This document shows, one piece after another, positions 1-64,000 of a DNA stretch of 64,000 nucleotides. Position 1 is the stretch's first letter; every line of letters starts with the position of its first letter. The notes under the pieces are model-generated. The model saw nothing but the letters and a program-made list of their open reading frames with translations. It did no database searches and was not told where the DNA came from. The position numbers and the translations under genes were made by a program. The stretch lies in NCBI GenBank assembly GCA_944389455.1, contig CALXMK010000013.1, positions 1 to 64,000 on the forward strand, written 5' to 3'. The DNA comes from an uncultured Verrucomicrobiota bacterium. GTDB taxonomy: Bacteria > Verrucomicrobiota > Verrucomicrobiia > Limisphaerales > UBA1412.

Positions 1-347
1 CTCCGCCGAAGGTTGGATTTTATGTATTCTCCTACTGTCCATCGAATATGATTATCTATTATCCGGAGGGTGCCGAGGCTAATTGGGGTACAGAATGGCA
101 AGGATTTGTCACCGCTCCTTGGGATCCGGCAGTAGGTCCCGCTCCGGAAGAACCCTCTCTGACTTGCGGAACCGTCTCCAAGAATCCTGAGACAGGCGAG
201 ATCAGCTTCACGCTGACCTTCACCGGAACTCTCCAGGAGAGTGCCGACGGAATCACCTGGAGCGACATCTCCGACGCCGTCAAGGGCTCTTACACCGTCA
301 CCGTCCAGAAGAATCAAAACAGATTCTTCCGCGCCGTAGTGAAATAA
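1..347 (+). CDS. C-terminal end of a BspA-like leucine-rich-repeat (LRR_5) surface protein, 5' truncated by the window
   Basis: The reading frame is open from the left edge and ends in TAA at 345-347, so only the last ~115 residues are visible. They begin with a Y-V-F-S-Y-C / I-I-Y-Y-P-E-G / N-W-G-T-E-W-Q-G pattern. This resembles the closing repeat of BspA-type LRR_5 proteins, where a beta-strand 'VYY' is followed by 'G-x-x-x-W-G-x-x-F/W-x-G'. A Pro-rich linker and a ~65-residue beta-rich tail follow (SADGITWSDISD, SYTVTV), probably an anchoring or sandwich module. Third positions are more GC-rich than in the neighbouring genes. Such proteins are usually exported and may mediate adhesion. 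The N-terminus and signal peptide lie outside the window. Confidence 0.6.
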   Translation, partial: PPKVGFYVFSYCPSNMIIYYPEGAEANWGTEWQGFVTAPWDPAVGPAPEEPSLTCGTVSKNPETGEISFTLTFTGTLQESADGITWSDISDAVKGSYTVTVQKNQNRFFRAVVK

Positions 348-398
348 AAGGAATTCTAACCCTCTTCGGCACTTCAAACGCCGAAAGTTCTTAAAAGC

Positions 399-436
399 AA
401 ACCACCCGTGGATAATGAATTCCACGGGTGGTTTTT
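399..436 (+). terminator. Rho-independent terminator of the LRR protein gene
   Basis: A perfect 13-bp stem (arms 400-412 and 421-433, core ACCACCCGTGG) with an 8-nt loop is followed by a run of five T. It lies 50 nt after the LRR stop codon. A weaker hairpin (TTCGGC...GCCGAA, about 365-386) precedes it. The next gene lies on the opposite strand, so this closes the plus-strand transcript. The rest of 348-578 holds no convincing gene. Confidence 0.85.
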
Positions 437-578
437 CTCTCTTCCCCTTTCCTCAATTTATTCTCGTTATTTCACCTGCTGAAATCAATCGCATTTGTCA
501 CTTCTGACTTCTCTCCCCATACTTACTCAGATCTCCACTTCTTTTTCTGCAAGGCCAAACTCGCTATCAGAATGTATC

Positions 579-1472
579 CTAAGCATAAGTTTCTACCGAT
601 AAACCAGTTCTGCTTCGAATAACTTCTGCAAGCTTCTGGAGTTCCAACGCACTCAGCCCGGAAAGCAAATCCGCCCCTGGCCCATAAGCCGGCCGAGCAA
701 TTGTATAGGCCTGAACCCCACGAATGACACCTCCTTTTGAAAGAATCTCATTGAGCCTCTCACAATACAGCTCCAACTCAGTCTCTGAAATGTCGGCACC
801 ATTAAACTTCAGAAACAAACTCTGGATATAAATCGGCAAATTCTCGGCAACCAGCAGAATATTCCCTAAAATTCGATCAAACGACACTTTGGAAACATTC
901 ATTTTATGATAATACTCCTCAGTTCCCGCATCCAGTTTCACCCAAGCTTCCCCGTTAAACTGATGCATTCTTTTAATCGCCTCAAGCACTCCCGACAGAT
1001 GCAGACAGCTGGCGTTTGTAATTAGAACCGTCTTCGGTTTGGGTTTCTGACTTAATTGATGCCATATCTTTCCGACCCGTTCGACAGCTTCCCCAAAGCT
1101 GGGAGAAAGGGTCGGCTCTCCATTCCCACTGAAAGCAATATCCTTGATAACCCTCGTCAGTTCAGGAGCATCTGAGAACCGTGGATACTCCGCCAATTTT
1201 CCGCTCTGTGCTTGCTCAATCAGTGATTTCAGCTCCTGTTCCAGTAAATCGAGATCAATCCTTTCATCCTTTGTCTCAAACGGGAGTGGTTCAGATCGAT
1301 CCACTTCGCAATAAACACAATTAAAAGTACAGTGCCGCAGTGGATTTAGATTCACCCCCAGCGACAGCCCGCCCGAACGCCGCGAAATGACCGGATAGAC
1401 ATACCGCAGCGTCTTGAATAAACGCCGATGATCTTCTACAGCGCTCACTTTTCTCAAATCTTCTTTTTTCAT
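579..1472 (-). CDS. Radical SAM protein of the COG0731-like type
   Basis: 297 residues. The motif CTFNCVYC at about residues 46-55 gives the CxxxCxxC that binds the [4Fe-4S] cluster for SAM cleavage. It is preceded by SRRSGGLSLGVNLNP, typical of COG0731-like radical SAM proteins ('SRRLG.SLGVDL.P'). A glycine-rich FSGNGEPTLSP segment is the usual SAM-binding 'GGEP' equivalent, and TVLITNAS and WVKLDAG are further barrel strands. No extra cysteine cluster (SPASM) is visible at the C-terminus. The substrate is unknown; the family includes wyosine-synthesis relatives and uncharacterised members. It lies 43 nt downstream of the cyclase-like gene on the same strand. A TAAGAT box sits 6 nt before its ATG. 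Confidence 0.75.
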   Translation of the reverse strand: MKKEDLRKVSAVEDHRRLFKTLRYVYPVISRRSGGLSLGVNLNPLRHCTFNCVYCEVDRSEPLPFETKDERIDLDLLEQELKSLIEQAQSGKLAEYPRFSDAPELTRVIKDIAFSGNGEPTLSPSFGEAVERVGKIWHQLSQKPKPKTVLITNASCLHLSGVLEAIKRMHQFNGEAWVKLDAGTEEYYHKMNVSKVSFDRILGNILLVAENLPIYIQSLFLKFNGADISETELELYCERLNEILSKGGVIRGVQAYTIARPAYGPGADLLSGLSALELQKLAEVIRSRTGLSVETYA

Positions 1473-1515
1473 TTTTTAATCTTATTATCTTTTTTTTCGT
1501 TTTATATTACCGTAC

Positions 1516-2853
1516 TTACAATAACTCCCACTTTCTTTTCCATTCCGCAATCTCCATCTCACGGCTTTTCCATGCTAATGTATAGACCTTCACCTGCTCC
1601 TCTTTTCCCAAAAAGGAACACTTCCATTTCTCAGGTTCCTCTTTACAGATTTCCTTCCACTCCGGCATTTGCCGTGTTATCTCCTCATAAGTGGATTCAC
1701 TCATAAAAATTCGCTCTACGGGAGTTTTTTCCGCAAGTCCTTTTACACCATCAAACACTTCTCTATCAGGTCCATAAGCGGCATAAGAACAATCCCCCAC
1801 CAATCCTACCCTCGTTTTTAACGTGCAAAGACTAACTGAAATAGTAAGGAATGCCAGCAAATCCTTCTGTTCTCTGCCTATGGCGATCGATTCTGCATTC
1901 TCCAGTTCAATTTTATGATTTTCATACTGCCGACAACGATTAAGATCAAACACCTTCTTCTGCAATTCTACCCCGGAAAGAACCGCTCTGTTGGCATGAT
2001 TTTTTCCAATTAACGAAGAACTCCACCAAGCAAAAAGCCGCTTGCCTTCCAAATGACAAATAATTCCTCCCCGTTCACGAATAACCGGAATAATCACGGC
2101 CCAATAATCATTAACTGCTCTCAGAATATGCTGAAAACTCTGATTTTCCAACTTCTCTTGCTCATCCTGATTCAATCCCTCTTGGCGAACTTTCTCCATT
2201 ATCCGTTCTTTTTCATACTCCTCAAATAAATCTGCCTTTCTGATATTTACCTCCAAGATTGTAATCTCCTCAGCAGCTCCGCTAATTGGCAAACCGCCGT
2301 TTCGTACAAGCGCAAGCATCTGTCCCGCGTATCCAGGTGAAATTGCCATCGTCAAAAAACGGGATAATCCTTTTAACTGCCAGGGAGCGAAATTCTTCTT
2401 GTCGCTCCAAGTAAAATCCCCTTCACCTTTCAAAAGAAGTATTATTCCACAGGCCAATAATGAACACAACATGGGAACCATCAGAGGGATGACTACCTGA
2501 AAACGGATTACCATAAAGAGATTAAAACAGACGGCGAGCGCAATCCCACATCCCCCCGCCAAAACAATCCAAACAGGAGTGCAGCAGAGCGAAACGCACA
2601 CTGCAGCAGAGATCGAAACCGCTAGAAATACCACCGTTTCCAAAAATGGATACTCCCCCGGCTCAATCACCATCCCTTCTTGTAATCCAAAATAAGAGGC
2701 CGCTGTTTTTTGGCAAAAAGTCCAAAGAGACTCCACTTTTACAGAAATTTCTCCCAAAAAACTCTCCGGCCTCAGCTCCAGAAAGAATATACCCAGAATC
2801 AGACAAACACACCCTGTCAAATAAGGCGCAGACTTTATTAATTGAGATCTCAT
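1516..2853 (-). CDS. Membrane protein with a degenerate class III adenylate cyclase-like domain
   Basis: 445 residues. An N-terminal hydrophobic segment (about 8-27) is followed by a cluster of membrane spans (about 68-140). The cytoplasmic half from about residue 195 aligns by eye with a class III nucleotide cyclase: ITILEVNIRKADLFEEY (cf. 'xxxFxDIRGFTxxxE'), GGIICHLEGKRLFAWW (cf. 'GGxxxKxxGDxxxAxF'), HANRAVLSGVELQ (cf. 'HAxRAxxxAxxMQ') and RVGLVGDCSYAAYGPDREVFDGVKGL (shortened here to landmarks GLVGD and YGPDREV). Both canonical metal-binding Asp are replaced, by Asn (EVN) and Lys (EGK). It is therefore probably a pseudo-cyclase or regulatory domain. The usual extracellular CHASE2 sensor of related PVC cyclases is not recognisable; only ~40 residues lie between the first two spans. 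AGAGG just before the ATG could be a Shine-Dalgarno. Confidence 0.6.
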   Translation of the reverse strand: MRSQLIKSAPYLTGCVCLILGIFFLELRPESFLGEISVKVESLWTFCQKTAASYFGLQEGMVIEPGEYPFLETVVFLAVSISAAVCVSLCCTPVWIVLAGGCGIALAVCFNLFMVIRFQVVIPLMVPMLCSLLACGIILLLKGEGDFTWSDKKNFAPWQLKGLSRFLTMAISPGYAGQMLALVRNGGLPISGAAEEITILEVNIRKADLFEEYEKERIMEKVRQEGLNQDEQEKLENQSFQHILRAVNDYWAVIIPVIRERGGIICHLEGKRLFAWWSSSLIGKNHANRAVLSGVELQKKVFDLNRCRQYENHKIELENAESIAIGREQKDLLAFLTISVSLCTLKTRVGLVGDCSYAAYGPDREVFDGVKGLAEKTPVERIFMSESTYEEITRQMPEWKEICKEEPEKWKCSFLGKEEQVKVYTLAWKSREMEIAEWKRKWELL

Positions 2854-2883
2854 CCTCTAAGTACTCCTTAAACTTCTTCTAAA

Positions 2884-2895
2884 TTCTCTAGAGAA
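2884..2895. promoter_or_regulatory. 12-bp perfect palindrome in a divergent intergenic region
   Basis: TTCTCTAGAGAA lies between the minus-strand cyclase-like gene (start 2853) and the plus-strand namZ gene. Its position would suit an operator acting on both promoters. Only a single copy is visible and no regulator gene is adjacent, so this is weak evidence. Confidence 0.2.
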
Positions 2896-3015
2896 AACTC
2901 TCCATAACTTTCTCTTCCCTCTTCAGTTTATCCCAATCATGAGCAAAGAGCGATTCAAAACCCCTTTTTCAAGCCAAGATACTATAACTCTTTACTGTAC
3001 CAAATCTGAATATTC

Positions 3016-3031
3016 TGTTATTCTTCATTTC
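3016..3031 (+). promoter_or_regulatory. Extended -10 box directly upstream of the preferred namZ start
   Basis: TGTTATTCT (TG-n-TATTCT, hexamer 3019-3024) stands 7 nt before GTG 3032, the distance expected if transcription starts at or next to the start codon. No good -35 is seen, as is common for TG-extended promoters. It supports the downstream start over ATG 2939. Confidence 0.35.
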
Positions 3032-4288
3032 GTGTTTGGACGAAGAAAGTTCTTAAAATTATTGGCAGGGATAATGGGATTGCCCCTGCTACAAAATTCT
3101 CTTTATTCAGCCGTTTCCTCTAAACACAAAATCATGATCGGAGCGGAAGTTCTTCAAGATCTCGATTTCAAACCCATTAAAGGTAAACGGGTCGGGCTTC
3201 TTACCCATCCTGCAGCTATAACCTCTAATCGACTCTCCACTGCCAGGATGCTTTATAAAGCTAAAGGCGTAGAATTGAAAGCTCTCTTTGGGGCCGAGCA
3301 TGGATTCGATGGTCAAGCCTCTGCTGGAGAAGAAGTCAAAGATAGCATAGACCTGGAAACCGGTCTTCCGGTCTATTCGCTTTATGGTCCAGGACCTATA
3401 CGCAAGCCAACACGCGCTATGCTTAAGGATCTGGATATGCTTATCTATGATATTCAGGATACGGGATGCCGCTCTTATACCTTTGTCAGCAGCCTGGGAC
3501 TTGCTCTCGAAGCCTGTGCCGAATCAGGAGTTGAATTTGTCGTACTCGACAGACCCAATCCGCTGGGAGGAGTAAGAATTGAAGGACCCCGCCTAAATCC
3601 AAAATATAAATCCTTTGTCAGTCAATGGAATATTCCCTACGTCCATGGAATGACAAGCGGCGAAATGGCACGAATGATCAATGGCGAAGGATGGACCTCC
3701 CAGAGAGGAATCGTCACCGTCGTCAAAATGCGTTATTGGAAACGCCAATACACATGGGCAGACATTGACCGTGAATGGATTCCTACCTCTCCTAACATTC
3801 CTAAATCCACCTCTCCTCTCCACTATGTTTCCACCGGATTAGCAGGTGAAATTGGAGGGCTTAATATCGGCATCCGCACAACACGTCCTTTTGAGACAAT
3901 CGCCGCCCCCTGGATCGACTCCGAGAAACTGACTCGGCAGCTCAATTCTTATAAATTAACCGGAGTAAAATTTCACCCTATCTCCTACACGCTGAATAAA
4001 AAACATTATTACGGTTCCCGAGTGGAATTTACCAAACCGGACGAGGCACCTCTTATGCCTATTAACTTCTATGCGCTGGACGCGATTAAAAAGGTCCACC
4101 AGAGAGATCTTTATTTCGAGGCTCTTAAACAAGGTAAAAAATGGGATATGTTTGATAAACTCTGCGGAGGTCCCGAAATCCGTCAGAAACTTGCTCAAAA
4201 TGCGACCGCTTACAATATCATTAGCTCTTGGAAAGAAGATCAAAATAACTTTAGAATCGAAAGAAACCCCTATTTACTCTATAATTAA
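3032..4288 (+). CDS. namZ: DUF1343 family exo-beta-N-acetylmuramidase (NamZ-like), Tat-exported
   Basis: The family (GH171) removes N-acetylmuramic acid from the non-reducing end of peptidoglycan fragments. Diagnostic segments are LLTHPAAI, FGAEHGFDGQASAGE, YDIQDTG.RSYTF and VVLDRPNPLGG, followed by a C-terminal region with NIGIRTTRPFE. About 418 residues from the GTG start, which is a normal length for the family. I chose GTG 3032 because it places FGRRKFLKLLAGIMGLPLL, a twin-arginine motif plus hydrophobic core, right at the N-terminus. ATG 2939 is in frame and would add 31 polar residues before the signal. No Shine-Dalgarno precedes either start. LVIVD and lipoprotein genes follow at 9 and 24 nt, suggesting an envelope operon. 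Function is by family; the start is inference. Confidence 0.85.
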   Translation: MFGRRKFLKLLAGIMGLPLLQNSLYSAVSSKHKIMIGAEVLQDLDFKPIKGKRVGLLTHPAAITSNRLSTARMLYKAKGVELKALFGAEHGFDGQASAGEEVKDSIDLETGLPVYSLYGPGPIRKPTRAMLKDLDMLIYDIQDTGCRSYTFVSSLGLALEACAESGVEFVVLDRPNPLGGVRIEGPRLNPKYKSFVSQWNIPYVHGMTSGEMARMINGEGWTSQRGIVTVVKMRYWKRQYTWADIDREWIPTSPNIPKSTSPLHYVSTGLAGEIGGLNIGIRTTRPFETIAAPWIDSEKLTRQLNSYKLTGVKFHPISYTLNKKHYYGSRVEFTKPDEAPLMPINFYALDAIKKVHQRDLYFEALKQGKKWDMFDKLCGGPEIRQKLAQNATAYNIISSWKEDQNNFRIERNPYLLYN

Positions 4289-4297
4289 GTATAAGAT

Positions 4298-6274
4298 ATG
4301 AATTCTTCTTTTTTTATAAAAAAACTCTTAAAGACTTTTCTTTTACTCTGTTTATTATCCTCGTCTCTAAGCATCACATTCGCTGACGAACAAAAAAGCT
4401 CCATTACAATAACCAACGAATTGACTTTTCGAGGAAACTTTCCAAATTTCGCTCGCGGAGATATGCGTACCGTCTGTGTAGTCAATACACTGGCAGGAAA
4501 TTACGCATTCCTTCCCTCAGAATATTCCGGAGTGCTCATCGTTGATCTCAGCGATCCCTGGAATCCCAAAATGTGTACCTCTTTCTCTACCCCTGGCTTT
4601 GCCATTAGAGCGGCAGTTGACGCTCCCTATCTCTTCGTGGCTGACATGATGAAGGGACTCCGAATCGCTAATATTGAAAACATCGCCTTTCCCAAAGAAG
4701 TGGGGTTCTACCCGCCCAGAATAGCTACAATTGATGTCTATGCAAAAGATCGATATGCCTTTACTCTCGACACCGCCTTTGGAATGATTGTCCTCGACGT
4801 CAAAGATCCCCAAAACCCTTCTGAAATCAGTGAACTAAAATTAGCCGGAGAAATGTCCAGAATCCAAACTCAAGGAAATTTGGCCTGTGTAGCTGCAGGT
4901 TCCGCCGGAGTACACCTCATTGATATATCCGACCCTCATTCTCCTAAACTTCTCTCTACTTTTCCAACTACCGGTGAGGCTCTTACAGCTCAAATCAGCG
5001 GAACTAAAATGTGTATCGCTACCCGCTCTTCCGTCCAATTTGCCGATGTTACCGATCCTCTCTCTCCTAAAATGCTCAGTTCTTATGGCAAAATCAACGG
5101 TCCGCTTTCCGCCTGTTTTACTCCTGATGCCAATCAGGTCTATGTTTCTGCGGGAAATAATGGACTGATTCTTCTGGATATTACTGATCCTCTCCAACCT
5201 CATGAAGTAACCCAGCTGGATATCTCTGGTATCGTTTGGGATGCAGCCATTGATATTAATAATGAATTTCTATTCGCAGCCTGCTATTCAGATGGAATCC
5301 GCGTAATTGATATTCGTCCCGAAAGTAATCTGAGAAATCAGAAAATAAGCGAATTGGGAATCAAAGGCAGCAGCGAATCCATTATCATGCAAGCCGGTAA
5401 GCTTTATGTAGCCGACGGCTTTGGCGGTGTCAAAATTCTCAACCCTGGAACGCCCTCTCGCATTCAGCAAATTTCCCAAATTGATACTCATGGCATGACT
5501 ATGCAAGTTGTTCCAGACGGACGTTTTATCTATACTGCAAATTTTACCGGTTTTTCTATTATCGACACGGCGGATATCAACAATCCTGAAATTTATGCCG
5601 AAGTAGAAACTCCTGGAATAGCTAGAAGTCTCTGTCTTCGAAAAGATTATGCTATTGTCTCCATTGGCCATGGACTTCAAATTATTCATATCAAAAACAA
5701 ACAATCCCCAACTCTCCTGAATCTCTACAAAACAGAGGAAGATATCCGTAAAATCTACCTTCGGGATAAAATACTCTATGCCGCTACAGATCAAGGATTA
5801 TTGATTTATAATGCTTCCAATCCGGAAAAACTCCGTTTAATCAATAAAACCCGGATTCCTGGAAATTTCATGGATGTTTTCGTATTAGGCGATCACGCAT
5901 ATCTGGCAGATTATGATAAAGGGCTGGTTATCGTTGATGTTTCCAAAGAAACACATCCCAACCAAGTCTCCGTCTGCAAGACTGAAGGATATCCGCGCGG
6001 AGTTTATGTCTCAGGTAATTACGCCTATCTGGCTGATTTTGAAAAAGGACTTCAAGTTATCAATATCCGCAATTCTGAAAAACCATTCCCTGCCGGTTCT
6101 TATGCAACTTCCGGTGACACTCGAGGCATCACTTTCATGGGTAAATACGCTTTTGTAGCCGATGGACGTGCCGGTATATGTATCTACGAATCCCAGCTTA
6201 AAGAAGTTGAAGATGACGGCAGCGTCAAACGCATCCCTACGGAAGGCAATGTCAAAAAACCCGTTCTCTTCTAA
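4298..6274 (+). CDS. Secreted LVIVD-repeat beta-propeller protein
   Basis: 658 residues with a signal peptide (KKLLKTFLLLCLLSSSLSITFA, cleavage near residue 30). About 13-14 repeats of roughly 42 residues follow, each ending in a strand like VLIVDLSDPWNPK, MIVLDVKDPQNP, VHLIDISDPHSPK, LILLDITDPLQP or LVIVDVSKETHP. That is the LVIVD signature of extracellular beta-propellers. Repeats in the middle are more degenerate (VKILNPGTPSRI, LQIIHIKNKQSP). No catalytic motif is visible, so a binding or scaffolding role at the cell surface or in the periplasm is likely but unproven. The gene starts 9 nt after namZ; a TATAAT at 4281-4286 overlapping the namZ end could be an internal promoter. Confidence 0.8.
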   Translation: MNSSFFIKKLLKTFLLLCLLSSSLSITFADEQKSSITITNELTFRGNFPNFARGDMRTVCVVNTLAGNYAFLPSEYSGVLIVDLSDPWNPKMCTSFSTPGFAIRAAVDAPYLFVADMMKGLRIANIENIAFPKEVGFYPPRIATIDVYAKDRYAFTLDTAFGMIVLDVKDPQNPSEISELKLAGEMSRIQTQGNLACVAAGSAGVHLIDISDPHSPKLLSTFPTTGEALTAQISGTKMCIATRSSVQFADVTDPLSPKMLSSYGKINGPLSACFTPDANQVYVSAGNNGLILLDITDPLQPHEVTQLDISGIVWDAAIDINNEFLFAACYSDGIRVIDIRPESNLRNQKISELGIKGSSESIIMQAGKLYVADGFGGVKILNPGTPSRIQQISQIDTHGMTMQVVPDGRFIYTANFTGFSIIDTADINNPEIYAEVETPGIARSLCLRKDYAIVSIGHGLQIIHIKNKQSPTLLNLYKTEEDIRKIYLRDKILYAATDQGLLIYNASNPEKLRLINKTRIPGNFMDVFVLGDHAYLADYDKGLVIVDVSKETHPNQVSVCKTEGYPRGVYVSGNYAYLADFEKGLQVINIRNSEKPFPAGSYATSGDTRGITFMGKYAFVADGRAGICIYESQLKEVEDDGSVKRIPTEGNVKKPVLF

Positions 6275-6298
6275 AGAAATCTAAAGATACTCTCCAAA

Positions 6299-6847
6299 AT
6301 GAGAAAACATTTTATCCATAGACTTTTCATTTCCGCTTTGTATCTTCTCCTATTTATAACAATCATTCCCTGGGGAGGATGCAATTGGAATAAAGACCAC
6401 TCCATGCGCTCCGGTTCCTATCAAGCCGAACATACGGAATCAGAATTCTATCTGGCCGTAACCTTTTATATGGATGGAACCATTAGGCCGGATTTTTATT
6501 TGGGCAATGTACGCATGATTCGAGGTGACTACCGAGCTATGCTCAAAATGGATAATCCCACCTTCTCTGAAGATGCTTTGGTAGAAGTCTTAGATCAAAA
6601 TAAAAAACTAATGGGAGAATATGAAATCCAATTCTGGCAGCGTCCCGCGGATGATGACCCTCAGGTAAAAATTCTAGCCTATAAAGGAGTTAAGCGTAAA
6701 AACCTGCGTGTTGAAACTATTTATATTCCCTATAGTGAAGAAATTGCCTGGTTTCAAATCAAGGACCAGCTCATCCGCCTAAACCATAATAAAATCATTA
6801 TTGATTACAGTAACAGTCCCTTCGACGACTTTAAACATTCCTATTAA
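6299..6847 (+). CDS. Small putative lipoprotein of unknown function
   Basis: 182 residues. The N-terminus has basic residues, a hydrophobic core (ALYLLLFITIIP) and then WGGC, a plausible lipobox with Cys near residue 28, so it is probably lipid-anchored. The remainder is mixed alpha/beta with YLAVTFYMDGTIRPDF and IYIPYSEEIAWFQI; I do not recognise a family. It lies 24 nt after the LVIVD protein and ahead of the GH95 gene, so it is likely co-transcribed with the wall-associated genes. Confidence 0.6.
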   Translation: MRKHFIHRLFISALYLLLFITIIPWGGCNWNKDHSMRSGSYQAEHTESEFYLAVTFYMDGTIRPDFYLGNVRMIRGDYRAMLKMDNPTFSEDALVEVLDQNKKLMGEYEIQFWQRPADDDPQVKILAYKGVKRKNLRVETIYIPYSEEIAWFQIKDQLIRLNHNKIIIDYSNSPFDDFKHSY

Positions 6848-6865
6848 TTATCTCATTCTTTCCTC

Positions 6866-6894
6866 TTGATTTCTGTCGGATTCCGGTTTAGGCT
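6866..6894 (+). promoter_or_regulatory. Candidate promoter of the GH95 gene (leaderless spacing)
   Basis: TTGATT (6866-6871), a 17-nt spacer and TAGGCT (6889-6894) end 8 nt before the ATG at 6903. Transcription would start within about two bases of the ATG. No Shine-Dalgarno is present and an in-frame TGA lies just upstream. Confidence 0.4.
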
Positions 6895-6902
6895 GACTTA
6901 TT

Positions 6903-9900
6903 ATGATGGATATCAATAGTAAGTCGCCCTCCCCCTCTACAGGGAATACATGGAAATTTACAAGCTCCTCTCCTATTCCAGAAGTCGAATCTTCCCCTAA
7001 AGTCAATCTGACTGATTCCGTCACACTGGAAGCCTGGATTAAGCCTGAAAAACTCCCCAATGGAGGCGGACGTATTATTGATAAACTCATCGCCGGAACC
7101 AATCGTGGGTATCTGCTTGATACCTATCCGGGCAATTCACTCCGTATGATTACCGCAGCAGGAATCCTCACTTATGATGCCAAATTAAAACCTGGTCAAT
7201 GGGCTCATGTTGCCGGAGTTTTCAGTGCCTCTCAAGGCATTTTTAAACTTTACCTCAACGGAATCGAAGTCGCCGATGCCTCACGTGAGGGATTATCCCC
7301 CCTAGAGAACACTAATACTCCTCTCCGATTTGGAGCCGATAGCGATGGAGTTAATCGTTTTAGAGGTGAAATGGCCAGTGCTTCCATCTATAAAGAAGTC
7401 TTAAGCCCAGAAATACTTCGGAACGCAGCTGATCCTCAAAATAAACTTCGAGTTCTTAGCCAATCTTGTGTTGGTTCCTGGGTTTTTGCTGAATCTGGCT
7501 CCCATAAACTCTTCTCTAATCTTGTTAAAAATGGTCCACAAATCATGACAGAAACACCCCTAAACTTCTCTGGACAAGCAAAACCTCCTAAAGATCCTTT
7601 CATGACTCTCTGGTACAGAAAACCCGCAGCGGATTGGAATCAAGCTCTTCCCCTTGGCAATGGTCGTCTAGGAGCAATGGTCTTTGGCTCTGTTCGCCGA
7701 GAATTACTACAACTCAATGAAGACACCCTCTGGTCTGGAATGCCTCATGATTATAATAAAGCAAATCCATCCAAATACCTGCCTGAAATTCAAAAACTGC
7801 TTTTTGAAGAAAAAACTCTGGAAGCTACTCGGTTAGCTGATAAAGAATTTATGGGCGATCCTCTTTATCAACAATCCTTCCAACCTCTAGGAGACTTGCG
7901 CCTAAACTTCCCGGGACAAACTGATATCTCCAACTATCGCCGCGAACTAGATATTCAAAATGGTATTGCCAGAATTTCCTACGAATGCCATGGGATACAA
8001 TATCTGCGTGAATACTTTATTTCTGCACCAGATCAAGTTCTGGTTCTCCGGCTCACTGCAAATAAACCCGCTTCAATTACTTTACAGGCAGATCTCTCCG
8101 CTCCTTTAAAAAATACCCTTTCCTTTGAAAATAAAAACAGGCTGCTGATGAAAGGTTACTGGGAAGGAGATGGCAAAGTTCGAGGACTCCAAACTGACCT
8201 CAAAGGAATTGGACTCCATTTTGAAAGCTGCTTGGAAGCAATCCCCGAAGGAGGAACACTTTCTCAAAAGGAAAATAAGCTCCACATCTCTGAAGCCGAT
8301 AGTGTTACTCTTATTTTTGCCGCTGCTACCAGCTATAAAAACTTTAAAGATATTTCCGCTGTTCCTGAAAAACGATGGAGACCTCAACTGGATGCCGCTG
8401 TCCGCAAGTCATACTCTCAACTTAAACTGGCTCATATTGCTGATCACTCTGAAATAATGGGACGTTTCACACTAAGTCTGGAACCCGGAGATGAGAAAAA
8501 ACTTCAAGAACTCTATGGTGAAAAGGCAAAAGAGACACTTCCCAGCTCCTTTATCCCACCATCTAAAGCCGTGCTTATTCCCACAGATGAAAGACTTCAA
8601 GCCCTTATTCAGAGTAAAGGCTTGCATAGCGATCCTCATCTGACAACACTCTATACCCAGTTCGGACGCTATCTTCTTGTAGCTTCCAGCCGTCCCGGAA
8701 CCCAAACCGCCAATTTGCAAGGAATTTGGAATAAGGATACTACACCGGCTTGGGGCAGTAAATATACCATCAACATCAATATAGAAATGAATTATTGGCC
8801 GGCGGAAGTCGCCAACTTAGCTGAATTTCACACACCACTTTTTGATTTACTGGATGACCTGAGAATTACAGGAGCCGAAACAGCACGTAAATACTATAAC
8901 GCCAGAGGATTTGTTGCTCATCACAATACCGACCTTTGGCGGGGAGCTGCTCCTGTAGATGGAGTTTGGGGGGTTTGGCCAATGTCTGCAGCTTGGATGG
9001 CACGTCATCCCTACGAACATTATCTTTTTAGTGGCGATAAAAAATTTCTCCGAGAACGTGCGTGGCCTATTATGAAAGATGCCGCACTTTTCATTCTCGA
9101 TTTCCTTATCCCAGCACCTGCTGACTCTCCAGTCGCAGGAAAACTCGTTACCAATCCCAGTCATTCACCTGAAAATACCTTCATTCGGGCTGATGGGACT
9201 AGAGGACAATTCACCTACGCGGCTACCATGGATCTGATGATAATCCATGACCTTTTCACTAATTGCATTGATGCAGCTCATGCACTGAACGATGGCAACG
9301 GTAGCTTTGAACCTGAATTTATTGCCGAAATACAGAAAGCACTCGATAATCTGGCCCCTATTCAAATTAGCCCTCGCGACGGACGCCTTCAAGAATGGGT
9401 TGAAGACTATAAAGATGCTGAGCCTGGGCATAGGCATATGTCTCACTTCTATGGCTTACACCCTGGACATCAGATTTCTCTGCGCAGAACCCCTGAATTG
9501 GCTGCAGCACTGCGTAAAAGTCTAAACACACGTTTGACTCATGGAGGAGGACAAACCGGATGGAGCCGCGCTTGGCTTGTCAATTTCGCTGCTCGCTTTG
9601 AAGACTCTAAACTAGCATGGAATAACCATCAGCAATTATTGTCTCGATCCACATTGCCTAATCTTTTCGATAACCATCCTCCGTTCCAAATTGACGGTAA
9701 CTTCGGTGGCTGCGCTGGCGTGCTGGAGATGCTGCTCCAAAGCCATGATGCAGGTCAAATTAATCTTCTTCCCGCACTCCCTCTGGCTTGGGCCAATGGA
9801 TCTGTCGGAGGTTTACGGGCACGCGGAGCTTTTACCGTTAATCTCAACTGGGCAAACGGAATTCTCTCGGAAGTTTGTATTCTATCCCATGCAGGCAAAA

Positions 9901-9992
9901 CCTGCTCTTTGCGATATGGAGAAAAAGAAATCAGTTTTGAAACCAAACCTGGTAAACTATATATATTGGATAATGAGTTAAAATTAAAATAA
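6903..9992 (+). CDS. LamG-GH95 alpha-L-fucosidase (or alpha-L-galactosidase)
   Basis: 1029 residues. Residues ~25-190 form a LamG/concanavalin-like carbohydrate-binding domain ([29 protein letters not shown]). GH95 starts near 235 with [27 protein letters not shown] and NEDTLWSG. Active-site landmarks are all present: [10 protein letters not shown] (~627, the two substrate-stabilising Asn region), SHSPENTF (~757, the acid Glu) and FQIDGNFGG (~931, the Asp of the Asn-activated inverting mechanism). Such enzymes release terminal fucose from alpha-1,2-linked glycans or plant polymers. Oddly, no signal peptide can be read, because an in-frame TGA lies just before the ATG. The protein is therefore cytoplasmic or exported by another route. 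GH43 follows after 40 nt. Confidence 0.9.
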   Translation: [1029 protein letters not shown]

Positions 9993-10032
9993 TAACTTCT
10001 TCTGTCATTTTGAAACAAAACTTATTTAAATA

Positions 10033-11625
10033 GTGAAAATAAAAAAACTTATAAGCTCCTTTTGGATAAGCATTTGTTTTCTAACTTTTATCAGTACTCT
10101 TTCTGCTCAACAGTCCGAATGGGGAAAATGGGAAAAATGGGGAGCTCAATCAGACGGCACCTACCTAAATCCTATTATTCCCTCCGATTATAGTGATATT
10201 GACTGTATAAGAGTAGGAGATGATTATTACGCTATTTCTTCTACCTTCCAATTTTCACCTGGGATGACGTTGCTCCATTCCAAAGATCTCGTAAATTGGG
10301 AAATCTGCGGAAATATTATCGATGACCTTACCCAAATCGGCCCAAATCTAAATTGGTCTCACATGAATCGCTATAATCGAGGTATCTGGGCTGGGACATT
10401 AAGATTCCACGATAAACGCTTCTATCTCTTCTTTGGAACCCCGGATGAAGGCTATTTTATGACTTCCTCTCCCACTCCCCAAGGTCCATGGGCCCCCCTT
10501 ACTTGTCTCCTTTCCGAAGCTGGATGGGATGACTGCTGCGTCATGTGGGATGACAACGGTGAAGCCTGCTTTGTAGGAACACACTTCGCCGATGGTTATA
10601 AAACTTACCTTTTCCGAATGTCCCCTGATGGGAAAAGCATCGACCGCTCATCAGCAATGCTTATTCATTCCGGCAACGGACGGGAAGCTAATAAACTAAT
10701 TAAAGTTGGGAAATGGTATTACCTGATATTCAGCGAACACAAACAAGGCATAGGTCGTTATGTGATGGCTCGCCGCTCTCTGAATATGTTCGGTCCATAC
10801 ACTGAAGAAAAACAACTGGCATTGCCTTCAGTTGAGGCTATGGAACCCAACCAGGGAGGAATCATCCTGGGGAAAGATAATAAATGGTATTTTCTCACCC
10901 ATCATGGTACCGGAGACTGGAGTGGACGCATTGTAAGTCTTCTCCCTGTAACATGGATAGAGGATTGGCCTATTCTGGGGAAACCTCTTCCAAACAACAT
11001 TGGAACAATGGCTTGGAGCGGAAATATTCCTTCTGATGATGGAGGGAATCTATTTCTCAGAAAAAGTGATGACTTTGATGATGAAAACCTAGGCCCCCAA
11101 TGGCAATGGAACTATCAACCTCGCAAAGAAATGTATTCTCTCTCTGAACGTCCAGGCTGGCTCCGCCTCAAAGCATATACTCCATTGAAACCCGATAATC
11201 TAATGTTAGCAGGCAATACGCTTACTCAACGAACCTTCAGAAAACCGCAAAATACAGCTCTTGTCAAAATAGATATTTCTTCTATGACAAATGGACAAAA
11301 ATCCGGGCTTTGCCATTTTTCCTCTCAACACGCAGCCATAGGCATAGTAATGGATGGGAATTTGCGATATTTGGAATATCGAGTAAATGGAAAAATTAAG
11401 CGAGGTCCGGCTATTGAGGCAAAATATATTTGGCTCAAATCAAAATGGGGTATGGATGGGATCTCCCACTTCAGCTACAGTCTGGATGGAGAACAATATA
11501 TCCCTTATGGTGATCCTTATCAAATGGTCTGGGGAAATTATCGAGGTGATCGTTTAGGCATCTACTGCTTCAACGACCATCAAGAAAGCGGCTTTATTGA
11601 TGTAGACTATTTCCATTACAAATAA
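10033..11625 (+). CDS. Secreted GH43 family glycoside hydrolase (arabinofuranosidase/xylosidase type)
   Basis: 530 residues, starting at GTG. The signal peptide ISSFWISICFLTFISTLSA ends near residue 25. The five-bladed propeller contains NPIIPSDYSDIDCIRVGDDYY (landmark SDIDCIRVGDDYY, general-base Asp), WDDCCVMWDDNGEACFVG (pKa-modulating Asp) and GREANKLIKVGKWYYL (acid Glu). From about 345 a C-terminal beta-sandwich follows (SDDFDDENLGPQWQWNYQP, then GLCHFSSQHAAIG), as in GH43 subfamilies such as GH43_12. Substrate is probably an arabinose- or xylose-containing side chain. It lies between GH95 and the ABM/dehydrogenase pair, consistent with a glycan-use operon. Confidence 0.85.
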   Translation: MKIKKLISSFWISICFLTFISTLSAQQSEWGKWEKWGAQSDGTYLNPIIPSDYSDIDCIRVGDDYYAISSTFQFSPGMTLLHSKDLVNWEICGNIIDDLTQIGPNLNWSHMNRYNRGIWAGTLRFHDKRFYLFFGTPDEGYFMTSSPTPQGPWAPLTCLLSEAGWDDCCVMWDDNGEACFVGTHFADGYKTYLFRMSPDGKSIDRSSAMLIHSGNGREANKLIKVGKWYYLIFSEHKQGIGRYVMARRSLNMFGPYTEEKQLALPSVEAMEPNQGGIILGKDNKWYFLTHHGTGDWSGRIVSLLPVTWIEDWPILGKPLPNNIGTMAWSGNIPSDDGGNLFLRKSDDFDDENLGPQWQWNYQPRKEMYSLSERPGWLRLKAYTPLKPDNLMLAGNTLTQRTFRKPQNTALVKIDISSMTNGQKSGLCHFSSQHAAIGIVMDGNLRYLEYRVNGKIKRGPAIEAKYIWLKSKWGMDGISHFSYSLDGEQYIPYGDPYQMVWGNYRGDRLGIYCFNDHQESGFIDVDYFHYK

Positions 11626-11717
11626 TCAGATAAAAACTCCTCTGACAATGAGCAATAAATTGAATAAATAAATCTTTTCACTGAAAAAATCCAATAAAAT
11701 ATTATATTGACTGAATT

Positions 11718-12002
11718 ATGTTAGTTGTTCACGTACACATACAAATAAAACCAGAATGCAAAGAAGCTTTTATCACTGCTTCATTGGAAAATGCATCTCA
11801 GAGCATCCTTGAACCGGGTATCGAACGTTTCGACCTGATTCAAAATCAAGAAGACCCCTGCAAATTTGTTCTGGAGGAAGTCTATCTCTCCAAAGAAGCC
11901 ACTCTTGCCCATAAGGAAACACCTCACTATGCTAAATGGCGCGATGCTGTCGCTGACATGATGGCTACTCCAAGATACAGCATAAAATATACAAAACTCT
12001 AA
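11718..12002 (+). CDS. ABM-domain (antibiotic biosynthesis monooxygenase-like) protein
   Basis: 94 residues, the usual size for a stand-alone dimeric alpha/beta ferredoxin-like ABM domain. It starts with the typical strand [18 protein letters not shown] and contains [18 protein letters not shown] and [22 protein letters not shown] (landmarks EPG-x-x-x-F and H-x-x-T-x-H-Y). Family members act as small cofactor-free monooxygenases, quinol oxygenases or isomerases such as LsrG; the reaction here cannot be read. It lies 2 nt before the iron alcohol dehydrogenase, so the two are almost certainly co-translated and may act on the same aldehyde or sugar product. A TATATT box lies 9 nt before the ATG. 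Confidence 0.75.
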
Positions 12003-12004
12003 TC

Positions 12005-13201
12005 ATGTCTAATTATTCATTTGAATTCTGCACCTCTTCCAAAATTATCTTTGGCAGAGGCAAAAGTGATTTATTGCCGGAGCTAATTCGTCCGCTAGGC
12101 TCCAGGATCATGATTATTACCGGAAGCTCTCCTCAAAGACATTCAGTCCTGATTGAAAAAATCAAGGCTGCTGGAATTTATGTTTCCTTGGCAACTGTTT
12201 CGGGAGAACCAGAAGTAGAAAAAATCACTGAAATCACATCCCTTATCCTACGGCAAAACTGTAAAGTCGTCCTTGCACTCGGAGGAGGCAGTGTACTCGA
12301 TGCTGGCAAAGCGGCTGCCATTCTCGCCAATAATCCTGGAGATATCATGGAATATCTGGAAGTCGTTGGTGAAGGGAAAGCTCTCCCCTGCGCTTCACTC
12401 CCATTCATAGCCGTTCCCACTACGGCTGGCACCGGCTCCGAAGTAACTCGTAACTCAGTCATTACCGTTCCTTCCCATCGAGTTAAAGTCAGCCTGCGCT
12501 CCCCTGAAATGCTTCCCAAAATCGCACTGATAGATCCGGAACTACTTCGTGAATGCCCTCTGACTGTTCGTGTCAATTGTGGTTTTGATGCTCTCTGTCA
12601 TCTAATGGAAGCTATGATTTCCCGTAAAGCCACTCCCTTTACAGATATGATCTGCTCCTACGGATTACAGCAAATCCCCCGAGAAACTCTTCAAACGTAT
12701 TGGAATGACCCTCAGATCGAAGAACCACGATGCGCAATGGCATTTGCCAGCTTACTGGGAGGAATGGCTTTGGCTAATGGAGGATTGGGCGCTGTACATG
12801 GATTTGCTGGAGTTATCGGAGGCATGTTTGGAGCCCCTCATGGAGCTGTCTGTGCTGCATTATTAGCCCCTGTCCTGAAAACTAATATGGCCGTAGCACG
12901 ACAAATTGAAGAAGGAAGCTCTTCTGAAGGGGAGCTCCTATTGGCTGAAAAAATGCTGAAACAAATCGAAAAAATGACCGATTTCTTTACAGCTGGGCAA
13001 TGCAGAGAACCTGAAAAACTAATTACAGAACTCGAACGGCTAACACGTGAAAATCATGTTCCACGTTTGAGTGATATGGGAATTAAAGAATCAGACCTTC
13101 CAATTATTATTAAAAAATCCTCCCAATCAAGCAGCATGAAAGGGAATCCCTTCTCTCTCTCTGAAGAACGTCTCAGCTATATTCTGCATAAAGCTCTATA
13201 G
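12005..13201 (+). CDS. Iron-containing alcohol dehydrogenase (lactaldehyde reductase/butanol dehydrogenase type)
   Basis: 398 residues, a full-length group III Fe-ADH. The NAD(P)-binding half has GGGSVLDAGKAAA and TTAGTGSEVT. The iron site is complete, with GFDALCHLMEA giving Asp and His and GAVHGFAGVIGGMFGAPHGA giving two further His. Substrate is not defined by sequence. Since the cluster encodes an alpha-L-fucosidase, reduction of lactaldehyde from L-fucose breakdown to 1,2-propanediol is an attractive inference, but no fucose isomerase, kinase or aldolase is in the window. It ends the plus-strand cluster, directly before a terminator. Confidence 0.85.
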   Translation: MSNYSFEFCTSSKIIFGRGKSDLLPELIRPLGSRIMIITGSSPQRHSVLIEKIKAAGIYVSLATVSGEPEVEKITEITSLILRQNCKVVLALGGGSVLDAGKAAAILANNPGDIMEYLEVVGEGKALPCASLPFIAVPTTAGTGSEVTRNSVITVPSHRVKVSLRSPEMLPKIALIDPELLRECPLTVRVNCGFDALCHLMEAMISRKATPFTDMICSYGLQQIPRETLQTYWNDPQIEEPRCAMAFASLLGGMALANGGLGAVHGFAGVIGGMFGAPHGAVCAALLAPVLKTNMAVARQIEEGSSSEGELLLAEKMLKQIEKMTDFFTAGQCREPEKLITELERLTRENHVPRLSDMGIKESDLPIIIKKSSQSSSMKGNPFSLSEERLSYILHKAL

Positions 13202-13211
13202 ATAGTTTTAG

Positions 13212-13259
13212 AAGGCGGCTCCACTAGCCAGTAGATAAACGAGCCGTCTTTCTTCTTTT
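13212..13259 (+). terminator. Rho-independent terminator of the glycan cluster
   Basis: A 10-bp stem (AAGGCGGCTC 212-221 with GAGCCGTCTT 241-250, one G-T pair) is followed by a T-rich tail (TCTTCTTTT). It lies between the convergent Fe-ADH and priA genes and could serve the plus strand. Confidence 0.75.
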
Positions 13260-13300
13260 AAACCTGCCCTCCAAAATCTCTATGACTCTTTTTCACTCAC

Positions 13301-15568
13301 TCAAGAAAGATTAAGAGGATCGATATCAATAGAAAGACGAATTCCCTCCGGAATTTTAAACTCAGACTGCAATTGAAACAATCTATCGCTCAGAGGGAGC
13401 ATTCTCTGAGTTTGAATCATAATATGATATCTGAAAAAATCTCCTACTTTTTCCAGCGGAGCGGGGGCAGGTCCTTTAATAATTAAACCGGGCAATTCCG
13501 CTAAATATCCCTTCATATTAGTTCTCAAATCGCATGCGGTCTTTTCCACTAGAGCCTCTTCACGACCTCGCAATGTCAAGAGCGCAATCCGATCTATTGG
13601 CGGATACTGCAATTCTCGGCGGCTAATAAGTTCTTCCGCATAAAAATTCTCATAATCATGATGTTGAGCATAGAGAATCGCCGGAGCCCAAGGGGTAAAT
13701 GTCTGGACAATCACCTCTCCCTCCTCATTTCCTCTTCCTGCTCGGCCCGCAACCTGTGTAATGAGCTGAAAAGTTCTCTCTCCAGCTCGAAAATCCGGTC
13801 GATGCAGTGATATATCCGCGTTAATAATTCCAACCAAAGTGACTCTTGGAAAATGAAGTCCCTTAGCGATCATTTGAGTTCCAAGCAAAATATCTATTTT
13901 CCCATTTCGGAAATCATCCAAGATACGTCGATAATCATTCTTCCGTTTGAGTGTATCAGAATCCATTCTGGCAACTCTGGCCTGAGGAAAAAGTTTGCAA
14001 AGTGTATCCTCCACTCTCTCTGTCCCTACCCCTGAATAGCGTATCTGTGGATCCTGGCATTCTGGACAAAGCTTCATCGCACGAGTTTCATATCCGCAAA
14101 TATGACACTTGAGCAGCTGTTCACAACGATGATAAGTCAAAGAAACACTGCAATGCGGACAATAAGCCACATAACCGCATTGAGGACACTGCATCTGCGT
14201 AGCATAACCTCTCCGGTTCAAAAATAAAATAACCTGCTGCGATTGCTCCAAGCGAAGCGAAATTGCCTCTTTGAGGATCGATGAAAAATGCGGAATTCCA
14301 TGATCATATCGAATTTCACCGCACATATTGACTAAATTCACTCGCGGCATAGATATATCATCTACTCTCTTAGGAAGTTTAAGTAAGGAATATTTACCGC
14401 TTAGAGCATTAGCGTAACTCTCCATGCAAGGAGTAGCACTTCCTAAAACTACAACCGTCTTCTCCAGCCGTGCCCTCACAACTGCCACATCTCTTGCATT
14501 ATAACGTGGTGAATCCTCCTGCTTATAAGAATTTTCATGCTCCTCATCTACGATTATCAAACCCAAAGGATTTACCGGCGCAAAAACAGCCGAACGGGCT
14601 CCTATAACAATCCTTGCCTCTCCACGACGAATCTTATGCCACTCATCATGACGCTCTCCATCAGAGAGATTACTATGCAAAACCGCCACCTGAGTTCGCA
14701 GCGCTCCCTCCGCAAAACGAGATTTAAAACGCTCTACTGTCTGAGGTGTTAATGAAATCTCAGGCACCAGAACAATTGCTCCCTTTCCTCTTTCCAGGGC
14801 ATGAGATATCGCCTGCAAATAAACCTCTGTCTTACCACTGCCCGTTACCCCAAAAAGCAAAAAAGGCCGTATTTTTGAACAATTCTCTTCATCTATAGCG
14901 GATGTAATCTCCTTCAGTGCCTCCGACTGACAAAAATTCAATTTTAAAGGAACGCTTGGAACTAACTTTAAATTTTGATAAGGATCACGCAAAACCTCAA
15001 TCGGAGCAATCTTCACACAACCCGCAGCTTCCAATCTGCGTACAAGAGCCGTCGTACAAGAAGCCTCGGACATCAATTCCGCCAGTGCCAACTCCCCTTT
15101 TTCTTGAATTAACCTCAGTACCCTCTTTTGTCGCTCGGTCAATTTTGATTTATCAGCAGAATCTCCCGCTATGTATCTTACAAAAAGACGTTTTTTCCAT
15201 CCTGATTGCTCACTGCGTACGGACTGCGGAACCACACAACGCAAAGCCGCCTCCAAGGGACAACAATAATAACGTGCAATCCAGGAAGCCAATTTCATCA
15301 CCGGCTCTGTCAGAAGAGTATCCTCTCCGATTATATCAAGGATCTCCTTGAGCTGAACAGGACGCGAAACCTCCAATAACTCCCGACGCTCCACTTTGGG
15401 TACAATACTTGACTCTGACTCAATCTGAATTACATACCCGGCCAGAACTCGATTACCAAATGGAATTTTGACTCGGCTCCCTATCCTCACATAAGGTTCC
15501 ATCGATGCCGGAATCAAATAATCAAAAAGTTTATTGAGAGATAGATCTGTTGCGACTCGTGCAATCAT
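13301..15568 (-). CDS. priA: Primosomal protein N' (replication restart helicase PriA)
   Basis: 755 residues. PriA recognises stalled or D-loop forks and reloads the replicative helicase. The N-terminal 3'-DNA-binding domain begins MIARVATDLSLNKLFDYLIP. Walker A is GVTGSGKTEVYL (~residue 240), Walker B is IIVDEEHENSYKQ, and motif III is VVLGSATP. The Zn-binding module has paired CxxC motifs (CPQCGY, CPHC, CHICG, CPEC), followed by GVGTERVED and QVAGRAGRGNEEGEV. The length fits the family. Convergent with the Fe-ADH gene and upstream of nothing on this strand until thiD, 56 nt away. Confidence 0.96.
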   Translation of the reverse strand: MIARVATDLSLNKLFDYLIPASMEPYVRIGSRVKIPFGNRVLAGYVIQIESESSIVPKVERRELLEVSRPVQLKEILDIIGEDTLLTEPVMKLASWIARYYCCPLEAALRCVVPQSVRSEQSGWKKRLFVRYIAGDSADKSKLTERQKRVLRLIQEKGELALAELMSEASCTTALVRRLEAAGCVKIAPIEVLRDPYQNLKLVPSVPLKLNFCQSEALKEITSAIDEENCSKIRPFLLFGVTGSGKTEVYLQAISHALERGKGAIVLVPEISLTPQTVERFKSRFAEGALRTQVAVLHSNLSDGERHDEWHKIRRGEARIVIGARSAVFAPVNPLGLIIVDEEHENSYKQEDSPRYNARDVAVVRARLEKTVVVLGSATPCMESYANALSGKYSLLKLPKRVDDISMPRVNLVNMCGEIRYDHGIPHFSSILKEAISLRLEQSQQVILFLNRRGYATQMQCPQCGYVAYCPHCSVSLTYHRCEQLLKCHICGYETRAMKLCPECQDPQIRYSGVGTERVEDTLCKLFPQARVARMDSDTLKRKNDYRRILDDFRNGKIDILLGTQMIAKGLHFPRVTLVGIINADISLHRPDFRAGERTFQLITQVAGRAGRGNEEGEVIVQTFTPWAPAILYAQHHDYENFYAEELISRRELQYPPIDRIALLTLRGREEALVEKTACDLRTNMKGYLAELPGLIIKGPAPAPLEKVGDFFRYHIMIQTQRMLPLSDRLFQLQSEFKIPEGIRLSIDIDPLNLS

Positions 15569-15573
15569 TGAAC

Positions 15574-15582
15574 ACTATAACA
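15574..15582 (-). promoter_or_regulatory. Extended -10 element of priA (leaderless spacing)
   Basis: On the minus strand TGTTATAGT (TG-n-TATAGT) ends 5 nt before the priA ATG. No clear -35 is present. The distance predicts a transcript that begins at or next to the start codon. Confidence 0.4.
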
Positions 15583-15623
15583 TTCTTTTAATTCCGCAGA
15601 GGCCCCTCTTCTCACGGCTACTC

Positions 15624-16433
15624 CTATTTCTTAAACCTAAACCAATCTAATGCATAATATCGGCTAATTCTAACCGATCCCCGGATTGCCTCATTGACAT
15701 AACATTTGGCTCTGCCTACTGCCTCCGAAAGAGTAAAGCCACAAGCTAAAAATGCCGTAATCGCAGCGGAAAAAGTACATCCTGTTCCATGAGTAGAAAC
15801 ATCTCTGACAAAAGGCAGACTATAACTGTACTCATGAATCCCATCCCATAAAATATCGAGTGCTAGATGACTCCCTTTCAGATGACCTCCTTTTGCTAAA
15901 ACCGGACACTTATAAAGTTCATAAAACTCCTTGGCTCCGGAACGCAATTCTAACTCATTCAATATTGGATGTCCCAAAAGAGAAGCTAATTCATCCAAAT
16001 TAGGGGTTACCAACGTCGCTAAAGGAAAAAGCTCCCTCTTCATTACCTCAATAGCCTCTTCTCGTAAAAGCTTAGCTCCGCTGGTACTGATCATCACTGG
16101 ATCCACTACCAAACAGACCGAAGTTTTTTTAAGGAAAGAAGCTGTTCTTTGGATAATTTTTTCATCATAGAGCATTCCTGTTTTAACAACTTTAGGAGAT
16201 AGCTCGGTAAAAACAGCCTTTAATTGAGCTTCAACAAACTCCGGAGAACAAGGACTGACCTCTAGCACCCGAGCCGGATTCTGAGCCGTTAAACAACTCA
16301 CAACAACACAACCATGAACTCCTAATGCTGCAAAAGTCTTAAGATCGGCCATCACACCGGCGCCTCCTCCACTATCCGTTCCCGCAATAGTCAAGACTAT
16401 TGGCATTGCAATACGCTCTGATTCCTCTTGCAT
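15624..16433 (-). CDS. thiD: Hydroxymethylpyrimidine/phosphomethylpyrimidine kinase
   Basis: 269 residues of the ribokinase fold. ThiD phosphorylates HMP and HMP-P to HMP-PP for thiamine pyrophosphate synthesis in the cytosol. Seen: TIAGTDSGGGAGVMADLKTF near the N-terminus (substrate-binding GTDSGGGAG), DPVMISTSGAKLL, and the anion-hole/catalytic segment DVSTHGTGCTFSAAITAF with its conserved Asp-free GTGC variant of the GTGD-like motif typical of ThiD. AGGGAG lies 4 nt before the ATG as a Shine-Dalgarno. No other thi genes and no TPP riboswitch are visible: the 40 nt before the start are too short. It follows rplQ and its terminator. Confidence 0.92.
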   Translation of the reverse strand: MQEESERIAMPIVLTIAGTDSGGGAGVMADLKTFAALGVHGCVVVSCLTAQNPARVLEVSPCSPEFVEAQLKAVFTELSPKVVKTGMLYDEKIIQRTASFLKKTSVCLVVDPVMISTSGAKLLREEAIEVMKRELFPLATLVTPNLDELASLLGHPILNELELRSGAKEFYELYKCPVLAKGGHLKGSHLALDILWDGIHEYSYSLPFVRDVSTHGTGCTFSAAITAFLACGFTLSEAVGRAKCYVNEAIRGSVRISRYYALDWFRFKK

Positions 16434-16474
16434 AATCTCCCTTTTTCTAACCTTTTCTGAAGTCCTGATAAAGC

Positions 16475-16512
16475 AAAAAAAAACTCCTCCCTAACAGGAG
16501 GAGTTTTTTCGC
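16475..16512 (-). terminator. Terminator at the end of the ribosomal superoperon
   Basis: The stem AACTCCTCC (482-490) with GGAGGAGTT (500-508) is flanked by A-runs on the left and T-runs on the right, so it works in both orientations. For the minus strand it ends transcription ~20 nt after rplQ and before thiD. Confidence 0.85.
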
Positions 16513-16529
16513 AAAAAATTCCAGCTTAA

Positions 16530-17129
16530 TTATGCCTTGGGAGCTTCATTCTCCGCAGGTTTTTCTTCTGTTTTAACTTCCTCAGCCTTAGCTTCTTCAG
16601 CTTTCACTTCAGCCACGGTAGCCGGAGCAGGCAAATCAGCCTTGGCTACTGCCGGAGTTTCGGTAGTGGCAGCCTCTACAGTATCCTCTACCCATTCAAT
16701 AATTGCCATACGGGAAGCATCCCCACGACGCTGTTTCGCAGCATGAATGATACGAGTATAACCGCCAGCTCTCTCCTTTTGAACAGGAGCAAGCTCTTTG
16801 AAAAGCTTAGCAACGGCATCTTCCTGTTTGATATCAGCAACGGCCAGACGGCGATAGTGCAAACCACCACGCTTCCCCATCTCCTTACGGATAATCTTCT
16901 CATCGGTGATTCCCTCTTTAGAGAGAGCTTCACGGATAAGAGCCTCACGGGCCAGAGATTTACGAGCCAAAGTCATCACCTTCTCAGCAACAGGCCTCAG
17001 AGCCTTTGCCTTAGCTAAAGTAGTCGTAATACGTTTGTGCTTAATCAAACTGCACACCATATTCGCCAGCATCGCATTACGATGAGAACCGGTGCGTCCG
17101 AGCTTAGCTGTACGTTTTAAATGACGCAT
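16530..17129 (-). CDS. rplQ: 50S ribosomal protein L17 with a low-complexity C-terminal extension
   Basis: The L17 core occupies about residues 1-140: MRHLKRTAKLGRTGSHRNAM, NMVCSLIKHKRITTTLAKAK, then GGYTRIIHAAKQRRGDASRMAIIEWV-like end (landmark GGYTRI). A ~55-residue Ala/Glu/Lys/Pro-rich tail follows (VKAEEAKAEEVKTEEKPAEN), making 199 residues against ~115-130 in most bacteria. L17 binds 23S rRNA near the exit tunnel. It is the last gene of the superoperon, 12 nt after rpoA, the conserved alpha-operon end. A similar tail type occurs at the N-terminus of S11 in the same operon. Confidence 0.96.
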   Translation of the reverse strand: MRHLKRTAKLGRTGSHRNAMLANMVCSLIKHKRITTTLAKAKALRPVAEKVMTLARKSLAREALIREALSKEGITDEKIIRKEMGKRGGLHYRRLAVADIKQEDAVAKLFKELAPVQKERAGGYTRIIHAAKQRRGDASRMAIIEWVEDTVEAATTETPAVAKADLPAPATVAEVKAEEAKAEEVKTEEKPAENEAPKA

Positions 17130-17141
17130 AAAGTATAATTA

Positions 17142-18152
17142 CTAATTCGATTTATCTTCTTTAATATTCTCGACAAGATCACTCTCAAACTTCATTCCCA
17201 GGCTTAATCCCAGGCTGGTGAGCTTATCTTTGATTTCATTAAGCGACTTCTTACCGAAGTTGCGGTACTTGAGCATCTCCTGCTCGCTCTTCATTGCCAG
17301 CTGCCCGACAGTCGTAATATTAGCGTTATTGAGGCAATTAGCCGCACGAACGCTTAATTCAATCTCATTGACACTCATCGACAACAGCTTCTTAAGCTGC
17401 GCACGCTGATCATCATTCTTGGCAACCTCCTGCTCAAATTCAATCACGCTGCGGTCATAATCCACAAAGACATCAAAGTGATGGCGCAGAATTGCCGCAC
17501 CCTGAACCAAAGCATCATCCGGAGTAATACGTCCATCTGTCCAGATCTCTAATACAAGACGATCATAATCGGTTCTCTGGCCGACACGGGCACTCTCTAC
17601 CTGATAACGAACACGAGTTATCGGTGAAAACAAAGAATCGATCGCGATCACCCCAATAGGCTGATCCAACTTCTTATTCTCCTCACCCGGACAATAACCA
17701 CGCCCGATACGAACATCAAACTCCATCTCAAGCTTACGTTTGCGATCCAGAGTGCAAATTAGCTGCTCAGGATTCACACACTCTACATTCTGATTAGTCT
17801 GAATATCCGCCGCAGTTACCGGTCCATCCTTATCTACGGAAAGATACAGAGTCTGCGGTTCACGAGTATGAGCTTTAAAAAGGACCTTTTTGAGATTCAA
17901 TACAATCTCAGTCACATCCTCTACCACCCCATCTACCGTGGTAAACTCATGCATCGCTCCGCTGATCTTTACATTCGTAATAGCAGCCCCTTCCAAAGAA
18001 GAAAGGAGTACCCGGCGCAACGCATTGCCTAAGGTATAACCATAACCGGTTTCAAAAGCTTCTGCGACAAACTTCGCATATGTAGGAGTAGCAGTTGCCT
18101 CATCTTTGAACAACCGCTTAGGCATTTCAAATCTACCTAATCTGACTGGCAT
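17142..18152 (-). CDS. rpoA: DNA-directed RNA polymerase subunit alpha
   Basis: 336 residues. The N-terminal dimerisation domain has GYGYTLGNALRRVLLSSLEGAA. The C-terminal domain, IELSVRAANCLNNANITTVG, keeps the Arg-Ala-Ala-Asn-Cys helix that contacts UP-element DNA and activators in E. coli. Two in-frame Met (MPVRLG and, 9 codons on, MPKRLF) are possible starts; I kept the first. A 10-bp hairpin in the ~100-nt gap to rpsD may affect its expression relative to S4. Confidence 0.97.
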   Translation of the reverse strand: MPVRLGRFEMPKRLFKDEATATPTYAKFVAEAFETGYGYTLGNALRRVLLSSLEGAAITNVKISGAMHEFTTVDGVVEDVTEIVLNLKKVLFKAHTREPQTLYLSVDKDGPVTAADIQTNQNVECVNPEQLICTLDRKRKLEMEFDVRIGRGYCPGEENKKLDQPIGVIAIDSLFSPITRVRYQVESARVGQRTDYDRLVLEIWTDGRITPDDALVQGAAILRHHFDVFVDYDRSVIEFEQEVAKNDDQRAQLKKLLSMSVNEIELSVRAANCLNNANITTVGQLAMKSEQEMLKYRNFGKKSLNEIKDKLTSLGLSLGMKFESDLVENIKEDKSN

Positions 18153-18186
18153 AATGATATATCTATTTTAAGCAGTTTTAACCTGA

Positions 18187-18214
18187 GTCTGTCCTTTATC
18201 CCGTAAGAACAGAC
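18187..18214 (-). promoter_or_regulatory. Stem-loop between rpsD and rpoA
   Basis: On the transcribed strand GTCTGTTCTT pairs with AAGGACAGAC (10 bp, one G-U) around an 8-nt loop. It lies in the only sizeable gap inside the alpha cluster. There is no T-tract, so it is not a terminator; an RNA-processing or translational-control element is possible. Confidence 0.4.
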
Positions 18215-18255
18215 CCCATATACCTGCTATATTATTCTCTACAGAACAAATATTA

Positions 18256-18864
18256 TTAACGGGAATAGAACTCAACAACAGCCTGATCATTAGCAATCGG
18301 CTGAATATCCTCACGGGCAGGCATACGCATTACCGTTCCACGGAAAGAATCTTTATTCAGACCCAACCATGCCGGTACGATGCGGTTAGTGCTCAACTCC
18401 ATATTATGAGAAGCCAACTGACGAGAAACAGCTTTCTCTTTAACATCTACCGTATCCCCTACCTTAACCGCATAAGAAGGAATTGTCACCTTCTTGCCAT
18501 TAACCAATATATGGCCATGAACAATCATCTGACGAGCCTGAGCGCGAGTCTGACCAAAACCTAATTGATAAACAACATTGTCAAGACGAGTCTCCAAAAT
18601 CTCAAGCATGATTGTACCGGTAACACCACGACGGCGGGCTGCCATCTCAAAAATATTACGGAACTGCTTCTCCAACAAACCGTAGTAATAGCGCATCTTC
18701 TGCTTTTCCATTAGCCCCAACGCATATTCGCTGTTCTTGCGGCGTTGACGAGGGCCATGAACTCCAGGCGGATACTGTCTGCGTTCCAAATACTTGGAAT
18801 TACCAAAAATTGCTACGCCAAAACGGCGACTAATGCGAACTCTCGGACCTTTATAACGTGCCAT
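18256..18864 (-). CDS. rpsD: 30S ribosomal protein S4
   Basis: 202 residues. S4 nucleates 30S assembly on the 5' domain of 16S rRNA and often autoregulates its operon. It has YPPGVHGPRQRRKNSEY and the S4 RNA-binding domain LETRLDNVVYQLGFGQTRAQ with VNGKKVTIPSY. The N-terminus (MARYKGPRVRISRRFGV) lacks the CxxC zinc ligands of some S4 proteins, so this is the zinc-free type. It sits between rpsK and rpoA, as in the canonical alpha operon. Confidence 0.97.
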   Translation of the reverse strand: MARYKGPRVRISRRFGVAIFGNSKYLERRQYPPGVHGPRQRRKNSEYALGLMEKQKMRYYYGLLEKQFRNIFEMAARRRGVTGTIMLEILETRLDNVVYQLGFGQTRAQARQMIVHGHILVNGKKVTIPSYAVKVGDTVDVKEKAVSRQLASHNMELSTNRIVPAWLGLNKDSFRGTVMRMPAREDIQPIANDQAVVEFYSR

Positions 18865-18895
18865 AATTTTCTATTCTTTCTCCTATTCTGCTAGA

Positions 18896-19522
18896 CTAGA
18901 CGCGACGGCGTTTACGAGGACGGCATCCATTATGAGGAACCGGTGTCACGTCTTTGATGGTGTTAATATCCAATCCGATCGCCTGCAAAGCGCGAATAGC
19001 GGATTCACGACCTGCTCCCGGCCCGCTGACACGCACTTCTACCTCACGCATGCCATGAGACATTGCCTGACGAGCTGCATCTTGAGCCACCTGCTGAGCA
19101 GCAAATGCCGTGCTCTTGCGGGAACCTTTGAAACCGACTCTGCCAGCTGTTGTCCAAGCAATCACATTGCCGTGCATATCGGTAATAGTTACAATTGTGT
19201 TATTAAAACTAGCGTCAATATGAGCTATACCTGAAGAGATATTCTTTGCACCCTTGATCTTAACGATCTTGCGTGCAGCACTAATATCTTCTCCTAGCAA
19301 TTCTGCCACCGTAGGGGCAGATACTACACCCACCTGAGGCTTTTCCTCTGCAGGAGCTGCTGCTTCAGCCGGAGCCGCCTTGGGGCTCTTGGCTTTAGGA
19401 GCCTTTGCTTCCTCTGTTTTATTCTCTGCTACAGCTGTCGGTTGAGTCTGGACAGCTGTTTCCTTCTGTGCTTCCTCCGTAGAAGCGGGATTCATATTAA
19501 TATTATTGGTTTCGTCAGCCAT
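18896..19522 (-). CDS. rpsK: 30S ribosomal protein S11 with a long N-terminal extension
   Basis: The S11 core spans about residues 84-208: [66 protein letters not shown]. It is preceded by about 80 residues rich in Ala, Pro, Glu and Lys ([20 protein letters not shown]). Normal bacterial S11 is ~125-130 residues. No alternative start with a Shine-Dalgarno is evident just before the core, and the ATG at 19522 is 6 nt after the rpsM stop, so the extension is probably translated. S11 lines the platform at the E site, where a flexible N-terminal tail would be surface-exposed. Confidence 0.95.
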
Positions 19523-19528
19523 AATCGT

Positions 19529-19924
19529 TTAGTGGATACCAGCTTTGGCGTTAGGATTGCGTTGTACACCGACTGTCTTGCGAGGACCTTTGCGGGTACG
19601 AGCGTTAGTTGATGTTCTCTGACCGCGAACGGGCAGACTGCGTAAATGGCGAATGCCACGATAGCACTTAATGCCCTGGAGTCGCTTAAGATTCATTGCG
19701 AGCTCGCGTCTTAAATCGCCTTCAATCAGATAACCGTCATTTTGAATAATGCTGACTATCTGAGACAGATCCTGATCTGTCAGGTTTTTGGCCCGCACAC
19801 TCGGGTCAATTTTAGCCTTTGCAAGTATTTCCTTCGCTATGGAAGGGCCGATACCATAGACATACCGCAGCGCAATATCGATGCGCTTATCACTCGGAAT
19901 ATCTACACCTAGAATTCTAGCCAT
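19529..19924 (-). CDS. rpsM: 30S ribosomal protein S13
   Basis: 131 residues. S13 sits in the 30S head and contacts the P-site tRNA and the intersubunit bridge. Markers are [26 protein letters not shown], the helix-two-turn-helix region, and the basic tail [20 protein letters not shown]. It follows rpmJ by 14 nt and precedes rpsK by 6 nt. Confidence 0.97.
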
Positions 19925-19938
19925 ATATTTTTAGATTG

Positions 19939-20052
19939 TTAGCCCTGACGCTGTTTATGACGGGCATTCGTACAAATAACACGAATAACCCCTTTGCGAC
20001 GCACTATTTTACAGTGCTCGCACATTCTTCTTACTGATGCTCTAACTTTCAT
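19939..20052 (-). CDS. rpmJ: 50S ribosomal protein L36
   Basis: 37 residues beginning [20 protein letters not shown] and ending HKQRQG. The zinc ligands C11, C14, C27 and H32 are all present, so this is the zinc-binding type of L36, which stabilises 23S rRNA near the GTPase-associated region. It starts inside the last codons of the IF-1 gene (11-nt overlap), which implies translational coupling. The infA-rpmJ-rpsM order is the classic one. Confidence 0.95.
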
Positions 20053-20281
20053 CGTTATCGCTTTTATTTATTTTTCCCAGTATACATCCTTCCGAAAGAT
20101 CAAAAGGAGATACTTCCATCACGACCCATTCTCCGGCCCGAAGTTCAATTGGGTCTTTTTTTAACTCCGGACTAAAAAAGGCAACCACACAATGGCCATT
20201 AATAAATTCGGCCGTCCACACTCCAGCTTTTCTGCTTTCCAACAGTTTAGCCGCAATGTGTATAGCCCCTAATCTGGCCAT
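20042..20281 (-). CDS. infA: Translation initiation factor IF-1, divergent
   Basis: 79 residues, with a single S1/OB-fold. The core [29 protein letters not shown] matches the IF-1 pattern 'ENGHxVxAxxSGKxRxxxIRIxxGDxVxVExxPYDLxxGxI'. The usual R-x-x-x-I-R-I segment reads K-D-P-I-E-L, and the C-terminal FR is replaced by [11 protein letters not shown]. Position supports the call: it overlaps map by 13 nt upstream and rpmJ by 11 nt downstream. The divergence lowers confidence that it is the cell's only IF-1. Confidence 0.82.
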
Positions 20282-21021
20282 GTGAGGATCTCCGGCTCCC
20301 CATCGGTGATGAGAACCGTATGTTCAAAATGAGCTGAAAGACTCCCATCTCTCGTGACAGTCGTCCAGCCATCTTTTAACACTTTTACTGCTGCCTTTCC
20401 TCGGTTGACCATCGGCTCTATAGCCAACGTCATCCCTGGATGCAAGACAGGTGAATGTCCACCGTCCACAAAATTAGGAACCTGCGGTTCCTCATGTAAG
20501 CGGCGGCCTACACCGTGCCCTACAAATTCTTTTACCACACTGCACCCATGGGTTTCAACCCAATTTTGCACAGCGCGTGAAATATCTGAAACTCGATTCC
20601 CCGCCCTTGCCTGAGCAATCCCTTTTTTCAAAGACATTTCAGTTACATCCATCAGCTCTTGAGCCTCAGCAGAACATCCTCCTGCCGCGACTGTTGCAGC
20701 ATTGTCACCGATATATCCTTGATACCATACTCCAACATCCAGACTGACTATATCCCCTAACACTAAGCGTGTAGAATCCGCTATTCCGTGAATTACAACG
20801 TCATTAACCGAAATACAAATTTGACGCGGGAATCCTCCATATCCCAAAAATGCGCTCTTGCCGCCATAATGAGCAATGCGATCTCTGGCATAATTATCCA
20901 GCTCGATGAGAGTCACTCCGGGGCTGACCATCGCGGCCACATCCCGGAGGACTTGGGCGGAAACTCTGCCTGCCAAACGCATCCCGGCAATTCCGGATTC
21001 ATCCTTAATTGGAATTCTCAT
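20269..21021 (-). CDS. map: Type I methionine aminopeptidase
   Basis: 250 residues. It removes the initiator Met from nascent proteins. All five metal ligands are identifiable: Asp in SLDVG, Asp in YIGDNAATV, His in GHGVGRRLHEEP, Glu in AIEPM and Glu in FEHTVLIT. It follows secY, as in many bacterial spc clusters, and its last codons overlap the start of infA. Confidence 0.96.
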   Translation of the reverse strand: MRIPIKDESGIAGMRLAGRVSAQVLRDVAAMVSPGVTLIELDNYARDRIAHYGGKSAFLGYGGFPRQICISVNDVVIHGIADSTRLVLGDIVSLDVGVWYQGYIGDNAATVAAGGCSAEAQELMDVTEMSLKKGIAQARAGNRVSDISRAVQNWVETHGCSVVKEFVGHGVGRRLHEEPQVPNFVDGGHSPVLHPGMTLAIEPMVNRGKAAVKVLKDGWTTVTRDGSLSAHFEHTVLITDGEPEILTWPD

Positions 21022-21097
21022 GGATAATCTATTTTTAGCAGACCTGTTTAAAACCGTTGTTAAAGAACTTTTTTCTTCTCAATTGGAAGCACTTTAT

Positions 21098-22468
21098 CTA
21101 AAAGCGCCCGCGAATACGTCCCTTCTTGAGGAATCCGTCATAATGACGCATCATCAAGTGAGACTCTATTTGACGCATTGTATCCAGTACAACGCCGACG
21201 AGGATCAGAATACTCGTTCCTCCAAAGAAACTAGCCACATTGTAATCAATTCCAAAGTAACCGTACATCATCGTCGGAATGATTGCGATGATAGTTAAGA
21301 AAATTGCTCCGGCCAAGGTCAGACGTGTCATTGCATGATGCAAAAAGTCACATGTTGCCTGCCCCGGTCTTACACCGGGAATATATCCGCCATGCTTCTT
21401 TAAGTCATCAGAAATCTGCAGTTCATTGAACTGAGTCGCCACCCAGAAATAAGTGAAGAAGATGATCATTGTAGCATAGACCGCGATATAGAGAAACTGA
21501 CCGGATTGAAGCTGACGTGCTATCTCATCAAAGAGCTTTACATCAAAGGTCCTTCCTAAATATAGGAAGATACTCGCGGGGAACATCAATAATGCCTGAG
21601 CAAAGATAATCGGCATTACACCCGCATAATTAACTCGCAAAGGCAAGAACGAAGTCGTTCCCGCATAGGACTTACGTCCTACCGTACGCTGAGCATATTG
21701 TACGGGAATCTTGCGCTGAGCCTGAGTAATCGCGATAACAGAAGCTACCACCACAACCAGAAGCACAACCATCAAAATCAGATGTCCCATGTTGAACTGG
21801 GAATCTGCACTGGTAAAGAACATATCCTTAACCCCCTGTGCAGCCAGCGGTATGCGAGAGAGAATACCAATCGTGATAATTAATGAAATACCATTGCCTA
21901 TACCTCGCTCGGTAATCTGCTCTCCTAACCACATCAACATGACGGTACCGGTCGTCAGCAATAATGCCGTCTGAATCCGGTACCACCAGAGATTATCGAC
22001 GATAACTAAGTTACCCTCGAAACCTGTAAACAATTTTCCGGGATGCTCAAATCCCAACGCCATCACAAACCCCTGTCCAAGACAGAGAAGTACCGTCAAC
22101 ACACGCCCGTATTGTATAATTTTGATACGTCCGCCCTCTTCACGGGCCAAGCGGCTCAATTTACCGACCACTGCCGTCAAGAGCTGCAAAATAATTGTAG
22201 CACTAATATAAGGCATAATGCCTAAAGTACCAATTGCGCATCGCTCTAAAGCCCCACCAGTAAACATACTGTAAAGGCCCAATAGACCTCCGCCCGCTCC
22301 GGCATGTGTATCAAAATAATGCTTCAAGGCACCGCTATCCAATCCCGGTAAAGGGATAATAGCAGCTAACCTGCAAATACCCAATACAACAAGGGTAAAG
22401 ATAATCCTGGAACGAAGCTCAGGAATTTTGAAGCAGTTAGCAAATGTATTGACAATATTTTTGATCAT
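21098..22468 (-). CDS. secY: Sec translocase channel subunit SecY
   Basis: 456 residues with ten predicted membrane spans. It forms the protein-conducting channel with SecE (encoded at 46384-46662) and SecG. Markers are RIIFTLVVLGICRLAAIIPLPG near the N-terminus (landmark RLAAIIPLPG), the plug region after it, GIGNGISLII, RVNYAGVMPIIFAQ and the C-terminal cytoplasmic loops with GGYIPGVRPGQAT. It follows rplO by 13 nt. The standard rplO-secY-map order is kept. Confidence 0.97.
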   Translation of the reverse strand: MIKNIVNTFANCFKIPELRSRIIFTLVVLGICRLAAIIPLPGLDSGALKHYFDTHAGAGGGLLGLYSMFTGGALERCAIGTLGIMPYISATIILQLLTAVVGKLSRLAREEGGRIKIIQYGRVLTVLLCLGQGFVMALGFEHPGKLFTGFEGNLVIVDNLWWYRIQTALLLTTGTVMLMWLGEQITERGIGNGISLIITIGILSRIPLAAQGVKDMFFTSADSQFNMGHLILMVVLLVVVVASVIAITQAQRKIPVQYAQRTVGRKSYAGTTSFLPLRVNYAGVMPIIFAQALLMFPASIFLYLGRTFDVKLFDEIARQLQSGQFLYIAVYATMIIFFTYFWVATQFNELQISDDLKKHGGYIPGVRPGQATCDFLHHAMTRLTLAGAIFLTIIAIIPTMMYGYFGIDYNVASFFGGTSILILVGVVLDTMRQIESHLMMRHYDGFLKKGRIRGRF

Positions 22469-22481
22469 GGATCAGCGTCCG

Positions 22482-22976
22482 TTATTTATTTTCACAGGAG
22501 CAGGCTTTTGCCCTGGACTCTTTCCTCCTGACCGGGGCGATCTCACAGACACCGCCAGCGGCTTCGATTTTTTGTTTGGCCGCTGCACTGAATTTATCAG
22601 CTACAACAGTCAATTTCTTGGTTAATTCGCCTGTAGCGAGAATTTTGACTCCATCATTGTTTCCTCTGACTAATCCGCAGGCACGCAGCGCCATTTCATC
22701 TACGCGCGCCCCCTCTTCAAACTGATTAAGATCTACCAGATTAACAACTGAATAAATAGTGGCAAAACGGATATTATTAAATCCGCGTTTGGGAATACGC
22801 CGATAGAGAGGCATCTGACCGCCTTCAAATCCTGGACGAATCGAGGAACCTGAACGTGCTGTCTGACCTTTACCTCCACGACCGGAAGTCTTACCTAGAC
22901 CGCTGGATTCACCTTTACCAAGACGTTTAACCCGATGACGTGAGCCAACGCGGGCCTTAAGTGTATGTAATTGCAT
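22482..22976 (-). CDS. rplO: 50S ribosomal protein L15
   Basis: 164 residues, somewhat longer than the usual ~145. The N-terminus MQLHTLKARVGSRHRVKRLG with GKTSGRGGKGQTARSG is the rRNA-threading glycine/basic arm. The C-terminal globular part has VNLVDLNQFEEGA. The final ~20 residues (VRRKESRAKACSCENK) are an unusual basic, cysteine-containing tail. It begins only 5 nt after rpsE, leaving no room for rpmD (L30), which lies between these genes in many bacteria. Confidence 0.96.
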   Translation of the reverse strand: MQLHTLKARVGSRHRVKRLGKGESSGLGKTSGRGGKGQTARSGSSIRPGFEGGQMPLYRRIPKRGFNNIRFATIYSVVNLVDLNQFEEGARVDEMALRACGLVRGNNDGVKILATGELTKKLTVVADKFSAAAKQKIEAAGGVCEIAPVRRKESRAKACSCENK

Positions 22977-22981
22977 AGAAA

Positions 22982-23584
22982 TTAAGCCTCAATACTCGTT
23001 GTTTCTTCCTTTGCCTTACGATTCAAACCACGTGTCCGTTGAATCTCATCGCGGGTACGTAACTGTTTCAAAGCAGCAATTGTCGCTTTTACAACATTTG
23101 CCGGGTTATTAGAACCCATGCTCTTGCTAAGAACATCCTTAATACCCACAGCTTCCAAAACGGCACGAACCGTCTTGCCTGCGATAACACCGGTACCTTC
23201 AGAGGCCGGACGCAGAAGAATTCTCGCTCCATCATAAGCAGCGGCCACTTCATGCGGAATGGTGTGTCCCTTAAAGGAAATCTTTTCCATGCGCATCTTA
23301 GCCAACTCTCCTCCACGGCGAATGGCATCTGATACTTCGTTAGCCTTCCCTAGGGCTAGACCGTACTTACCTTCACGGTCTCCCACAATGACCAATGCAC
23401 TGAAATTAAAGCGACGGCCACCCTTAACTACCTTAGAAGAACGATTGATAAATACGACCTTCTCCTGTAAATCAGGAGTTTGATTTTGCTCAAAATCGCC
23501 TCTCTTCTGATCTCCAAAGGAGCGGCGCTGCGAGCGTCCCTGTCTTCCCCCATTGCGAGGGTTAATATTTTTTGATTCTGACAC
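22982..23584 (-). CDS. rpsE: 30S ribosomal protein S5
   Basis: 200 residues. S5 sits at the mRNA entry and decoding region. The double-stranded RNA-binding fold begins at about residue 41 (EKVVFINRSSKVVKGGRRF, FSALVIVGD..GKYG). The C-terminal half has RPASEGTGVIAGKTVRAVLE and MGSNNPANVVKAT. A ~35-residue Gly/Arg/Gln-rich N-terminal extension (NPRNGGRQGRSQRRSFGDQ) precedes it. It lies between rplR and rplO. Confidence 0.97.
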   Translation of the reverse strand: MSESKNINPRNGGRQGRSQRRSFGDQKRGDFEQNQTPDLQEKVVFINRSSKVVKGGRRFNFSALVIVGDREGKYGLALGKANEVSDAIRRGGELAKMRMEKISFKGHTIPHEVAAAYDGARILLRPASEGTGVIAGKTVRAVLEAVGIKDVLSKSMGSNNPANVVKATIAALKQLRTRDEIQRTRGLNRKAKEETTSIEA

Positions 23585-23606
23585 AGTAAATTCTCTCCTG
23601 ATCTGA

Positions 23607-23969
23607 TTAGAACACCAACCCAGTCTGTCGGGCTGCTTCTGCCAATGCTTTTACTTTACCATGATAAATGGCGCCATTTCTGTCAAAAACCACCTTAGTG
23701 ATTCCTGCCGCTTTGGCCGCCTCTGCTGCCATTTTGCCGATTGTCTCTGCAGACTTCACGTTTGCGGCTAACTTGGCGCTCTTACCTTCTTTATTATTGG
23801 TAGAGACCCAGGCTAATGTCCTGGCTGTCTCATCATCAATAAACTGAACATAAATATGCGCATTGGTGAACTTAACGCTCATGCGGGGGCGTTCCTGAGT
23901 TCCCTTTACCTTTTTGCGGATCCGCCATTTGCGGTTCCTCAACAACCTGTTTTTCTGAATATTATTCAT
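23607..23969 (-). CDS. rplR: 50S ribosomal protein L18
   Basis: 120 residues. L18 bridges 5S rRNA to 23S rRNA. The basic N-terminus RLLRNRKWRIRKKVKGTQER, then RPRMSVKFTNAHIYVQFIDD and VFDRNGAIYHGKVKALAEAA are characteristic. It is placed between rplF and rpsE in the spc cluster. Confidence 0.96.
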   Translation of the reverse strand: MNNIQKNRLLRNRKWRIRKKVKGTQERPRMSVKFTNAHIYVQFIDDETARTLAWVSTNNKEGKSAKLAANVKSAETIGKMAAEAAKAAGITKVVFDRNGAIYHGKVKALAEAARQTGLVF

Positions 23970-24014
23970 TTACTAAAAGGACACGGCTTTAACCGTATCC
24001 GGGTTGCAGTTCAA

Positions 24015-24554
24015 CTATTGAACAGTCTTACCTTCCTTACGAACGATATGTTCACCTTCATAACGAACACCCTTTCCTTTATAAGGCTCGGGCGGATAGA
24101 AGGCCCTTAACTCAGCTGCCACGCGGCCCACATCATTTTTATCGGCCCCTTCTACGGTCAGCTTAGTGCTGGAATCATCCACTGTCACCTTTACCCCAGC
24201 AGGCAAAGTATAAACACACGGATGAGCGTAACCCAGGAGCATCGTCACCACATTAGAGGCAACGCTGGCCTTGAAACCTACTCCTTGAATTTCCAACTTC
24301 TTCACATAACCGGTAGAAACCCCCTCCACCATGTTAGCAATCCGTGCACGGCAAGTCCCATGCATTGCACGGGCCTCAGCTGCATCACTGTCCCGTGTAA
24401 CCACGATCTTATCACCATCCAACGTGATTGTCGTATGCGGCAATGCAGTAAAAGAGAGTTTGCCTTTCGGTCCTTCCACAAAAATCTCCTGTCCCTGTAA
24501 ATTAACCTTTACAGAAGCTGGAATTCCAACGGGAATCTTTCCTACTCTTGACAT
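24015..24554 (-). CDS. rplF: 50S ribosomal protein L6
   Basis: 179 residues with the two repeated L6 alpha/beta domains: MSRVGKIPVGIPASVKVNLQ, then VSTGYVKKLEIQGVGFKA, and the C-terminal signature PPEPYKGKGVRYEGEHI near the sarcin-ricin loop-binding end. Directly downstream of rpsH (13 nt). Confidence 0.97.
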   Translation of the reverse strand: MSRVGKIPVGIPASVKVNLQGQEIFVEGPKGKLSFTALPHTTITLDGDKIVVTRDSDAAEARAMHGTCRARIANMVEGVSTGYVKKLEIQGVGFKASVASNVVTMLLGYAHPCVYTLPAGVKVTVDDSSTKLTVEGADKNDVGRVAAELRAFYPPEPYKGKGVRYEGEHIVRKEGKTVQ

Positions 24555-24567
24555 CTTCTATTCCTTT

Positions 24568-24951
24568 CTACCAAACGTAGCAGAGAACCTCTCCGCCGCA
24601 ATTATTTTTACGAGCCTCATCACCAGTCATTACACCACGCGGAGTGGATAAAATAACCGTACCCAGGCCTCCCAACACACGAGGAATACGCTTCGCACCC
24701 ACATAGCAGCGAATACCCGGCTTACTAATGCGGCGCAACGCCCGAATGATGTGCTTCCTGTTCTGATATTTCAGGGTCAATGTTAAATTCTTAACCTTTT
24801 CACCCTCCACTGTATAATCAGTGATATAACCCTCTTCCTTGAGAATACGGGCAATGGACTCCTTCATTTTGGAGTACGGAACAGTAGCAGTCTTATGCTG
24901 AGCTTTACCAGCATTGCGAACTACTGTCAGAAAATCAGCAATTGTATCCAT
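24568..24951 (-). CDS. rpsH: 30S ribosomal protein S8
   Basis: 127 residues. S8 binds the central domain of 16S rRNA and in E. coli represses the spc operon. N-terminus DTIADFLTVVRNAGKAQHKT; C-terminal signature STPRGVMTGDEARKNNCGGE with the final VLCYVW strand. Lies between rpsN and rplF. Confidence 0.97.
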   Translation of the reverse strand: MDTIADFLTVVRNAGKAQHKTATVPYSKMKESIARILKEEGYITDYTVEGEKVKNLTLTLKYQNRKHIIRALRRISKPGIRCYVGAKRIPRVLGGLGTVILSTPRGVMTGDEARKNNCGGEVLCYVW

Positions 24952-24972
24952 AATTCTATCTATTCTCTCTGA

Positions 24973-25242
24973 TTACCAACTTGCTTTTGTTACTCCAGGA
25001 ATGAGACCATTCCTTGCCATCTCACGAAAAGTAAGACGGGAAACACCAAATTTACGAAGGTATCCATGACGACGACCGCTAAGCGAACAGCGGTTTACGA
25101 GACGGACTGTACTAGAGTTGCGGGGCAACTTCGACAGGCCTATGTAATCATGATTAGCCTTCAACTCCGCGCGCTTAGCGGCATACTTCGCCACCAGTTC
25201 GCGCTTTTTCTTTTCACGCTCGATCCAAGACTTCTTAGCCAT
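24973..25242 (-). CDS. rpsN: 30S ribosomal protein S14 (long, zinc-independent type)
   Basis: 89 residues with [40 protein letters not shown] and the terminal [11 protein letters not shown]. Only one cysteine is present, so the four-Cys zinc finger of the short S14 form is absent and this is the ~90-100-residue zinc-free form. Between rplE (6 nt) and rpsH. Confidence 0.97.
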
Positions 25243-25248
25243 AATTAT

Positions 25249-25797
25249 TTATCGTCTCTCGGCAAAAGGCATACCGAGTTTTTTCAGTAGATCAAGAGCC
25301 TCCGCATTTGTCTTTGCGGTGGTCACGATCGTGATATCCATTCCTTGATTACGTTTTACCTTATCGGCATCAATTTCCGGAAAGATCACCTGTTGTGTAA
25401 TTCCGATTGAGTAATTACCGCGGCCGTCAAATGCACGCGGAGAAATCCCGCGGAAGTCACGAATACGCGGCAATGCCGTTGAAATTAAACGATCCAGGAA
25501 CTCGAACATCACCTCACGGCGCAGGGTTACATGGCAACCAATTTGCTGTCCTTTGCGCAGTTTGAAGTTAGCAACGCTCTTGCGAGCGCGATCGGGAACC
25601 GGCTTACGCCCTGTGATGGCCATCATTTCCTTGACAGCTTCATCCACTGCTCCTTTCTCCGTAGAGGTATCCCAGCCCATACGGACTACGATTTTCTCCA
25701 GACGGGGAATTTGATGAATATTCTTATATTTCCACGTTTCGACCAGAGCGGGACGAACCGTATCTACATACTTCTGATAAAGTCTATTTTCTTTCAT
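25249..25797 (-). CDS. rplE: 50S ribosomal protein L5
   Basis: 182 residues. L5 binds 5S rRNA and contacts the 30S head. Motifs: NIHQIPRLEKIVVRMGWDTS, FKLRKGQQIGCHVTLR, RIRDFRGISPRAFDGRGNY and GMDITIVTTAKTNAEALDLL. Directly after rplX. Confidence 0.97.
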   Translation of the reverse strand: MKENRLYQKYVDTVRPALVETWKYKNIHQIPRLEKIVVRMGWDTSTEKGAVDEAVKEMMAITGRKPVPDRARKSVANFKLRKGQQIGCHVTLRREVMFEFLDRLISTALPRIRDFRGISPRAFDGRGNYSIGITQQVIFPEIDADKVKRNQGMDITIVTTAKTNAEALDLLKKLGMPFAERR

Positions 25798-25805
25798 TTA
25801 TCTCT

Positions 25806-26117
25806 CTACTTTCCCGCTTTAGCTTTACGTGCGTCATAAATCTCCGCTCTCATTAAATTGGAGATATGGATTGACCCCTCGCGTTCAATAATCGCCCCAT
25901 TCGGGTTAGTCTGCGAACGACGTGTGTGCCTCTTGATCAGATTCAAACCTTCTACAATAGCGCGATTTTTCTTCTTGAGGACGAACAGAACCTTGCCGCG
26001 CTTGCCGCGCAAAGCCGGTTTTCCGTTTTTATCCTTACGGCTACCGCTGATGACGACTACCATGTCCCCTTTGCGAATAGCCTTAAGGGTTTTCTTTTTC
26101 TCTGTATTATTTTCCAT
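25806..26117 (-). CDS. rplX: 50S ribosomal protein L24
   Basis: 103 residues including the KOW motif ([17 protein letters not shown], then [20 protein letters not shown]). It is an early 50S assembly initiator at the tunnel exit. A short charged N-terminal tail ([12 protein letters not shown]) precedes the KOW. Its start overlaps nothing; rplN ends 4 nt upstream. Confidence 0.96.
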
Positions 26118-26121
26118 AACC

Positions 26122-26487
26122 TTAGATAACCTCCGGGGCTAATGAAATAATTTTCAGGAACTTCTTTTCGCGTAACTCACGAGCTACGGGACCAAAAATA
26201 CGTGTTCCTCGGGGATTGTTATCCTTGTCAACAATTACAATCGCGTTGCGATCGAAACGGACACAGGAACCGTCGCTGCGATAAATAGCGCGTTTTGTAC
26301 GTACTACTACTGCGTTAACTACATCCCCCTTCTTCACCGTACCATCCGGAGTGGCTTCCTTGATATGTGCTTTGATGACATCGCCAATACGAGCATACTC
26401 TTGATTGCGCCCTAACACACCGATAGCAGCAGCTTTGCGTGCACCCGTATTATCAGCAACATCTAAAATACTACGAACCTGTAACAT
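26122..26487 (-). CDS. rplN: 50S ribosomal protein L14
   Basis: 121 residues, the exact family length. [39 protein letters not shown] and [20 protein letters not shown] are signature segments. L14 lies at the 30S interface and binds the silencing factor RsfS. Confidence 0.98.
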
Positions 26488-26502
26488 CTTCTAGCCTCTC
26501 TA

Positions 26503-26775
26503 TTAGATCTCATCGTGTTTGACAACCCTTACCAAATTCCAACGTTTGAGTTTGGAAAGAGGTCTGGTCTCTTCGATACATACTGTATCGCCCATCTGTG
26601 CTACTTCCTTCTCATCGTGAGCATAGAATTTCTTCTTCGTAATCACGACCTTCTTAAACTGAGGATGCGCATGACGGCGGGAAACTTCCACCACGATGGT
26701 TTTATTCATCTTATTGGAAACAACTTTCCCTACTTTTTCCTTGCGGCTTACTTTCTTTGTTTCAGTATTTCCCAT
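26503..26775 (-). CDS. rpsQ: 30S ribosomal protein S17
   Basis: 90 residues of OB-fold with a short Lys-rich N-terminal tail. GKVVSNKMNKTIVVEVSRRH, FYAHDEKEVAQMGDTVCIEE and TRPLSKLKRWNLVRVV are characteristic of S17, an early 16S 5'-domain binder. Between rpmC and rplN. Confidence 0.97.
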   Translation of the reverse strand: MGNTETKKVSRKEKVGKVVSNKMNKTIVVEVSRRHAHPQFKKVVITKKKFYAHDEKEVAQMGDTVCIEETRPLSKLKRWNLVRVVKHDEI

Positions 26776-26791
26776 ATCTTAATTAATTGGC

Positions 26792-26983
26792 CTAATTGTT
26801 GCGCTTTTTAGATATCTGGGTCTCTACACGAGCGATATCTCGACGGATAAACCGAATTCGATGGGACTTTTCCAGCTGGCTGCTGGCCTGCTGTAAACGG
26901 AGATTGAACAACTCCACCCGCAAGTCACGGCTCTTAGCCATGAGTTCTTGCAAAGTGAGATCTTGAATTTCTGACATTTTCAT
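26792..26983 (-). CDS. rpmC: 50S ribosomal protein L29
   Basis: 63 residues, two helices: MSEIQDLTLQELMAKSRDLR, ELFNLRLQQASSQLEKSHRI, RFIRRDIARVETQISKKRN. L29 sits at the polypeptide exit and helps dock trigger factor and SRP. Two possible Met starts (MKM); between rplP and rpsQ. Confidence 0.96.
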   Translation of the reverse strand: MKMSEIQDLTLQELMAKSRDLRVELFNLRLQQASSQLEKSHRIRFIRRDIARVETQISKKRNN

Positions 26984-27002
26984 TCTCTTCTATTCTCCTC
27001 TC

Positions 27003-27428
27003 TTAAGCATTAACCACACGATGCCGTGTGATGAACTTTGTCTTAATCGGCAATTTACAGGCCACCAAGCGCATAGCCTCACGAGCCTGCGATTCGGTAA
27101 TACCTTCCACTTCCAGAATGATATTGGCAGGCCTGATTACTGCCACCCATGACTCCACAGCACCTTTACCTGTACCCTGACGAACTTCCAGCGGCTTCTT
27201 GGTAAACGGTTTATCCGGGAACACCCTCAGCCACACTTTACCACGGCGTTTCATAGCACGGGTAATGGCTACACGGGCTGCTTCTATCTGTCTGGTATCC
27301 ATCCAGCAGCGCTCTAAAGCCATTAAACCATAGGCGCCGAAAGCCAGAGTATTGCCGCGTGTTGCCATTCCGGCACGACTACCGCGTTGTTGTTTACGAT
27401 ATTTAACTCTTGAAGGACTTAAAGGCAT
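27003..27428 (-). CDS. rplP: 50S ribosomal protein L16
   Basis: 141 residues. [60 protein letters not shown] are diagnostic. L16 positions A-site tRNA near the peptidyl transferase centre. Directly after rpsC and before rpmC, in standard order. Confidence 0.97.
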
Positions 27429-27443
27429 ATCTTTTTAACCTTC

Positions 27444-28109
27444 CTACCCCTTAATGGGGGCTTGCTGGGAAGCTTGTTTCATTTCTACCATATCACCGGT
27501 GCATACCCAGCATTTCACACCGATTTTACCATACAGAGTTTTCGCTTCCGCGAAACCATAGTCAATGTTCGCGCGCAGAGTGTGCAGCGGTACACGTCCT
27601 TCATGATAATTCTCAGAACGCGCCAACTCCGCACCACCCAAACGGCCCGAACAGCGAATCTTTACTCCCTGAGCACCGGCATCCATTACAGTTTGAATGG
27701 ATTTCTTCATCGCGCGCCGAAAAGCTACACGGCGCTCCAGCTGCTGGGCGATATTCTCGGCTACCAACTGTGCGTTCATTTCAGGTTTCTTAATCTCCTG
27801 AATTTCCACATACACTTCCTTATTAGTCATCTTAGAGAGCTCTTCCTTCATTTTGTCGATCTCTGCGCCTTTACGGCCAATGACCAATCCCGGACGTGCT
27901 GTAAGGATTGTAACACGGCAGCGGGCTCCCGCACGTTCAATATTTATACGCGGAACTGATGCCGATTCAAGTTTTGTCTTTAAAAATTGTCTGATCTTCG
28001 CGTCTTCGACAAGAAGCTTGCTAAATTCACTCTTGGAAGCATACCAACGTGAGCGCCAGTCCTTATTTAAGGGGATTCTCAGCCCAATCGGATTAGTTTT
28101 TTGTCCCAT
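27444..28109 (-). CDS. rpsC: 30S ribosomal protein S3
   Basis: 221 residues. The N-terminus MGQKTNPIGLRIPLNKDWRS, the KH domain with GLVIGRKGAEIDKMKEEL (GRKG loop), and the C-terminal IRCSGRLGGAELARSE. S3 forms part of the mRNA entry channel. A slightly acidic/Gln tail ends the protein. Located 5 nt downstream of rplV. Confidence 0.97.
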   Translation of the reverse strand: MGQKTNPIGLRIPLNKDWRSRWYASKSEFSKLLVEDAKIRQFLKTKLESASVPRINIERAGARCRVTILTARPGLVIGRKGAEIDKMKEELSKMTNKEVYVEIQEIKKPEMNAQLVAENIAQQLERRVAFRRAMKKSIQTVMDAGAQGVKIRCSGRLGGAELARSENYHEGRVPLHTLRANIDYGFAEAKTLYGKIGVKCWVCTGDMVEMKQASQQAPIKG

Positions 28110-28114
28110 ACCTG

Positions 28115-28462
28115 TTAATTATTTTTGCTACTAATATCAGATAATACTATGCGAACATTGCATCCCCTCTTGAGAATGTGTCCGGCAGAACCACGAGCTT
28201 TGGGGCGAAAACGCTTGTAAGTAGGCGCCGCTCCAGCTACAGATTCAACTATCCAGAGAGATCCCTCATCCAGACCAAAATTATTGACTGCATTGGCAAT
28301 AGCAGATTTAAGAGTCGCCAATACAGCACGAGCAGATTTCCGGGGTACATACCCTAATATCGCACGAGCCTCTACTGCACGCATTCCATGAATCTGCCGA
28401 GTAACCTCGCGCATTTTCTGCGAAGACATACGGATATTCTTTGTAACAGCACAAACTTTCAT
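28115..28462 (-). CDS. rplV: 50S ribosomal protein L22
   Basis: 115 residues. RMSSQKMREVTRQIHGMRAV, then ANAVNNFGLDEGSLWIVESV, and FRPKARGSAGHILKRGCNVR. The last covers the beta-hairpin region that reaches into the exit tunnel, where macrolide-resistance changes arise in other bacteria. Between rpsS and rpsC. Confidence 0.97.
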   Translation of the reverse strand: MKVCAVTKNIRMSSQKMREVTRQIHGMRAVEARAILGYVPRKSARAVLATLKSAIANAVNNFGLDEGSLWIVESVAGAAPTYKRFRPKARGSAGHILKRGCNVRIVLSDISSKNN

Positions 28463-28467
28463 ACCTT

Positions 28468-28749
28468 CTACTTAGCCTCCGCCTTCGCTGTATGTGCTCC
28501 GTGTTTCTTGAATGTGCGGGTCAGAGCAAATTCACCCAGGCGATGTCCCACCATATTTTCAGTAATGAATATCGGTAAAAACATACGACCATTGTGCACA
28601 TTAATCGTCAACCCCACAAACTCAGGGGTTACCATTGAGCGTCTCGACCAGGTTTTGATCGGCTTCTTGGAAGAAGCTTTACTCATCTTCTCTACTTTCT
28701 CCATTAAGGAGGGATCCACAAATGGACCTTTTTTAATTGAACGTCCCAT
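28468..28749 (-). CDS. rpsS: 30S ribosomal protein S19
   Basis: 93 residues. [40 protein letters not shown] and [16 protein letters not shown] identify S19, which sits in the 30S head with S13. Seven nt after rplB. Confidence 0.98.
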
Positions 28750-28756
28750 ATCCTAA

Positions 28757-29602
28757 CTATTTTGTTTTCATCGGACGTCCATCACGTCGCGTCACGATGT
28801 AGCGATTTGAATACTTCACCTTCTTGCGGGTCTTGAATCCGCGAGTTACAACGCCCCACGGCGTCACAGGGTGTCCGCCGCCAGCTGTCTTGCCTGCACC
28901 ACCACCCATCGGGTGATCCACAGGATTCTTAGCTACTGCTCTGGAGAGAGGTCTGCGCCCTAAATGACGAGAACGTCCCGCCTTGCCCAGAACAATATTT
29001 TCATGGTCTGTGTTGCCAATCTGGCCTAAAGTCGCTGAACAGATTTCTTTGACCTTACGGATTTCTCCCGAGGGCAAACGTACCTGCGCATATCCATCGG
29101 AACGGGACATCAATGTAGCCATTCCACCAGCGGCACGAACCAACTGACCTCCTTTGCCAGGAATCAACTCAATATTATGAATAATGGAACCGATCGGAAT
29201 ATTTTTGAGTGGCAAGCTGTTGCCCACTTCCGCGGGAGCTTCTGGGCCATTGGCCACACGGGCTCCTACTTTCAAGCCCAATGGAGCAATGATATAGCGC
29301 TTCTCTCCATCCTTATATTCCAACAGCGCCAAGTATGCCGAACGAAGCGGATCATATTCAATTCCCAATACACGGGCATCCACATCAAATTTATTACGGC
29401 GAAAATCCACCAAACGGATCTTCTGTTTGTGTCCGCCTCCGCGTCCGCGTGCTGTCACACGGCCTTGGCTGTTGCGGCCACCGGTTTTTTTGCGAATCTG
29501 AACCAGTTTCTTCTCTGGCCTATCCTTGGTAATCTCCTCAAAAGAAGATACCGTCAGGTACCTTAACGAAGGAGTTAAAGGTTTAAAAGTTTTAACAGGC
29601 AT
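28757..29602 (-). CDS. rplB: 50S ribosomal protein L2
   Basis: 281 residues. [40 protein letters not shown] and the C-terminal [20 protein letters not shown]. The latter keeps the conserved His of DHP near the peptidyl transferase centre. L2 is needed for subunit joining and peptidyl transfer. Between rplW and rpsS. Confidence 0.98.
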
Positions 29603-29606
29603 AGTT

Positions 29607-29885
29607 CTAAGTTAATATAATTTTATCGCCTTGTTTTAATGTTACGATGGCTTTTTTCCACGAAGATGTCCAACCGGCATGCTTTGTCCTTTGACGGCGA
29701 AGCTTGCCACGAACGTTCATAGTATTGACCTTGACAACCTTGACTTTGAATAATTCTTCAACTGCTTGGCGAATCTGAATTTTTGTCGCCCTCTTATCAG
29801 CAACCAGAATATATTTATTCATCGCACTCTGGGCTGTCCCCTTTTCGGTGATACGCACCGTCTTAATAATATCAAAAGAATTCAT
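29607..29885 (-). CDS. rplW: 50S ribosomal protein L23
   Basis: 92 residues. [40 protein letters not shown] and [21 protein letters not shown]23 lies at the tunnel exit and is the main trigger-factor and SRP docking site. Two nt after rplD. Confidence 0.97.
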
Positions 29886-29887
29886 TT

Positions 29888-30544
29888 TTACTTAGTGATG
29901 ATGCGTCCCTCTAAATCAGACCAGGCCTTCCTGGTCACTACAATTTTAGGATAGGCTACAATATCATATGTATTGACTGTAGCACTCCCTACTACTTTGA
30001 CCTTCTGTACATTCTTGCTAGCAAGACAGAAGTTCTCGTTAATATCATCCTTCATTGAGGCAATGAAGAGAACTTTCTCTCCGTACAACCCCAAATCCTT
30101 GAGAACCTGCACAAACTGACCTGTCTTATGAGATTGCATCTTCATCTCATCTAACGCAATCAAAGCATTTTCAGCCACTCTCTTGCTAAGAACCTTCTGG
30201 AAAGCCAAACGACCCACCTTACGATTAACTTTCTTAGAGTAATCACGAGGCTTCGGGCCAAAGACCACACCGCCACCAGCCCATAAAGGTGAAGCAAAAG
30301 AACCTGCACGAGCACGTCCAGTTCCCTTCTGTCTCCATGGTTTCTTTCCGGAACCGGCTACCTCTCCCATCGTCTTGGTACAAGCAGTACCAGAACGTCT
30401 GGCTGCACGAATAGCAGTTATTACCTCATGGGCAGCCTGGGTGCCAATCAATTTAGTTCCAAGGGTCTCAAAACGATCTAGCGCTTCGCTGATTTGCAAC
30501 TCACCCTGGGAATTACCCTGTAAATCTTTTACAGCAATATTCAT
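29888..30544 (-). CDS. rplD: 50S ribosomal protein L4
   Basis: 218 residues. The tunnel-lining loop RRSGTACTKTMGEVAGSGKK and PWRQKGTGRARAGSFASPLW are clear, followed by a Rossmann-like globular part (NALIALDEMKMQSHKTGQF). In E. coli L4 also represses the S10 operon by attenuation; no equivalent leader is recognisable here ahead of rpsJ. Confidence 0.97.
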   Translation of the reverse strand: MNIAVKDLQGNSQGELQISEALDRFETLGTKLIGTQAAHEVITAIRAARRSGTACTKTMGEVAGSGKKPWRQKGTGRARAGSFASPLWAGGGVVFGPKPRDYSKKVNRKVGRLAFQKVLSKRVAENALIALDEMKMQSHKTGQFVQVLKDLGLYGEKVLFIASMKDDINENFCLASKNVQKVKVVGSATVNTYDIVAYPKIVVTRKAWSDLEGRIITK

Positions 30545-30559
30545 CTTCAGCTCTATCTC

Positions 30560-31210
30560 CTACTTCGCGGCTGCTGCCTTTTTGGGTTTCTTCTTGGACT
30601 CACGAATGATCACATAATCACCCTCTGAACCGGGCATAGAACCGCGGATCAGGAGTACGTTATCTTCTGGAAGCACTCCCGCTACCTGTAGATTCTGCAC
30701 AGTACGGCGAACCTGCCCCATGTGTCCGGGCTCTTTGGTTCCTTTGGCAACTGTACCAGGGAACAAACGACATCCCAATGCACCCGTTCTGCGTTTCCAT
30801 CCTTTTGCACCATGGGTTGCAGGACCTCCGCGGAAATCATAGCGCTTGACTACGCCTTCAAAACCGCGACCTTTGGTTATACCAATACAATCCACATAAT
30901 CACCCTGTGCAAACACATCTACATTGAGTACATCTCCCTGCTTTACTTCCAGAGAAAAATCACGGAATTCACGCAGTTTCTTCACCGGAGCTGCATTATG
31001 CTTCTTAAAATGACCATTCAATGCCTTATTAACCCGAGATTCCTTCTGATCATCAAATCCCAGCTGCACTGCGCTGTAGCCATCTTTCTCAACAGTCTTG
31101 CACTGCACCACACGATTTGGACCCGCTAACACTACCGTAACGGGTACAATCTTGCCTTCAGCATCATAAATGCGGGTGTGGCCAAGTTTCTTTCCAATTA
31201 AACCTACCAT
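30560..31210 (-). CDS. rplC: 50S ribosomal protein L3
   Basis: 216 residues. MVGLIGKKLGHTRIYDAEGK, then DCIGITKGRGFEGVVKRYDF, GGPATHGAKGWKRRTGALGC and GHMGQVRRTVQNLQVAGVLP. The central loop holds the Gln (here GHMGQ) methylated by PrmB in E. coli. A Lys/Ala-rich C-terminus (KKPKKAAAAK) closes it. Eight nt after rpsJ. Confidence 0.98.
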   Translation of the reverse strand: MVGLIGKKLGHTRIYDAEGKIVPVTVVLAGPNRVVQCKTVEKDGYSAVQLGFDDQKESRVNKALNGHFKKHNAAPVKKLREFRDFSLEVKQGDVLNVDVFAQGDYVDCIGITKGRGFEGVVKRYDFRGGPATHGAKGWKRRTGALGCRLFPGTVAKGTKEPGHMGQVRRTVQNLQVAGVLPEDNVLLIRGSMPGSEGDYVIIRESKKKPKKAAAAK

Positions 31211-31217
31211 AACTTAC

Positions 31218-31526
31218 CTATATTTTGACGGTGATGAATACACCCGCAGGAAGATTGAGCTTCTTCAATTCATCTACGGTCTTTGCAGTCGGATCAAGAA
31301 TATCTAATAAGCGCTTGTGCGTTCTTTGCTCAAACGTCTCTTGTGATTTCTTGTCCGCGTGAGGAGACCTCTGCACGGTATAGCGTTCCACGCGCATCGG
31401 CAGAGGGATCGGGCCTGCCACTCGAGCACCAGTCCTCTTGACAGTATCTACGATTTCACTCGCAGACTGATCAATGACACGGTGGTCATAGGCCTTAAGC
31501 CTGATTCTAATTCTTTGTCCAGCCAT
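31218..31526 (-). CDS. rpsJ: 30S ribosomal protein S10 (NusE)
   Basis: 102 residues. [40 protein letters not shown] and [21 protein letters not shown]10 also pairs with NusG and NusB in transcription-translation coupling. It follows fusA by 54 nt with no terminator between them, so the str and S10 clusters are joined. Confidence 0.98.
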
Positions 31527-31580
31527 ATATCTATTTTAACTATTTCTTACTATTGGTTAAGTTTTATTTCAGCCAACAGA

Positions 31581-33785
31581 TTACACTGTCCGCGACACTT
31601 TCGGCGCGGACTTCTCTAATATAACTTCTAGCACTGAAGCCGGCACCTGTTCAAAGTGCGAAGGCTCCATTGAATACGACGCACGGCCCTTGGACAGGGA
31701 CCGTATAGCCGTAGCATACCCAAACATCTGAGCAAGCGGCACTTCCGAGTTAAGCAAAGTCACATCTGCTTTAGCCTCAATAGAAGAAACCTTCCCTCTT
31801 CTGCGTGATAAATCACCCAGAATATCGCCCTGATATTCATCAGGTGTGCTGACCTCAACCCGCATGACGGGCTCAAGAACAGTAGGATTAGCATGTTTTA
31901 CTGCATCTTTCAAGGCAAAAATTCCAGCCATTTTAAATGCGAGCTCACTCGAGTCCACCTCGTGATAGGATCCTTCCAAGATCGCAACCTTCAAATCTAC
32001 TAGCGGATACCCCGCTAATACCCCGCTATCAATGGCTTCCTGTATACCAGCCATTGTAGGAGCAATATACTCCTTGGGAATTGTTCCGCCTACCACTTTG
32101 CTGACAATTTCAATGCCCGCTCCGCGTGTATTAGGCTCTATACTAATGATTGCATGACCATATTGACCTCTTCCGCCAGATTGACGAACAAATTTACCTT
32201 CGCCACGGGCGGATTTGGTGATCGTTTCACGATAAGCAATTTGGGGTTCACCGACAAAGGCCTCCACCTTGAATTCACGCAACAATCTATCACGAATAAT
32301 ATCAAGATGCAGTTCACCCATACCGGCAATGATGAGTTGTCCTGTCTCTTCGTTAGTAAAACAACGGAAAGTAGGATCTTCCTCAGAAAGTCTTTGCAAA
32401 GCGGAAGTCAATCTCTCACGATCCGCTTTTGTCTTCGGCTCTACCGCCATGCTGATAACAGGCTCTGGGAAGGTAGGCGGTTCCAGCAGAACAGGATTCT
32501 TCTCCACACAGAGAGTATCACCTGTAGTCACATTCTTAATTCCCACGACAGCAGCAATATCCCCAGCATGAACCTTTTCCAATTCCAAACGCTCATCAGC
32601 TTGAATCATCATCAACCGATTTACGCGCTCTCTCTTGCGTAAGCGGGGATTGTAGACCATGTCCCCTTTACTGAGGGTTCCACGATAGACACGGATGAAA
32701 ACCAGTTTACCAACAAACGGATCACTCCAAAGCTTAAAGGCAAGTGCAGTAAAATCTCCATGATCAGTTGATTCAACCGGCACTTCAGTCTCTAAGTCAT
32801 TGGGATCATGCCCAACAGCTGAGGGAACATCCAATGGTGAAGGCAAATAATCTATTACCGCATCAACCAGAGGCTGAATAGCTTTCTTGCGAAAAGCCGT
32901 ACCGCAAAGCACAGGGATAAACTCCAGCGCAATAGTTAATTTGCGGATAACCTTCTTGAGCAACTCAGAAGGTACCGGCTTCTCCATAATAACCAGCTCA
33001 GCAATTTCATCATCTTTATTGGCAACAGCCTCAATGAGTTGTTCCAACGCTAGATGAGCATCATCCTTCATATCCGCAGGTATATCCGTTAATTCATAAC
33101 GAAGTCCCTCCGGATCCTTAGTATCATCATAGATATAAGCCTTCTGGTTAATTACATCTACTACTCCACGGAACTTATCTTCCTTGCCTATCGGCAGGAC
33201 TACTGGATAAGCATAAGCTCCCAGCTTACGGCGCATTTCTGCCACAACGGCATTAAAATCTGCGCCTGTACGATCCATCTTATTAATGAATGCCACACGA
33301 GGAACTTTATATTTAGTAGCTTGACGCCAAACTGTTTCAGACTGAGGCTGTACACCGCCTACAGCACAAAATACCGAGACTGCTCCGTCCAATACACGCA
33401 TAGAACGCTCCACCTCCGCTGTGAAGTCAACGTGTCCCGGAGTATCAATGATATTAATGCGATGAGGAACACCAGTAAATGACTTTTTAATTCCAGGTTC
33501 TTCTTTCTGGGTCCAGTAGCAAGTAATAGCCGCAGAAGTAATTGTAATACCTCTTTCGCGCTCTTGCTCCATCCAGTCTGTAACTGTATTCCCATCATGA
33601 ACATCCCCCATTCGGTGTATTAACCCTGTATAATAGAGGATACGTTCAGTTGTAGTGGTTTTTCCTGCGTCAATATGGGCGGCAATTCCAATATTGCGTG
33701 TTCTTTCGAGCGGGTAAGCCCGGTCGGAAGCATTCGGATTCTGTACCGGAGTATTCTCCGGCTTATTATTCTCTGTACTCTGCAC
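31581..33785 (-). CDS. fusA: Translation elongation factor G
   Basis: GTPase that drives tRNA-mRNA translocation. G motifs are [36 protein letters not shown] and NKMDRTGAD. Domains II-V follow, with domain [17 protein letters not shown] and the C-terminal GKASYSMEP-like [15 protein letters not shown]. From GTG 33785 it is 734 residues; an in-frame ATG at 33833 would add 16 mostly hydrophobic residues. That upstream ATG immediately precedes a terminator-like hairpin that would become codons 2-9. I prefer the GTG because the added segment is unlike EF-G, although neither start has a Shine-Dalgarno. Tuf is not downstream as in the classic str operon. Confidence 0.93.
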
Positions 33786-33789
33786 GAAG

Positions 33790-33830
33790 TAAAAAAAATT
33801 TGACAAAACGCCCCGCAAGAATTCGGGGCG
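33790..33830 (-). terminator. Terminator-like hairpin between rpsG and fusA
   Basis: On the minus strand CGCCCCG pairs with CGGGGCG (arms 824-830 and 809-815) around AATTCTTG. TTTT, six other bases and a run of eight T follow. It begins ~23 nt after the rpsG stop and ends 5 nt before the GTG start of fusA. It may be a partial terminator that lowers fusA relative to S12 and S7. Confidence 0.7.
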
Positions 33831-33852
33831 CATTTTATTCCATTAAAGGAGA

Positions 33853-34326
33853 TTACCAGCGGAAATGGGCAAAAGCCTTGTTAGCTTGGGCCATTCTGTG
33901 CATATCATCACGTTTGCGAATTGCACTGCCCTGACCCTGGGCCGCTTCAGAAATTTCATTTGCCAGGGCGTTTTTCATTGGCATTCCCTTACGGGCATCT
34001 GCCAAAGAAACAATCCAGCGGATTGCCAAAGAAATCTGGCGATCTACAGGAACTTCCAACGGCACCTGGTAGGTAGCACCGCCAACACGGCGAGCCTTTA
34101 CTTCCAGACGGGGTTTAACATTATCAATGGCGCGTTGAACAATTGCCATAGGTTCAACCCCTGGATTCTTCTCGGCCAAAATATCAAAGGCACCATGTAC
34201 AATCTTCTGTGCTTTTGATTTCTGACCCCACTTCATTACTTTATTTATTAAACGGGCAACCAGTACGCTGTGATATTTTCCATCCTCAGCAATGGGCCTA
34301 TGTACTGCACGACGACGACGAGACAT
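33853..34326 (-). CDS. rpsG: 30S ribosomal protein S7
   Basis: 157 residues. MSRRRRAVHRPIAEDGKYHS, VARLINKVMKWGQKSKAQKI, GGATYQVPLEVPVDRQISLA and the C-terminal helix with MHRMAQANKAFAHFRW. S7 starts assembly of the 30S head and touches E-site tRNA. Five nt after rpsL. Confidence 0.98.
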   Translation of the reverse strand: MSRRRRAVHRPIAEDGKYHSVLVARLINKVMKWGQKSKAQKIVHGAFDILAEKNPGVEPMAIVQRAIDNVKPRLEVKARRVGGATYQVPLEVPVDRQISLAIRWIVSLADARKGMPMKNALANEISEAAQGQGSAIRKRDDMHRMAQANKAFAHFRW

Positions 34327-34331
34327 ATCTA

Positions 34332-34721
34332 TTAACTCTTCTTAGCGGGCGCCTTTGGTTTTTTAACCCCATACTTAGAACGGCTTACGCGGCGTTTCTC
34401 CACTCCCGCGGTATCCAATGTACCACGGACGATATGATAACGCACACCTGGCAAATCTTTCACACGACCGCCTCTGACTAAAACAATCGAGTGTTCCTGA
34501 AGATTATGACCCTCATCAGGAATATATGCGATTACTTCGAAACCGTTAGACAAACGAATCTTAGCTACTTTACGCATAGCTGAATTCGGTTTCTTAGGGG
34601 TACGAGTCATTACTTGCAAGCAGACCCCACGACGAAAAGGACATTTATCCAAAGCTGGAGCCTTGGATTTGTAATTCAATTTATTTCGCCCTTTACGGAC
34701 GAGCTGGTTAATTGTAGGCAT
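34332..34721 (-). CDS. rpsL: 30S ribosomal protein S12
   Basis: 129 residues. [40 protein letters not shown] and [20 protein letters not shown]. Both streptomycin-contact lysines (in TPKKPNSA and GGRVKDLPG) are wild type, as is the Asp of KDLPG that RimO methylthiolates in other bacteria. It starts a sub-block after a 137-nt gap downstream of rpoC. Confidence 0.98.
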
Positions 34722-34817
34722 TCTTAACTATCGTTTTACCACTCCCTGCCCAGCGGCAGGAAGTTTCAGTATATCAATCTTGTGCCTTAATGGCAACTCT
34801 CTTCTTTTTCTTTTTTC

Positions 34818-34845
34818 AGTCAGAGGAGTCTATCCTCCTCTGACT
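34818..34845 (-). other. Strong stem-loop after rpoC without a T-tract
   Basis: AGTCAGAGGAG pairs perfectly with CTCCTCTGACT (11 bp, 6-nt loop), 14 nt after the rpoC stop. The following transcribed bases are GAAAAAAG, so it does not meet the rule for an intrinsic terminator on this strand. It may be an RNA-processing or 3'-end stabilising site between rpoC and rpsL. A second, shorter hairpin (CCTGCC-GCTG-GGCAGG on the transcribed strand, ~34744-34757) stands ~25 nt before rpsL. Confidence 0.6.
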
Positions 34846-34858
34846 CAAATTATTTTAT

Positions 34859-37800
34859 TTATTCATCATCCGAATCATCAGTCTCTGAACTGAAATTCTC
34901 CTGCGGATTTTCATATACATCTTGGGTTCCCAAAAGCTCTTTTAACTCAGAGACTTTAGATGGATTACTCGACAAATCCTCCTCACTTTTCTCCTCCTGT
35001 GGAGTATCCTCTATCGACTTAATCAATGGCTTTAATTTCACCTTCCGATAAGTCGGGAATCCTGTTCCAGCCGGAATCAAGTGTCCCATGATTACATTCT
35101 CTTTAAATCCGCGAAGCGCATCTACACGGCCTGTTGTCGCCGCTTCCGTCAAGACTTGTGTCGTATCCTGGAAAGATGCCGCACTTAAGAAAGAATCAGT
35201 CTGCAAAGATGCCTTGGTGATACCCAAAAGCACCGGCTGACCTTCAGCTGGACGTCCCCCCATCTCATCAACTCTCTTATTTTCTTCCTCAAAAGCCACA
35301 CGATCCACCTGTTCTCCCCAAAGGAAAAGAGAGTCGCCCGGCTCTGTAATGCGGACTTTACGCAGCATCTGGCGAATAATAATCTCCACATGCTTATCGT
35401 TAATCGAAACACCTTGAGTCCGGTAAACATCTTGAACCTCATTGAGCAAATGTTCCTGAAGCTCTTGCGGACCACAAATATCCAAAATCTCATGCGGAAC
35501 TACGGATCCCTCTGTCAGCTGCTGACCTTTCTTCACATAATCACCCTTAAAGACAATAATGTGCTTACCAATAGGAATCTGGTGTTCTTCCGACTCTCCC
35601 GTCTTGGGATCGGTAATAATAATAATACGTTTACCTCTCTGAGTGGGGCCCATATCTACTACACCATCAAAACGAGCTACCTCAGCGGGATCTTTCGGAC
35701 GACGAGCTTCAAAAAGTTCAGCCACACGAGGAAGACCACCTGTAATATCCTTAGTCTTAGCCTGGCGGCGAGGTGTCTTGGCCAACTGACTACCTGCATA
35801 AATAATGGAATCAGGCTCTACTACAATGTGAGCTCCAGAAGGAATTGCATAAGCACCCAATACATTATCATTTTCATCAACAATGTTAATCTGCGGACGC
35901 ATATCCTCTTTATGCTCGACCACAACCAGATTTGATCCAGCAACTCCATTTTCATGCTCAACCGTAATTCCCTCTATAATATCATGGAAAACAACACGTC
36001 CATTATGCTCAGAAATAACGGGAACATTATACGGATCCCAACGAACAAGCAACTCACCCTTCTTCACCTGCGAATTTTCAGGTTTAAGAATACAGGCGCC
36101 AATAACGATCTTATGCTCTTCTAATATATCTCCACTCTCATTGGAAACCGAAATATAACCATTCTTATTCAAAACAATATGGCCGTCATCGATCTCGACA
36201 GAACGCAGATCTGCATACTTGAGCACACCATCATGATGAGCACGAATTTCAGGTTGTTTAAAAGTCTGTGAAGCCGTACCACCAATGTGGAAGGTACGCA
36301 TTGTTAGCTGAGTTCCAGGCTCACCAATTGACTGAGCAGCAATAATACCTACTGCCTCACCAATCTTAACCTTGCCACCGGTAGCCAAATTGCGTCCATA
36401 ACAACATGCACAGACCCCTGAACGGCTTTCGCAAGTAAGCACGGACCGAATCTTAACTCGCTCGATTCCATTATCATCAATCAATTTTGCAGTCGCCTCA
36501 TCGATTTCAGTACCGGCAGCCACCAAAATCTGAGAAGGATTACGAGGATCAAGAATATCATCACAAGCATAACGCCCAATAATACGTTCTGTTAATTTTA
36601 CTCTCTCCTCATCCCCATCAGTAATTGCCTGAACCCAAATACCATTAGTAGTACCGCAATCTTCTTCCCGAATAATAACATCCTGGGAAACATCTACCAA
36701 CTTACGAGTCATATAACCAGAGTCAGCCGTCTTTAATGCCGTATCGGCTAATCCCTTACGAGCTCCGTGCGTAGAAATAAAGTATTCCAATACAGTCAAC
36801 CCCTCACGGAAATTAGACAAAATCGGATTTTCAATAATTTCACCAGAAGGTTTTGCCATCAGACCACGAACCCCAGCTAGCTGACGAACCTGTTGCTTAT
36901 TACCACGAGCTCCAGAGTCAACCATCATGAAAAGAGGATTATACTCATCTTTGCCCTGATTGGCCTTAAGAGTCGTCAGCATCACGCTAGCAATCTCATC
37001 ACTGCAATGAGTCCAAATATCAACCACTTTATTGTAGCGCTCACCGCTAGTAATGATACCACGCTTGAACTGCTTCTCCGTCTCATTGACCTGTTTTTGA
37101 GCCACCTCAATACGTTGATTCTTCTCTTTAGGAACAATCATATCATCAATACCGATGGAAACTCCCGCTCGAGTCGCATAACGGAACCCGAACTCTTTGA
37201 GTTTATCCAAAGTTTTGATTGTCATATCATGTCCGCAATGCTTGTAGCAAGCACTGATGAGAGTAGCAATTTGAGACTTGCCTGCTGTCTTGTTATAGAA
37301 ACCAAGTTCCGTAGGCCAAACTTCGCTAAAAAGAACTCTTCCTACCGTTGTCTCGATTAAACGACTCTTGGAATCCCCAAATACCGTTTCAACTCCATAA
37401 TCCGGATTAGCTAAAAGTATCCGTTCGTGGACCCGAATTGAACCATCAGACCAAGCATAAATCGCTTCAAACTTATTTCCGAAAATATAAGGACGTTCTC
37501 TCTTATCAGCCGCAGTCCTAGGATCTGCCGTCAAATAATAGCATCCCAGCGTAATATCCTGTGAAGGCATCATAATCGGCTTACCACTGGATGGACTGAA
37601 AATATTATTTGAAGAGAGCATCAAAAGGCGTGCCTCTAACTGTGCCTCTACCGAGAGGGGTACATGGACAGCCATCTGGTCACCATCAAAGTCCGCATTA
37701 AAAGCCGTACAGACCAGAGGATGAACACGGATAGCTTCTCCTTCAATCAATACTGGTTCAAAAGCCTGAATAGAAAGTCTGTGCAGGGTAGGTGCACGGT

Positions 37801-39103
37801 TCAGCAACACCGTATGCCCGCGGGTAACCTCCTCCAAAACATCCCATACTTCACGAGGCTGACGCTCAATGAGCTTCTTAGCCGAACGCACAGTATGAAC
37901 ATAATTCAACTCTTTCAGACGGCGGATAATAAAAGGTTCAAAAAGAACCAACGCCATTTTCTTTGGCAAACCGCATTGATGAACCTTCAGCTCCGGTCCG
38001 ATAACAATCACTGAACGGCCGGAATAATCCACACGTTTACCCAACAAATTCTGACGGAAACGTCCGCTCTTACCCTTGAGCATATCGCTCAAAGATTTCA
38101 AATCGCGGTTACCAAGTGCTGAAACCGCGCGCCCGTGACGTCCATTATCCAACAGCGCATCCACTGCCTCCTGAAGCATGCGTTTTTCGTTACGAACAAT
38201 AACATCCGGAGTCTTCAGTGCTAATAAATTCTTTAGACGGTTATTACGATTAATAACACGACGATACAAATCATTTAGATCCGAAGTCGCAAATCTTCCT
38301 CCTTCCAGAGGTACTAGAGGACGCAAATCTGGTGGAATCACAGGTAAAACAGTTAATACCATCCACTCCGGACGAGCATGAGAATAAAGGAAGCCCTGAA
38401 GCAACTTAATCCGTCGAGAGAGCTTCTTCTTCGTCTGCTTGCTGCGCGTAGCAGCCATCTCCTCAACAATCTTATTAATCTCTTCCTGAAGATCAATCTT
38501 CGAGAGAGCATCATGGATAGCTGATGCACCCATCTTAGCCACAAATGCATCATGTCCATAAAGTTCACAAGCATCAGCATACTCCATTTCATTCAACAAC
38601 TGATACTTTGTCAAACCGGTCGTTCCAGGATCCACTACCATATAATCCTCATAGTAGATAACCCGTTCCAACTCCTTAACACTCATATCCAGCACAAGAC
38701 CAATACGAGAAGGCGCACATTTGAAATACCAGATATGGGTCACCGGTTCAGCCAAATCAATATGTCCCATTCTCTCACGGCGGACACGCGCCAGGGTCAC
38801 TTCCACACCACAACGGTCGCAAATAACGCCTCTATGCTTAATGCGCTTATACTTTCCGCAAGAACATTCCCAATCCTTTACAGGACCAAAAATGCGTTCA
38901 CAAAACAAACCGCCCTTCTCTGGCTTAAATGTACGATAATTGATAGTCTCCGGATTTTTTACCTCTCCCTTTGACCATGACCGGATTGTCTCTGGAGATG
39001 CCACTGAAATGGATACATATTCAACCTGATTGACTTTCTCCATTCCTAGCAGCTTCCGAGCCGCGTTTTTCTGAATTGTATTTGTTGTATTGGTAATCGT
39101 CAT
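34859..39103 (-). CDS. rpoC: DNA-directed RNA polymerase subunit beta'
   Basis: 1414 residues. Zn-binding segment [20 protein letters not shown] (about residue 80), clamp/rudder region [20 protein letters not shown], and the active-site [15 protein letters not shown] with three Mg-binding Asp. The second Zn site is around [14 protein letters not shown], and the trigger loop is [16 protein letters not shown]. The C-terminus ends with ~45 acidic residues ([10 protein letters not shown]). It starts 27 nt after rpoB with AGAGAG upstream. Length is typical. Confidence 0.98.
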
Positions 39104-39130
39104 TTAATCTCTCTGTAATTTTATCCGGTT

Positions 39131-42100
39131 TTAAAAATTATCTTCTTTATCGCTGTCGCTGAACAAATCCTCGACACTTCTCTCTTCGGAATCGGAATCA
39201 GAATTGTTCTCCTCTTCCTCGAAATCCTCTTCTGCTCCAAAAGGCGTCACAAGTGCCCCTCCAGAACGATTGCGCTGAGCTTCCAGCAACAAATTACCTT
39301 CTTCCCCACCGGTTCCAACACGGACATCCATGCCCAGTGATTGCATTTCCTTCACCAGCACATTGAATGACTCTGGAACACCTGCATCCAGGGAATTATC
39401 TCCTTTGACGATGCTCTCATAAATACGAGTACGCCCCTGAACATCATCAGATTTGACTGTAAGAATCTCCTGCAGTCCATAAGCGGCTCCATAAGCTTCC
39501 ATGGCCCATACTTCCATTTCACCAAAGCGTTGGCCGCCATATTGAGCCTTACCGCCCAAAGGCTGCTGCGTAACTAGTGAATAAGGACCTACTGCACGCG
39601 CATGAATCTTATCGGCCACCAAGTGATCTAGTTTCATCATATAGATATAACCTACCACAACCTCTTGGTCAAAAGGTTCACCTGTACGGCCATCGATTAA
39701 AATAGTCTTGCCATTTTCCGGCAAGCCTGCCTTAACCAGATAATTGCGGATATCCCGTTCACTAATACCATCGAAAACCGGTGTCTCAAAATAGAGTCCT
39801 AAAATCTTAGCTGCCCAGCCCAAGTGAGTCTCCAACACCTGTCCGACATTCATACGGGATGGCACACCCAGAGGATTCAGAACAATATCTACCGGCTGAC
39901 CATCCTGCAAGAAAGGCATATCTTCCTCAGGAACAATTTTGGCAACCACACCTTTATTGCCGTGGCGTCCGGCCATCTTATCACCTACTGAGAGCTTACG
40001 TTTAGAAGCAATATAGACTTTAACGGACTTAACAACGCCATTATCAGTCAACTCTCCACCACTCTCAATCTGTTCTCTTTCTCCTTGATACTGAATCTCT
40101 ACATCCTCAAATTTCTTGCGGAACCCATTGATAATCTCATCAATCTTATTTTTGATAGGAGACGGATCAATTTCAATTCGGTCATAGGAACTGGATAATT
40201 TTCTCAGCAGCGTCTTTGTAATCTTGCGATTAGCGGGAATGATAACATCACCAGTCTCCCGATTCATCACATCCAACGGAATCTTCTCTCCTAAGAGAAT
40301 ATTGCTCAAAGCATCTGTCAACTGCTCACGCAAATCCTCTACCTTCGCGCGAAACTCATTATCAATCTGCCTCGCCATTTTACGTCCCTCAGAAGAAGTT
40401 TCACGGCGTTTCTCTCCCGATTTCTCACTATCCTTCTTAGAAGAAATCTTAACATCCATGACAATGCCATATGTACCAGAGGGCACTCGCAAAGAAGTAT
40501 CTTTTACATCCGCGGCCTTTTCTCCAAAGATCGCTCTAAGCAGCCTCTCTTCCGGAGCTAATTCTGTTTCACTCTTAGGTGTAATTTTACCTACTAAAAT
40601 ATCACCAGGTTTTACCTCAGCTCCGATACGGATAACCCCATCGGCACCTAAATTCTTCAGAGCTTCCTCTCCCAAGTTGGGAATATCACGAGTAATCTCC
40701 TCTGGTCCTAACTTAGTATCCCGAGCGCTGACTTCAAACTCATCAATATGAATTGATGTAAACACATCATCCTTGACGATACGCTCGCTGAGCAAAATGG
40801 CGTCCTCAAAGTTATATCCATTCCATGGCATGAAGGCTACCAGCACATTCTTACCAAGGGCCAGTTCTCCACCTTCCGTACAAGGACCATCAGCAATTAC
40901 ATCTCCCTTTTTAACCTTTTGGCCACGAGAAACAATGACTCGCTGATTAATACAAGTCGCAGCATTAGAGCGCATGAACTTACGCACTGAATAAACACAA
41001 ATTCCATTTTCTGGATCATGCTTCAGTGTACGAGCCAGATCCACTGTTCCGCTCTTTGTGATGATAATCCGTTCTGCGGTCACAGAGGCAACTATTCCAT
41101 CTATTTCGGATAAAATTACTGCGCATGAATCGCGTGCAACATTACCTTCTAAACCTGTAGCCACATACGGAGCATCTCCTTGCAAGAGAGGTACGGCCTG
41201 ACGTTGCATGTTTGACCCCATCAATGCACGGTTGGCATCATCATGTTCTAGGAATGGAATCAATCCAGCAGCAACAGAAACAACCTGTTTAGGAGAGACA
41301 TCCATATAATCCACAGCTGAAGGCTCTACATTGATGAAATCTCCTGAACGCCGGCATGTGACTAATGATGTCTTAAAGTTCCCCTCTTCATCAATCAAAC
41401 TATTAGCCTGCGCTACAATGAAGTTCTCCTCCCTATCAGCTGTCAGATACTCCACCTCCTGAGTTACGCGGCCATTCACTACTTTACGATAGGGTGTTTC
41501 TATAAAACCAAAATCATTAATTCGAGCAAATGTAGCCAATGATGCAATCAAACCGATATTGGGTCCTTCTGGGGTCTCAATAGGACAGATACGTCCATAG
41601 TGAGAAGAATGAACGTCGCGAACTTCAAATCCCGCACGATCACGAGATAATCCACCCGGCCCCAATGCAGAAAGACGACGCTTATGAGTCATTTCCGCTA
41701 AAGGATTAATTTGATCCATAAACTGTGAAAGCTGGCTGCGCCCAAAGAAATCACGAATCACAGCCGTCAACGCTTTAGGATTAATTAATTTGTCCGGAGT
41801 CATTGTCTCGGTGGATTGATCAAAGATCGTCATCTTTTCTTTCACCAATCTCTCGGTACGAGCTAATCCCGTCCGGCACTGATTGCAAAGCAACTCTCCT
41901 ACAGTTCTTACACGGCGGCTTCCTAAATGATCAATATCGTCTACACTACCATGGCCCATGCAGAGACGTAACAAATACCTTGTAGCATAAACCACATCAT
42001 CGGCCATCATCACGCGCACATCTTCACAGCCATCAGGTAAATTCAATTTCTGCTTTAATTTATAACGTCCTACGCGGCCCAAATCATAACGCTTTGGATC

Positions 42101-43093
42101 AAAAAATAATCGTTTAATCAACGTATTAGCGTTATTAACCGTTGGAGGATCCCCAGGACGCAGACGACGATAAATTTCCTTGAGTGCCTCATCCTTATTT
42201 TTAACAGGATCTTTCTTCAAACAACGGATCATTGCACCATCATCTACGGAAATATCAATCACCTTGATAGTCTTAACTTTCGCATCCTGAACGGCCATCA
42301 AGACAGCCTTAGAAAGAGGCTCAAAAGCACGTCCTACCGTAGAATTATTCTCACCATTAAGAACATCCTCTACTAAGGTTAAATTCTCAAGTCCCTTAGT
42401 ATCAATTATCTTCTTAACCTCAACCTCTTTAATATCATAGAAAAGCTTTAAAATATCCTGATCAGACGAATACCCCAATGCACGTAGGAAAGTCGTAATC
42501 AAAAATTTCCGCCGCAGTTTCTTTCTGTCAAGATAAACATAGAGCAAATCGCTCGTATCAAATTTGGCTTCAAACCAGGAACCTCTGTCCGGAATAATGC
42601 GATAAGAATAAAGTTTCTTACCATTTGGATGAACCGTAGATTCAAAAGCAATCCCCGGAGAACGATGCAGCTGGCTCACAATCACACGCTCGGCCCCATT
42701 AATCACAAACGTTCCCTGAGGAGTCATCATTGGGATATCCCCCATAAAAACCTCCTTCTCATGAACACTCTCATCGCTCTTATTTTTCAGCAAGAATGTT
42801 ACATACAGAGACGCTGCAAAAGTAACTCCCTCCCGGAGAGCTTTTAACCAAGTAAGCTTGGGTTCCTGAATACGATACTCCTTAAACTCAAGAGCTATGT
42901 TTTCATCAAAACTGTAAATCGGAAAAACCTCCGAAAAAACTGCTTGAAGTCCCGTATCCTTCCTCATCGAAGGAGAGACATCCGCTTGAAGAAACTCTTT
43001 GTAAGAACTGACTTGCAACTCAATCAGCATGGGAGGAGTAATAATCTCCTTAATTTTTCCAAAATTAACTCTTTTGGGCACTTTTGATGACAT
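39131..43093 (-). CDS. rpoB: DNA-directed RNA polymerase subunit beta
   Basis: 1320 residues. Starts [20 protein letters not shown]. The rifampicin-site region reads [20 protein letters not shown] then [21 protein letters not shown]. coli Asp516, His526 and Ser531 are conserved, but Asn518 and Ser522 (E. coli numbering) appear as Ile and Ala. Active-site [12 protein letters not shown] and the C-terminal [17 protein letters not shown] are intact. An acidic ~45-residue tail ([17 protein letters not shown]) follows the usual end. AGAGG precedes the ATG. The 336-nt leader to rplL holds a terminator, a candidate promoter and a second terminator-like hairpin. Confidence 0.98.
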
Positions 43094-43130
43094 CTAAGCC
43101 TCTTTTAACGTTGTGTTCACTGAAGGTCTT

Positions 43131-43179
43131 AAAAAATAGAAAAACGACACCCCTCTTGACCTTCATCAAAAAAGAGGGG
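43131..43179 (-). terminator. Attenuator-like hairpin just upstream of rpoB
   Basis: On the minus strand CCCCTCTT (arm 172-179) pairs with AAGAGGGG (arm 150-157) over a 14-nt loop, followed by GTGTCGTTTTTCTATTTTTT. It ends about 40 nt before the rpoB ATG. Partial termination before rpoB is known in E. coli (rplL-rpoB attenuator); a similar role is inferred here. Confidence 0.7.
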
Positions 43180-43286
43180 ATTACCGTCTATCAATAGTTA
43201 CCGAACTACGATCTGTTGATATACATCTTTGGTTCTCTTCAAGAGAGAAGACTCCAGAGCATCAGATTCAACGAATCCGGCCTATT

Positions 43287-43314
43287 ATTGTACATTTAAA
43301 ACAGAAAAAAACAA
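43287..43314 (-). promoter_or_regulatory. Candidate promoter for rpoBC within the rplL-rpoB gap
   Basis: On the minus strand TTGTTT, 16 nt, TACAAT. It lies downstream of the rplL terminator and ~190 nt before rpoB. The -35 is only fair and the region is T-rich, so this is tentative. Confidence 0.35.
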
Positions 43315-43346
43315 GTTTTTTTTCGTACTATACGAAAAAATATCCT

Positions 43347-43388
43347 AAAAAACAGGGACAGGAATCAATAAATCAAAATTCCTGCCCC
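43347..43388 (-). terminator. Intrinsic terminator after rplL
   Basis: An 11-position stem with one mismatch (GGGGCAGGAAT with ATTCCTGTCCC on the minus strand, 12-nt loop) is followed by TGTTTTTTAGG. It lies ~40 nt after the rplL stop. Just beyond it a second inverted repeat, TTTTTTCGTA-CTA-TACGAAAAAA (about 43317-43340), is AT-rich and could act in either direction. Confidence 0.75.
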
Positions 43389-43429
43389 AATTCGTTTCGC
43401 ACAAAGGCGAATTTACAGTAAATAAGACC

Positions 43430-43807
43430 TTACTTAATCTCGATCTTAGCGCCGGCTTCTTCCAGCTTCTTCTTGGCGGCTTCGGCTTCTTCCTTAGTCA
43501 CACCCTCTAAAATAGCCTTCGGAGCTTCTTCAACCATCTTCTTGGCATCAGCCAAGCCAAGTCCAGCCTTGACTTCGCGAACAGCCTTAATCACGGCTAT
43601 CTTCTTAGAAGCATCGATACCAGCGATCACTACATCAAAAGAAGTCTTTTCCTCTGCGGGAGCAGCAGCGGCACCAGCAACTGCAGCAACAGCCACAGGA
43701 GCGGCAGCGGAAACACCCCAAGCCTCTTCAAGATTCTTTACCAGCTCGGCGGCTTCGATAACCGTCAGCTTACCCAACTCTTCAACTAATGCTTTAATAT
43801 CAGCCAT
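43430..43807 (-). CDS. rplL: 50S ribosomal protein L7/L12
   Basis: 125 residues. The N-terminal dimerisation helices ([20 protein letters not shown]), an Ala/Pro hinge ([14 protein letters not shown]) and the C-terminal factor-binding domain ([39 protein letters not shown]). L12 forms the stalk that recruits EF-Tu, EF-G and IF2. A 170-nt gap with small hairpins separates it from rplJ, and GGAAAG lies before its start. Confidence 0.98.
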
Positions 43808-43978
43808 AATATTCTTTCCAGTGTCGTTCCCGAAGCATCGGGAAATTAGCCGGGTGCATCCCGTCCGACATCTATTTCTTCTTTTACCTTCTCCGGCTGG
43901 AAGAAGGCAAAAAATCTTTTTTATTCCTTACTCTTATTTATTACTTTTAAAATTTAATATAAGAAGATCTCTCCTCTT

Positions 43979-44512
43979 TTATTGCTCCTTATCCACATGG
44001 GCTTGGATAACTCGAGCCAACTGCTCACCCGGAGCCGCCAATGTACGAACCAATTTCGTAGCAGGCGCATTGATAGTCCGTAAGAGCATCGAACGGAGTT
44101 CATCCAGAGGAGGCAAGTCTGCCAATACATTCAGAGTCTTGGCATCCATACGCTCTCCATCTACATACCCATAACAAAGAACCCCTTTCTGAGTATCCTT
44201 ATTAAAATTCTTAACTGCTTTAGCGGAAGCCGCCACATCCTTCTGACCAGTTACAACGGCCAGCTGGCCAACTAAGCCTTCACCCACGTTCTTAAGTCCA
44301 GCTGCATCCGCTACCTGGCGGAAAACAGTCGTCTTAACAACATGAACTTCTGCGTTGGCTTCGCGTAAACGAGCCCGCAAATCCGCAAATTGCGGAACAG
44401 TCATGCCTTTATAGTCGATTAAAAGAAAAAACGGAGAAGCGCTTAGGCGAAGAGCATACTCCTGCCCCATCGCTACTTTGATTGTATTAAGTTTATCGGC
44501 ACCTTTTTTCAT
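43979..44512 (-). CDS. rplJ: 50S ribosomal protein L10
   Basis: 177 residues. L10 anchors L12 dimers to 23S rRNA. FLLIDYKGMTVPQFADLRAR, LREANAEVHVVKTTVFRQVA, and the C-terminal helix NAPATKLVRTLAAPGEQLAR with VIQAHVDKEQ. The gap to rplA is only 21 nt, so the long L10-autoregulatory leader of E. coli has no room here. Confidence 0.97.
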   Translation of the reverse strand: MKKGADKLNTIKVAMGQEYALRLSASPFFLLIDYKGMTVPQFADLRARLREANAEVHVVKTTVFRQVADAAGLKNVGEGLVGQLAVVTGQKDVAASAKAVKNFNKDTQKGVLCYGYVDGERMDAKTLNVLADLPPLDELRSMLLRTINAPATKLVRTLAAPGEQLARVIQAHVDKEQ

Positions 44513-44533
44513 CTTAATTCATCCCTTTCTTCA

Positions 44534-45244
44534 CTATTCCACTACTGCCGTACCACCCTTCAAAGAAATATGAACAGCAGGACTCATTGTCGTAGAAAGA
44601 GTAATACTGCAAATATAAGTTCCTTTTACGCTTGAGGGACGAGCCTTTTCAATCGCATTAATCGCTACTTTGGCGTTCTCTAAAATTTGTTCAGCAGTAA
44701 AACTGATCTTTCCAACCGGCATATTAAGGTTACTGGTCTTATCAACTTTATATTCCACGCGGCCAGCCTTGAACTCCTTCACTGCTTTTCCCGTGTCGTC
44801 GGTCACCGTTCCAGTCTTAGGATTCGGCATCAAACCGCGGGGACCCAGAACCTTACCCAATTTACGCACCTCAGCCATGGCTTCCGGAGTCGCAATCGCA
44901 ACATCAAAATCAACCCAACCACCGGCACACTTGGCAATCAAATCCTCAAATCCAACATACTCTGCTCCAGCTTCTACTGCTGCATCATGAGAAGGACCTG
45001 TTTTGGTGAAAACAATCACGCGAATTACACGGCCACTGCCATGAGGCAAAGGCACCGTACCGCGAACCATTTGATCAGATTGACGAGGATCTACACCTAA
45101 GTGGAAAGATAGATCCACTGTCTCATTGAACTTGGCCGGAGGAAAACTCTTGAGCACCTCCACCGCCTTTTTCAATGTATACTTCGCACTGGAATCAACC
45201 AGCCCCAGCGCTTTTTTATAACGTTTACTTTCTTTTCTCTGCAT
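44534..45244 (-). CDS. rplA: 50S ribosomal protein L1
   Basis: 236 residues. [40 protein letters not shown] and [15 protein letters not shown]1 forms the mobile stalk that ejects E-site tRNA and in many bacteria represses rplKA translation. Directly downstream of rplK. Confidence 0.98.
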
Positions 45245-45306
45245 TTTCTTTTGCGGTAATCGGATTTATTAAATCCTCCCGCCTTTTATCTTAGATTCCA
45301 CCGTGA

Positions 45307-45732
45307 TTAACCAACTACCTCAATACCCATGCTGCGGGCTGTACCGGAAATCACGCGGATTGCTGCCTCTTCACTATTTACGCTCAGGTCCTTGCCCTTT
45401 ATCTTCGCAATTTCTAAAATCTGCTTACGGGTTACCTTTCCTACCTTTTCGGTGTTCGGGGTCTTAGAACCGCTAGCAATTCCTGCTGCTTTCTTCAAAA
45501 GAACAGAAGCAGGAGGAGACTTCAGAATGAATTTAAAGGATTTATCCTGAAACACTGTTATGATCACAGGAATAATCATTCCCTGTTGATCTTTTGTGGC
45601 AGCATTGAACTCCTTACAAAATCCCATGATGTTCACACCATGCTGACCCAGCGCGGGACCAACCGGCGGGGCAGGATTAGCCTGTCCGCCCGGGATCTGC
45701 AACTTAATCTGACCGACAACTTTCTTTGCCAT
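45307..45732 (-). CDS. rplK: 50S ribosomal protein L11
   Basis: 141 residues, the exact family length. [35 protein letters not shown] and [13 protein letters not shown]11 binds the GTPase-associated centre and is the thiostrepton target and stringent-response sensor. No Shine-Dalgarno is evident before the ATG. Confidence 0.98.
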
Positions 45733-45793
45733 AATAATCTAATGAAAATTCGCTATTTTAAAAAAGAAGAAATCCGTTTGGGGAAATACCTTC

Positions 45794-46345
45794 TTAGGCT
45801 TTCTCCACCTGCCAGTATTCAAGCTCTACAGGAGTATTGCGTCCGAAAATACTCACCATTACTTTCAGCTTACCTCTTTCCGGATCAATTTCCTCAATCA
45901 TACCGTTGAAATTCAGGAACGGACCATCATTAATTTTAACCGTTTCTCCAACCACAAAATTGATACGAGGTTTCTCTGTATCTTCCGATTCCGCAATACG
46001 GGCTTTAATCTCATCAACCTCTACATCAGGAGTCGGCATAGGTCTCTCTCCACCTACAAAGCCGATAGCCCCCTGAGTCTCATGAATAAAATACCACGGA
46101 ACATCATTAATGCGCTTATCATCCCCATAAAGAGCTACATTAATAAAAACATAACCCGGATATAATTTCCGGTTACTCACGCTCTTCTTTCCGCCGCGCA
46201 CCTCTACCACTTTTTCTACGGGCACTAAAACCTCTCTAATATAATCACGCACCCCTTCCTGCAGCTTGAGCCTTCGCTCAATTCCATCCTTTACCTTCAT
46301 CTCTTGCCCTGAAAGAGTATGGATAACAAACCACTGATACTTCAT
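45794..46345 (-). CDS. nusG: Transcription elongation/antitermination factor NusG
   Basis: 183 residues. The NGN domain (QWFVIHTLSGQEMKVKDGIE, KLYPGYVFINVALYGDD) and a C-terminal KOW (VGETVKINDGPFLNFNGMIE, then GRNTPVELEYWQVEKA). It couples RNA polymerase to S10 or Rho. It has an acidic linker (ESEDTEKP). It lies between secE and rplK, as in most bacteria. Confidence 0.98.
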   Translation of the reverse strand: MKYQWFVIHTLSGQEMKVKDGIERRLKLQEGVRDYIREVLVPVEKVVEVRGGKKSVSNRKLYPGYVFINVALYGDDKRINDVPWYFIHETQGAIGFVGGERPMPTPDVEVDEIKARIAESEDTEKPRINFVVGETVKINDGPFLNFNGMIEEIDPERGKLKVMVSIFGRNTPVELEYWQVEKA

Positions 46346-46383
46346 CTCTGCTAAATTTTGCCCGTACTTAATTTAAAACTCTA

Positions 46384-46662
46384 CTAGAGTTTCATTATAA
46401 ATTGGCTAACCACCAATGTAAAAATAAAATCTGCCGCCACTGTCATCAATCCAATAAGCAGTGAAGCAATAATAATTACTACCGTCGAGCCTTTTAACTC
46501 CGCTTTGCTCGGCCAAGTACATTTCTTAAGCTCTTCACGAGTCTCTTGGCTATAAATAGAAATTCTTTTTAACCAGCCTTTCCACCACGCAAAAGCGAAA
46601 AGACCTCCTATGACAACCGTCCAGATTGCCAGTTTAATTAATTCTTGTTTTGCTTGATCCAC
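46384..46662 (-). CDS. secE: Preprotein translocase subunit SecE
   Basis: 92 residues from GTG 46662. There are two hydrophobic segments: LIKLAIWTVVIGGLFAFAWW near the N-terminus and VVIIIASLLIGLMTVAADFI near the C-terminus. The SecE signature between them is SQETREELKKCTWPSKAELK. SecE clamps SecY in the membrane. The frame stays open farther upstream, but that stretch is the tRNA-Ser gene, so I reject the longer forms. GTG is the first suitable start after the tRNA, 20 nt away. Confidence 0.9.
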   Translation of the reverse strand: MDQAKQELIKLAIWTVVIGGLFAFAWWKGWLKRISIYSQETREELKKCTWPSKAELKGSTVVIIIASLLIGLMTVAADFIFTLVVSQFIMKL

Positions 46663-46681
46663 AATTAAATCACTTTCAGCT

Positions 46682-46770
46682 TGGCGGAGGGGGAGGGATT
46701 CGAACCCTCGAAGGTGTTTAGCCTTAGCGGTTTTCAAGACCGCCGCGATAGACCACTCTGCCACCCCTCC
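46682..46770 (-). tRNA. tRNA-Ser (anticodon TGA)
   Basis: Read on the minus strand, the acceptor arms GGAGGGG/CCCCTCC pair perfectly and are followed by discriminator G and encoded CCA. The anticodon stem GCGGT/ACCGC closes the loop CTTGAAA, giving anticodon TGA. A long variable arm (AAGGCTAAACACCTT) and GGTTCGAATCC confirm tRNA-Ser. It is inserted between tRNA-Trp and secE, an uncommon place for tRNA-Ser. Confidence 0.95.
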
Positions 46771-46779
46771 TACTGTCTT

Positions 46780-46855
46780 TGGCAGGGCAGGAGGGACTCG
46801 AACCCCCAACCGACGGTTTTGGAGACCGCTACTCTACCAATTGAGCTACTGCCCT
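46780..46855 (-). tRNA. tRNA-Trp (anticodon CCA)
   Basis: Minus strand. Acceptor AGGGCAG pairs with CTGCCCT and is followed by discriminator G and encoded CCA. The D-arm is GCTCAATTGGTAGAGT, the anticodon loop is CTCCAAA (anticodon CCA) and the T-arm has GGTTCGAGTCC. The tuf-trnW-secE order is conserved in many bacteria. Confidence 0.97.
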
Positions 46856-46884
46856 ACCTAAGCCAGAGACCGTGTGGTCTCGAC

Positions 46885-46924
46885 TAAAAAATTAAAGTGG
46901 AGCGAGCGACTTCCCGCTCCACTT
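46885..46924 (-). terminator. Intrinsic terminator after tuf
   Basis: On the minus strand AAGTGGAGCG and CGCTCCACTT pair perfectly (10 bp) and are followed by TAATTTTTTAG. It lies 17 nt after the tuf stop. A second small hairpin, GAGACC-ACAC-GGTCTC (46866-46881), sits between it and tRNA-Trp and may guide tRNA processing. Confidence 0.85.
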
Positions 46925-46940
46925 GAAAATAAATCAGTTA

Positions 46941-48131
46941 TTATTCAAGAACTTCACTGATACGACCGGCACCTACTGTTCTGCCGCCTTCACGAATAGC
47001 AAAACGTTGACCTTTCTCCATAGCAACAGGAGCGATTAGAGATACCGTCATTGCAATATTATCACCAGGCATTACCATTTCAACTCCTTCAGGGAGGGTA
47101 ATAGAACCTGTAACGTCCGTCGTACGGAAATAGAACTGAGGACGATAATTGTTCACGAAAGGAGTGTGACGACCACCCTCTTCACGTGAGAGTACATAAA
47201 CCTCAGCCTTGAAGTTCTTATGAGGAGTGATGGAACCTGGCTTAGCCAAAACCATACCACGCTCAACTTCATCTTTCTTAATACCGCGCAACAATACACC
47301 AATATTGTCACCCGCCTGAGCTTCATCCAAGAGTTTACGGAACATTTCAATATCCGTCACGACTGTCTTGCGAGTATCACGCAGACCAACAATTTCTACA
47401 TCAGTCATCCTCTTGAGAACACCGCGCTCAACACGACCGGTTACCACAGTACCACGACCTTCAATATTGAACACGTCTTCCAGAGACATCAAGAAAGGCT
47501 TGTCTACTTCGCGAACTGGCTCAGGAATATAGCTATCCAGGGCAGCGAGCAGTTCATCAATCGCCTTTACCCCTTCCGGAGTTCCAGCCTGCGCAGCTGC
47601 GGAAGAACCACGAATGATAGGAATCTCATCACCAGGGAAACCATATTTGGTGAGCAAGTCACGGATTTCCATTTCGACCAGATCCAACAGTTCAGGATCA
47701 TCAACCAAATCAACCTTATTCAGGAAGACCACCATTGCAGGCACACCTACCTGGCGAGCCAACAAAATGTGTTCACGTGTCTGAGGCATCGGACCATCAG
47801 CAGCACTCACAACCAAAATAGCACCGTCCATCTGGGCAGCACCAGTGATCATGTTTTTAATGTAGTCAGCGTGACCCGGACAGTCAACATGAGCGTAGTG
47901 ACGCTTCTCTGATTCATATTCTACGTGAGAGATGGCAATCGTAACCGTCTTAGTTTCATCACGAACAGTGCCACCCTTAGTGATTTCTGCATAGCTAACC
48001 TCTTTAGCCAAACCTTTGCGGGCCTGCTCCATAACGATAGCAGCCGTTAAAGTTGACTTGCCATGATCAACATGGCCGATGGTACCCACATTTACGTGGG
48101 GTTTAGTACGTTGAAACGACTCTTTTCCCAT
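46941..48131 (-). CDS. tuf: Translation elongation factor Tu
   Basis: 396 residues from ATG 48131. EF-Tu delivers aminoacyl-tRNA to the ribosome. G motifs: [36 protein letters not shown]. Domains II/III include [16 protein letters not shown] and [29 protein letters not shown] upstream of the ATG provides a Shine-Dalgarno (AGGA). The open frame continues upstream to 48239, but that is antisense-free tRNA-Thr sequence and should not be included. It is placed with tRNA-Thr and tRNA-Trp (tufB-like location), not behind fusA. Confidence 0.98.
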
Positions 48132-48194
48132 TGCAATTCCTGTTTTTGTGTTTTTTTTAAAACCGAACGCTCCGTTGCCCTTCTCTTTTAATGG

Positions 48195-48270
48195 TGGAGC
48201 CCACAACCAGGCTTGAACTGGTGACCTCATCCTTACCAAGGATGTGCTCTACCGACTGAGCTATGTGGGC
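48195..48270 (-). tRNA. tRNA-Thr (anticodon GGT)
   Basis: Minus strand. Acceptor GCCCACA pairs with TGTGGGC, then T and encoded CCA. The anticodon stem CATCC/GGATG closes the loop TTGGTAA (anticodon GGT). The T-loop GTTCAAGCC is standard. It is the first gene of the superoperon, 63 nt upstream of tuf and presumably co-transcribed with it. Confidence 0.97.
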
Positions 48271-48449
48271 ATCAATCTTAAATACACCCAGAGAGTTAAG
48301 GACAACGACGGAAAAAACAGGCATTCTGCCTATTGTTCACTAGTTCCATCGGCGCGTTCATTTAACGAAAACGCCCGCTGTGTTAATTAATTTTAACACC
48401 CGAACTTCTCTCGCTATGTCCCTGAGCACTCCGTGCGTCAGTAGAGAGT

Positions 48450-48477
48450 AGAATAGCACAGTCATTCTTCTGGTCAA
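48450..48477 (-). promoter_or_regulatory. Promoter of the tRNA-Thr/tuf superoperon
   Basis: On the minus strand TTGACC (48472-48477), a 16-nt spacer and TATTCT (48450-48455) preceded by TG-C, an extended -10. A T/A-rich tract lies upstream of the -35 and could act as an UP element. It matches a strong housekeeping-sigma promoter, as expected for this operon. The next bases, ACTCTCTACTG, would contain the start point. Confidence 0.75.
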
Positions 48478-48790
48478 ACTATTTCGTCATTTTTTTAAAA
48501 AAAACTCCTTCTTTTTCTATCGAAGCAGCATGTCTGATTCACAATAAGTTTTTGATAATTAAATAATTATATAAAATATTCACCTAATCTTATATTTTTC
48601 TATTTTTTCCTTCAGCCTACTTAATCCACTTTAAAAAGAAATATCAAAAACCATATTAGGCATCTATGAAACCTTTTTATCTATCTCTCATTGTCTATCT
48701 GAAATCAATCAGTTTTAAACTCTGCCCACTTAAAATCATCAATTCATCTTTTTGTTCAAACAAGGCTAAAAAAACACAAAAAAAAAGAAC

Positions 48791-48819
48791 TTGCTTTCCC
48801 TTAATTTATCTGTTATCAT
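48791..48819 (+). promoter_or_regulatory. Promoter of the multiheme cytochrome gene
   Basis: TTGCTT (48791-48796), a 17-nt spacer and TATCAT (48814-48819). The -10 ends 13 nt before ATG 48833, so the leader would be only ~6-7 nt. This also argues against the in-frame TTG at 48791 as start. Confidence 0.55.
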
Positions 48820-48832
48820 AGCTGTTGTCGTT

Positions 48833-49594
48833 ATGAGACGTATCTTGAACAATTGGGGAATTTCGTTAGCCGCTGCTGTCGCGGTAGCAGCACCTGTACT
48901 GTTTTGTGGAACAGCTACTACTCAGGCAGAAGAGGATTCAGATGCTAAATATCATCTTCTTTATCCTTCTGTTTTAGGAATAGGTGAAAAAACAGGTGGA
49001 AATATTAAAGATCAACCTATCGTCATAATTGGAGTTGTAGATAGAAAAGCTTCTGCTCCGGTAATCACCTTAGATGGAAAAGAAGTCAAAGGGATGACCG
49101 TCACAATGGCTGATTTTGATGCTTCTTGGAAAGGTTATAAAACTCATTTCTATCGTTCCAAAGAAAATAAACCGCTAACGGACTTAGATAAGAAAAGTTT
49201 CTTTGTCGCAGCAATTCCTGTCGTACCAACTGGCGAAAAAACTCTGACAATTGATGGTATCGACTACAAATTCAAGAAAGTTTCCTCCAAAGATAAAACT
49301 GTAACTGAATCCTATACTCACCACAGTCCTTTTAAAGTTCGCAACCGCAAAGGGATACTTCCTATAAAATGTGAAGAATGCCATAAGGTGAGCGAAGTAG
49401 ATGGTAGAAAAGTTCTCGGGTTTGCCGGTACTGAAAATTGCACCCATTGCCATAAAGATCTATCTAATCATAATCATGATATGGAACAGCTTAAACAATG
49501 CAATATGTGCCATGAACCACATGCTTCCACCATCGATAAGCGACTGATTGACAAAAAGGAAGTCCTCTGTGTCCAATGCCACGAGGCACGCTAG
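48833..49594 (+). CDS. Periplasmic tetraheme c-type cytochrome
   Basis: 253 residues. Signal peptide MRRILNNWGISLAAAVAVAA ending near ATTQA. A ~120-residue beta-rich domain (QPIVIIGVVDRKASAPVITL, KTLTIDGIDYKFKKV) comes next, then a C-terminal block with four CxxCH heme motifs: CEECH, CTHCH, CNMCH and CVQCH. It resembles doubled-CxxCH/NapC-NrfB-like domains that shuttle electrons in the periplasm. With menA two genes away, a menaquinone-linked anaerobic electron path is a reasonable inference, though no oxidoreductase partner is adjacent. A beta-domain fused ahead of the hemes is not something I can assign. Confidence 0.85.
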   Translation: MRRILNNWGISLAAAVAVAAPVLFCGTATTQAEEDSDAKYHLLYPSVLGIGEKTGGNIKDQPIVIIGVVDRKASAPVITLDGKEVKGMTVTMADFDASWKGYKTHFYRSKENKPLTDLDKKSFFVAAIPVVPTGEKTLTIDGIDYKFKKVSSKDKTVTESYTHHSPFKVRNRKGILPIKCEECHKVSEVDGRKVLGFAGTENCTHCHKDLSNHNHDMEQLKQCNMCHEPHASTIDKRLIDKKEVLCVQCHEAR

Positions 49595-49640
49595 TCAGAT
49601 TTGCTAAAGTAAAAATTTAAACCTTGCTATTTTAAACCTC

Positions 49641-49676
49641 AACTCCCAGAGCAGGCAACGCCTCTCCGGGAGTTTT
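49641..49676 (+). terminator. Terminator after the cytochrome gene
   Basis: AACTCCC (49641-49647) pairs with GGGAGTT (49668-49674), followed by TTTC, 46 nt after the stop codon. The long loop and short T-tract make it moderate. Confidence 0.55.
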
Positions 49677-49715
49677 CATCTCTAACTAAAAAGAGGATCC
49701 CATAAACCTTCTAAA

Positions 49716-50273
49716 ATGAAAAAGAAAATTACAATGAAACAAAAAATTGCTTTTTCTCTCCTACTCCTATCCTTTGTCTGTATATTAGCTCTATTCTGGC
49801 ATATTAATACTTATAAAGAGAGTAAATTTGACTCCATTATTCTTCGCGCTTCTCGTCAATACCAGGTCAGCCCTTACCTTATCAAAGCGGTTATTTGGAA
49901 GGAAAGTCGTTTCAACCCAAATGCCACCGGTACGGTGGGTGAAAGAGGATTAATGCAAATTCGTCCTCTTACAGCTAAAGAATGGTGCCAAGATAATAAA
50001 ATACCTCCTTTTAACCCCGAACATCTTTATAATCCCTTAACCAATATCATGATTGGAACTTGGTATCTGGGCAAGATGCTCAAGCGCTATGCTGACACTG
50101 ATGACCCTCTTCCCTATGCACTCTCTGATTATAATGCCGGCCGTGTTAAAGTACTCCAATGGAATCAAGGTGCTGCTTCTACTAACAGTGCACAATTTAT
50201 TGAAAACATTACCTACCCCTCTACACGAAACTATATCATCTCTGTGAGGAACAAAATCAAGGATTACGAATAA
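49716..50273 (+). CDS. Lytic transglycosylase (SLT domain)
   Basis: 185 residues. The N-terminal signal anchor IAFSLLLLSFVCILALFW is followed by the SLT fold: SPYLIKAVIWKESRFNPNAT (the catalytic Glu is in KESRFNP), GERGLMQIRPLTAKEW (the ES-x-F/G-LMQ signature pair) and ALSDYNAGRVKVLQW. It cleaves the MurNAc-GlcNAc bond with formation of 1,6-anhydroMurNAc. Length fits an MltE/SLT-type enzyme with only the catalytic domain. It is convergent with menA. Confidence 0.9.
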   Translation: MKKKITMKQKIAFSLLLLSFVCILALFWHINTYKESKFDSIILRASRQYQVSPYLIKAVIWKESRFNPNATGTVGERGLMQIRPLTAKEWCQDNKIPPFNPEHLYNPLTNIMIGTWYLGKMLKRYADTDDPLPYALSDYNAGRVKVLQWNQGAASTNSAQFIENITYPSTRNYIISVRNKIKDYE

Positions 50274-50316
50274 ACCAGCTAAAAAATCTTCTAAAACTAT
50301 AAGAACAAGACAAAGC

Positions 50317-51213
50317 TTAATTTAATAATGTACCTATCCAAATTCCTATAACAAGCAAAAATCCAAAAAGGAAATGAAACTTTCCTGTTTTCTTTGCTAA
50401 TTTACGAATAAATTCCGAATCGGTCTGAGTATTTAAATTTTTCAAATCTTTGATACTTCCCGGCAAAAGCAAATACACCAACAAAGCCCACGCTGAAAAA
50501 ACTCTGCATATAACTAATACTGCAGTAGAAAGATATGCCAAAACATAGAGAGACTTATAAAAAATAATAGCACGTCTCAATCCCATCTTCATCGCCAAAG
50601 TGGATATACCGCACTGTTTATCATGCTCTATATCTCTAATCTCATTTCCGTGCATAATCGCCATCACAAGAAATGATATCGGCAACGAACCAAGCAGAGG
50701 AACCCACACTCCATGAGCCCCCTGAATATACCATGAAGGGATTACCATCAGAGCTCCCATTAAAAAGAATACCATAATGGAACCTAATCCTACATATTTA
50801 TAAGGAAAAATCCCCGTAGTATAACTGCTGGCACCTACGACTCCAATAAATCCACAAACTAAAACTGGAATTCCTCCACACAAAACAGGATAAACTCCAG
50901 ACAAAACTCCCAGCAATAAGGAAACAACTCCTGCTGCCAATATCTTTTTGGGAACGATCTCTCCCTTCACTAATTGCGGACATGAAGCATGATCCTTATC
51001 ATCCAGACCAGAAACAAAATCCCCATAGGTATTCAAAAAATTAACTCCTGCCTGCAAACATATTCCCCCCAAAAGAGTTAGAAAAAAAAGCAGTCCTCGA
51101 AACTGCGACTCTTCTGCATAAGCCAGCACAGCCCCCAAGCTTACCGGTATAATCGCAGCCGTATAACTCCAAGGTCTGGCGGCTATAAACCAAAGATTTA
51201 TTTTCTCTTGCAT
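50317..51213 (-). CDS. menA: 1,4-dihydroxy-2-naphthoate prenyltransferase (MenA-like, UbiA family)
   Basis: 298 residues, eight or nine membrane spans. It starts WFIAARPWSYTAAIIPVSLG. The first Asp-rich motif is NFLNTYGDFVSGLDDKDHAS and the second is HGNEIRDIEHDKQCGISTLA; these bind the prenyl diphosphate via Mg. MenA attaches the isoprenoid tail to DHNA in menaquinone synthesis. Other UbiA enzymes have similar motifs, so substrate is likely but not certain. The start overlaps the end of panE by 16 nt, implying coupling. Confidence 0.85.
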   Translation of the reverse strand: MQEKINLWFIAARPWSYTAAIIPVSLGAVLAYAEESQFRGLLFFLTLLGGICLQAGVNFLNTYGDFVSGLDDKDHASCPQLVKGEIVPKKILAAGVVSLLLGVLSGVYPVLCGGIPVLVCGFIGVVGASSYTTGIFPYKYVGLGSIMVFFLMGALMVIPSWYIQGAHGVWVPLLGSLPISFLVMAIMHGNEIRDIEHDKQCGISTLAMKMGLRRAIIFYKSLYVLAYLSTAVLVICRVFSAWALLVYLLLPGSIKDLKNLNTQTDSEFIRKLAKKTGKFHFLFGFLLVIGIWIGTLLN

Positions 51214-52172
51214 AAAGTAGATAACTGCTCAATCACAGAGGTCATTTTCTCCAATCTAGGCATATTCACACCTACTTTTTTACCTTCTGACAAAGGTATT
51301 TTAAAAAGGCTATCTACTTCCAACTCATTCCGCTTTTTAAAATCCAACAAAGTCGATGCCCAATAATCCCCCATGCAAGCAGTACTCTCAATATTCTCCT
51401 GAATTCGACTGCGACAAATTCCCAATCCCAAAGCATTAGCAGTCTCTACAACCTCCTCCATCAAGCCTATCAACAGATCAACCCAACGCTGATCCGCATG
51501 AAGTTGTGCCGTAGGCAAACACTCTCCTACTCTGGAAAAATCAACCTTTCCTCCCGAAATTACCGTCTCATAACCAGCCGCAGCAGCCACTCCCAACCCA
51601 TTATAAGGGATATTCCAAATTAATTTATCCCAATGAGCCTTACGCAAATTATCTGAAACCACGCAAGGGACTCCGTGTAAAGAAAACATTTCGGCTATTG
51701 CATGTGTTCTGGGTAATGCGGGCCTTCCAAATTCTCCCAGCAAAATTTTACCATGCTCAATATGGCGAATATACCCGGGCTTAATCCGGTTCAGACAAAC
51801 AAAACATAATCCACCCAAAATATTTTCTGCTCCAAAAAGATCCGCTAACTTCTCCTCATTTCCCAATCCATTCTGCAAAGTCAGAATCAGTGTATGAGAA
51901 CCTACCAGAGGTTTAATCAGCCTGCTAAACTCACTGTTCGCAGTCGTCTTAAGACCAATTAGAACCAGGTCACATATCCCAATCTGTTCTGGAGAAGAGG
52001 CTGCATGAGGGGAAACATGAAAATTACCCGCCACACTTTCAAAAAATACACCATCTTTCTTAACCTTTTCATAATCTGAACGAAGTAAAAACCATACCTC
52101 ATTCCCCGCCTGCAAAAGTCTGGCTCCGTAATAACTGCCTACGGCACCACAGCCAACCACACCAATTTTCAT
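51198..52172 (-). CDS. panE: 2-dehydropantoate 2-reductase
   Basis: 324 residues. The Rossmann NADP-binding start MKIGVVGCGAVGSYYGARLL is followed by NGLGNEEKL and the catalytic KAHWDKLIWNIPYNGLG segment (Lys-x-x-W-x-K-x-x-x-N) and a C-terminal ketopantoate reductase helical domain. It reduces ketopantoate to pantoate for coenzyme A. No other pan genes are in view. It overlaps menA and lies 23 nt downstream of gmd. Confidence 0.88.
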   Translation of the reverse strand: MKIGVVGCGAVGSYYGARLLQAGNEVWFLLRSDYEKVKKDGVFFESVAGNFHVSPHAASSPEQIGICDLVLIGLKTTANSEFSRLIKPLVGSHTLILTLQNGLGNEEKLADLFGAENILGGLCFVCLNRIKPGYIRHIEHGKILLGEFGRPALPRTHAIAEMFSLHGVPCVVSDNLRKAHWDKLIWNIPYNGLGVAAAAGYETVISGGKVDFSRVGECLPTAQLHADQRWVDLLIGLMEEVVETANALGLGICRSRIQENIESTACMGDYWASTLLDFKKRNELEVDSLFKIPLSEGKKVGVNMPRLEKMTSVIEQLSTLCKRK

Positions 52173-52195
52173 CTGTTCTATTTTAACCTTTCACT

Positions 52196-53215
52196 TCAAG
52201 ATTCATGCTGAGTCTTAATTTTGCCCGAAAGCTGATCTGTTAGCTGAGTCATATCAGCATCAACCATAATTCTTACCAATTCCTTGAATTTAACTTTAGG
52301 CTCCCATCCCAATACGTTCTTTGCCTTAGCAGGATTCCCAATCAATAAATCAACCTCTGCAGGACGATGATACCGAGGATCATCTACTACATACTTCCGC
52401 CAATCTAATCCAGCATAACCAAAAGCTTCCTCCAAAAACTCACCTACAGAATGAGTTTCTCCCGTAGCTATCACATAATCATCTGCATTCTCCTGCTGAA
52501 GCATTAGCCACATGGCCTCTACATATTCTTTAGCATATCCCCAATCTCGCTTCGCATCCAGATTCCCCAAATAGAGTTTATCCTGCAATCCATGCTTGAT
52601 ATAAGCCAAGGCTCTGGTAATCTTGCGCGTCACGAACGTCTCTCCCCTGCGCGGTGACTCATGATTAAATAAAATACCGCTGCAATTAAACATTCCATAT
52701 GATTCACGATAATTAATCGTAATCCAATGAGCATAAACCTTAGCACAGGCATAGGGACTTCGCGGATAAAAAGGAGTCAACTCTGTTTGCGGAATCTCAC
52801 GCACCTTGCCAAACATCTCGCTAGAGGACGCCTGATAAAATCGTGTCTGTAATCCCATACGGCGAATACATTCTAATAATCGAGCAGTCCCTGTCGCCGT
52901 TACATCTGTTGTATACTCCGGAGAATCAAAACTGACTCTCACATGGCTCTGAGCGGCTAAATTATAGATTTCATCAGGCTGAACTTCTCGTAATAAACTC
53001 GCCAACCCCGAAGCATCCGATAAATCACCATAATGCAGATGCAGCTGTGTGGACGGAAAGTGAGGATCTGTATAAATACCATCCAGACGACTCGTGTTAA
53101 AAGTACTCGCTCGGCGTATAATCCCGTGGACTTCATACCCTTTTTCCAACAAAAACTCCGCCAAATAGGAACCATCCTGCCCGGTTATCCCGGTAATAAG
53201 CGCTCTTTTACCCAT
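52196..53215 (-). CDS. gmd: GDP-mannose 4,6-dehydratase
   Basis: 339 residues of the extended SDR family. NAD-binding [35 protein letters not shown] (GDP-mannose Gmd type), the YxxxK pair in [31 protein letters not shown]. It makes GDP-4-keto-6-deoxy-D-mannose, the precursor of GDP-fucose and GDP-rhamnose for surface glycans. The Fcl or Rmd partner is not in the window. A clear AGAGGA Shine-Dalgarno lies 7 nt before the ATG. Confidence 0.93.
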
Positions 53216-53350
53216 AAATTATCCTCTTGTAAAAAATTCTAAAAAGCCTTGTATCAATCAAGAACCGGCAGTTCAGAGTAAATCAAACTTTTATCCAATA
53301 AAAGCACAAAACTTCTTTTATAAAAAATACTCCTTCTAAGTAAATTTCCA

Positions 53351-53379
53351 TTGCGCTTTTTTCTGCCCTGTGATATAGA
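53351..53379 (+). promoter_or_regulatory. Promoter of the PpiD-like gene
   Basis: TTGCGC, 17 nt, TATAGA preceded by TG-A (extended -10). The -10 overlaps the in-frame ATG at 53379 and ends 14 nt before ATG 53394. Hence the latter is the likely start, with a leader of ~8 nt. Confidence 0.55.
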
Positions 53380-53393
53380 TGGTCTCTGCTTTT

Positions 53394-55229
53394 ATGTTTA
53401 GCACATTAAGACGCAATAAAACATGGCTGTGGGGAATCCTCATTATTGTAGTGATTATCTCCTTCGTTATATTTTTCTCACCGGACGTTGATCTGACTAA
53501 CCGCTCAGAGGGCGGCACTGCTACCGTCGCTTATATGGATGGGAAGCCCGTTTCTTATGAAGAATTTCAGAAGGCCGCTAATGAGGCCTCTATCTTCTAC
53601 TTCCTTAACTACGGTCAATGGCCTCAGGAAAATCGCGGCTGGGATTTGGAAACTCAAGCTAAGCAAAGGCTATTCCTGAAAGATCGTGCTGCCAAACAAG
53701 GAATTATCGCTACTCCTCAAGCGGCTGCCGCTTGGCTCAGAGATCTTCCCATCTTTGCGGATAAAAATGGCAACTACTCTCCTGAAATCTATGAGAAAGC
53801 GATTCCGTTCTTTGAACAACAAGGACTCAGTCGCTATATGCTTGAAGAATTTGCCAAGAGTGAAGTCGCAATCAAGCAGCTTATGGCCACCTTTGGTCTT
53901 CCCGGTGCTATGTTCTCGCCGCGTGTGATTAAAAACTCTTTAGAAAAAGAAAAAGAGATATTCTCCACCGAAATAGCTATTTTCTACAACACCAATTTTA
54001 TCGATCAGGTCAATGTGATTGAAACTAATCTAATGAGGTATTATACAAACCGCATGTCTTTATGGCGCGTTCCCGAGAAAACTCAGGTTAATTATGTCAA
54101 CTTTGCATCCACTAATTACACAGAAGCCGCCATCAAAAAATTTGAAGAGGATTCTAAGACTACTCTGGATGAATACATCAATAAGATCTATTCTGAAACC
54201 GATGACCCAGAAAGTTTTGTGGATAAAGAAGGCAATCAACTCTCTGAAGACGAAGCTAAAAAAGAGATGCGCGATGCACTCGTCAAAGATCGTTCATTAA
54301 GACTGGCCCGTAACGCTGCTAGAGACTTTGTTAACCTCTACTTTAATAAAGAAAATATTACTGAAGAGGAATTTAAGAACATTGCTACTACAAATGGCCT
54401 GACTGCAAAACTTAGTGAGCCCTTTGCTGTTACCGATACTCCAGCAGAATTAGACATTACCTTTAGCGATGTTCAAAGAGTATTTGCCCTCTCTGAAACC
54501 AATCTCTATACCCCCCCTATTATGGGAACTAACAACGTCTATGCCTTTTTCTTCTCCAAGAAAATTGAAGCCTATAATCCTGAATACAAAAATATTCAAG
54601 ACGAAGTACTCGAATCCTATAAAGAAAGCGAAGCTGCTTCCAAAGCTCGTTTGAAAGCCAGAAATTTCCAGCAGTCTTTGACAAACGCTCTGGCCAATGG
54701 AGAAAAAACCTTTGAGCAGCTAGCTCAAGAAGCCAACGCAAAATACATTACTCTGCCGGATTTTACCAGCGATGCTACCTCTTTGGATTCGGAAGAAACA
54801 ATTCCTTTGAGCATATACCAGATTAAAAATAACGTCTCTCTGCTTAAAGCAGGCCAAGCAGGCGGAATGATTCCTTCCACCCAAGCGGCATGTGTTCTCT
54901 ACTTAAAAGACCGCAAACCTACCGCTCCAGACATCATTCAGCAAGAGCTTCCTGCTTATACAAAAGGATTATTGGCAGAAAATCTCTCTTCAGCCTTCCA
55001 AGAATGGTTTGCTGTAGAATATCCTAAAGCCAATATCCAAACACTTACTGATATTCAAAAAGAAAATGAGGCTGCAAATGAAGCTGCTGCAAAAGCGGCA
55101 GCCGAACAAATGAGACAAGCGACCAATAACGTGAGTCAACCTGCTCCTTCTGACACTGCTACCGAAGGACCATCCCCCACGGCAGCACCTGCTGCACCTG
55201 AACCCAATACTATCAGTACTAATAAATAA
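53394..55229 (+). CDS. PpiD/SurA-type periplasmic folding factor lacking a clear parvulin domain
   Basis: About 611 residues. A single N-terminal membrane anchor (KTWLWGILIIVVIISFVIFF) follows MFSTLRRN, the same architecture as PpiD ('M.d.lR...k..'). SurA_N-like helices come next (MDGKPVSYEEFQKAANEASI), and a PpiD-like C-terminal region VFALSETNLYTPPIMGTNNV. The parvulin hallmark (HI-x-x...GGDLGW...FGYH) is missing, so isomerase activity is doubtful and a chaperone role is more likely. The C-terminus is Ala/Pro/Thr-rich. It is followed by an RluA-type gene 18 nt later. The start is set by the promoter position. Confidence 0.75.
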   Translation: MFSTLRRNKTWLWGILIIVVIISFVIFFSPDVDLTNRSEGGTATVAYMDGKPVSYEEFQKAANEASIFYFLNYGQWPQENRGWDLETQAKQRLFLKDRAAKQGIIATPQAAAAWLRDLPIFADKNGNYSPEIYEKAIPFFEQQGLSRYMLEEFAKSEVAIKQLMATFGLPGAMFSPRVIKNSLEKEKEIFSTEIAIFYNTNFIDQVNVIETNLMRYYTNRMSLWRVPEKTQVNYVNFASTNYTEAAIKKFEEDSKTTLDEYINKIYSETDDPESFVDKEGNQLSEDEAKKEMRDALVKDRSLRLARNAARDFVNLYFNKENITEEEFKNIATTNGLTAKLSEPFAVTDTPAELDITFSDVQRVFALSETNLYTPPIMGTNNVYAFFFSKKIEAYNPEYKNIQDEVLESYKESEAASKARLKARNFQQSLTNALANGEKTFEQLAQEANAKYITLPDFTSDATSLDSEETIPLSIYQIKNNVSLLKAGQAGGMIPSTQAACVLYLKDRKPTAPDIIQQELPAYTKGLLAENLSSAFQEWFAVEYPKANIQTLTDIQKENEAANEAAAKAAAEQMRQATNNVSQPAPSDTATEGPSPTAAPAAPEPNTISTNK

Positions 55230-55247
55230 TTAATCATTAAACATAAA

Positions 55248-56075
55248 ATGGGCGATATAATTAAATTATCATCGCCGGCAACTAAACAATATTGGGAAAT
55301 CCCCGTCCTATTCGAAGACGGGGATTTACTTGTCCTAGACAAACCATCCGACCTGCCGGCTGTTCAGAGTTACTCCGATGTAGAAACCGTAAATCTGCTC
55401 GCTCTTCTACGTCGTGACATAGAAAATAATGCTACTTGGGTCCGTTCCCGTCCTCAAATTCCTCTACTGGATATCCTCTATATTCTTGACCCCGAAACGA
55501 CAGGTGTTCTTGCTTTTACCAAAACTAAAATAGCACACGACTTTCTAGCCAATTTTTTAGGCAGTGAAAAACCTTTTCGTGTTTTTCACACACTTGTTCA
55601 TGGAGTTCCGAGGGAACCTTCTATCAAACTCAATGCCGGTATCACTCCACATCCTGCACGCCATGGACTTATGAAAGTAGATGTTAAGCGTGGCAAAAAG
55701 GCCATCACACACTTTAGTCTCTTGGAAAGCTTTAATCATTATTCCTATTTGCAATGCACGCCGATCACCGATCGATTTGCACAAATTCGCGCTCATCTAC
55801 GTTATATTAAATGTCCTATTGTCTGCGATACTCTCTATTTTGGCAAACCACTTTACCTTTCTTCCATAAAGCCCAAATATCACCCCAGTAAAAAACATAC
55901 CGAGAGACCTTTAATCGCACGGGCAGCACTTCACTGCAGCGAAATCAGAATTCCTCACCCTTCCACTGGTGAACAAATTCTGATTGAAGCGCCTCTTGCC
56001 AAAGATATAAATGTCGCACTTAAGATGCTCCGCCGTTACGATAAACAATTTAGTTCCCTGCGTTACCGCCGATAG
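55248..56075 (+). CDS. RluA-family pseudouridine synthase
   Basis: 275 residues. FEDGDLLVLDKPSDLPAVQS is the usual N-terminal strand of the catalytic domain. The catalytic Asp lies in LYILDPETTGVLAFTKTK (cf. HRLDxxTSGLLLFAK), and RFAQIRAHLRYIKCPIVCD corresponds to the conserved RxHQIRxH region. HRL is replaced by YIL and the hexapeptide TSG by TTG. There is no N-terminal S4 domain. It likely modifies rRNA or tRNA uridines, but the exact site cannot be predicted. It is 18 nt downstream of the PpiD-like gene and ends before a 13-bp hairpin. Confidence 0.82.
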   Translation: MGDIIKLSSPATKQYWEIPVLFEDGDLLVLDKPSDLPAVQSYSDVETVNLLALLRRDIENNATWVRSRPQIPLLDILYILDPETTGVLAFTKTKIAHDFLANFLGSEKPFRVFHTLVHGVPREPSIKLNAGITPHPARHGLMKVDVKRGKKAITHFSLLESFNHYSYLQCTPITDRFAQIRAHLRYIKCPIVCDTLYFGKPLYLSSIKPKYHPSKKHTERPLIARAALHCSEIRIPHPSTGEQILIEAPLAKDINVALKMLRRYDKQFSSLRYRR

Positions 56076-56100
56076 AACTCTTCCTTCTTGATAGATATAG

Positions 56101-56145
56101 ATTGCAGATAAGTCTCTTCACCTAATAAAATCACTTATCTGCAAT
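56101..56145 (+). terminator. Hairpin after the pseudouridine synthase gene
   Basis: ATTGCAGATAAGT (56101-56113) pairs perfectly with ACTTATCTGCAAT (56133-56145). It is followed only by TTATCTC, a poor T-tract, so termination may be partial. It lies 25 nt after the stop. Confidence 0.55.
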
Positions 56146-56196
56146 TTATCTCAATACTATTATCAGCTTTCTTCCTATTTAAAAACTCTCAAAAGA

Positions 56197-56202
56197 TAAA
56201 AT
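56197..56202 (+). promoter_or_regulatory. -10 box at leaderless distance from the B12-radical SAM gene
   Basis: TAAAAT ends 6 nt before ATG 56209. No good -35 hexamer is present. The spacing predicts transcription starting at the A of the ATG. Evidence is the position alone. Confidence 0.3.
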
Positions 56203-56208
56203 CGCTTC

Positions 56209-57750
56209 ATGTCTATATTCTCTTTATCTACCAAAGAACCTATCCCTATTCTCATGGCAGCCATTAATGCCAAATATATCCACTCCGCACTTTCCCTTTA
56301 CTGTTTAAAAGCTAATCTGGGCTACTTACAAAACCAAGCTCGAATACTGGAATTTGATATTCATCGCCGACCTTCCGAAATTGCTGAACAGATTTTACAA
56401 CATCAACCTCGCATTCTGGCTCTATCTCTCTACCTTTGGAATGTAGAATTAGCTCACCAAACTCTTCAATTAATACGAAAAATAGATTCTTCTATTAAAA
56501 TTATCTTAGGAGGCCCTGAAATATCGTACCCAGCAGATCTTCATCCCATCTCAGAATTAGCTGATTATATTCTTTGTGGAGAAGGAGAAATAGCCTTCAG
56601 AGAACTCTGCCAAAAAATCCTTACCGGACAGATTGTCCACGAAAAAATCATCATTTCACCCCAACCAAATCTGGAAGAACTCCAGCTCCCATATGATCTT
56701 TATAACGAAGATTCTATTCTTCACAGGATTCTTTATATTGAAACTTCTCGTGGATGCCCTTTTGGATGTCAATTCTGTCTCTCCTCACTTGATAATCATA
56801 TCCGTTATTTCAAACGCTCTCTCCTATTCTCCTCTCTTGAAAAACTTCTGGCCAGGGGAGCCAAACAATTTAAATTTATTGATCGAACCTTTAATACTCA
56901 CACCGAATATGCAGCTGAAATCCTCCAATTTTTCCTTAATCGCCTCGACTCAATAGGATCCAATTTATTTCTTCATTTTGAAGCAGTTCCGCACCTCCTT
57001 CCAGAACCTATCCGACGGCTTCTGCCCCTCTTCCCTCCAGGAACCATTCAGCTGGAAATCGGGATACAAACTCTCAATTCAGAAACTTCCCGCAGAATAT
57101 CCCGTGCACCTCTGGCTGATTACTCACAATATCTGAAAAAAATTGAGGATAATATTCGCTGGCTGCGCCTTAATACAGGAGTTCATCTTCATACGGATCT
57201 TATTGCAGGCCTTCCCGGTGAGACTATTATGGACTTGGCTCACAGTTTTAATACCCTTCTCTCCTGGGATCCTCAAGAAATTCAGGTCGGGATTCTAAAA
57301 AGGCTCAGAGGAGCTCCCATTGACCAGCACACTCACTCCTGGCAGATGGTCTATTCTCCTTACCCTCCTTACGAAATCTTAAAAAACAAAACTCTATCCT
57401 ACGAAGAAACTTGTAATATTAAGCGCTTTGCCCGTTTTTGGGACCTTATTTCCAACAGTGGCCGCTTTATCCATACGACTCCATTAATTCTGAATACATT
57501 TTCTTCTCCTTTTCACTCCTTTATGCAATGCACAAAATGGCTCTTCCACAGACTCGGATGTCAGAGTGAAATAGCACTTCCTCGTCTGGCTACACTCTTG
57601 GAAGAATACCTCAGTCAGAATTGTACACTTCCTCGGGAAGAGATTAATAGAATTATTGAAAATGATCTTTCACATTCCCGAAAAAAACAAAAAGAAAAAT
57701 CTGCCGGACACACTGCACGGCAGATTCGCAGAAGCTCTTCCCCTGATTAA
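56209..57750 (+). CDS. B12-binding domain radical SAM protein (DUF4080 type)
   Basis: 513 residues. The N-terminal cobalamin-binding Rossmann-like domain has PILMAAINAKYIHSALSLYC, ALSLYLWNVELAHQTLQLIR and IKIILGGPEISY. Then comes the radical SAM core with the cluster motif ETSRGCPFGCQFCLSSLD (about residues 178-190). A glycine-rich QLEIGIQTLNSETSRRISRA and DLIAGLPGET complete the barrel, and a DUF4080-like C-terminus follows. No lipoylated or accessory gene is adjacent. The substrate is unknown; such proteins often methylate or rearrange small molecules or nucleic acid. It converges with hisI. Confidence 0.85.
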   Translation: MSIFSLSTKEPIPILMAAINAKYIHSALSLYCLKANLGYLQNQARILEFDIHRRPSEIAEQILQHQPRILALSLYLWNVELAHQTLQLIRKIDSSIKIILGGPEISYPADLHPISELADYILCGEGEIAFRELCQKILTGQIVHEKIIISPQPNLEELQLPYDLYNEDSILHRILYIETSRGCPFGCQFCLSSLDNHIRYFKRSLLFSSLEKLLARGAKQFKFIDRTFNTHTEYAAEILQFFLNRLDSIGSNLFLHFEAVPHLLPEPIRRLLPLFPPGTIQLEIGIQTLNSETSRRISRAPLADYSQYLKKIEDNIRWLRLNTGVHLHTDLIAGLPGETIMDLAHSFNTLLSWDPQEIQVGILKRLRGAPIDQHTHSWQMVYSPYPPYEILKNKTLSYEETCNIKRFARFWDLISNSGRFIHTTPLILNTFSSPFHSFMQCTKWLFHRLGCQSEIALPRLATLLEEYLSQNCTLPREEINRIIENDLSHSRKKQKEKSAGHTARQIRRSSSPD

Positions 57751-57783
57751 AACAGAGTCTTTCCAATAAAAATTACAGCAAAA

Positions 57784-58146
57784 CTATTCTTTAATTTTCT
57801 CTGAATTAATGAAAAAACTTCCATCCGGATTAACCGTTCGGAAAAAACAGGTACGATAATATTCATGACAAGCTGCTCCTGTCTGATGAACTTTGACCAA
57901 GAGAGCATCGCCATCACAATCAAAAGAGATTGAAACAACTTTCTGGACGTGACCGCTAGTCTCCCCTTTTACCCAGTATTTTTGGCGGCTTCGGCTCCAA
58001 AAAACAGTATGACCTTCCTTTAAAGTGCGTTCCACCGACTCACGGTTCATCCACGCCATCATTAATACCTGGCCATTCTCTGCATCTTGAATGATCGCAG
58101 GAATTAAGCCATCAGAATTGAATTTCAATAAGTCTATAAAACTCAT
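57784..58146 (-). CDS. hisI: Phosphoribosyl-AMP cyclohydrolase
   Basis: 120 residues, the monofunctional form without the HisE domain. It opens the adenine ring of PR-AMP in histidine synthesis. [20 protein letters not shown], the [20 protein letters not shown] region, and the metal site [19 protein letters not shown] are conserved. It lies 11 nt after the DUF486 gene, with hisF two genes upstream; other his genes are not in the window. Confidence 0.93.
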
Positions 58147-58157
58147 CTCCCACTAGA

Positions 58158-58526
58158 CTAATCTGTTTTAGGTAAAAAAGTAAAGAACGCAGCCGCTAAA
58201 ATGCAAAGAAAAGCTGCTAAATGATTCCAATGAATCTTCTCATGCAGATAAAATATAGCAAACAGAGAAAATATCGATAAGGTGAGAATCTCTTGTAAAA
58301 TTTTCAATTGGGTTACAGAGTAAACCGCACTTCCATAACGATTAGCAGGTACCGCCAAACAATATTCAAAAAAAGCAATTCCCCAACTAATCAAAATTAC
58401 TCCTATGAGAGGTGTTCCTTTAAACTTCAGATGTCCATACCAGGCAATTGTCATCAGGATATTTGATACAATCAACAACAGAACAGTCGAAACCTGCGGC
58501 GAAATCAAATAAGTAATAATATTCAC
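58158..58526 (-). CDS. DUF486 family small membrane protein
   Basis: 122 residues with four hydrophobic helices (VSTVLLLIVSNILMTIAWYG, GVILISWGIAFFEYCLAVPA, LTLSIFSLFAIFYLHEKIHW, LAAFLCILAAAFFTFLP). The family resembles small multidrug-resistance/DMT half-transporters and is annotated as DUF486. The start is GTG. It sits between hisF and hisI, 11 nt before hisI, so it is probably co-expressed with them. No specific histidine-pathway role is known to me. Confidence 0.8.
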   Translation of the reverse strand: MNIITYLISPQVSTVLLLIVSNILMTIAWYGHLKFKGTPLIGVILISWGIAFFEYCLAVPANRYGSAVYSVTQLKILQEILTLSIFSLFAIFYLHEKIHWNHLAAFLCILAAAFFTFLPKTD

Positions 58527-58627
58527 TTTTTATTCTCAACTAAACTAATTTAATATATTAGCAAATAAAAATCACTTGTTCCCTAACCCCTTCGTTAATA
58601 TCTAAAAACGAATTTTATTATTTTAAA

Positions 58628-59413
58628 CTAATTCTTAAAACACCGTCTGACAGCTATTCCCTCTTTTTCCAAGTATATTTTTACCTGCTCCACAGTATAG
58701 GTCCCATAATGAAAAATACTCGCTGCCAATACTGCCGCAGCATGTCCTTCTTTAACCACTTGAGCTGTATGAGCCAAATTTCCTGCTCCCCCACTAGCCA
58801 CTATCGGTACCCCTACCGAATCTGAAACACGACGAGTCAACTCAATATCATATCCCGCTCCGGTTCCATCACCATCTATACTATTAAGAACCAACTCTCC
58901 GGCCCCCAGCTCAACCGCTCTCCTAGCCCACTCTAAAGCATCAAGTCCAGTTCTTTTACGTCCACCTTGGACAAATACCTCCCAGCGCTCCGATTCCATC
59001 CGTTTGGCATCAATTGAAACTACAATACATTGAGCTCCAAATTTCTCTGCTCCTTTACGAATGAGCTCAGGTTCTGATACAGCTGAAGAATTAATACTCA
59101 CTTTATCAGCTCCAGCCTTGAGTAAAGTACGCATATCCTCTACCGAACGTATTCCTCCCCCAACTGTCAACGGCATGAAACATTGGCTGGCAACCTTTTC
59201 AATCACATCCAACATCATACTTCTTCCCTGAGCACTGGCCGTAATATCATAAAAAACCATCTCATCGGCACCCTGGGCATCATAACGCAAAGCCAACTCT
59301 ACCGGATCACCCACATTTTTCAACTCTCCAGCCTCAGCTTTACCAAATTGAATTCCTCTGGTAACATTCCCTGCATGTACATCTAAACAGGGTATAATTC
59401 TAATTGCCAACAT
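58628..59413 (-). CDS. hisF: Imidazole glycerol phosphate synthase subunit HisF
   Basis: 261 residues of the (beta/alpha)8 cyclase subunit. [19 protein letters not shown] holds the first catalytic Asp, [13 protein letters not shown] the second, and GGIRSVEDM and SGGAGN the phosphate sites. With HisH it forms IGP and AICAR from PRFAR. HisH is not adjacent. It starts 19 nt after the LysM lipoprotein gene. Confidence 0.96.
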
Positions 59414-59432
59414 GTTCTAAATGATCTTATCT

Positions 59433-60251
59433 CTATCTATCCGGAATAACAATCTCATCACCAATCTGAAGACGATTCGGATTGACCCCTGGATTTAAAT
59501 CCCCGATATCCTTAGTTTTAATCCCCAATGACTTGGCTATTTTTTGGAATGTATCTCCTGCACGGATCTGATAAACCTTAGTCCTTTCCATTCCTTGATA
59601 CATTAACTGAGGAGATTCCCCTAATCCTCTTATGGAAGAGAGGGATTGATTTACTCCAATATTAGATGGAGGCAAAGGAAGCGTCAGATTTGTTTTTACA
59701 CCTAACTGCATCTGTTTAATTAACGCCTGCTGCTGCATATATTTCTGATATAAATTCTGATAGGTTGAACGCAGCCTCTCATATTCCTGTAATACCTTTG
59801 CTACAGAATCTTCTGCTTGCTGTTTCTCCTTCTGGAGCCTATCTATCCGCATTAAATACGCCGGAGAACTGGGTGTCACTCCGGATTGATTCACTAATTC
59901 TCTCATACAAGCAGTTACCCGATCTTCTATCACTCGATCCGATTCAATGCCATCTTTAAGTGATAAATATTTTCTATAATGATAAATCGCACTTATATAA
60001 TCCTTACGCTGATCTTCACATAGAATTCCCATTTCATAATGTGCTGCTGCGTTATGGGGACTCTTTTCCAGCGCTCGAGTAAATGAATCATACGCTCCAT
60101 TATAATCTCTATGCTCCAGTTGATCCATCGCTCGTAAGAAATAGGGATCCTTGCGATCATCCTGCGAGGTTCGCGTATTATAATTGCACCCTGCAAATAT
60201 CAAAAATATTATTAAAAATAAAAAACGAAAAATTTCCCTGCTCGCCCTCAT
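59433..60251 (-). CDS. TPR/coiled-coil/LysM lipoprotein
   Basis: 272 residues. The N-terminus FRFLFLIIFLIFAGC is a type II signal with lipobox FAGC (Cys near residue 22). Two TPR-like units follow (AMDQLEHRDYNGAYDSFTRA, ALEKSPHNAAAHYEMGILCE). A coiled coil comes next (DRLQKEKQQAEDSVAKVLQE) and a C-terminal LysM domain (YQIRAGDTFQKIAKSLGIKT). It probably links the outer membrane or a periplasmic complex to peptidoglycan. It lies 19 nt upstream of hisF, an odd partnership. Confidence 0.85.
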   Translation of the reverse strand: MRASREIFRFLFLIIFLIFAGCNYNTRTSQDDRKDPYFLRAMDQLEHRDYNGAYDSFTRALEKSPHNAAAHYEMGILCEDQRKDYISAIYHYRKYLSLKDGIESDRVIEDRVTACMRELVNQSGVTPSSPAYLMRIDRLQKEKQQAEDSVAKVLQEYERLRSTYQNLYQKYMQQQALIKQMQLGVKTNLTLPLPPSNIGVNQSLSSIRGLGESPQLMYQGMERTKVYQIRAGDTFQKIAKSLGIKTKDIGDLNPGVNPNRLQIGDEIVIPDR

Positions 60252-60258
60252 GACTAAA

Positions 60259-60288
60259 ATCCTAAACTACATCCCTGAAGAAAAACAA
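60259..60288 (-). promoter_or_regulatory. Promoter of the LysM lipoprotein gene (leaderless spacing)
   Basis: On the minus strand TTGTTT (60283-60288), an 18-nt spacer and TAGGAT (60259-60264), ending 7 nt before the ATG at 60251. No Shine-Dalgarno is visible. Confidence 0.45.
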
Positions 60289-60334
60289 TATTTTTTACCC
60301 TTTTTACCACAAAAATCCTCCCTCTTAATAAAGT

Positions 60335-60388
60335 AAAAAACAGGAATCAATCGCTTCTGCATTTAAAAACGCTTGATTCCCGCTTTTT
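60335..60388 (-). terminator. Bidirectional terminator after the first GH127-like gene
   Basis: GGAATCAA (60343-60350) pairs with TTGATTCC (60373-60380), with further inner pairs. On the minus strand it is followed by CTGTTTTTTAC, and there is also a T-run for the plus strand. It lies ~30 nt after the gene at 60421-62349. Confidence 0.75.
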
Positions 60389-60420
60389 TATTTAAAGTCC
60401 TATTCAGGATCTTTCTATGA

Positions 60421-62349
60421 TTAAAGTTTAGGCTCGTCCTCCGTCCTCGGAGCCTTTTTTCCAGCCTCTGTTTCAATCGGGGATTCTGAATTCAAAATCA
60501 GATTGCAGACAAAAGCGTGCGGCTCCAGCCGCTTATCTGAAGGAATCGACACATAAGGAACCATCTTTTGGGACATCTCATCTATAGCAATATCCTGAAT
60601 ATCACCTGAATCGATATTCATAAATACATAGGGTCCCTGCCGAATGACCACCTCATTCAGACGATTTGAAACCGTTTTGATTTCTTCATTTGCAGCTACT
60701 TTTATATCTTCTATAGCCACCTTATTAAAACGACGGTCTTCAAAGAAGGGTTCTGAAGTATATACAACCCGATAAACGATTCTCGATTTAGAATTTGAAG
60801 TTCCATTGGGAACCCAAACTGTTTTAATACGACGCCCCTCAACGGAAGAATCTTTTTCCACTAAACTGTCGATTTCATTCTCTTTCTCACCCTCTATACA
60901 TAAAGCCGTCACCTTCAAATCTTGTGCCCAATCCGGTATTCTTAAATGTATCGGCGGGATCCAACCTTTTCGTTCCCCAATAACCCCAATATCCATAACT
61001 ATTTCTGCTGAATTATCCGTATCAACTTTATGCGAGGAAAACTCCCATATATCACGGTCAATATTCACCAGCGCATTAAACGGCATTACGAAGTTATAAT
61101 AGATTCCATCTGATGTTCCTACAGCCAGATAAGAATTCATATCATTCAGAGCCCAAGGTATATGGAAAGAGCAACACCAAAGAGACTCCTGTGAAGGTTT
61201 AAGATACGCATAAGCACCCTTCTGGTCAACTCCCATAAAGCGATGCCCAAATCCTCCGCTGGGCCATTGATTAGGAATAATCCCATTCCAATATAGCCGT
61301 TCTGCCATATCCAGATATTTAGTTTGGCCGGTACATTTCCATAATAGCAAATTCAATCGTAGCCAATCTCCCTCGGTACATCCTTCATCCCGATTATAAC
61401 CACTTACCCAGAGTTTCTCTAAAATACTCCCCGCTGGATTCACATAACCATCCTTCACCAGAAGTTCCCAGCGGGCCAATGCTCGATTCAAATACTTTTC
61501 GTTTCCTGTTGCCTCATACAAACGAACCAACATTCCCGTCTGTCCCACACTCCCATGAGAATGTCCTACAGGTACAACATCAAATTGCTCATGGAAATCG
61601 GCAAATTTCACAGCCGTATCCAAATACTTCTTATCTCCGGTCAATTGATAAAGATTTATCAATCCCTCCATTCCCTCAAACACACACGTCACATAAGCCG
61701 ATGCATATTGCCCCTCCTGTTTATATTCGTCCAGCTTATTTGGATCGCAAAACCGGGGATAAACCGTATTTACATAAAAATCTCCCAGTTTCTTAGCCGA
61801 TTCCAAAGCTTCCGGAAGACTGAATTTCTCTGCTGCCGCAGTCAATCCCAGTAATAATCTACCGTTTCCCCACAATGCGGGCATCATTACTACCTTATCG
61901 GTAGTAGGGTTAAAATCGATTGGCTTACTCCAATCTATGTCCTTACCATAATGTCCATCGGGCTTCTGATATTGAGTAATCTCATTCAGAACGGAAGATA
62001 ACACCTCAGGCCACATCTTATCACGCGTTGAGACCTCTGAAGCAACTTCTATAAAACGCCCTGAAATATCCCCACTAAAATGAGTAAACCAGCGCTCCTG
62101 ATTAAAATTCACATCTGCCAAAATAAAATCTTTATCAAACGGAGGCTGTGTCAAACGATTTAAACCTTGTTCATATATTATCTCAGGAATATCCCACAAC
62201 TGTACAATCCGCACATCGGGAATCTGAGGATTAGTCCACGGTCCATCATTTTTTAAAGAAATTTCAGTGGAGTTCTCCTCCCCACATCCGCAAATCATCA
62301 CACTTGCAGCTGCCGCAAACATCCAACCAAAGGCAACATTTAATTTCAT
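60421..62349 (-). CDS. GH127-like (DUF1680) lipoprotein glycosidase, copy A
   Basis: 642 residues. Lipoprotein signal: the core FGWMFAAAASVMICGC ends in the CGC lipobox (Cys near 22). A six-hairpin catalytic domain follows (MMPALWGNGRLLLGLTAAAE, FYVNTVYPRFCD, EGMEGLINLYQLTGDKKYL). DEGCTEGDW (Glu-x-Cys) and ESLWCCSF (Cys-Cys) correspond to the zinc/nucleophile site of GH127 beta-L-arabinofuranosidases; the acid/base Glu may be the one in ILEKLWVSG. A C-terminal beta region follows (PPIHLRIPDWAQD). It shares a 405-bp near-identical tract with copy B, 115 nt upstream. Substrate is inferred to be an arabinofuranosyl glycan. Confidence 0.8.
   Translation of the reverse strand: MKLNVAFGWMFAAAASVMICGCGEENSTEISLKNDGPWTNPQIPDVRIVQLWDIPEIIYEQGLNRLTQPPFDKDFILADVNFNQERWFTHFSGDISGRFIEVASEVSTRDKMWPEVLSSVLNEITQYQKPDGHYGKDIDWSKPIDFNPTTDKVVMMPALWGNGRLLLGLTAAAEKFSLPEALESAKKLGDFYVNTVYPRFCDPNKLDEYKQEGQYASAYVTCVFEGMEGLINLYQLTGDKKYLDTAVKFADFHEQFDVVPVGHSHGSVGQTGMLVRLYEATGNEKYLNRALARWELLVKDGYVNPAGSILEKLWVSGYNRDEGCTEGDWLRLNLLLWKCTGQTKYLDMAERLYWNGIIPNQWPSGGFGHRFMGVDQKGAYAYLKPSQESLWCCSFHIPWALNDMNSYLAVGTSDGIYYNFVMPFNALVNIDRDIWEFSSHKVDTDNSAEIVMDIGVIGERKGWIPPIHLRIPDWAQDLKVTALCIEGEKENEIDSLVEKDSSVEGRRIKTVWVPNGTSNSKSRIVYRVVYTSEPFFEDRRFNKVAIEDIKVAANEEIKTVSNRLNEVVIRQGPYVFMNIDSGDIQDIAIDEMSQKMVPYVSIPSDKRLEPHAFVCNLILNSESPIETEAGKKAPRTEDEPKL
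61403..61807. repeat. Near-identical 405-bp tract, copy A (matches 63359-63763)
   Basis: Base-by-base reading gives two mismatches in 405 (61735 and 61743). Flanking sequence of the two genes diverges abruptly, e.g. at 61402 and at 61808. The tract encodes the residues from ESAKKLGDFY to EKLWVSG of the GH127 domain. Confidence 0.95.
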
Positions 62350-62377
62350 AACTTATTACACATTCGTTATAACACGG

Positions 62378-62405
62378 ATTATATCCAAAATATTACTTAA
62401 AACAA
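62378..62405 (-). promoter_or_regulatory. Promoter of GH127-like copy A
   Basis: On the minus strand TTGTTT (62400-62405), a 16-nt spacer and TATAAT (62378-62383), in the gap between the two GH127-like genes. The leader would be ~22 nt. Copy A can therefore be transcribed independently of copy B. Confidence 0.6.
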
Positions 62406-62463
62406 GCTATTTTTCTTTTCAGATAAAGTTTTCAAGTCCCTTTTGAATCTGCAATACAGGTTC

Positions 62464-64000
62464 TTATTTTAAAATCAAATTACAAACAAAGGCATGGGGC
62501 TTATATCGAATTTCCTCATCCATCCGATAATAAGGAATCATCTTACTCTCTACTTCTTCCAACCTTATATCATCTATCTCTCCTGAATTGATATTCATAA
62601 GGACAAAAGGTCCATGTCTCAACACCACCTGATCCAATCTCCCCTTTCCTGAAAGCAATACATCCTCCAAGGGGATTCGATTAAAATTCCTATCCTCAAC
62701 CAATAACCCCGTTTTGCATATCATACGATAGACTATTTTATCTTCACTGCGCAAAGTCACTCTATTGGCGGAAAGCGTTTTATACTTCCATCCCTTGCTT
62801 GAGTTATTATCCGAAGTAAAAAATATTTCTTCTGGAATTATTCCTCCTCTTACACAAAGAGCCTTTACTTTTACATCCATTGCCCAATTCGGAATTCTCA
62901 AATGCAGCGGTGGGACTTTTCCTCCCTCTTCACAGCTCAACTCGATATCGAACACAAACTCATCTTTCTCCTCAAATTCTGAACGCCTCGAATTTAATTT
63001 CCAGACCTTTTTGCCTACAGAAAAACTCGTCTCAAATGGCATAGTAAAATTATAATAAATTCCCTTTTCAGCTCCTACTGTCAAATAAGATCGCATCCAA
63101 TTTAATGCCCAAGGCACATGGAAAGAACAACACCAAAACGATTCTGCCAAAGGATCTTGGTAAGAATAAGCTCCCTTCTCATCAACTCCCATATTGCGAT
63201 GTCCGAATCCTCCGCTGGGCCATTGATTAGGAATAATCCCATTCCAAAACAAACGCTCTGCCATATCCAAATATTTAGTCTGTTTTGTACACTTCCATAA
63301 CAGCAAATTCAACCGCAGCCAATCTCCCTCAGTGCATCCCTCATCACAAGTATGCCCGCTTACCCAGAGTTTCTCTAAAATACTCCCCGCTGGATTCACA
63401 TAACCATCCTTCACCAGAAGTTCCCAGCGGGCCAATGCTCGATTCAAATACTTTTCGTTTCCTGTTGCCTCATACAAACGAACCAACATTCCCGTCTGTC
63501 CCACACTCCCATGAGAATGTCCTACAGGTACAACATCAAATTGCTCATGGAAATCGGCAAATTTCACAGCCGTATCCAAATACTTCTTATCTCCGGTCAA
63601 TTGATAAAGATTTATCAATCCCTCCATTCCCTCAAACACACACGTCACATAAGCCGATGCATATTGCCCCTCCTGTTTATATTCGTCCAGTTTATTTGAA
63701 TCGCAAAACCGGGGATAAACCGTATTTACATAAAAATCTCCCAGTTTCTTAGCCGATTCCAAAACTTTCGGATCTCTGAATTTCTCTGCTGCTGCAGTCA
63801 ATCCCAATAATAATCTACCGTTTCCCCACAATGCGGGCATCATTACCACCTGATCTGTAGTGGGATTAAAATCAATTGGCTTGCTCCAATCTATATCCTT
63901 CCCATAATGTCCATCGGGTTTCTGATATTGAGTAATCTCATTCAGAACCGCAGGAAGCGTATCTGGCCAAACTCTTCCTCGAGAGGAAATTTCGGAAGTA
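62464..64000 (-). CDS. GH127-like (DUF1680) glycosidase, copy B, 5' truncated by the window
   Basis: The frame stays open to the window edge; in the last 150 nt (63850-64000) it reads like copy A (SEISSRG.VWPDTLPAVLNE, KPDGHYGKDIDWSKPIDFNP), so the start lies beyond 64000. About 511 residues are visible. The catalytic landmarks DEGCTEGDW and ESFWCCSF are present. The N-terminal half is almost identical to copy A, whereas the C-terminal ~250 residues differ widely (PPLHLRIPNWAMDVKVKALC vs copy A). It is a tandem paralog, and the diverged C-terminal half suggests a different substrate. Confidence 0.82.
   Translation of the reverse strand, partial: TSEISSRGRVWPDTLPAVLNEITQYQKPDGHYGKDIDWSKPIDFNPTTDQVVMMPALWGNGRLLLGLTAAAEKFRDPKVLESAKKLGDFYVNTVYPRFCDSNKLDEYKQEGQYASAYVTCVFEGMEGLINLYQLTGDKKYLDTAVKFADFHEQFDVVPVGHSHGSVGQTGMLVRLYEATGNEKYLNRALARWELLVKDGYVNPAGSILEKLWVSGHTCDEGCTEGDWLRLNLLLWKCTKQTKYLDMAERLFWNGIIPNQWPSGGFGHRNMGVDEKGAYSYQDPLAESFWCCSFHVPWALNWMRSYLTVGAEKGIYYNFTMPFETSFSVGKKVWKLNSRRSEFEEKDEFVFDIELSCEEGGKVPPLHLRIPNWAMDVKVKALCVRGGIIPEEIFFTSDNNSSKGWKYKTLSANRVTLRSEDKIVYRMICKTGLLVEDRNFNRIPLEDVLLSGKGRLDQVVLRHGPFVLMNINSGEIDDIRLEEVESKMIPYYRMDEEIRYKPHAFVCNLILK
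63359..63763. repeat. Near-identical 405-bp tract, copy B (matches 61403-61807)
   Basis: Direct repeat with a constant offset of 1956 bp. The mismatches are at 63691 and 63699. Shorter near-identical patches lie beyond it, for example 63780-63855 against 61824-61899. Confidence 0.95.

Follow-up and report, generated by a model that had tools for sequence, protein, structure and literature searches.

Interlocus gene conversion, the non-reciprocal copying of DNA between paralogs, leaves tracts that average 200–500 bp where they have been measured in yeast and rodents (PMC3924818). In methanogens, the adjacent paralogs mtrA-1 and mtrA-2 have one domain homogenised by conversion and differ in the C-terminal part (PMC4632066). 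The two genes analyzed here, g1 and g2, resemble both systems: they show the signature of non-reciprocal copying between paralogs over a tract of about 400 bp, within the size measured in yeast and rodents, and, as in mtrA-1/mtrA-2, adjacent paralogs carry a homogenised stretch beside a divergent C-terminal part. They differ from the former cases in being bacterial and inferred from sequence alone. In the mtrA genes, fusion replaced the C-terminal part, and almost every species of two orders shows the conversion (PMC4632066); the present case concerns a single genome, in which the C-terminus is a homologous domain of the ordinary, fast-evolving kind.

The window, that is, the whole stretch of 64,000 nucleotides that was analyzed, contains g1 in full and g2 up to its 5' end, which lies outside the window at contig position 64350. 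The genes are of the GH127/DUF1680 type, arranged in tandem on the minus strand with a gap of 114 bp. Their main features are as follows.

60421–62349, minus strand: g1 (paralog 1), ORF of 642 aa, GH127-like (PF07944), predicted to be secreted
62464–64000, continuing to contig position 64350 (L033 2464–4350), minus strand: g2 (paralog 2), ORF of 628 aa, GH127-like
61378–61386, minus strand: codons E322-G-C324 of g1, a short way beyond the main tract, matching in alignment the zinc-binding E338/C340 of HypBA1-type enzymes
61171–61176, minus strand: codons C392-C393 of g1, aligned with the GH127 nucleophile/zinc-binding Cys pair
60421–61119, minus strand: C-terminal domain of g1, 37–46% identical to g2 in amino acids, with saturated synonymous sites

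Both Pfam matches to PF07944 lie above the curated cut-off (g1, E=3e-19, residues 90–394; g2, E=2.1e-17). In HypBA1, a Zn-binding Cys3-Glu site with a Cys nucleophile is formed by E338, C340, C417 and C418 (PMC10728902). Alignment to a solved GH127-type protein, with 6ex6 supplying the partner of the CC pair, places E-x-C and C-C motifs at the equivalent positions of g1, and E322, C324, C392 and C393 are invariant across the genus and are carried by both paralogs in sequence that the tract does not cover. The Zn-binding site and its Cys nucleophile thus appear to be conserved in g1 and g2. With the catalytic-domain match and these zinc-cysteine residues, the pair resembles the beta-L-arabinofuranosidase-type hydrolases of GH127/DUF1680; it is, however, remote from the characterized enzymes (the best solved relative by sequence has E=2e-8), and a beta-L-arabinofuranosidase activity is putative. 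The invariant G21-C22 of g1 suggests a lipoprotein. Downstream of the pair and outside the window, L033 10588–11079 encodes a short RHS-core-like protein (DPETGRWLSPDPIG) beside a small unknown gene.

A preliminary description of this locus had reported a near-identical tract shared by the two genes. Its extent was confirmed at 403 of 405 positions, with an offset of +1956.

61403–61807, minus strand: main conversion tract, g1 copy, about codons 181–315 of 642, within the catalytic domain
63359–63763, minus strand: main conversion tract, g2 copy, 403/405 identical to the g1 copy, dS 0.011

The two mismatches, at 61735 (C/T) and 61743 (G/A), leave exact runs of 332 bp, the longest, and 64 bp. 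When the 509 differences between g1 and g2 were shuffled over the 1839 aligned nucleotides, the longest exact run had a median of 20 and a maximum of 40. Within the 2.62-Mb draft genome, the tract matches at just these two places, with no third match. Its ends, previously called abrupt, are sharp in that mismatches border it exactly at 61402 and 61808, but the flanks fall to 84–90% identity and not straight to unrelated sequence: 84% remains between the paralogs at 61225–61404, and the steep drop, to 57%, is first reached at 61987–62037. The divergence claimed for the C-terminal parts is clear, the C-terminal thirds being 37–46% identical in protein.

The codon alignment of g1 and g2 was divided into segments, and dS was calculated by the Nei-Gojobori method. 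The values were 0.695 for codons 62–121, 0.40 for codons 122–180, 0.011 for the tract (codons 181–315), 0.958 for codons 316–375, 1.855 for codons 376–425 and 2.2–2.3 beyond; a dS of about 2 means that the C-terminal domain is saturated. Synonymous divergence is therefore low inside the tract and high outside it (0.011 versus 0.4–2.3), as predicted in the preliminary description, and is exactly 0 in five consecutive overlapping windows of 40 codons. At fourfold sites, the two genes differ at 0/56 positions in the tract, 8/20 in codons 316–375, 9/17 in codons 411–520 and 10/14 in codons 521–642. The longest run without a synonymous change spans 106 informative codons, a length reached in 0 of 20,000 shuffles (maximum 41); control pairs (n=7) have synonymous-free runs of 5–27, none comparable.

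Strong constraint at the level of protein, RNA or an overlapping antisense frame might hold both copies alike, and the tract does lie within the conserved catalytic domain and is overlapped by antisense ORFs of 105 and 155 codons. Any such constraint would bear on the genus homologues too; yet these share just 61–76% of residues in this stretch, and 29–34 of 38–44 fourfold sites differ between them and g1 or g2, about three quarters or more in the comparison with g1. Because the relatives are synonymously saturated in the same stretch, constraint is not the cause of the identity, and this explanation, including that of an overlapping antisense gene, was rejected as having a negligible probability. 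Since dS is 0.011 inside the tract and high outside it, and the genus homologues are saturated there, gene conversion is the best reading, in support of the recombination between paralogs proposed earlier. We assign a probability of about 0.92 to the conclusion that g1 and g2 are tandem GH127-like paralogs, derived from an old, lineage-specific duplication, that have exchanged DNA by interlocus gene conversion. Between two species of the genus, the dS of the same gene is about 0.16–0.29; compared with this range, the tract would be younger than the species split, if rates are similar.

An assembly artefact, in which reads of both copies were merged into one consensus that was used twice, or in which the flanks were misjoined, is a rival explanation. 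The draft genome comprises 42 contigs, the longest exact run shared by the copies (332 bp) is longer than a short read, and contigs of the relative G005 end within the same gene. The two copies nevertheless keep two mismatches apart inside the tract, and both reading frames are intact. Bubble merging needs sequences within a few percent of each other, as against a dS of 0.4–2 expected for unconverted copies, so that merging would itself presuppose a near-identical tract, and a misjoin would exchange flanks rather than produce identity. Assembly is an unlikely source of the identity, and we consider its probability to be very low. Even if the last few differences had been smoothed away, conversion would hold, because collapse cannot hide tens of percent of synonymous divergence.

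A recent replacement of the stretch in both copies by a third, foreign source is a further rival, since the sequence of the two copies by itself does not reveal whether an incoming homologue was the template. Against it, the genome contains no third copy, the GC (0.43) and GC3 (0.41) of the tract are near the values for the remaining parts of the genes, and the tract has the same grouping in trees as the rest of the genes. Such a source is exceedingly improbable.

Conversion between the two paralogs also offers a reading of the sequence around the main tract, where further similar patches were found in g1.

61808–61992, minus strand: adjoining older or partial tract, about 89% identical to 63764–63948, dS about 0.4
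62096–62168, minus strand: second short near-identical patch (72/73), located where the homologous domain begins, with a partner just past the end of the window
61250–61291, minus strand: candidate third patch, an exact run of 42 nt with its partner at 63206–63247, borderline against shuffles

The patch at 62096–62168 is made up of exact runs of 34 and 38 nt and has fourfold differences of 0/8. Clearly diverged stretches separate the patches, for example 61987–62037 at 57% identity. These weaker and shorter patches near the main tract suggest repeated conversions of differing ages. This layering could come from several events of different age or from a single event with patchy repair after it, and the data fit both.

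The latest event would have transferred a minimum of some 400 bp of the sequence that encodes the catalytic domain, recently enough for just two substitutions to have followed, and earlier or shorter events probably left the nearby 89% and 72/73 patches. The likeliest mechanism is that RecA-type homologous recombination mended a strand that had broken or stalled in one copy, with the neighbouring copy, 1.96 kb away, presumably serving as the template; recA is present in the genome (C1:76466–77530). Recombination would start solely where the copies are similar enough, which would limit it to the conserved catalytic domain, while the 5' leader and the C-terminal domain, 40–57% identical in DNA, would not be open to entry.

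Copying from g1 into g2 is somewhat the likelier direction. In the sequence beyond the tract, the genus homologues are nearer to g1 (distances of 0.30–0.32) than to g2 (0.37–0.43), and the shared tract lies at 0.30 from 2/3 of these homologues; for the third, the value of 0.39 is between both predictions. Because g1 is the nearer relative outside the tract and the tract is g1-like for two of the three homologues, g1 is weakly favoured as the donor. Codon 203 is proline in g1 and all relatives and serine in g2, where it is best read as a change that followed the copying.

Trees of the tract and of the remaining sequence alike pair g1 with g2 as sisters, and the duplication therefore most likely happened in this lineage. 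Their end branches measure 0.24 and 0.79 outside the tract and 0.005 and 0.008 inside it. The copies in genus relatives are non-tandem and in other surroundings: the locus in G001 and G005 reads recA-GH127-glycosyltransferase, and further relatives show other contexts. A search of 196 genomes for two adjacent strong matches (E<=1e-60) found no tandem pair elsewhere in the order. In G005, two contigs (L037 2822–3471 and L038 1–650) terminate within one and the same GH127 gene, sharing a 650-bp overlap that is 97% identical; these contig ends represent strain variation or else a further, nearly identical copy in this genome. G005 also has about 1.35 kb (L038 1392–2737), located between the GH127 gene and the one that follows, that is missing from G001, and a palindrome-like stretch of about 40 bp is repeated at both edges of this segment.

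A candidate second conversion in a sister species was not counted. It involved the copy on C123 of G004 and the recA-locus copy of G001 (L035 1302–3125 against L036 7394–9223). The two copies occupy different loci, and their proteins are 98% identical in the catalytic core and about 40–63% in the C-terminal part. Their fourfold divergence over most of the gene, 0.20–0.23, resembles the 0.14–0.22 of further orthologues from the same species pair, and it is only mildly higher in the C-terminus. The pattern therefore fits fast evolution of the C-terminal protein sequence, and the pair suggests that this domain evolves very fast.

The preliminary description had proposed a single domain common to the paralogs, with separate evolution of the remainder; this holds only in part. 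The tract does lie inside the catalytic domain, but it covers well under half of it (135 of about 305 residues in the PF07944 match) and ends seven codons short of the E-x-C motif (E322, C324), with C392-C393 further on. Moreover, the C-terminus is fast in all homologues, with or without conversion: among the A-type genes (g1, g2 and three genus homologues), its amino acid difference is 0.48–0.69, versus 0.015–0.38 in codons 181–425. Since the C-terminal domain is fast in every homologue compared, its divergence needs no special cause, and the contrast between domains stems largely from differing rates. That conversion stays within the catalytic domain is likewise to be expected, because homologous recombination needs similar sequence. 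A scheme in which the catalytic core is homogenised again and again by conversion as the C-terminal domain diverges fast for new substrates, in a selected arrangement that lastingly combines a shared core with separate specificity parts, is improbable.

The conversion between g1 and g2 is well supported and ordinary, interlocus conversion between tandem paralogs being already well described, and by itself the case raises no new question. It provides a clean example of interlocus gene conversion, with layered patches, in a bacterial draft genome. It also calls for caution with the family, as trees built from the central catalytic region would show g1 and g2 as a very recent duplication.
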